Of a stretch of 24,982 nucleotides of DNA, positions 1 through 24,982 are shown one piece after another. Origin of the DNA: a virus. The notes under the pieces were generated by a model. The model did no database searches. It saw only the letters and a list, made by a program, of their open reading frames with translations, and was not told where the DNA came from. Position numbers and translations under genes: made by a program. The stretch lies in IMG/VR virus record IMGVR_UViG_3300045790_002527, positions 1-24,982 of that record; one strand, 5' to 3'. Within the stretch, counting starts at the first letter, position 1, and every line of letters starts with the position of its first letter.

Positions 1-2
1 AA

Positions 3-164
3 GAACTACTCTCAAATATGGGTTTTTCTTTTGCATTTAATTGGGCTGATTTTAAAGATTATAAAAAGCAATGTATTAATGCGTTTAACGTAGCCTATGC
101 AATTGCAGAATGTTTTGTAGTTAATGCAGATTTGCCAAGTGATTACGAAGATTATTTATTTTAA
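3..164 (+). CDS. C-terminal end of an unknown protein (cut by window edge)
   Basis: An open frame enters from the left edge and ends at TAA 162-164. It gives 53 residues that finish with an acidic, aromatic tail (PSDYEDYLF). The start lies outside the window. It is 12 bp upstream of the ArdC-like gene and on the same strand, so it is probably part of the same rightward operon. I do not recognise the family from this fragment; aromatic residues are frequent and no motif stands out. Confidence 0.55.
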   Translation, partial: ELLSNMGFSFAFNWADFKDYKKQCINAFNVAYAIAECFVVNADLPSDYEDYLF

Positions 165-176
165 AATCTAAAAATT

Positions 177-572
177 ATGAGTACTAAAAAACAAACCATT
201 CAAGAAAAAAGAGAGCATTTAAAAAACCTATCTAATAAAGCGCAAGCAATTAGGGAGCAATTACTACACGATTGCAAAAATGATGCAGAAATACAAGCCG
301 TAAACGCTTTAAAAGTTAATGATATAATCATTGAATATTTACATAAAAACCCCAAGCACAAAGAATTTAAAAGCTTTAAGGGATGGATGAAAGAGGGAAA
401 ATGCGTTAAAAAGGGTGAAAAAGCTTTTTTAGTTTGGGGCAAACCAACAGAAAAGAAAGAGGACGGCACCACAGAACCAATAGCAGAAGATGAAAACGGT
501 AATATGTTTTACCCTGTTTCTTTTGTCTTTAGTAACGCACAAGTAAGAGAGTTGAGCGATGCAAGTAGTTAA
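177..572 (+). CDS. ArdC N-terminal-like ssDNA-binding protein
   Basis: This 131-residue protein resembles the N-terminal domain of ArdC antirestriction proteins, which binds single-stranded DNA. The match is in residues about 50-125: a FKGWMKEGKCVKKGEKAF stretch like the 'GxxVKKGEK' core of that domain, followed by a strand-rich end with FYPVSFVFSNAQV. Residues 1-40 are charged and helical. The C-terminal metallopeptidase-like domain of full ArdC is absent, so this is a single-domain version, a form common on Bacteroidota plasmids, conjugative elements and phages. The ATG at 177 follows an A-rich leader. The gene overlaps the following methylase-like gene by 14 bp, which implies co-translation. 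A role in protecting incoming DNA from restriction is an inference from the family only. Confidence 0.7.
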   Translation: MSTKKQTIQEKREHLKNLSNKAQAIREQLLHDCKNDAEIQAVNALKVNDIIIEYLHKNPKHKEFKSFKGWMKEGKCVKKGEKAFLVWGKPTEKKEDGTTEPIAEDENGNMFYPVSFVFSNAQVRELSDASS

Positions 573-1215
573 AACCACAGACATACAAAATGATTTGAGG
601 GAATTTAATTCCCTCTTTTCATTAATAGCATATAGACACGAACCTTCACGCGTTTTTGATGACTTTCTGACAATTGTTATTTGTTGCCTTGCAAGACAAA
701 CCCAAGAAAAACTATACCACGAAACAATTAAAAATTATAATAAAGAGGAATTAAACAATTTTGCAAAATTATTAGGTAGCTTAATGATGTATTATGATAG
801 AGAAATTAGTGTGGGCGATTGGTGCGACCCTTTAGGCGATTATTACGAGGCAATTGCTTGGAAAAGCAAAAAAAAAGGTTTTGGGCAATTTTTCACACCA
901 AAAGCTATTTGTAGCATGATGGCACAAATGACACAGAAAAAAAATGATTTTGGTAAGACTATTAATGAACCTGCTTGCGGAAGTGGCAGATTAATTTTAG
1001 CAAGTAACCACCAAGCAGAGGGAAATAAATTTATTGCCCAAGATTTAGACCACGTTTGTATTAAGATGTGTGTGATTAACTGTGCATTTCACGGCATTAG
1101 GTGCGATGCGTTTCATATGGATAGCTTAAGGATAACAGATCCTTATAATACTTATGTGGTAAACCACGACTACTACAAGACAGAAACGCCGTGTATTTTC
1201 AAAATTTCGCCCTAG
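559..1215 (+). CDS. N6-adenine DNA methylase-like protein (short, no NPPY motif seen)
   Basis: A 218-residue protein related to type I/IIG N6-adenine methylases. It carries the stretch GQFFTPKAICSMM typical of HsdM-like proteins and the SAM-binding motif I NEPACGSGRLIL at about residues 134-145. Downstream, where a catalytic [ND]PP[YF] motif is expected, the sequence reads VVNHDYYKTETP and no NPPY is present. The protein ends at TAG 1213-1215, inside the loop of a perfect hairpin. It is much shorter than a complete methylase and lacks a target-recognition domain. Many short Bacteroidota mobile-element homologues look similar, so this may be a natural family rather than a broken gene. Its upstream ArdC-like partner suggests an anti-restriction or DNA-modification module. 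Enzymatic activity is doubtful. Confidence 0.65.
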   Translation: MQVVKTTDIQNDLREFNSLFSLIAYRHEPSRVFDDFLTIVICCLARQTQEKLYHETIKNYNKEELNNFAKLLGSLMMYYDREISVGDWCDPLGDYYEAIAWKSKKKGFGQFFTPKAICSMMAQMTQKKNDFGKTINEPACGSGRLILASNHQAEGNKFIAQDLDHVCIKMCVINCAFHGIRCDAFHMDSLRITDPYNTYVVNHDYYKTETPCIFKISP

Positions 1216-1227
1216 CGGGCGAAATTT
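1202..1227 (+). terminator. Perfect hairpin at the end of the methylase-like gene
   Basis: The arms AAATTTCGCCC (1202-1212) and GGGCGAAATTT (1217-1227) pair perfectly over 11 bp around a TAGC loop. The loop contains the stop codon of the methylase-like gene. Three T residues close the right arm, but no longer U-tract follows on the plus strand. It probably terminates or stabilises the rightward transcript. It separates the methylase gene from the following gene, which has its own promoter-like box. Confidence 0.55.
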
Positions 1228-1249
1228 ACCTACCAAATCCAATTATAAG

Positions 1250-1257
1250 TATATTTG
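1250..1257 (+). promoter_or_regulatory. Bacteroidota-type -7 box upstream of the 1273 gene
   Basis: TATATTTG at 1250-1257 matches the TAnnTTTG -7 consensus of Bacteroidota primary sigma factor promoters. It lies 15 bp upstream of the ATG at 1273 and just after the hairpin that ends the previous gene. No clear -33 TTG box is seen at the expected distance, so support is moderate. Confidence 0.4.
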
Positions 1258-1272
1258 CTTAAAATATTCATT

Positions 1273-2082
1273 ATGAGTGCCAATAAAAATAATATTGATG
1301 TAGATAGGCTTAATACCGAGTTAAATGAGCTGTATAAGAAAAGTGGTGATGCTATACTTATAGCTAGAACTATGAAGGGCGATTTTAAATTTGAAAACGG
1401 GTCTTTTATAAAAATACCTGAAAATAATAGCCTAGAATATTCATTACAAGGCAATTCATTTAAACACACTTTGGTACCAACCGAACCAGGAGAGGAACCT
1501 ATAACACCTGAAGAAAAAAGAACTTGGATTCCTATAGATAAAATTTTAGAAGAAGGTAAATACGAACCTAAAATAATCTTTGAAAACCCTGAAATAAAAA
1601 GTCATTTGGAAAATCTTCAAGTTGAATTGGATAAAATGCGAGAGGACAATAAGAATATCTTATTAGAAGAAATGAAAATTAATAGACAAGTGACAACAAA
1701 TGAAAACCTTATTTCTTTCAAAGACATAGATAGATCTACAAACAGTGAATTTGAACTTCGATACAAAACTGAAAATTTTATATATAAATGGTTAGCAAGA
1801 AATGCAAAAAAACCAGCGATCGCCAAAGGAATAAAGGGAGATTTAACTGAATATGCAATAATTGAAGCATGTACAATTTTACGAGCACTAACTGATTTAG
1901 GATTTTTAAAAGAACCTATAATAGTAGAAGATTACTGGAAGCTTGGCATTTATTACAGACCAAATCCTGAAGAAGGTATAGATTTGCAGTTTGATATTTT
2001 ATATAATCATCAAAAAATTGCAAATGGTTATTGGATAGAATTAAATAATTATCTTTTTATAACACCCGCAAACAACAGTTAA
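1273..2082 (+). CDS. Unrecognised 269-residue protein, antiparallel to the phage late genes
   Basis: I do not recognise this protein. The ATG at 1273 (MSANKNNIDVD) is preferred over an upstream in-frame TTG at 1255 because the -7-like box overlaps that TTG. Residues about 1-30 are polar and helical. A proline/glutamate-rich linker (EPGEEPITPEEKR) sits near residue 75. A charged helix or coiled coil lies at about 105-135. The C-terminal 110 residues look globular and mixed alpha/beta, with many aromatic residues. No signal peptide, membrane segment or metal-binding motif is visible. It has its own promoter-like box and converges on the end of the late operon, the usual position for a cargo ('moron') gene. 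A host-interaction or defence role is possible but not shown. Confidence 0.65.
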   Translation: MSANKNNIDVDRLNTELNELYKKSGDAILIARTMKGDFKFENGSFIKIPENNSLEYSLQGNSFKHTLVPTEPGEEPITPEEKRTWIPIDKILEEGKYEPKIIFENPEIKSHLENLQVELDKMREDNKNILLEEMKINRQVTTNENLISFKDIDRSTNSEFELRYKTENFIYKWLARNAKKPAIAKGIKGDLTEYAIIEACTILRALTDLGFLKEPIIVEDYWKLGIYYRPNPEEGIDLQFDILYNHQKIANGYWIELNNYLFITPANNS

Positions 2083-2098
2083 GAAGGTTCTAACTGTT
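2074..2098. terminator. Inverted repeat between convergent genes
   Basis: AACAGTTA (2074-2081) and TAACTGTT (2091-2098) form an 8-bp stem with a 9-nt loop. The left arm overlaps the stop codon of the rightward gene. The stem sits between convergent genes ending at 2082 and 2106, so a bidirectional terminator is plausible. The stem is A/T-rich and the following tract (ATTGTAATT) is a poor U-tract. Confidence 0.35.
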
Positions 2099-2105
2099 AT
2101 TGTAA

Positions 2106-2348
2106 TTAATAAACATTATGATCTGGAGTATAAGAAACTATTTCTTGTACTGTCGAACGATTACAAGTATTGCAACTATATGTTTTTGCATATTGAATTT
2201 TCTCTTGCATGTGATTTAGAAATTGAATTAAAGAAGTATCTACCGGCTTATCATCTACTTTATATTCGTTACCTCCAAACCAAGAGTTAATTGCACCGCA
2301 TCTTCTACATTTAGTTTCATACTCAAACTCAATACCCTTTAATTCCAT
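2106..2348 (-). CDS. Small zinc-ribbon protein
   Basis: An 80-residue protein with two CxxC pairs, CRRC at about residues 14-17 and CNTC at about 59-62, about 45 residues apart. This spacing suits a zinc-ribbon fold that folds back on itself. The second pair is followed by NRSTVQEIVSY. The region between the pairs is polar with a short helix. It is the last gene of the leftward late block, 27 bp after the large terminase gene, and has its own TATATTTG box in that gap. Zinc binding is inferred from the cysteines. The family and role are not recognised. A second zinc-ribbon protein lies at the far end of the window (24422-24784), but the two show no clear similarity beyond the cysteines. Confidence 0.65.
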   Translation of the reverse strand: MELKGIEFEYETKCRRCGAINSWFGGNEYKVDDKPVDTSLIQFLNHMQEKIQYAKTYSCNTCNRSTVQEIVSYTPDHNVY

Positions 2349-2363
2349 TTAAAAAATTTTATT

Positions 2364-2371
2364 CAAATATA
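2364..2371 (-). promoter_or_regulatory. Possible -7 box for the zinc-ribbon gene
   Basis: On the minus strand 2371-2364 reads TATATTTG, an exact TAnnTTTG match, 15 bp upstream of the ATG at 2348. A well-spaced -33 box is not evident. The gene may be expressed both by read-through from the terminase operon and from this site. Confidence 0.3.
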
Positions 2372-2375
2372 AACT

Positions 2376-4070
2376 TTATCCAACAATAACTGGTTCACTC
2401 CATTGTTGTGGCAATCTTCGTTCACTAAGTTTAACCCATTTAGGCCTATACATTAGATATTTAAAGGCATCACTAAAATTTGTACTATACATTGGCAATT
2501 TTCTAAGTGGTAACTTTTCCGAGCTTTTATCTTTCTGGAGGCGCATACTTCCGTTTCTGTCTTTAGACATTTTAATTTTTGCTAAACTTAAACTGCTTTT
2601 CAGCTCTCTACATTGGAGCTCATCTATACGAAGCTGTGGCAGACCTTCGTAATAGTCTCCCATAAATTTTTTCATAAAGTTAAATTCCTGCTCATGGTAA
2701 ATGTCACCTTGACCTTCACTCATTAAATTTACTTTCCAACCCGTACTTTTACCCTCATAATTTTCAATATGGTCTTTAATTTCTGTGGCCCAATCTCTTT
2801 TTATTTTTTTGTATTGATTACCTGCCCTGTCATAATACATATTTAAAACCTTACGACGATGTGGCTCAAAAAAGTCTAAGAATTGTTTTGCGAGCTCTTT
2901 ACTACTTTGTGGGGCAAGTGTATAAAAGTTCTTTAAAACGTTATAATAACGTCTTGCATCCTGCCCTATTACCATACTCGTCATATCTCCAAAATCTATC
3001 CCACAATCTAATGGGAATTTAGCATTACAACGATTTAAAGCGTAGCTAGTTGGTGTTATAGCATCATTTAAACCATAATTATCTATATAGTATTGATTAT
3101 TTACACCATCACTATAAAAATGATGATCGCCCAGGTTACCGTAAAATTTCTCTCCTTTTTTTACATTAGGACGTAATGATAAAATAGATGCTTTAAACTC
3201 TTCAATACCGTCACTCTCCAGAACGTCTTTATAATAACCCGCCTGAAGAATGTCTGCATTTACGAAGGACGATGCAATATAGAAAAGGGTGCTATCCACA
3301 CGTGTCTGCATCCACTTCATATACCATCGGGTATAATTTTTTTGTATAAGATCTATTTTATGTTGCGGCGCTTTTTTTCTGCAAGCCTCATAAAACTCAT
3401 GACGTATCTCATTTAAAACAGAACCAGCTCTTAGTGCAAGTTTCATTTTCTCGATATCCATATTTTTTTCATTGTCTAGAATCCAATCAAAATCACCTTC
3501 AGTTACATTTGGCATATCTGTGGTAAAGGTTAATCCTCGATAATATATACTATGAGCCACTTCTGGAAAACCACGCCTTGCAGGCATTAATTTCTTTAGC
3601 TTGTTTGGATTAAGATATTTTGCTTCATCACCAAATATATGCTGGTATGAGTTACCTGCTAAAGATGATACCTGGTCCATACTTCCAATGTTGAAAAAAC
3701 AACCGTTATGTATGGATATGGTATGCTTGTAATTTAGAATTGGTGAATACGGAATATTAAAATGGTCTGGAGGACGCTCATCTGTAACATAATGCACTCC
3801 TTCTATCCAACCTTTACGCTCTCTCCACCCTTCAATTATCTTGGGAACAATATTGGTAAGTGCATTTACATACGTATCACTTACCAGGGCGAACATAGCT
3901 CGTGGCATATCATAACAGATATCAATACTTCTATCTGCCAGGATATCTGTAGATTTTGCAGTACCACGACCGGAGACAAGATGTAAATTTTTAGGTGAAA
4001 TAAAATCTATCCCTTGCTTAAGCCAAGAGGCATAACGACCCTCTACATTATTATTCCCTAGGTCTATCAT
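2376..4070 (-). CDS. terL: Phage terminase large subunit (packaging ATPase-nuclease)
   Basis: This 564-residue protein is a large terminase: the ATPase that drives DNA into the prohead and the nuclease that cuts concatemers. Counting from the ATG at 4070, Walker A is GRGTAKST at residues 34-41 and Walker B with the catalytic acid is IFGDEA at 145-150. The C-terminal RNase H-like nuclease shows its three expected acids in GIDFGD (D359), YYDRAGN (D414) and TNFSDAF (D534). Length is normal for the family. A longer frame begins at a GTG at 4106, but the ATG at 4070 gives a smaller overlap (20 bp) with the preceding gene and a sensible N-terminus. It follows two small-subunit candidates in the P4 late block. 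No portal gene follows it, which is unusual. Confidence 0.92.
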   Translation of the reverse strand: MIDLGNNNVEGRYASWLKQGIDFISPKNLHLVSGRGTAKSTDILADRSIDICYDMPRAMFALVSDTYVNALTNIVPKIIEGWRERKGWIEGVHYVTDERPPDHFNIPYSPILNYKHTISIHNGCFFNIGSMDQVSSLAGNSYQHIFGDEAKYLNPNKLKKLMPARRGFPEVAHSIYYRGLTFTTDMPNVTEGDFDWILDNEKNMDIEKMKLALRAGSVLNEIRHEFYEACRKKAPQHKIDLIQKNYTRWYMKWMQTRVDSTLFYIASSFVNADILQAGYYKDVLESDGIEEFKASILSLRPNVKKGEKFYGNLGDHHFYSDGVNNQYYIDNYGLNDAITPTSYALNRCNAKFPLDCGIDFGDMTSMVIGQDARRYYNVLKNFYTLAPQSSKELAKQFLDFFEPHRRKVLNMYYDRAGNQYKKIKRDWATEIKDHIENYEGKSTGWKVNLMSEGQGDIYHEQEFNFMKKFMGDYYEGLPQLRIDELQCRELKSSLSLAKIKMSKDRNGSMRLQKDKSSEKLPLRKLPMYSTNFSDAFKYLMYRPKWVKLSERRLPQQWSEPVIVG

Positions 4071-4674
4071 CTTGGAAAAATTTAACTGGCAGTAACATAG
4101 AATCACGTTTTGCCATAATTTTTTGAGCTTCAGTCAAGCCCTCTAATTCATCTATAAACGTGCCCAATTTATATCTATCCATTGGCATCATTCCTAAAGC
4201 TTCTGCATCACTAGTATATAATTTTACTGGTTTAGCTAACAGCTCAGACGGAAACTCTTGTCCATCTGTTTGATCTAATTGTAACACTTGGGCTACACTT
4301 TTAATTTCTTTAATAGCAGCAATTACTTCTTTTGCATCCTTAGCTAAAACCAAGGCTGTATTTATCCCTTTTTCCATAAGGTCTGCTAGGCGATAACGAT
4401 GTGCGTTTTTGCTAATAGTCCTATCACCATAGAAATACTCTAGCATTTCATCGTGCAACTTTGCAGCCAGATAATTGGAATACCCATTAAACTTTGTAAG
4501 ATGATTTATAATCGCATCTCTGCTACCATAATCCTTAATACGCAAGTGCATACCGTGCACCTTTTCCAGTTCTAACGCATAGGCTAAAACTTCTGCAGGT
4601 GCGTTTGTCATATCGCCGTGATCGCGAAACTCCACTAAATCTTCTAAACTTAATTCTTTGAATTTATTCAACAT
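4051..4674 (-). CDS. Terminase-associated protein, possible second small-terminase component
   Basis: A 207-residue, predominantly helical acidic protein between the HTH protein and the large terminase. Its start codon overlaps the stop of the HTH gene (TAATG), and its end overlaps the large terminase start by 20 bp, so the three are almost certainly co-translated. Residues 1-100 contain several amphipathic helices (e.g. LAAKLHDEMLEYFYG). Residues about 105-140 form another helical stretch rich in K/E/A. The last 30 residues are polar. No catalytic motif is visible. Position suggests a packaging accessory role, for example the oligomerising part of a split small terminase, but this rests on gene order only. 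Confidence 0.6.
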   Translation of the reverse strand: MLNKFKELSLEDLVEFRDHGDMTNAPAEVLAYALELEKVHGMHLRIKDYGSRDAIINHLTKFNGYSNYLAAKLHDEMLEYFYGDRTISKNAHRYRLADLMEKGINTALVLAKDAKEVIAAIKEIKSVAQVLQLDQTDGQEFPSELLAKPVKLYTSDAEALGMMPMDRYKLGTFIDELEGLTEAQKIMAKRDSMLLPVKFFQDDRPRE

Positions 4675-4997
4675 TAGTCTGTCATTTTATTGAGAAACCC
4701 ACCAAATAATAGTTGATGTTTAATGTCTTCGGTCTTACGTCGTTCTACCTCTTTAGTGTGTTGTTGGTCTGCAGTAAGATTACCGTTCTTGGCATTTTCT
4801 AAACGCTTTTGAGCAATAATAAATTCTGCCTGCAGTTGCCCTTTATCGTAGCGTAAGCGTACTTCACTTTCTTTATTATACCAGGAACTAAGAAATACGG
4901 CCTTATCTACATCGAGATATTTGGCAATGCGCACTGGAGAATAGTTGCACGCTGCAAGATCCTCGATAGCTTCGTATTCTTCTTCAGTAAGGCTCAT
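4674..4997 (-). CDS. HTH protein, probable terminase small subunit
   Basis: A 107-residue protein with an N-terminal helix-turn-helix at about residues 4-35: LTEEEYEAIEDLAACNYS, then PVRIAKYLDVDKAVFLS. This resembles the DNA-recognition domain of small terminase subunits, which bind packaging sites. A long charged helix (about 45-95) with many K, E and Q could mediate oligomerisation. It lies two genes before the large terminase and is translationally coupled to the gene between them. A general transcription regulator is the main alternative, but its place inside the packaging cluster favours a packaging role. Confidence 0.6.
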   Translation of the reverse strand: MSLTEEEYEAIEDLAACNYSPVRIAKYLDVDKAVFLSSWYNKESEVRLRYDKGQLQAEFIIAQKRLENAKNGNLTADQQHTKEVERRKTEDIKHQLLFGGFLNKMTD

Positions 4998-5000
4998 AAA

Positions 5001-5267
5001 TTAAGGCATTTCATTATATCGCAAATTCAAATATTCAATAAATTGCTTCAATTCTTTTTTATTCATTTCTAAAGGTGCATAATCACCTTGCTTGTCTTCA
5101 ATTTCATTAGTTACATCTATAAAAAAAGCTTCACCTTCACATTCCATATCAGAAAGCCTACACTTCATTTCCACAAACCCAGATGGTAAAAAACCATCAT
5201 TTAAAATTGTAAATATCTCATACCCTCTATCTCCAATAATTTCCGTCTTTGTTTCTACCATAATCAT
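5001..5267 (-). CDS. Small hypothetical late protein
   Basis: An 88-residue acidic protein. It begins at the ATG directly abutting the previous stop codon (TAAATG); a second in-frame ATG two codons later is an alternative start. The middle is strand-rich (YEIFTILNDGFLPSGFVEMKC) and the end forms an amphipathic helix (KKELKQFIEYLNLRYNEMP). Two cysteines lie close together near residues 34-42. I do not recognise a family. Tight packing between the Acb2-like gene and the small terminase candidate shows that it belongs to the P4 operon. Confidence 0.6.
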   Translation of the reverse strand: MIMVETKTEIIGDRGYEIFTILNDGFLPSGFVEMKCRLSDMECEGEAFFIDVTNEIEDKQGDYAPLEMNKKELKQFIEYLNLRYNEMP

Positions 5268-5489
5268 TTATTTAATATGCAAATCTTCGTTTGGTAATTT
5301 GTTTGTGTTGATGTGAGAACGTACTGCCGCATCTTTAGCTTCAAGTAATTTTCTTAACACCACGCTTTTTTCAGCACTGCCGGTATGCGTTTCTTCTATA
5401 GTATGAGCTAAATCACAAAAGGGCTTTGAGGTCTTTTGTAAATGCTCAGGAAGATGCTCGTATTCGAAAAATTCTAATATTGGATTCAT
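5268..5489 (-). CDS. Small two-helix phage protein, possibly Acb2/Tad1-hairpin-like (anti-CBASS/anti-Thoeris candidate)
   Basis: A 73-residue protein whose pattern is diagnostic of a widespread small phage family: EHLPEHLQKTSKPFCDLAHT (residues 11-30), then after a short loop LRKLLEAKDAAVRS (45-58). This predicts two antiparallel helices joined by a turn. I recall similar HLPEHLQ/SKPF/LRKLLEAKDAAVR proteins in many phages, and the helix-turn-helix pattern resembles the hairpin domain of Acb2 and Tad1, proteins that sequester cyclic nucleotide signals of CBASS and Thoeris defence. The link to Acb2 is from memory of motif shape and needs a profile search. It lies among small genes of the packaging operon, directly abutting the next gene. 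A purely structural or regulatory role is the alternative. Confidence 0.5.
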   Translation of the reverse strand: MNPILEFFEYEHLPEHLQKTSKPFCDLAHTIEETHTGSAEKSVVLRKLLEAKDAAVRSHINTNKLPNEDLHIK

Positions 5490-5493
5490 AATT

Positions 5494-5658
5494 TTATTTT
5501 TTAGTTGTTTTCCGTTTCAAGTACTGAATTTTCGCATCCTCGGAAGGAAAAACAATTTGACGAATGATTTTTTTGTAAACAACTGGCCTTACTTTGTCTC
5601 TTCTTTTTATAAATAAACCTCTATCATTAGCTCTACGTTGAAGTCTGGATTCTTTCAT
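5494..5658 (-). CDS. Short, very basic 54-residue protein
   Basis: An ATG at 5658 opens a 54-residue frame ending at TAA 5494-5496. It begins MKESRLQRRANDRGLFIKRR and ends KRKTTKK. About a third of the residues are lysine or arginine and few are acidic, so it should bind nucleic acid or a strongly negative surface. It fits the 185-bp gap between the DUF3307-like gene and the Acb2-like gene exactly: 16 bp after the former and 4 bp before the ATG of the latter. That spacing matches the rest of the operon and is the main reason to call it real. Function unknown. Confidence 0.6.
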   Translation of the reverse strand: MKESRLQRRANDRGLFIKRRDKVRPVVYKKIIRQIVFPSEDAKIQYLKRKTTKK

Positions 5659-5674
5659 ATTTAAATGTTTACAA

Positions 5675-6031
5675 TTAGATTAATAAAATGATACACCACA
5701 AAATTTTACATCCAATGTGTAAAGCTTGGTCTTGGTGAATGTTAATGTAGTTGTCACATTTAAGGAAGTCAATGATCCAATGACATACAAATTCTAAGAA
5801 TGCAATAAAAACGTTACCTGTAACTAAGAACACCGCGCCTGCATGTGTAAGAGCGTGAGCTGATAACCAATACAACCAAACTGTTGTAATTGGTTTTTGT
5901 CCTGGAGGAATCTTAGAAACATCTAAAGGTCTATTTCTGTTTTTTCCTTTAGCCATTGCATCTATTTGCAACGGATAATCTGCAACAGCATGACCTATAA
6001 TAAGTAAGAATATCATTGATAAAATTTCCAT
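5675..6031 (-). CDS. DUF3307-like multi-spanning membrane protein
   Basis: A 118-residue membrane protein. It shows the DUF3307 pattern: GHAVADYPLQ near the N-terminus (H14, D18, Q22), a second membrane helix with SAHALTHAGAVF, then HWIIDFLK, and finally DQALHIG with a C-terminal hydrophobic helix. Three to four transmembrane segments are likely. The conserved H/D/Q residues within membrane helices are a family hallmark, but the biochemical function of DUF3307 is not known. Homologues occur in bacteria and in phages. A holin-like role can be imagined, but the gene lies far from the endolysin, so I do not propose it. It starts 2 bp after the PLD-like gene and shares the P4 transcript. Confidence 0.65.
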   Translation of the reverse strand: MEILSMIFLLIIGHAVADYPLQIDAMAKGKNRNRPLDVSKIPPGQKPITTVWLYWLSAHALTHAGAVFLVTGNVFIAFLEFVCHWIIDFLKCDNYINIHQDQALHIGCKILWCIILLI

Positions 6032-6033
6032 AA

Positions 6034-6654
6034 CTAAACTGCTTTTAAACCATTGGCGTCTGCAATGTGGCGAATGGTAACGTTGTTAAATAATTCTTTT
6101 CTGAACTCGTACACACTTTTACTATTAGCAAAAAGATACTGCTCGTACATTGCGTTTTCACTCCAATTACCACTACCCTCTACAATATAATGTCCTTCAT
6201 CTGTTTGCATTAAGGCCACTTTTGCGTGGGACCAACAAAACTGAACTTTAATATTGCCTCTGCTTGATATCATAGCCGTAAGCAAATCAATAGTCTTAGG
6301 GTTTCGCTTAATTAAACTATCACTAATGCACAGCGTAATAGCATCTATCATACCCTTGTCGTGAAGCTCTACAAGAGCCTCAATAGCTCTCCTACTAATG
6401 CTATAAGTAGCAGCGTATAAGTGCCTAATGGTATGTAGTTTTGCTACTGCAGGAATAAAGGTGAATGCATTGAATTGATTTTCTGTCTGCAGAAACATAA
6501 ATTCTTCATTGCTTGGCAACCGCTTTAGATCATCCTCCAGATGAGATAGCTTATCGAAATGCGCTAACACATACTTGGAGCGAAAAACGGAAGATGCAGC
6601 GCTCTTAACTACTGCACCTTCAGGTTTTTTTATGTCAAAAAACTTATTTTTCAT
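6034..6654 (-). CDS. Phospholipase D-like (half-HKD) domain protein
   Basis: A 206-residue protein with one PLD-type motif: SHAKVAL at residues 142-148 (H143, K145), followed by EGSGNWSENA at 159-168 (G160, S161, N163). The spacing resembles the HxK...GSxN core of the superfamily, though the usual aspartate is displaced (D152). A single HKD per chain implies a dimer, as in the Nuc-like nucleases. The N-terminal 60 residues form a separate, mainly helical segment. Superfamily members include nucleases, lipases and structural relics, and the substrate cannot be read from sequence. It overlaps the preceding gene by 11 bp and belongs to the P4 late block, so it may be a virion or packaging-associated nuclease. 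Confidence 0.65.
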   Translation of the reverse strand: MKNKFFDIKKPEGAVVKSAASSVFRSKYVLAHFDKLSHLEDDLKRLPSNEEFMFLQTENQFNAFTFIPAVAKLHTIRHLYAATYSISRRAIEALVELHDKGMIDAITLCISDSLIKRNPKTIDLLTAMISSRGNIKVQFCWSHAKVALMQTDEGHYIVEGSGNWSENAMYEQYLFANSKSVYEFRKELFNNVTIRHIADANGLKAV

Positions 6655-7642
6655 CTAAGCCCAACTTTTCAGCAATGAGCTTACGCTTGGTCTCGTGACC
6701 ATTTATTACATCCTGAATCTTCTGTTTAGACTCAGGTGTTTTCGCTTTTTCAAGCTTTTTCTTTTCCTTAGAGATGTATGTTGCTAGGTTTTTATGTGCC
6801 TTATGCGCATCATTATCACTTAAAAGCGATATTTCTTTGTGAAGCATCTCGTCTTCAAAAATTGGATGATTTCCTAAAATTTCGCCGTGTTCTTTATAAT
6901 GATTTAATTCATCAAAAATATCTTGATTAAGCTGAAAGTCTGCCACAGCATCACTCACCAAAGCCAAAATATCCTCTTGTGGAAGGGTTTGATTATCTTT
7001 TTGCTTGAAGAGTTCTGCACGCGCGCCTATAACCGCATTGTATGCCGTTAGCTTATCTGCTACTAAGACTTTCAACTTATCTGGACAATCTTTATCAGCC
7101 AGAAAAGGGAATTGCTCTCGTAGTTTTAAACCGCTTTTTGCATCATCTGAAGCCTCTAAGAATGGATTTTTAAATGCTGGTTCTTTTAGTGTTTCTTGTT
7201 TTTCTAAAAGATATGCTTTGAGATCGTCTCCTTTTTGCGATTTTAACTCGTCACCAAATACAGTTGCCAATTCATTAGCCAGTGGCTTTAACTCTTTAGC
7301 ATAATTTGCGTTTTTTACATCAAGCTGCAATAGTGCATCTTCTAACTCTTTAGAAATTTCGATTTTCGGGATACTTGTTTCGATTTTCGGAACATCTATA
7401 TTGTTTTGAGCAACTAATGGTGTACGAAGCTCCACATCTGTAATTCCATATAATTTTTGTAAATCATATGTTAACGTAGACATACTCTCTTTTGTAGCGC
7501 CCATTTGGTTATAGAGCCGCATTTGTACGTGATTCACGTCTTTACTGGTGCGTAAAATCTTCATTATCTCATTGTACTTCTCGTGAAGCTCTAATTGTAC
7601 ATTAGTGAGAATAATTAATAATTGAGTTTTAACTGATTTCAT
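6644..7642 (-). CDS. Helical virion- or head-associated protein, first gene of block P4
   Basis: A 332-residue, almost entirely helical protein. Residues 1-65 are predicted helices, followed by a short linker with a 7-residue tandem repeat (VPKIETS, IPKIEIS; 21-bp DNA repeat at 7357-7390). A globular segment at about 155-215 contains FPFLADKDCPDKLKVLVADK. The last 60 residues form a strongly charged coiled coil (KKKLEKAKTPESKQK). I recall the 'FPFL...DCPxxLKxLV' segment from other Bacteroidota prophage proteins of unknown function. It lies directly after the terminator-promoter junction behind the structural gene at 7781-8611. Scaffold, head-completion or connector roles are possible; none is demonstrated. 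Confidence 0.6.
   Translation of the reverse strand: MKSVKTQLLIILTNVQLELHEKYNEIMKILRTSKDVNHVQMRLYNQMGATKESMSTLTYDLQKLYGITDVELRTPLVAQNNIDVPKIETSIPKIEISKELEDALLQLDVKNANYAKELKPLANELATVFGDELKSQKGDDLKAYLLEKQETLKEPAFKNPFLEASDDAKSGLKLREQFPFLADKDCPDKLKVLVADKLTAYNAVIGARAELFKQKDNQTLPQEDILALVSDAVADFQLNQDIFDELNHYKEHGEILGNHPIFEDEMLHKEISLLSDNDAHKAHKNLATYISKEKKKLEKAKTPESKQKIQDVINGHETKRKLIAEKLGLDEK
7357..7390 (-). repeat. 21-bp tandem repeat inside the P4 first gene
   Basis: TTTCGATTTTCGG occurs at 7357-7369 and again at 7378-7390, a 21-bp period. On the coding strand it encodes PKIE twice in a short linker between two helical regions. Slippage could change linker length without breaking the frame. Confidence 0.6.
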
Positions 7643-7677
7643 AGTAGCGAATATTTAGCAAGGTTTTAATGTTGACT

Positions 7678-7715
7678 CAAATATGGCAATTGCAATTGCC
7701 TTAGCGTGTGACATG
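7678..7715 (-). promoter_or_regulatory. Late promoter P4 (CATGTCACAC plus -7 box)
   Basis: On the minus strand CATGTCACAC occupies 7715-7706, and a CATATTTG box lies at 7685-7678, close to TAnnTTTG, with 20 bp between them. The box is 35 bp upstream of the ATG at 7642. The same 9-bp element precedes three other late gene blocks. It begins directly after the U-tract of the preceding terminator. The spacer holds a 16-bp palindrome listed separately. Confidence 0.65.
7685..7700. promoter_or_regulatory. 16-bp perfect palindrome in P4, possible operator
   Basis: GGCAATTGCAATTGCC is its own reverse complement. It fills most of the spacer between the CATGTCACAC element and the -7-like box, so a dimeric protein bound here would block or modulate polymerase. 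It is not found at the other three late promoters. Confidence 0.5.
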
Positions 7716-7748
7716 AAAAAAAGCGATACCATTATAGTATCGCTTTTT
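7716..7748 (-). terminator. Strong factor-independent terminator of block P3
   Basis: On the minus strand, arms 7748-7737 and 7729-7718 pair over 12 bp (core AGCGATAC/GTATCGCT) with a 7-nt loop. The right arm runs into seven T residues (7722-7716). This is a textbook leftward terminator after the structural gene 7781-8611. The P4 element starts at the next base. Confidence 0.85.
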
Positions 7749-7760
7749 CCTCCCTAATAA

Positions 7761-7791
7761 AGCGTTTAGCAGTCTTTCTGCTAAGTACGCT
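7761..7791 (-). terminator. Second hairpin overlapping the stop codon of the 7781 gene
   Basis: TTAGCAG (7766-7772) and CTGCTAA (7778-7784) pair perfectly around a 5-nt loop. Flanking AGCG (7761-7764) and CGCT (7788-7791) extend the stem past a small internal loop. The stop codon lies in the stem. With the terminator at 7716-7748 it makes tandem 3' hairpins, which may protect the structural-gene mRNA from exonucleases. Confidence 0.45.
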
Positions 7792-8611
7792 TACGTTCAA
7801 TGAAATATGATGTTGTACCGTCGCTAAATAGCTCTAAATCTATTGTCGCTCCGTCTAAAGCTGTCCATTGTGCACCATTCTTTAATAGAATAGTTTCACC
7901 ATCTCCAACTGGAGCTCCATTAGATAATGTAGCAGGGTCTGAACCACCATCACCCACAAGGGTAACAAACGTTCCAGATTCTAAGTCTTCATTATCTACC
8001 TCTAAAGCTGCAGTAGTAGCAAATGGCGCTAATTGATATACATTGCCATTAGCTTGAGAAGCTGTAACAATATTACCCACTACAGCAGTAAAATTACCAG
8101 TAGGTAAAGGACCATTAAAACGCCCTGGTAAACGGTTTGTTTTTTGGAATTGTTCAAAAACCAACGTGTAACCTAATGACTCGTTGTTATCTGTAAAACT
8201 TGGCTTTAACTGAAGTGGAGCACAAGTTGTACCAAATACTTTTTTAGTAGTGCTATTACAGCTTCCATAAATAAGTATTACGTTTTGACCAATTAAATTT
8301 TGAATTAACTCTTCAATCTCTAAAGAGTCTCCTGGATGCATTCCTTCAAATTTATGAAGTAATGAAATGCTATCCTCCTCACCTTCGCCGGACACAGTAG
8401 GTGCTTGCTTAGATGCTGTCATATAGCATTTAATAGGCCCTTTACCTTCTTTAAAGGTAAAATTTCCCTCTAACAAAACGCCGCCGGAGTTACGAACTGG
8501 CTCTGTGGCTATATCATCTGTGAAAACGATTGTAATATTTGGTGACTTACCTCTTGGCGCACCAGGAGATAGATTTGATCTATCTTTAAATACTGAACTT
8601 GGTGTGTACAT
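7781..8611 (-). CDS. Virion structural protein, tail-tube-like with C-terminal beta domain
   Basis: A 276-residue, beta-rich protein encoded right after the capsid gene. Residues about 20-165 alternate strands with short helices (for example HKFEGMHPGDSLEIEELIQN then VILIYGSC), compatible with a tail-tube-like or head-tail joining protein. After a linker at about 165-172, residues 173-276 form a separate beta domain ending GATIDLELFSDG then YFIERKR. This end resembles the C-terminus of the capsid protein (TISFVLVDGVWMETSRD) and the 'strand-DG-W-E-SR' endings of exposed phage decoration or fibre domains. Exact function is uncertain: major tail protein, minor head protein and decoration protein are all possible. 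It shares the P3 transcript and is separated from the capsid gene by a hairpin. Confidence 0.6.
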   Translation of the reverse strand: MYTPSSVFKDRSNLSPGAPRGKSPNITIVFTDDIATEPVRNSGGVLLEGNFTFKEGKGPIKCYMTASKQAPTVSGEGEEDSISLLHKFEGMHPGDSLEIEELIQNLIGQNVILIYGSCNSTTKKVFGTTCAPLQLKPSFTDNNESLGYTLVFEQFQKTNRLPGRFNGPLPTGNFTAVVGNIVTASQANGNVYQLAPFATTAALEVDNEDLESGTFVTLVGDGGSDPATLSNGAPVGDGETILLKNGAQWTALDGATIDLELFSDGTTSYFIERKRT

Positions 8612-8627
8612 AATTTTATGTATTAAA

Positions 8628-8647
8628 GCCCGCTATTGCTAACGGGC
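8628..8647 (-). terminator. GCAA-loop hairpin between capsid and next structural gene
   Basis: On the minus strand the 20 nt form GCCCGTTA-GCAA-TAGCGGGC, an 8-bp stem (one G-T pair) closed by a GNRA-type tetraloop and followed by TTTAAT. The U-tract is short, so partial termination or mRNA stabilisation of the capsid message is more likely than full termination. Confidence 0.55.
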
Positions 8648-8663
8648 ATTAGATTAAATTTTA

Positions 8664-10829
8664 TTAAGCTCCTGGAGCAATATCTCTAGAAGTTTCCATC
8701 CATACGCCATCTACCAATACAAATGAAATTGTATCTGTAGCTGTTGCTAAAACAGCATCGCTAGCCACTGTTACATTACCAGGAATATTACTTACCGTAA
8801 ATGAGCCCGTGTCATTTCCCGTTATCGTTAATTCCTGATTTTCTGTACCATTAATTATCTCAGTCAATGTTTGATTAGTTGTACCTGTGTAATTTTGGTC
8901 ACTACCATCTGCAGCATCAATTACAGTACTCATAAAGTTAACTGGATCTGGTGTGGTTACTTCAGGTTCTGTAGTACGGCTTAATTCTTTTTTCTTTCCA
9001 TCTGCCTGAACATATAAGGTTAATGTACCTCCAGAACTTAAATCGAAATCTGATGCTAATAACAAGTCTGAATTGTTTTTTACATTCTTAGATGCTGCCA
9101 TTGAAGCATTACCACGTATTTTTAATACTTGACCTGTATAAGTATTATTAATTTCTGTAATGTCTGTTTTCCATTCTGGGGCAACTTGCATATTACTATA
9201 CTTTACATTAAGCTCTCCAGTTTCATCATCGTGTGCTGGCACAAACGTGTCGGCAGAGAAAAACGGCTGACCATTGGTCCAAATGGTTTGCACTTTAAAT
9301 TGTGCTGGATCACCATCTTTAACTTTGTTTCCGATATGTTTAGCACGTATACCTTGCTTATAATCTGCATAGGCAGAAATAACACGTCTAATCATATCAA
9401 AATGATACATTGACTTTTCTTCAGGAATATTCTCTAAGATTTGAATATTACCTCTAGTGGTAATAAACATAAAGTTTGTACCCGCTAAATCGTGAAGAAT
9501 CTCAAAACGGATGTTAGGATATAATTCAATATTCCAAACATTACCATTGAAATCCATTTCAATACCGTGAATTTGACGGTAACGTCTAGCATATGCTCTA
9601 GCCCAATCTTCAGACATATAAAAATCTAAAGGTGTGTTGCTACGAACTTCTTCTGGAATGTTTTTTTCAATAACATCCTTTACGTGATCCAATATATTTT
9701 CATTAGTAGGTGTTCCTACATTGGCAATCTTATATTGTTTTTTGTAATGGTATGCATACCAAAATTGGTAAAGCAATCCATCTTGACGATTGATAAATCT
9801 TCCTGGTGTTGTTGCGTTATCTGGAGTAGCTACGTGAATACCCTTAATAGAAGAAATACGGTCTTCAATACGTGCCTGAGCAGAAAGCTCTTGTAACAAA
9901 AAGCCAACGAAAGACATTTTATAAGGCTGAGAGCCACCACCAACAAACTTACTTAACCAAGACGCTTCATAGTCCTGCAATTGTTTTCCTATAAACTCAA
10001 TATCAACCTGTACTGGCCAAACTTTACCAATCTCTGCTTGAATTTTTTGCTTGTTTTTGGCTAACCAAGGTAATTTACGTGCTTGCGTAATTTCACCAGA
10101 TACAATTGTTGCATCTGCCACCTGGTCTGTAACACCCATTTTCTTATCCCAATGTGATGGTAACCCAAAACGATCACGAATAAGTGACTGCACCACTGAA
10201 GGGTCCTCTCTAAAATAATGGTCTAAGTCATTATTAAGCTTATCGATGTTAATACCATTTTCTGCCGCCCAATCTGTTGGTTTATTAGATAAACCAGCAG
10301 CTTGTTTGTTCCAGTTACGACCTTCAAAAGCATCATAACCTTTTCCACTTGCTAACAAGTGAGTGTTACTGTGTTGCATATTTGCGTTTGGATTAGTAGA
10401 CCCACGCGCCTCTGGAGAGTCAGCTTCTGGATCATTGATTAATTTTTGCACTAGCTCTTCATTACGTTTATTACTCTCAATAAGCGCAGTTGCTAATTTT
10501 CGTACTTCTGCAGATAGGTTTTCACCATCCTCGGTACCTTCGTCTACAGCTTCAATTACAGAATCTACATCTGTATTTGTACCTTCTAGAGCTGTTGCTA
10601 ATTCTTGACGAATAGCAGACAAGTCTTCATCCTTTTGTTGCTCTTTAAGGATATTTGTAGCTTCCTTATCGATTGCATCAATGGTTTTTTGAGCAAGCTC
10701 CTCACCCATTTTCTCTTTCATCTTATCTTTCTGATCATCAGAAAAATTTGATTTGCCACCCTCAATCGGTATTTCCTTGATGCTAAGGAGCGCCGAGAGC
10801 ATTGCGATGGTCTTTGCTAGTCTTTTCAT
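8664..10829 (-). CDS. Major capsid protein with N-terminal scaffold region and C-terminal beta domain
   Basis: A 721-residue protein directly after the S49 protease, the expected place for the major capsid protein. Residues 25-135 are charged and helical, like the scaffolding (delta) region of HK97-fold capsid precursors that the protease removes. A disordered S/P/N-rich joint lies at about 136-160. The capsid core spans about 235-535, with runs typical of HK97-like proteins (IGKVWPVQVDIEF; FYMSEDWARAYARRYRQ; YPNIRFEILHDLAGTNFMF). A T/P/E linker at about 617-630 leads to a beta domain at 630-721 ending TISFVLVDGVWMETSRD. Most HK97-type precursors are 300-450 residues, so both extensions are notable. 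The hydrophobic start MKRLAKTIAMLSALLSI is not taken as a secretion signal. Confidence 0.75.
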   Translation of the reverse strand: MKRLAKTIAMLSALLSIKEIPIEGGKSNFSDDQKDKMKEKMGEELAQKTIDAIDKEATNILKEQQKDEDLSAIRQELATALEGTNTDVDSVIEAVDEGTEDGENLSAEVRKLATALIESNKRNEELVQKLINDPEADSPEARGSTNPNANMQHSNTHLLASGKGYDAFEGRNWNKQAAGLSNKPTDWAAENGINIDKLNNDLDHYFREDPSVVQSLIRDRFGLPSHWDKKMGVTDQVADATIVSGEITQARKLPWLAKNKQKIQAEIGKVWPVQVDIEFIGKQLQDYEASWLSKFVGGGSQPYKMSFVGFLLQELSAQARIEDRISSIKGIHVATPDNATTPGRFINRQDGLLYQFWYAYHYKKQYKIANVGTPTNENILDHVKDVIEKNIPEEVRSNTPLDFYMSEDWARAYARRYRQIHGIEMDFNGNVWNIELYPNIRFEILHDLAGTNFMFITTRGNIQILENIPEEKSMYHFDMIRRVISAYADYKQGIRAKHIGNKVKDGDPAQFKVQTIWTNGQPFFSADTFVPAHDDETGELNVKYSNMQVAPEWKTDITEINNTYTGQVLKIRGNASMAASKNVKNNSDLLLASDFDLSSGGTLTLYVQADGKKKELSRTTEPEVTTPDPVNFMSTVIDAADGSDQNYTGTTNQTLTEIINGTENQELTITGNDTGSFTVSNIPGNVTVASDAVLATATDTISFVLVDGVWMETSRDIAPGA

Positions 10830-10864
10830 AGTTTAGATTTATAATTAATTAATAGACTCCGTTT

Positions 10865-11731
10865 TTAAGCGACCTCAGATAGCGTTTGAGCTATATTCAT
10901 AGCATCTTGCATTGTGCCGATTTTATTTATCATATTTAGGCTGAGCGCTTTTTCTGAACCAAACACCCTACCTGATAAGGTGCCTTCTTCTTCAATAAGA
11001 TTTGGGCATCCTTTTTTTACTGCAGCTTGAAATTTTTCTGCAACATCGTTTAATTGAACTCTGAGCATTTTTTTACCCTCTTCATCATTCTCCTTCATTT
11101 TGCGCCACACCTCATTTTTATGCTCACTTAAATCTGAATAGACTTCTTCTTCTTTTACACCTAGATTTTTCCAATACTCAGTTAGGTCTAACCAATGTGT
11201 TACGACACCAACACTACCACAACCTGCAGAAATATTATTAAGAGCCATTTTGTAATCGCAGACTGCATTTAATATCCACCAGTGAAGGCTGTATGCAGAA
11301 TCGAAAGCGCCAACAATTGGTTTACGTTTACGCTGCGCAAACTCAATAAAAGGAGCAATTGCAGAGACAGCTCCTCCTGGACCATCTACTACCAAAACAA
11401 TTGCAGCTACATTGTCTATATTATTTGCAAAGTCTAATTGAGCGACAACTTCATCTGCACCTTGGACCCACCAATTGCCATATTTCATCATGACGCCTAC
11501 AACGTGAATAACAGCTATAGCTCCTGTAGGAATTTCTGCAGTATTAGAAGGATTAAGTCTTTGAAGATTTTCTGAATAGAATTCTATTAGTGAAGGACCA
11601 TATTCTTTTTCGTCGCGTTCTTGCTTTTGAGAACTTCCTGATTTAAGGGATGCACGAAATTGGTGTAGGTAACGGAGATCCATTAACCATTCACTATGTG
11701 TAAGCTCGTAAAGTAAAGTATTGACACTCAT
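10865..11731 (-). CDS. Phage prohead protease, peptidase S49 (SppA-like)
   Basis: A 288-residue serine protease of the SppA/S49 family, used by many phages to mature the prohead. Visible family features are VVDGPGGAVSA at about 115-123, the AFDSAYSLHWWI stretch at 142-153 where S148 aligns with the nucleophile of AxSxGY-type sites, CGSVGVV at 171-177 corresponding to GSIGV, and SEHK (K205) where the general-base lysine is expected. The final SGRVFGSEKAL...IGTMQDA matches the family's C-terminal helix region. It is the first gene after P3, followed by the capsid gene, a classic protease-capsid order. An export peptidase role is unlikely because there is no signal or membrane segment. Confidence 0.82.
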   Translation of the reverse strand: MSVNTLLYELTHSEWLMDLRYLHQFRASLKSGSSQKQERDEKEYGPSLIEFYSENLQRLNPSNTAEIPTGAIAVIHVVGVMMKYGNWWVQGADEVVAQLDFANNIDNVAAIVLVVDGPGGAVSAIAPFIEFAQRKRKPIVGAFDSAYSLHWWILNAVCDYKMALNNISAGCGSVGVVTHWLDLTEYWKNLGVKEEEVYSDLSEHKNEVWRKMKENDEEGKKMLRVQLNDVAEKFQAAVKKGCPNLIEEEGTLSGRVFGSEKALSLNMINKIGTMQDAMNIAQTLSEVA

Positions 11732-11746
11732 TGCAATTGTTTGGTG

Positions 11747-11784
11747 TAAAATTGCCCAAACAGTATAGCAATAGGTGTGACATG
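11747..11784 (-). promoter_or_regulatory. Late promoter P3 (CATGTCACAC plus weak -7 box)
   Basis: On the minus strand CATGTCACAC lies at 11784-11775 and CAATTTTA, a weak TAnnTTTG match, at 11754-11747. The box is 15 bp upstream of the protease ATG, implying a very short leader. A 7-bp inverted repeat, TGTTTGG/CCAAACA (11738-11744 and 11756-11762), brackets the box and could be an operator. Confidence 0.55.
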
Positions 11785-11799
11785 GTTTTTAGAAGGTCT

Positions 11800-12123
11800 T
11801 TATTGTTGAAGCAACCAAAGGCCATTTTTAATAACCTTATGTAGATCTTCTGTGTTTTTAGATTCTTGAAGTTGATATCTTAACTTACCATAAAGCGATT
11901 TATAGTCGGAGTGTGACTGTAAATAAACAAGCCGTTCATTTAGTTCTGATTTAACTTGGTGTAGTTGATCTTTAAATGAGCCGTAACCAGTTGCACCTTT
12001 GTGCTCTGCATCGTACAACCTTGAAAATTTATGAGGAATTGATTCTTCTAACTTAGAATTGAGAATATGCACTTTATGCATAAATTTATTGTAATCCCTA
12101 GACATTTGCAGTCGTGTAGCCAT
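11800..12123 (-). CDS. Small helical hypothetical protein
   Basis: A 107-residue, basic, helical protein starting MATRLQMSRDYNKFMHK. It contains long polar helices with heptad-like hydrophobic spacing (KDQLHQVKSELNERLVYLQS; YGKLRYQLQESKNTEDLHKVI) and ends LWLLQQ. No membrane segment or motif is visible. It is the last gene of the P2 lysis block, 9 bp after the spanin-like gene. A lysis-control or virion role is possible from position alone. Confidence 0.55.
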   Translation of the reverse strand: MATRLQMSRDYNKFMHKVHILNSKLEESIPHKFSRLYDAEHKGATGYGSFKDQLHQVKSELNERLVYLQSHSDYKSLYGKLRYQLQESKNTEDLHKVIKNGLWLLQQ

Positions 12124-12132
12124 ATGACAAAG

Positions 12133-12846
12133 TTAAAACCTTATGACATCATAAGACAAGCCTACTCCTAATTGCGGTGTAAGCCCTGTATTATTAAGAC
12201 CATAACCAATATACAAGCCTAAACCTAATCGTTTATTGCGCTCCTTTATCGTGTAGGAATCTATATCAGTAGTTTTAATGTAAGGGTTACTGTTTTGTAC
12301 TTCAATACGATATTCGGTTCTTAAAAACCCTTGTTTTCGATTTCCTACTACAATACTTTGTGTGTTTGGAATACTTAATTCATCAATAAAAAGCCCCTTG
12401 TTGGTTGAACGACCATTGATCGCGTAGTACTTATCATTTAAATTGAAAGGCATATTAAAATCTACATCCTCAATTATATAAGGCACTTGAATACTATCTA
12501 TTACGGTATTGGTTTTGGTTTGTGAAGCAGATGTAACTCGCTTAAATTTAGATAACAATTTCTTTAACTGTTGTGTACTATCGTTTAAAGAAGACACTAA
12601 TAATTGTAATGATTTATTTGATCCCTCCAAAGCTAGCTTAGTGGCTATTACATCACCGTTTTTTGTCTCATAATATGATATAGTATCGTTGATTACTTTA
12701 TCATAATTTACTAAGTCATTTTCAATAGATGTTTTTTGTGAGCAGGACCTAAACCAAAATATGCATATCACTACCAATACCAAATGCAACCAACTAAGTT
12801 TTATAGATGGAATAGTGATCTGTGGCGTGTTTACACTTGTTTTCAT
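12133..12846 (-). CDS. Spanin-like envelope-bridging protein
   Basis: A 237-residue protein with an inner-membrane anchor at about residues 20-34 (WLHLVLVVICIFWF), then a periplasmic coiled coil at about 45-110 (KSLQLLVSSLNDSTQQLKKL), then a beta-rich region. The last 30 residues, GLGLYIGYGL then LGVGLSYDVIRF, alternate hydrophobic residues and end in phenylalanine, like the closing strands of outer-membrane proteins. A protein anchored in both membranes fits a unimolecular spanin, which disrupts the outer membrane at the end of lysis. Its ATG overlaps the endolysin stop codon (ATGA), as in many endolysin-spanin pairs. The family is inferred from topology and position, not homology, so confidence is moderate. 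Confidence 0.55.
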   Translation of the reverse strand: MKTSVNTPQITIPSIKLSWLHLVLVVICIFWFRSCSQKTSIENDLVNYDKVINDTISYYETKNGDVIATKLALEGSNKSLQLLVSSLNDSTQQLKKLLSKFKRVTSASQTKTNTVIDSIQVPYIIEDVDFNMPFNLNDKYYAINGRSTNKGLFIDELSIPNTQSIVVGNRKQGFLRTEYRIEVQNSNPYIKTTDIDSYTIKERNKRLGLGLYIGYGLNNTGLTPQLGVGLSYDVIRF

Positions 12847-13382
12847 AGCATTATCATTTTATGAGATTCTGGAATACGTGCCAATAGCTTATGCTTAATC
12901 TCCCAAATTTGTATTGCTTTATCTTTATTAATATCGAACAGCGGATTCCACTTTGCAATACGTTCTGCACTTAATCTGCTAGTATGTAACACCCAACCAT
13001 CTGGACGACCTATTGCTGCAGGGAAAAAAACTGCTAGATATACATCTGCATAGCGTTTAATTTTTGATTTATATGGTTTTAAGTATAGCTCAACATATCT
13101 TAATTGCTCTAAAGCTGTCATTGCACGTAGTTTTGAAGTTGTTGTGCCAATACCTTTTGCTGCAGCTTTACCAAATTGAATAAGGCCTGTATAGCCTAAG
13201 CTATTTGTTATAGAGGGATCAAAACTACCACCAGTTTCCAACTCTATAACGCCCATTAACCAATTTGGATTGATTTGAAGACGCCTTGAGACATTAATGA
13301 TTTCTTCTAAAAATTCTTTTTCAGTTGATTTTAAAGTCTGTTTATTTAACTTATTAACGTGCACTAAATTTTTTAACTCCAT
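12843..13382 (-). CDS. Endolysin, lytic transglycosylase (SLT-like) fold
   Basis: A 179-residue peptidoglycan hydrolase. Residues 38-75 carry the transglycosylase signature: NPNWLMGVIELETGGSF, with E49 as the likely catalytic glutamate, followed by SLGYTGLIQFGKAAA, equivalent to the 'GLxQ' motif. Later segments (ALEQLRYVELYLKPY; ADVYLAVFFPAAIG) match the helical part of the fold. No signal peptide is seen, so a holin or similar is needed for release. It begins 2 bp after the membrane-protein gene and overlaps the spanin-like gene by 4 bp, which places it in a lysis cassette. A virion-borne wall hydrolase is a less likely alternative. Confidence 0.75.
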   Translation of the reverse strand: MELKNLVHVNKLNKQTLKSTEKEFLEEIINVSRRLQINPNWLMGVIELETGGSFDPSITNSLGYTGLIQFGKAAAKGIGTTTSKLRAMTALEQLRYVELYLKPYKSKIKRYADVYLAVFFPAAIGRPDGWVLHTSRLSAERIAKWNPLFDINKDKAIQIWEIKHKLLARIPESHKMIML

Positions 13383-13384
13383 AA

Positions 13385-14161
13385 CTAACTTTTAAATTTT
13401 TTAGAAACCTGTTCCACATCAAGTAATTCTTTAAGACTGTCTCTAGCATCATACATGAGCTGTTTTACCCTTTCATAACCTTCTACATTCATTCCTGAAA
13501 TTTGATCAAAACTTATACTTAAATAATATGTAGCTGTTGGCCCTGTCTTGATATAACAGCCAAACATTGATTGGGTGTCGTGTTTCGTTAAGTAAGGAAT
13601 TGTTTGAGGCTCATATATTGAAGAATTTTTTTTTACATCTGTTACGTAATATCCTAATCCTTTTAGCATTAATAGGCGTTCTGAATACTCTGCATAACCA
13701 GGCGTTAATAGTATTCCTTTACCGCCATATTCTTTCATAATATCTACACCTCTTACATTGTCTTGCGTATACAAAACACTTAAGCGCTTGTCTCCTCCTG
13801 TTACAGGAGTGCCGCCTCCATTATGTATCGAATAAATACTTATGCTAGACGAAGATTTTACACGCCTTTCTAAAGCGTACATAATATCATTGATAGAGCC
13901 ATTTTTGTACATGAACAACTCGGTCTCTAGTTTGTTTTTTTCTAGTTCGATACTGTCCAGCTCTTGCCTCACTTTACGTTCTAACTCTAGTTTATCAAGA
14001 ACACGTTGATATTGCCGTTCCTCACTGTTATTAATGTATTCAAAAGCTTCGCCTTTGATACTCCATAGAAAAACTAACATAGTTGCAAATAGTCCCCAAA
14101 AGAATAGTTTTACCGGATTAACTCGTTTTATAAATTCTGATACCGTTTCTGACCAAGCCAT
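13385..14161 (-). CDS. Membrane-anchored coiled-coil protein with GAF-like C-terminal region, upstream of endolysin
   Basis: A 258-residue protein with a single transmembrane helix at about 17-35 (VKLFFWGLFATMLVFLWSI) followed by a charged coiled coil at about 45-90. Residues about 100-250 form a globular alpha/beta domain beginning SISIYSIHNGGGTP and later containing YLSISFDQISGM. The 'IxxIHNGG' strand-turn resembles GAF-type domains, but no ligand residues can be assigned. It is first in the P2 block, immediately before the endolysin. A holin-like or lysis-timing sensor is an attractive guess from position; one membrane segment and a large soluble domain would be unusual for a classical holin. 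Function otherwise unknown. Confidence 0.55.
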   Translation of the reverse strand: MAWSETVSEFIKRVNPVKLFFWGLFATMLVFLWSIKGEAFEYINNSEERQYQRVLDKLELERKVRQELDSIELEKNKLETELFMYKNGSINDIMYALERRVKSSSSISIYSIHNGGGTPVTGGDKRLSVLYTQDNVRGVDIMKEYGGKGILLTPGYAEYSERLLMLKGLGYYVTDVKKNSSIYEPQTIPYLTKHDTQSMFGCYIKTGPTATYYLSISFDQISGMNVEGYERVKQLMYDARDSLKELLDVEQVSKKFKS

Positions 14162-14182
14162 TTTTTAATTCAAATATTTAAA

Positions 14183-14220
14183 CAATATTAACATTTGAAT
14201 GATAGCCTTTGTGTGACATG
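14183..14220 (-). promoter_or_regulatory. Late promoter P2 (CATGTCACAC plus -7 box)
   Basis: On the minus strand CATGTCACAC is at 14220-14211 and TAATATTG, near TAnnTTTG, at 14190-14183. The start codon at 14161 is 21 bp further. The element begins 4 bp after the stop of the preceding gene. An inverted repeat ATTCAAAT/ATTTGAAT (14168-14175 and 14193-14200) brackets the -7 box. Confidence 0.6.
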
Positions 14221-14224
14221 CTTA

Positions 14225-14785
14225 TTATGCGTAGTTATGAACTTGATTACTACTCTGTACGGTTATAAACTTTAATCTAGAGTCTTCTTTTTTCCAACGA
14301 TAATAATTACGACGCATACTATCTGGATCAAAACCAAATTCTAGCAATCTATATTTATCTATAAATTTTAAAATTCCAATATTTAAGCCTTCTTCACCTT
14401 GCTTGGCAACCCAACCATCTAAAAAAAACAAACAACTGTTTCTAAACAATCCTTCTAAATATTCATTAATCATCACTACACCTTCTTCTGGAATATGTAA
14501 GAACGAATTACGACCGTCTGCATACCTATAAACTTTACCAAAACACTCTATCCTACGCTCTTCCTCTGCTATGCTTAAGAATATTGCGTACCTTTTGTCA
14601 CACGCTGCAGGCTTATCTGATTTTTTTGCTAATAGCCTTATTAACTTTCCAAAATAGTTACGAGTAGACACTTTTACAGCCTTTAACTTTCTGCCGTGCA
14701 AATGCGCTTCTGTACCTTGAAATTCTTGAAATAAGAATGGTACTAAATGAGGCCTTATATTTACAGGTACTAAAGTTCTTGGCAT
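14225..14785 (-). CDS. Hypothetical protein, last gene of the tail-fibre block
   Basis: A 186-residue basic protein, start ATG 14785, 2 bp after the tail-fibre gene. The middle contains YRYADGRNSFLHIPEEGVVMINEY in a strand-helix pattern. The end has a helical YRLLEFGFDPDSMRRNYYRWKK segment that looks like a DNA- or protein-binding helix pair. No catalytic motif is visible. Position directly behind the fibre could indicate a fibre chaperone or tail accessory, while the basic helices would also suit a DNA-binding protein. I do not recognise a family. Confidence 0.55.
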   Translation of the reverse strand: MPRTLVPVNIRPHLVPFLFQEFQGTEAHLHGRKLKAVKVSTRNYFGKLIRLLAKKSDKPAACDKRYAIFLSIAEEERRIECFGKVYRYADGRNSFLHIPEEGVVMINEYLEGLFRNSCLFFLDGWVAKQGEEGLNIGILKFIDKYRLLEFGFDPDSMRRNYYRWKKEDSRLKFITVQSSNQVHNYA

Positions 14786-14787
14786 AA

Positions 14788-17613
14788 CTATAGGAAGTTA
14801 AGAGTTATCTCAAAATCAATATTATAAGATTGTCCATCAGCAACATTAGCTAATGTTACAACACCATTGGTGTTTATTGTTAACTCATAGAAAATGTTAG
14901 TTACTATTCTAGTTGCATCCGGTCTGGCATTTGTTGGTAATGTTAACAATTCAACCTCTACAGCATCTGCTGATGCAGTTGCACCACCTATTAAAATTAA
15001 TCTGCCATTAACAACGTTATATGTGATGTTCCTTGCTGAAAATCCAGTATTTGAGGTGTTTATGAATGTAGATACAGGACGATCTATTTCTTTAAGTAAA
15101 CCAGTTTCTTCATTATATGTAACGTTTGGAACATTATCTGATGTTATAGCATTTGGAGCTAATGCCATTAATTGACCGCTATTTTTAGGTAGTGTCACCT
15201 CTGCAATATTTATAAACCTTTCAGGATCTAATTTAAAAACAGTATGACCACCTACACCAACCTCTTTAAATGTATATCCTGAGGTTGTTATCTTTAGTTG
15301 AAAATGGTCTGTAAGTAATTGTGCTAAATTTTTACCACGTATTGTAAAATGATTGTCCGCTTGAAAATAAGCCTCTCCATTTTCATCAATACCCATTAAT
15401 AGGCGGGTTAATACGCTTTCAAAAGTACCTTGCACTTCAACACCTGCTTGAATTGTTGGTGCGCCACCACCTAAAGTTCTGTTATCTGAAAATGTTTCTA
15501 CTTTGTAATTGCCGTCTGTAGTCTTAAAACTATCTGCAAGTAAAATACCTTCGATTGTTTGAGAGGTCTCTCCGTTTTTTTTAACACAATTATCTGTTAT
15601 ACCTAAAGGGGTTGGCGCCCATTTTTTTACAACATTACCCTCGTTTACTGTAAGCTCTTTAAAACGCACTACAGAATTACTAGGGTTTCCACCATAAGCA
15701 ATTACTGATACTGAAGACCAAGATGCCGGAGTTGTAAAAGTACCTTTTTTAGCATTTAAGCCCGTACCACCTAACTCAATTGTATTGCTTGGACCTGAAA
15801 AAACTAATCTAATCTGACCAGTTACAGGACCATTGTTTGAACCGCTTATTAATTCTGAACTATAAGAAAATGAATATTCTGTATTGGGCTTTAAACGGTT
15901 AGCTAGGAAGTCACTATTTTGATTAGTACTATACGAGTTAAGTACTTCAAAATAATCAAACCCTATAACAGAATTGTTTGCTAAAGCTAGCTTAACTAGG
16001 TTATAACCAGATATTCTGTCTAATGTTTTATTAAACATTTTCCCAAGCTCAGTAGATAATCCAGAAATATCATTAATTATATGGGTGTGGTTAATTGGAG
16101 CTACTTCATCTTGATAAGTCAACTTTCTCCAGGGACCCCAAGTATTAAATTTTAATCTTATATATACATCTTGAGCATTAGCTGCACTATGACCATAAGG
16201 ATAAGCAATTTGACATATATTAACACTGTAAGCTATTACATTTAAATAATATAATGTAGATAGTGGATTTGGTCTATTAACTAAAGAACCATTAATAAAA
16301 TACCATCCTGCCTCTGTAATATTATTGAAATCCCCATTAGTAAGTACGTTATCTGAACTAGAACTAAATCTTGGAACAATTGCACCGCTATTAATGCTTG
16401 TGTTTTTATCACCGTACTTAATTCTGTCAGCTAACTCATCAGGTAAATTATTTACTTCAGAAATTTCGTGATTATGAGACCACAACGCATATCTGCCATC
16501 AAAAGAAGTTGTTAGCGTATTACCCTCTTCTGTCTGGATAGATAGCACTCCATCTGCCTCATTAAAATCAATAGAATTAACTACGTTATCTACTACTTCA
16601 CCTTGATTATCTGTAAAGGTTGCAACGATTGTTGAACCATCCCTTTTTGTTAGCGTAAGCTGTTTGTTTTGATCTCCAGTTACAACAACGTTAATTATAT
16701 TTTCTTGGAATGCAGTTGCAAAATTTTCAATATTTTCTGACGTAAGGTCTTTAATATATTGTGGAACTGTAGGATCTGTCTCTAAATCTTCAAGCTCATT
16801 TTCTTCTATAAAACGACTTGCACCATCTTCACCATCGTTAATAATTTGAGACGTTTTTTCTATGACATTTTCGACATCCTCCTCATTGGTAGTTTCCTTA
16901 AATTCATAAAACTGATTAGAGGACGTTTGAGAGCCATTTAAACCATAAGCAGCATTAGGGCCATTAAAATAAAAGTTACGAGAAACTCCATTAAACAAAG
17001 CATTGAAAACAAAACCCTGTCTTGCTGGTTCATTAGGTAAAAGAATATTTACTTCATTACTAATATGCTCCTCTGCAGAAATAGGGTTCCCGTTTTGGTC
17101 ATTTGGAGGATTGCCAATTTCACCTAAAGAAACTGTATTCCCTTGATTAATTAATTTAATTGTTTTTTCAATAGGTAAAAGGATTGATAATGGAGCTGGA
17201 GCTTCACCAACACCAAATGTTTTATCCTCTAAGTTACCTTCTTGTTTAATTTGCCAGCTCTCTTTTATTACATAACTCCCTACTGCATAATAAGCCTCAA
17301 GAGTAAATACCACATTTGGCTTAAGAACAATTTTATCTTCACCTTCTAAATTGTTTAGCCAATGTATTACTCTAGATAAAATGTATTGATTGGCATTTGT
17401 ACCCGAAAGATCTACTAACCTAAATTCATTTTTTATAGTGGTTGCAACTAAGTCTATTTCTCCTTGAAGAATGCTATGAAGTTGTTCAATCTTATCACGT
17501 AATAAATTCCACTCTGCAGCAGAATATTTAAATTGTGATGGTATACCTTGAGTTGCTGCTAATTGCTCTGCACTATCTTGTTTATCTTCAATATTTACAA
17601 ATGGTCCTGGCAT
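14788..17613 (-). CDS. Tail fibre / receptor-binding protein with pyocin-knob-like domain
   Basis: A 941-residue modular protein, the largest in the window. Residues 1-60 form a helical N-terminus that probably attaches to the tail. Two fibre-type repeats occur at about 371-400 (FDGRYALWSHNHEISEVNNL) and 500-525 (YQDEVAPINHTHIINDISGL). Between them, residues about 425-500 match the pyocin-knob fold of tail-fibre and pyocin shafts: GDFNNITEAGWYFING, NRP, then YIRLKFNTWGPWRKLTY. Residues about 538-667 look like a jelly-roll carbohydrate-binding module (KPNTEYSFSYSSELISG, ending VVKKWAPTP). The C-terminal 200 residues are beta-rich and may form the receptor-binding tip. No chaperone-cleavage or enzyme motif is obvious. 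It probably binds a surface polysaccharide of the host. Confidence 0.8.
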   Translation of the reverse strand: MPGPFVNIEDKQDSAEQLAATQGIPSQFKYSAAEWNLLRDKIEQLHSILQGEIDLVATTIKNEFRLVDLSGTNANQYILSRVIHWLNNLEGEDKIVLKPNVVFTLEAYYAVGSYVIKESWQIKQEGNLEDKTFGVGEAPAPLSILLPIEKTIKLINQGNTVSLGEIGNPPNDQNGNPISAEEHISNEVNILLPNEPARQGFVFNALFNGVSRNFYFNGPNAAYGLNGSQTSSNQFYEFKETTNEEDVENVIEKTSQIINDGEDGASRFIEENELEDLETDPTVPQYIKDLTSENIENFATAFQENIINVVVTGDQNKQLTLTKRDGSTIVATFTDNQGEVVDNVVNSIDFNEADGVLSIQTEEGNTLTTSFDGRYALWSHNHEISEVNNLPDELADRIKYGDKNTSINSGAIVPRFSSSSDNVLTNGDFNNITEAGWYFINGSLVNRPNPLSTLYYLNVIAYSVNICQIAYPYGHSAANAQDVYIRLKFNTWGPWRKLTYQDEVAPINHTHIINDISGLSTELGKMFNKTLDRISGYNLVKLALANNSVIGFDYFEVLNSYSTNQNSDFLANRLKPNTEYSFSYSSELISGSNNGPVTGQIRLVFSGPSNTIELGGTGLNAKKGTFTTPASWSSVSVIAYGGNPSNSVVRFKELTVNEGNVVKKWAPTPLGITDNCVKKNGETSQTIEGILLADSFKTTDGNYKVETFSDNRTLGGGAPTIQAGVEVQGTFESVLTRLLMGIDENGEAYFQADNHFTIRGKNLAQLLTDHFQLKITTSGYTFKEVGVGGHTVFKLDPERFINIAEVTLPKNSGQLMALAPNAITSDNVPNVTYNEETGLLKEIDRPVSTFINTSNTGFSARNITYNVVNGRLILIGGATASADAVEVELLTLPTNARPDATRIVTNIFYELTINTNGVVTLANVADGQSYNIDFEITLNFL

Positions 17614-17616
17614 AAG

Positions 17617-18114
17617 TTATGTGTTAGATGGTAATATGTATGGGAAAGCTCCAACGGTAGTAAGGTTTAAGTAACCTGATGAAATCATACTTACACAGCT
17701 AAATGTGAAAATTGTTTTTTTCTCATTGCTATTGCTTTTTATTTTAGGTCGAGTGTTTTGATAGGCATCATTTCTTCCTAATAAAATAAACCTACCATTT
17801 GTTAGGCCTATAGCTATAAACTTCACCTTATTTAAAAGAGCTAACCTCCTTGATTTATTTAAATCGCCGTCTGGAAAGCTTATGATTAACGATTGATTAT
17901 AAATTACACCAGACCTGGTTAAAGAGCTTTGCTCTGAGAAACGCGCTTGACCTTTGGAATTATAAAATTCTTTTAGTGAAGAAGACTGTAATTTAGTGTC
18001 ATAGAAGTTTTGAAACACCTCTGAACCAGATAAAGGAATTTCGAATGCAGAGTGATCTAATGCAATTTTACAAATGTAGGGTTGGTCTTTAACCTTTTTG
18101 TATAGCTCTATCAC
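17617..18114 (-). CDS. Hypothetical tail-associated protein, GTG start
   Basis: A 165-residue protein starting at GTG 18114; an in-frame TAA lies three codons upstream and no ATG start is available. It is beta-rich (KFIAIGLTNGRFILLGRND; TIFTFSCVSMISSGYLNLT), without membrane segments. It is the first gene behind P1 and precedes the tail fibre by 3 bp. A baseplate or fibre-attachment function fits the position, but I recognise no family. Confidence 0.6.
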   Translation of the reverse strand: MIELYKKVKDQPYICKIALDHSAFEIPLSGSEVFQNFYDTKLQSSSLKEFYNSKGQARFSEQSSLTRSGVIYNQSLIISFPDGDLNKSRRLALLNKVKFIAIGLTNGRFILLGRNDAYQNTRPKIKSNSNEKKTIFTFSCVSMISSGYLNLTTVGAFPYILPSNT

Positions 18115-18122
18115 GTAACGTT

Positions 18123-18156
18123 AATTTTCTGTAAATATAAATCAATACAGAAAATT
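18123..18156. promoter_or_regulatory. 11-bp perfect inverted repeat around the P1 -7 box, possible operator
   Basis: AATTTTCTGTA (18123-18133) and TACAGAAAATT (18146-18156) are perfect reverse complements separated by 12 bp. The -7-like box of P1 lies inside. Because most of the left-hand partner lies upstream of the expected transcript start, it is more likely a protein-binding site than an RNA hairpin. Confidence 0.5.
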
Positions 18157-18168
18157 GACTGTGACATG
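18131..18168 (-). promoter_or_regulatory. Late promoter P1 (CATGTCACA plus -7 box)
   Basis: On the minus strand CATGTCACAG lies at 18168-18159 and TATATTTA at 18139-18132, close to TAnnTTTG. The GTG start at 18114 is 17 bp beyond. The element begins 3 bp after the U-tract of the early-region terminator. Confidence 0.6.
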
Positions 18169-18171
18169 GTG

Positions 18172-18214
18172 AAAAAAAACTACTAACCTATATTTCAAAT
18201 TAGGTTAGTAGTTT
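18172..18214 (-). terminator. Strong terminator between early and late regions
   Basis: On the minus strand arms 18214-18201 and 18190-18177 pair perfectly over 14 bp (core TAGGTTAGTAGTT) with a 10-nt loop. They run into a tract of eight T residues (18179-18172). It ends the leftward early operon 12 bp after the stop of the 75-residue gene. Confidence 0.88.
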
Positions 18215-18226
18215 GTAAAGGTTAAT

Positions 18227-18454
18227 TTAGCGTTTAGATAAAAAACATTGCTTAGGTCGTTGGTTATCCAGCAAATCAGGTTCAACCTCGTTTCTTAAAG
18301 CCCATATCAGCGTATTAACTTCTTCATCAGATAAATCAATATAAGCGTCTTGGCTATCTTGTTCAATTTGTATTTGCACTCCAAATCCTTTTCCGTCTCT
18401 GTGTCCAATTACTTTTAATTGTTTAAAATTTTCATCAATCAATGTTTGTTGCAT
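18227..18454 (-). CDS. Small acidic hypothetical protein, last early gene
   Basis: A 75-residue protein, start ATG 18454 behind an A-rich leader. It has a strand-rich first half (LKVIGHRDGKGFGVQIQIEQ) and an acidic helix (YIDLSDEEVNTLIWALRNEVEP). No motif is recognised. It is the last gene before the strong terminator, separated by 86 bp from the 49-residue gene before it, which leaves room for its own promoter, though none is clear. Confidence 0.6.
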   Translation of the reverse strand: MQQTLIDENFKQLKVIGHRDGKGFGVQIQIEQDSQDAYIDLSDEEVNTLIWALRNEVEPDLLDNQRPKQCFLSKR

Positions 18455-18540
18455 AATTTTTATTTTTTAAGGTTTATTAATTAAATTCTGTTTTTAGCTA
18501 AGCAACGATTTTTTATACATAGGCGTTAGATTTTTAAAGA

Positions 18541-18690
18541 TTAGTGTAATTCTTTTTCTTTATTGCAAATTGTACATCGCTTACCATTAACCGTCATTAT
18601 TAACCAGTTTACTTCGCCAGATCTTGAAAATGGCTTATAATGATGAAAATTTAGTTTGCAGAGTAGTTTTCTAAATGTTATTAGTATCAT
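18541..18690 (-). CDS. 49-residue protein coupled to the NUMOD4-like gene
   Basis: An ATG at 18690 overlaps the stop codon of the preceding gene as ATGA, and the frame runs 49 residues to TAA 18541-18543. The protein is basic and ends NGKRCTICNKEKELH, a single CxxC knuckle that might bind zinc together with His residues at about 16-17. The 4-bp overlap strongly suggests translational coupling and is the main argument that the frame is used. Function unknown. Confidence 0.5.
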   Translation of the reverse strand: MILITFRKLLCKLNFHHYKPFSRSGEVNWLIMTVNGKRCTICNKEKELH

Positions 18691-19187
18691 AAATTATTTC
18701 GTTTTTTAAACCTTACTACACTCATATCACTACAATTATATAATGAAGCGATTTGACCTAAGGTGTAATTTTCTTCTAAATAATTTTTAATTTTTGGTAG
18801 TTCTGTGTCTTTAATCTTGCTGTTGATATCGCTTTTTATTAATGCTTTATTTGCTTTTCTGCAGATATCACCTCTTTTAGCAAATCTTAAATTTGAGAGC
18901 TTCCAGTTTTTTGTATTACCGTCTATAAACATTACTGTAGGCATAGACTTAATAGTTTTGTATGGATGATGACCATAATAAAACATTAGTAATCTGGATA
19001 GCTGTACCACTTTACGTTTACCCTCTATTTGCAATGTATACGCAAAGTGAGGAACGCCATTTTTACTAGTACTGTTATATTGTGTAGGTTTTAAAAACCG
19101 TCCCTGGAAGAAATGACTCCAAACTCTCCCATCTTCATACAGTGTATAATTTGGTGTGATTTTTTTATATTCTAAAGTTGACTTCAT
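18687..19187 (-). CDS. NUMOD4/HNH-like DNA-binding protein lacking HNH histidines
   Basis: A 166-residue protein resembling phage NUMOD4-HNH homing endonucleases. Residues 13-75 show the NUMOD4-like pattern (YTLYEDGRVWS; FLKP; VQLSRLLMFYYG). Residues 83-101, PTVMFIDGNTKNWKLSNLRF, align with the HNH core 'VHHIDGxxxNxxxxNL', but both histidines are replaced (M, F). Residues about 141-163, YTLGQIASLYNCSDMSVVRF, form a helix-turn-helix. The nuclease is therefore probably inactive and the protein may be a DNA-binding regulator. The ATG at 19187 is chosen over an in-frame GTG at 19217 because a repeat-rich possible operator covers that region. It lies late in the early operon, ahead of the late promoters. 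Confidence 0.6.
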   Translation of the reverse strand: MKSTLEYKKITPNYTLYEDGRVWSHFFQGRFLKPTQYNSTSKNGVPHFAYTLQIEGKRKVVQLSRLLMFYYGHHPYKTIKSMPTVMFIDGNTKNWKLSNLRFAKRGDICRKANKALIKSDINSKIKDTELPKIKNYLEENYTLGQIASLYNCSDMSVVRFKKRNNL

Positions 19188-19198
19188 AAATTTTCTTA

Positions 19199-19253
19199 TT
19201 ATCTCAAAACACTGCACAAAACCATCGCTAAGTGCAAGTGTTCCTTATCTCAA
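19199..19253. promoter_or_regulatory. Repeat-rich leader of the NUMOD4-like gene, possible operator
   Basis: TTATCTCAA occurs at 19199-19207 and 19245-19253. Between the copies lies an imperfect inverted repeat, CACTGCAC (19210-19217) and GTGCAAGTG (19232-19240). This 95-bp gap (19188-19282) is the longest inside the small early cluster and precedes a putative DNA-binding protein, so autoregulation is plausible. No good -7/-33 pair is seen. Confidence 0.4.
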
Positions 19254-19282
19254 GTATTTGATTGTGTTTTTTCGTTACTGTC

Positions 19283-19465
19283 TTAAATTTTTTTATCGAT
19301 AAACATTTCTCTCAGAATTAATAGGCCTTTAGCTTTTTTAAATCGTCCTGGTCTTAATTTAGAATTGTTAAATAAAAACGTGAATTGTTTTTTCGCTAAT
19401 TGCAGTTCATCTTTAGTATTACAGTGTCTTGCAATACGTTTAATCTCATTAATTGTATATTCCAT
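19283..19465 (-). CDS. Small basic hypothetical protein
   Basis: A 60-residue basic, helical protein (MEYTINEIKRIARHCNTK; ending LREMFIDKKI) that starts 2 bp after the preceding gene. It contains an FLFNNSKLRPGRFKKAK stretch with several Lys/Arg residues, which could contact nucleic acid. No family recognised. It belongs to the early operon. Confidence 0.5.
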   Translation of the reverse strand: MEYTINEIKRIARHCNTKDELQLAKKQFTFLFNNSKLRPGRFKKAKGLLILREMFIDKKI

Positions 19466-19467
19466 AA

Positions 19468-19701
19468 CTATGTAGTTTCAAAAATGCAAGCCTCTTCTGT
19501 TAGCTGTAACACTTTAATTCTATTTATTTCATTATCCTCAATCTTTTCAGGTTGATCTGCTATAGAATAATAAATGAACCCATTTTGAAAGGTTATTTCA
19601 AGGCCCATATAAAAAGAAATTATCTTTTCGCCTTGGCTACCAAAGTTTTCATAGGTAAACTCCATACCGTAGTTAATTAGTTTCTCTGCTATTTTTACCA
19701 T
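19468..19701 (-). CDS. Small acidic hypothetical protein
   Basis: A 77-residue protein with an N-terminal helix (MVKIAEKLINYGMEF) and a beta-rich middle (KIISFYMGLEITFQNGFIYYS), ending in an acidic segment. It starts after an A-rich leader 17 bp downstream of the preceding gene. No family recognised. The short spacing supports membership in the early operon. Confidence 0.55.
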   Translation of the reverse strand: MVKIAEKLINYGMEFTYENFGSQGEKIISFYMGLEITFQNGFIYYSIADQPEKIEDNEINRIKVLQLTEEACIFETT

Positions 19702-19718
19702 TTTTAATTATTTATTTG

Positions 19719-19961
19719 TTAATCATCATTTTTCATAAAAGTTGATAAGCTGTGGTCCACAAGTGGAATGTAAATCATTTCTTTTTGCAGAAACATTCTC
19801 AACACAAAAGGATCTTCATCTCCTTGGAGGACAAAAAAGCCCTGTACAGATTCTTCATCTGGTGAACAAATTGCATAAGGTTGACCGATTTTTAAGGTTT
19901 GTTGATCAAATTTTAAATCTGCCGGTTCTGCTAATCTCAATTCAATTTTTTTTAAAGCCAT
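19719..19961 (-). CDS. Small hypothetical protein, first gene after the repeat cluster
   Basis: An 80-residue protein. The ATG at 19961 (MALKKIELRLAEPADL) is preferred over an in-frame GTG at 20000, which falls inside a GTGTGGGA repeat. The product is acidic and strand-rich (QPYAICSPDEESVQGFFVLQ) with a methionine-containing helix near the end. No family recognised. As first gene downstream of the 19990-20168 repeats it is the best candidate to be controlled by them. Confidence 0.55.
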   Translation of the reverse strand: MALKKIELRLAEPADLKFDQQTLKIGQPYAICSPDEESVQGFFVLQGDEDPFVLRMFLQKEMIYIPLVDHSLSTFMKNDD

Positions 19962-19990
19962 ACCATATAGGGTTAAATTAATAATTGTAT

Positions 19991-20168
19991 TCCCACACAC
20001 CCACGCAACTGATTATCAAGTTGTTATATTTTTTTTGGTGTGGGATGTGTTCGGATTAAAAAAGTATTCCGAACACTTCCGAACACTTCCCACACTCTTT
20101 CGAACACTTTTATTTATACTTAACTTTTTCATTCTTAATTACTTATATATTGTGTGGGATTGTTCGAA
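19991..20168. repeat. Iteron-like repeat cluster, candidate origin or operator
   Basis: Two short words recur. GTGTGGGA occurs four times in alternating orientation: 19991-19998 (minus), 20038-20045 (plus), 20088-20095 (minus), 20152-20159 (plus). GTGTTCGG or GTGTTCGA occurs at 20047-20054 (plus), 20069-20076, 20079-20086 and 20100-20107 (minus), with a near copy TTGTTCGA at 20160-20167. Fused, they form the 17-bp unit GTGTGGGAWGTGTTCGG on the plus strand at 20038-20054 and on the minus strand at 20095-20079, differing at one base. The minus-strand copies at 20069 and 20079 are exactly 10 bp apart. A/T-rich DNA lies at 20108-20150. Apart from these repeats the gap holds no gene. Adjacent helicase and primase genes favour a replication origin; an operator for the small early genes is the alternative. 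Confidence 0.65.
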
Positions 20169-20170
20169 AC

Positions 20171-22282
20171 TCAAAAAGGTAAATCCTCTTGACTACTATT
20201 CATTTTTTTTGAATTAGGGGTCGCAGGGGAATTTGGAAATGATTTTGAAGCCTTCTCCTCATCACTGTCAAACAAACTATTTTGATGAACCTGAAAATCT
20301 ACTGCACTTCTGATTTCATCCTCACAATACAGCAAGCTAATGTCAACTACATAAACGCTAGTGTTGCGAGCATTTCGCCCTTTGTCCATACGTTCCTTAT
20401 CTTTATATCTTACAAAGCTTGCTTCTTCTTTTAAGCGCTCTGTCATAGTGCTAGTTTGTGGTGGTGCACTTTCTCCTCTATACTGACTAAACCATTGGCG
20501 CTGTATTCTTATGTAACAGCTAGTAAAATTGAAATACAATAAATTACCGTCTAGTTTAAAATCGTGACCGTGTTCTAATCGCTCCATATGACTTCCGCGC
20601 ATACTCGCTAAGAAACAATTCCACCATTTAGTAATAATGCTAGCGTTACTCATAAGACCCATTTGTCGTTTAAGCGTCTTGTCGAAATGGGACATCATAT
20701 CTTGATGACTGAATGTAAAATCTATATTGGGCACATCTTTAAACATTTTGTAAAAGGTGCCTAACACAGCAAGATTTGTAATCATACGGCTATTAGCTTC
20801 CTTGTTACGTTCTGTGATAACTGCTTTAAATTCTCTAAATGTTGGTTTAAAGTTGTTTTTAACCATTTCTCTATGGTGCAGGAACAGCTCCGTAAACCCA
20901 CTGATTCCTTTCTTAGTCATATCACTAAGCTTTTCATACTCTTTAGTTTCTGTATCTGTAAATGTGGTTTTATCCATAAAGTTCCAAACCATACGTGTTA
21001 TTAAAGCTTCTTGGTCTGCAGGATAGTTACCTGTAATTAATGGTGATGATAAAATAGGTATGCTCTCTGTACCAACGTGGCTATTTATATTACCACGTTT
21101 ATACCCGTTTCTGTCCCATAAACCCTTAAGAATACCATCGGTTTGAGGGTCTCCATTTTTATATTCAGAAAGTTGCGATATAAGATTGCTAAACTGAGCA
21201 AACTCACGCACTTTTGCCTTAAGAGTTGAAGCTCCTCCTTCTAAATTAATTGGCGTTTGAGGTTTACCGAAAAAGGATTGACAAACGTCTGCTAATTGAT
21301 CTTTACCAGAAGATGCTTGGCCATAAAGGAATAAAAGAGGGAAACCATCAATCTGATCTACAATTATATCCTGAAACATACTAGAAACAGTAAACAGTAG
21401 TCCCATCATACCGTGTTCTCTGTGCACCTTTATAACTTGACTTGCGTAATTGGAGAACGAAATTGGTGGTGGTAAACACAATACTTTCTTTTGAGGCTCG
21501 TAGTGAAACGGACTGTTTTTAAATATGTCATTTGCCGAAGGCACGTAGTAGCTTGTACCTTTGTGCTCAAAAACTCCGTTTTGATCTATTTCAATCGGGT
21601 CCTCTCCTGGTAATGTAACTTTGTTATTCCAAACCCAAAATCCTTCTGCCTGCCAACCGAGAACATCTATCTTACGACCCACACCCATTTTATCCATTAA
21701 ATACCACTTAAGCTTTTGGTGCTCAGCCCGTCCACCTCTCCATTGGTAATTGCCTCTGTCTGTAATTTCGCTTTCAAAACTCTCTGGTTTATTAAGCCTA
21801 CTCGAAGGTATATCGAATACTGCAGAAACATTTTCGATGTTTTTTACTCGTATTAATTTTGAAGCTTCTTTATCATCATTCATATGTTGAATAACTTCAA
21901 TAGAAAAATTACTTACTGACTGAAAATTATAAGGTGGCTGTGAACCCGTTTGCACCCAAATTTGATTCTTAGCCATAAAAAGTTGATATTTTTTTATAGT
22001 AGCCTCAACCTCTTCTAGCTTAATACCTAAGTTTTTAGGTAGTCTATAAAATTCATCTGGCTGAATTTCTCCGAACGTTAATGGAGAATTATCTTTATTA
22101 GATTTTGAAGTCGGCTTTAACCAGGAATTAATCTGAGTTTTTGACACCTTACTTTTTTGCTGCAGCATACCTGCATAGATAGTTCGCATACTTTCATCAT
22201 CAATAGATTTAATAATGATTGCTAACTTTTTAGCTTCAGATACAGTTTCAATAGCATCCTTGCCTTTAAACCTATGCTCCAT
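20171..22282 (-). CDS. Replicative helicase-like P-loop ATPase (DUF927/SF3-like)
   Basis: A 703-residue phage replication protein. Residues 1-60 are helical and polar. Residues about 175-260 carry the GNYQWRGGRAEHQKLKWYL and VLGWQAEGFWVWNN features that I associate with DUF927-type helicase proteins. The ATPase core begins with FPLLFLYGQASSGKDQLAD, Walker A at 321-328. A Walker B-like strand NLISQLSEYKNG at 366-377 has S-E where D-E/D-D is usual. A probable arginine finger lies in ALITRM (R430). The tail (about 560-703) is polar and probably unstructured at the end. It starts directly after the primase stop codon (TGAATG). Helicase activity is inferred from domain type and the primase neighbour. 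Confidence 0.7.
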   Translation of the reverse strand: MEHRFKGKDAIETVSEAKKLAIIIKSIDDESMRTIYAGMLQQKSKVSKTQINSWLKPTSKSNKDNSPLTFGEIQPDEFYRLPKNLGIKLEEVEATIKKYQLFMAKNQIWVQTGSQPPYNFQSVSNFSIEVIQHMNDDKEASKLIRVKNIENVSAVFDIPSSRLNKPESFESEITDRGNYQWRGGRAEHQKLKWYLMDKMGVGRKIDVLGWQAEGFWVWNNKVTLPGEDPIEIDQNGVFEHKGTSYYVPSANDIFKNSPFHYEPQKKVLCLPPPISFSNYASQVIKVHREHGMMGLLFTVSSMFQDIIVDQIDGFPLLFLYGQASSGKDQLADVCQSFFGKPQTPINLEGGASTLKAKVREFAQFSNLISQLSEYKNGDPQTDGILKGLWDRNGYKRGNINSHVGTESIPILSSPLITGNYPADQEALITRMVWNFMDKTTFTDTETKEYEKLSDMTKKGISGFTELFLHHREMVKNNFKPTFREFKAVITERNKEANSRMITNLAVLGTFYKMFKDVPNIDFTFSHQDMMSHFDKTLKRQMGLMSNASIITKWWNCFLASMRGSHMERLEHGHDFKLDGNLLYFNFTSCYIRIQRQWFSQYRGESAPPQTSTMTERLKEEASFVRYKDKERMDKGRNARNTSVYVVDISLLYCEDEIRSAVDFQVHQNSLFDSDEEKASKSFPNSPATPNSKKMNSSQEDLPF

Positions 22283-23425
22283 TCACCAAGAAAAACCTTC
22301 TTCACGATAATCTCTTTCTTGAGACATTTCAGATAAATCAGGTTTTTTGCCTATCCAATTTTTCCAAAGTCTTACAGAATCATCTGGGTCTTGATTAAGT
22401 AATAACAATTGCACTCTAAAACCTAACTTAAGTAATTGAGGTATGTACTTGAGCATTGCTTTTTTACCTGCAGAGTCAGGGTCAAAGCATAGTATGATTT
22501 TCTCTGCAAACTTGCGTAGTATTTTCATCTGCCTTAAGCTAACCGCAGTACCGCAAGATGCAATGGTGTTTAAAATGCCGTGCGTTTGCCAAGCAATAAC
22601 ATCGTTATAGCCTTCAACTAACCAAGCTTCAGAGGTTCCTACAATTGTTTCTTTTGCTTTATCTAAACCAAACCAAAATGTTTCTTTCTTATAGAGGTCT
22701 GAATCAGTTGAGTTAAGCCACTTAGAATATTTACCAGTATTACTTAAATCACGACCAGCCAAACCAACAGGTAAAAACGATTTGCCTTTTCGTTCAATAA
22801 GTGGATATATGACACGGTCTTTAAAAAAATCTGCAGTGTAGCTGCTATATTCTTTAACAAGACCAATCTCCTTAGCATCTGTAACACGACCTTGAGGTAA
22901 GCATAAATCATAAATAAATGTGCCTCCAGGAGCATAACCAATACGATAGGCTTCCACCTCTTTATCTGTGTATTGGCGCTTGCCGTAAACCTCTAATTTA
23001 GCAGGGTGACTTTCGGGTAAGTTTTTAAAAGCTTCCTCATATTTACGAATAGTACTTTCTAATAATGGTTGAAGCTCTAACCTACGCTCTTGTATCTTTT
23101 GCTGCTCCTTGGCATCCTCGCTATTGTCATACTCAATCTCGATGCTATATTTTTTTGCCAGGTACTCAATAGCATCTGGATAAGTCATTTTTTCACTAGT
23201 CATTAAAAAACTAATAGCAGAGTTACCACCTTTACCTGTTGCAAAACATTTCCAAATACCTTTTGTTGGCGAAACAGTAAAGCTTGGCGTGCTCTCTTTT
23301 TTGAACGGACTTAACCCAATATGGTTAGCGCCTTGTTTTTTAAGCTCAATAAATTCTTTAATCACTTGTAAGATATCTGCACTTTCCTCGACGTGTTCTA
23401 TGGTAGATTGTTTGATATATGGCAT
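22283..23425 (-). CDS. DnaG-type DNA primase with degenerate zinc finger
   Basis: A 380-residue primase that would make RNA primers for phage DNA replication. Residues 1-75 follow the CHC2 zinc-binding domain (GLSPFKKESTPSFTVSP; WKCFATGKGGN), but of the usual C, H, C, C ligands only one cysteine (C60) is kept; the others are S39, K42 and T63. The RNA-polymerase core is present: RIGYAPGG, FKDRVIYPL and AGRDL at about 161-226. TOPRIM follows with VEGYND (E271), CFDPDSAGKK (D315, D317) and DPDD at 346-349. There is no C-terminal helicase-binding domain of full DnaG, as usual for phage primases. It lies between two ATPases, 4 bp after one and directly abutting the other. Confidence 0.85.
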   Translation of the reverse strand: MPYIKQSTIEHVEESADILQVIKEFIELKKQGANHIGLSPFKKESTPSFTVSPTKGIWKCFATGKGGNSAISFLMTSEKMTYPDAIEYLAKKYSIEIEYDNSEDAKEQQKIQERRLELQPLLESTIRKYEEAFKNLPESHPAKLEVYGKRQYTDKEVEAYRIGYAPGGTFIYDLCLPQGRVTDAKEIGLVKEYSSYTADFFKDRVIYPLIERKGKSFLPVGLAGRDLSNTGKYSKWLNSTDSDLYKKETFWFGLDKAKETIVGTSEAWLVEGYNDVIAWQTHGILNTIASCGTAVSLRQMKILRKFAEKIILCFDPDSAGKKAMLKYIPQLLKLGFRVQLLLLNQDPDDSVRLWKNWIGKKPDLSEMSQERDYREEGFSW

Positions 23426-23429
23426 TGAG

Positions 23430-24419
23430 TTACTTTATATATTGAACAAAAAAAGAAGTTGGTATTTCTATATTGTAAATACCAGCACCGCGAAGGATCT
23501 TATACATTGTCATTAACACAGCTATGTTCGAGGTTTGTTGTGACAAGTCTAGTTTTGGAATTCGACTCGCTAATATTTCTTTTATCTCTGGATACAAAGC
23601 ATTAAAACGGATAGAAAACTCTTCTTGTCTAAGATTAATCTTATTTCTAATATTGTAGAAATCGTTACGTCCTAATGTTCGACTGAGCAATAGATGTTTT
23701 AATTCCTGATATTTACTGAAATCTGTAAATTCTAAATGAACAGGAATAGTTCTAGATTGTAAACCAACATCTTTTATTTTGTCACAACTTGAAATTATTG
23801 TTGCATAATTTAAAGGTGTTATTCTTTTTTCAATTCCAGAATCAAGAGAACCTGTTTGAAAAAATTGATTATCATACATTTTTTTCAATGTTGAATTAAG
23901 CCTATAATCATCATTGTCTTCATAAAAATCATCGATGACAATAATTGATTCATTACTAGTTTCACTTATTTTCTTTAAGTTTTTTATTGGAAATGGTGGG
24001 TTTAAAAAAGATTTGTTAGCATAAAATAAACGGTTAATAGCATCTGCTAAACTTGTCTTTCCAGATGCCGGATTTCCATAGATATTTAACAAAGGGAAAA
24101 AACCTGTAGTTTCAATAATTTTTCTACGAATTACTGAAGCTGCACCAAAAAGCAGCGCTAATACTGCGACTTCACCATGTACTTCACTTACTAGACTTGC
24201 CATAGATTGAAAATTAATTTCTGATATATGTTCCTGTAGCTCCTCAGATATAATTTCGTTTTGTGTGTGACTAACTAAATTGGTGAATTCAATTTCGTTT
24301 TCTATCAAAACTCGATTAGAAAAGTGTTCCTGAAGATGACATTCTTTTTCAGCTAATACTTTTAGCCTGGTTAAATGAGTGTTCCCTGAAAGCCTTGTAG
24401 TTATTTGGAATAGTTTCAT
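23430..24419 (-). CDS. Small P-loop ATPase homologous to the helicase-like protein
   Basis: A 329-residue ATPase with Walker A GNPASGKT at 115-122, Walker B IIVIDD at 159-164, and a probable arginine finger in LQSRTIP (R223). It aligns with the ATPase part of the 703-residue protein: NFQSMASLVSEVHGEV against FSNYASQVIKVHREHG, GFFPLLNIYGNPASGK against GFPLLFLYGQASSGK, and TSNIAVLMTMYKILRG against ITNLAVLGTFYKMFKD. It lacks that protein's N-terminal 200 residues and C-terminal tail. The two are probably ancient paralogues. It is encoded just before the primase and may act as a helicase loader, a co-subunit or an independent translocase. Confidence 0.65.
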   Translation of the reverse strand: MKLFQITTRLSGNTHLTRLKVLAEKECHLQEHFSNRVLIENEIEFTNLVSHTQNEIISEELQEHISEINFQSMASLVSEVHGEVAVLALLFGAASVIRRKIIETTGFFPLLNIYGNPASGKTSLADAINRLFYANKSFLNPPFPIKNLKKISETSNESIIVIDDFYEDNDDYRLNSTLKKMYDNQFFQTGSLDSGIEKRITPLNYATIISSCDKIKDVGLQSRTIPVHLEFTDFSKYQELKHLLLSRTLGRNDFYNIRNKINLRQEEFSIRFNALYPEIKEILASRIPKLDLSQQTSNIAVLMTMYKILRGAGIYNIEIPTSFFVQYIK

Positions 24420-24421
24420 AA

Positions 24422-24784
24422 TTAAATCTTTTTAATTTTATTAGTTTTTGGAATTCTTAAGCGGTATAAATTTTGTAGAAAATGACCTTGTAGTAATTTT
24501 GATACTGAAGCTTTACAAGTATCACATTTAACACTGGTAATATGATCTTCGATAATTTCTGAATCATCTGCATCTATACTGATATCTTGAGTCATATCAC
24601 CACCACAACAAGGACATTCTACTTTTACGCTAATGGTGATTTCTGGTTCAATTTCAAAAAGCTCAAACTTATTATTGTGAAAGCGCGCTAGTTTTTTATT
24701 GCGATCTAGCACCACTTTTACGTGTAATTCATTATTCAAATTAACAGGTGAACCATCTACATAATCAAAAGGTCTATTTCTCAT
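24422..24784 (-). CDS. Zinc-ribbon protein of the replication operon
   Basis: A 120-residue protein with a beta-rich N-terminal half and a C-terminal zinc ribbon: CPCC at about 58-61 and CDTC at about 86-89, roughly 25 residues apart. An acidic segment (DADDSEIIEDH) lies between. The last 20 residues are basic (IPKTNKIKKI). The ATG overlaps the stop codon of the preceding gene as ATGA, and the next gene begins 2 bp after it. A nucleic-acid-binding role in replication or transcription is inferred from the ribbon and the neighbours. No family recognised. Confidence 0.65.
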   Translation of the reverse strand: MRNRPFDYVDGSPVNLNNELHVKVVLDRNKKLARFHNNKFELFEIEPEITISVKVECPCCGGDMTQDISIDADDSEIIEDHITSVKCDTCKASVSKLLQGHFLQNLYRLRIPKTNKIKKI

Positions 24785-24982
24785 AAAAACTCAGGATTAG
24801 AAACTTCAATATTTTTAGCCTTATTAATTGAGGCTAATTCCTCATTAAAAGATTTTAAGAATCCTTCATAACGTGGCATTAAAAACTCTCTATCATCGTC
24901 TGTAAATTGGTCGTGAGTTTTAAGTTGCTCAATATTTGCTTTTACACGATTAATATCACTTTTAATCGCTTCTGGTGTTCGT
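24781..24982 (-). CDS. C-terminal end of a helical protein (cut by window edge)
   Basis: An open frame enters from the right edge on the minus strand and ends at TGA 24783-24781, overlapping the next ATG by 4 bp. The 67 visible residues are polar and helical (EAIKSDINRVKANIEQLKTH; MPRYEGFLKSFNEELASINK), ending VSNPEFL. The start and most of the protein lie outside. The tight overlap places it in the same replication operon. No family can be assigned from this fragment. Confidence 0.6.
   Translation of the reverse strand, partial: RTPEAIKSDINRVKANIEQLKTHDQFTDDDREFLMPRYEGFLKSFNEELASINKAKNIEVSNPEFL

Follow-up and report, generated by a model that had tools for sequence, protein, structure and literature searches.

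Probable replication-initiation module of a flavophage: one primase-helicase gene split by a stop codon, with an exchanged Walker A/Walker B residue pair and an accessory ATPase paralogue

Our analysis indicates that two homologous ATPases and the primase between them, in a 24,982-nucleotide stretch of viral DNA (positions 1 to 24,982 of IMG/VR record IMGVR_UViG_3300045790_002527, hereafter the window), probably form the replication-initiation module of a flavophage of Duneviridae-like type. The account that we favour is that of one initiator, a DnaG-type primase joined to an MCM-like AAA+ helicase, which here is split into two reading frames, has an exchanged ATP site and is accompanied by an accessory short ATPase. 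The first-pass annotation had instead read the locus as a long and a short ATPase on either side of a primase, forming an asymmetric helicase or a helicase-loader pair derived by duplication. The open reading frames themselves, the primase between them and the motifs and shared arginine reported for them were all confirmed, and the features of the locus are as follows.

20035 to 20168, no strand: candidate replication origin, a repeat array immediately 3' of the helicase gene
20171 to 22282, minus strand: 703-residue long ATPase, the helicase half of the primase-helicase (N-terminal beta domain, then AAA+ core, then C-terminal domain)
20993 to 20995, minus strand: R430 of the long ATPase, candidate arginine finger (Arg in 35 of 35 clade members and 20 of 20 outgroups)
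21164 to 21184, minus strand: Walker B of the long ATPase, LISQLSE, with S372 at the Asp position and the catalytic Glu, E373, retained
21299 to 21322, minus strand: Walker A of the long ATPase, GQASSGKD, with K327 and D328 (Asp at the Ser/Thr position)
22283 to 22285, minus strand: in-frame TGA dividing primase from helicase, abutted by an ATG at 22280 to 22282
22283 to 23425, minus strand: DnaG-type primase half of the split gene, with zinc ribbon CHC2, DNAG_N and Toprim domains (Pfam matches, E 1e-28 to 7e-16)
23430 to 24419, minus strand: 329-residue short ATPase, a paralogue of the AAA+ core
23751 to 23753, minus strand: R223 of the short ATPase, equivalent of R430
23928 to 23945, minus strand: Walker B of the short ATPase, IIVIDD, ordinary
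24054 to 24077, minus strand: Walker A of the short ATPase, GNPASGKT, with the ordinary Thr
24422 to 24784, minus strand: 120-residue zinc-ribbon-like open reading frame, first gene of the tightly packed set

The picture of two ATPase genes flanking a separate primase gene did not hold, for the primase and the 703-residue frame are one gene. They share a reading frame, and at their junction, TGG-TGA-ATG, a single TGA separates them. At the same place the virus contig L003, 98% identical in the helicase, reads TGG-TTA-ATG, with Leu at the stop position, and has one open reading frame of 1084 residues, of which the long ATPase of the window matches the C-terminal part. Nearly all remaining relatives are likewise fused, at 1046 to 1207 residues; the exceptions are L061, whose linker contains an in-frame TAA, L013 and L034, whose copies are frameshifted, L046, where primase and helicase form a separated pair, and proteins that consist of the helicase alone, for instance in L007 and L045. 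The locus also has the layout of PHROG 22657, a DnaG-like primase followed by an AAA+ helicase in one frame, with one TGA interrupting it: the primase matches profile positions 1-373, the 703-residue protein 497-1175 and the short ATPase 755-998. Two of the exceptions merit a separate remark. The TAA of L061 (751-3171, in a contig binned as Oceanicaulis) is an independent second stop in the primase-helicase linker, and in L013, Flavobacterium phage 6H, the primase-helicase (2128-6071) is annotated as three open reading frames, where frameshifts or sequencing errors are likely because the relatives have one.

How is the TGA to be understood? Measured against L003, dN/dS is 0.015 in the helicase half, which is strong purifying selection, and 0.083 in the part of the primase that matches. 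Since both halves are under purifying selection, the stop is one of three things: a recent change, a stop tolerated because translation restarts at the adjoining ATG, or an error. It is a real possibility, though one that we lean against, that the TGA arose in sequencing or assembly and that the phage simply encodes the fused protein: TTA in L003 and TGA here differ by one base, selection acts on both halves, and the relatives are nearly all fused, whereas the stop sits in the linker with an in-frame ATG immediately after it, and the independent relative L061 likewise carries an in-frame stop there. Recoding of TGA under an alternative genetic code was also considered and is unlikely, because the other three TGA-ending genes would gain only 1 to 11 codons. 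If the split is genuine, the TGA before the internal ATG would yield two polypeptides, the second probably by termination-reinitiation.

Upstream of the split, the comparison of window and L003 shows a mosaic: divergence affects the initial ~110 codons of the primase and everything upstream of them, and the remainder of the primase is 90-98% identical in nucleotides. Across window positions ~23080-24982 identity to L003 falls sharply, from 94-98% to about 75%, inside the primase gene; this drop marks a recombination boundary near the extra ATPase gene. The zinc-ribbon-like frame lies directly upstream of the fused primase-helicase gene in L003 too.

The proposed homology of the two ATPases proved sound (BLASTP, 25% identity over 249 residues, E=7e-17), with GNPASGKT/IIVIDD in the short protein, GQASSGKD/SQLSEY in the long one, and R223 aligned with R430. 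The matching end that had been described is present in both, as NIAVL in the short and NLAVL in the long protein, but it lies near the C-terminus only in the short one, falling at residue 503 of 703 in the other. A Foldseek comparison, suggested with the original claim, gave the same answer for both AlphaFold models, namely the MCM-like helicase fold of Cch (PDB 5dgk). For the long ATPase (pLDDT 85) the best matches were Cch (E 1e-14) and SaPIbov1 Rep (8tch, E 4e-13), far ahead of all others; for the short one (pLDDT 75) the best PDB match was Cch (E 2e-6). Because the proteins are homologous and their best matches lie in the same fold, they do not fall into unrelated clades; they belong to one MCM-like helicase group. 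In searches by sequence against the PDB the long ATPase gave no match and the short one only a weak AAA match (E 0.12), while profile searches with the short ATPase returned only weak RFC matches and, among defence families, a marginal AbiLi match (E 7e-4).

The short ATPase is a core and little else. It has an unrelated N-terminus of 67 residues, is without primase, beta domain and C-terminal domain, and keeps GKT, DD and R223, so that at T122 and D163 it is a canonical P-loop NTPase; its sensor-1 Asn is replaced by C212 and two Arg that are invariant elsewhere by Q265 and Q294. In a family-profile search of 31 related viral records a second ATPase was found only in the window and in L030. 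The copy in L030 (1498-2652), a truncated helicase paralogue of 384 residues with beta domain and core, lies upstream of a complete primase-helicase; its Walker B reads QD, its sensor Asn has become Arg and its equivalent of R430 Lys, and it keeps the two Arg that the short ATPase lost. Close relatives of the short ATPase were found neither among viral contigs by peptide patterns nor by the DNA pattern for FPLLNIYG, which returned only remote helicases.

Phylogeny speaks against the suggestion that the pair arose by duplication within this phage group. A recent duplication of the window helicase would place the short ATPase in a clade with that helicase and L003, and the test rejects this clade (p-AU 0.0018). 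Two other groupings are not rejected: both extra copies joined to the flavophage clade as a whole (p 0.65), and the two copies joined to each other (p 0.25). The branches of the two copies are 3.5 and 3.6 changes per site long. Since each copy has lost different parts of the machinery, accessory or decaying paralogues fit better than a conserved loader. The short ATPase would then be an accessory, rapidly evolving paralogue of the AAA+ core, with nucleotide-binding motifs kept and coupling residues lost. It may join hexamers of the helicase as a subunit and so modulate or poison their action, or it may be a passenger. We think it most likely that it modulates these hexamers or disturbs them (or is carried along); an essential loader is the less likely role. 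That it is a non-functional passenger outright, a decaying core fragment of a diverged helicase gained by recombination, with the L030 copy to be read likewise, strikes us as somewhat unlikely. The very long branches, the loss of different catalytic residues in each copy, the low GC of the gene (0.30 vs 0.37) and the sharp divergence between window and L003 at this very place all speak for it, but the frame of 329 codons is intact (expected by chance with P ~6e-13), Walker A and B are retained, the genes are tightly spaced, and such a copy occurs upstream of a primase gene on two separate occasions.

We turn to the ATP site of the long ATPase, whose Walker B had been described as divergent. 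Here our reading differs, for the site departs from a canonical P-loop NTPase in two places together (D328 and S372): Asp follows the Walker A Lys (GKD), where the Mg-binding Ser/Thr would be expected, and Ser stands at the position of the Walker B Asp (LSE). This pair occurs in all 42 distinct family rows that have Asp at K+1, which make up the flavophage clade; typed family rows whose K+1 residue is Ser, Thr or Gly carry Asp or Glu at the Walker B position, the one departure being the L030 copy (Ser/Gln). In a tree of 61 rows with both columns masked, each trait changes once and on the same branch (support 100/99.6), and because of this single origin within the family the 42 rows represent conservation and not 42 independent events. 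K327, E373, N419 and R430 are invariant in the helicase clade. Two unselected DNA-pattern scans of IMG/VR, one for the Walker A pattern FLYGPxx[ST]GKD and one for the Walker B pattern, agree with the association in both directions within the family. The former gave 33 loci, of which 31 belong to the helicase family and all read LSE[YF], YSEY or WSEF, the other two being DnaC/IstB-like proteins with hhhSD; the latter gave 19 loci, with GKD in all. The Walker B of the long ATPase is not decayed but one half of a strictly conserved residue exchange with Walker A.

In P-loop NTPases generally, the Ser/Thr at K+1 and the Asp of Walker B are hydrogen-bonded and central to catalysis, and have been proposed to form a proton trap common to these enzymes; the pair is (almost) strictly conserved, the commonest exception being Gly at K+1 (PMC9599734). 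The long ATPase uses the same two positions with the residue types exchanged. We found no description of such a D-S exchange of Walker A and B in the open-access literature. With the exchange, the metal would still face a carboxylate and a hydroxyl, and their hydrogen bond is probably maintained; charge and hydrogen-bond partners would be preserved, with the carboxylate moved to Walker A. Because the residues are invariant and no other helicase was found, we infer that the exchanged site is active; no DnaB-type helicase was detected in 17 phage records, some of them fragments, and control genomes were positive.

Does the pair occur outside this family? A scan for GPPGTGKD gave 43 readable open reading frames. 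The frames that could be assigned to P-loop ATPase families are a further helicase with WSEY, eleven DnaC/IstB-like proteins that read hhhSD, an AAA_5 protein of CobS/NorQ-like kind with VLSDID and two PhoH-like proteins with YVSEGQN. Five frames are not P-loop proteins, and about twenty kinase-like frames read SDGG, an ambiguous alignment in which the Walker B residue could be Asp rather than Ser. The kinase-like phage proteins are L174-L177, L181-L183, L187, L189-L193, L195, L199, L205, L206, L208-L210, L212 and L213, and the DnaC/IstB-like ones L130, L143, L179, L180, L194, L197, L200, L201, L207, L211 and L214. In the PhoH-like proteins L202 (2328-3545, with a PIN domain) and L196, Walker B reads YVSEGQN instead of ILDEAQN. 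When one representative per family was aligned by HMMER with solved structures (PhoH 3b85; CobS 9ujv and midasin 5jcs; DnaC 3ec2 and 6qel; Pfam was also used), the Ser fell on the Walker B Asp. It is tempting to propose that the two residues of the Ser/Thr-Asp pair can change places together and leave a working enzyme, and that this arose independently in MCM-like phage helicases, DnaC/IstB, CobS/NorQ-like AAA+ proteins and PhoH; we hold this broader proposal tentatively, regarding it as almost an even call.

The main counter-evidence to activity of the exchanged site comes from clamp-loader delta'. A related pattern in 793 bacterial genomes yielded two genuine P-loop genes, both delta' subunits in which Ser aligns on the Walker B Asp of gamma/tau, and across 72 Bacteroidota delta' loci (L218, L219, L220-L289) Asp is frequent at K+1, the Walker B position holding Ser in 31 of 49 and, in the remainder, one of Met, Leu, Phe, Cys, Thr, Ile and Pro. 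The E. coli delta' is known not to hydrolyse ATP. For this reason the D/S pair alone is no proof of activity, and in delta' it may mark a degenerate site. Accordingly one might take GKD/SE for a nucleotide site without hydrolysis, on a protein that acts as an origin-binding scaffold while a host helicase unwinds, and a DnaB_bind domain, for which 14 of 33 family members show a weak signal in their linker, would suit such a role as does the delta' parallel. We regard this as unlikely: the pair and the acid after it are only loosely kept in delta', whereas D, S, E, N and R are invariant in the helicase clade, and no other replicative helicase gene turned up in the 17 phage records searched.

A further reading makes the long helicase the catalytically weak component and gives the active part, as loader or as partner subunit, to the short ATPase, whose Walker B is complete. 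It is improbable in spite of the homology of the two, the shared operon, the intact Walker A/B and R223 of the short protein and the unusual Walker B of the long one. Of the 31 related records, 29 have only the long protein, which makes an obligate helicase/loader pair unlikely; the nearest relatives with solved structures are self-loading, at iterons resembling those that adjoin the window gene; the short ATPase has lost its sensor Asn together with two more Arg that are otherwise invariant, while every long-protein member keeps Glu, sensor and Arg; and a recent duplication is rejected.

A candidate origin lies next to the gene. Positions 19956-20215, directly downstream of the helicase gene, give the strongest short-repeat signal of 381 sliding windows on the contig (z 8.1, median 0.3); the repeats GTGTTCGRA and GTGTGGGA occur there in either direction. 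Of 11 relatives scanned, 10 have their maximum at this position too, and the repeats vary in sequence from phage to phage. By this computed signal the array is a candidate iteron origin. Most likely the C-terminal domain of the primase-helicase would bind the array next to its own gene, the protein would assemble there as a hexamer, as a self-loading initiator, and then unwind the origin, and the primase, whether attached or a polypeptide of its own, would prime synthesis.

An active exchanged site would offer a natural experiment on P-loop catalysis, a test of what the Ser/Thr-Asp pair does, and a strictly conserved D/S exchange in a helicase would directly constrain the proton-trap model (PMC9599734). 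It would also counsel caution, in that an odd-looking Walker B would be no ground for calling such proteins dead.

Among known systems, some phage members of the DnaC/IstB helicase loaders have independently acquired GKD with a Walker B Ser. Unlike these loaders, neither window ATPase matches that family. The short one gives no hit to IstB_IS21 at E<=1, and its kin is the helicase. The closest likeness in fold is to the DUF927-type, MCM-like initiator helicases Cch of SCCmec type IV and SaPIbov1 Rep, the best matches for both window ATPases. The 703-residue protein has no Pfam match at E<=1, DUF927 included, so we do not assign it to the DUF927 family; the likeness that we claim is one of fold and gene layout. 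The iterons to which SaPI Rep helicases bind follow immediately after the helicase genes (PMC7581432), the position in which the window repeats lie. The window family differs from Cch and SaPIbov1 Rep in being mostly fused to a DnaG-type primase and in the GKD/SE exchange at its ATP site. To the same family belong the Duneviridae proteins annotated as "toprim domain-containing protein" or "DNA primase" (Flavobacterium phages FPSV-D35 and laban6-1; PHROG 22657), fused primase-helicases with the GKD/LSE motifs of the window; unlike the window, their copies are unsplit, lack a second ATPase and are annotated only as primase or hypothetical. The annotated "primases" of flavobacterial phages become candidates for complete initiators with an adjacent origin.
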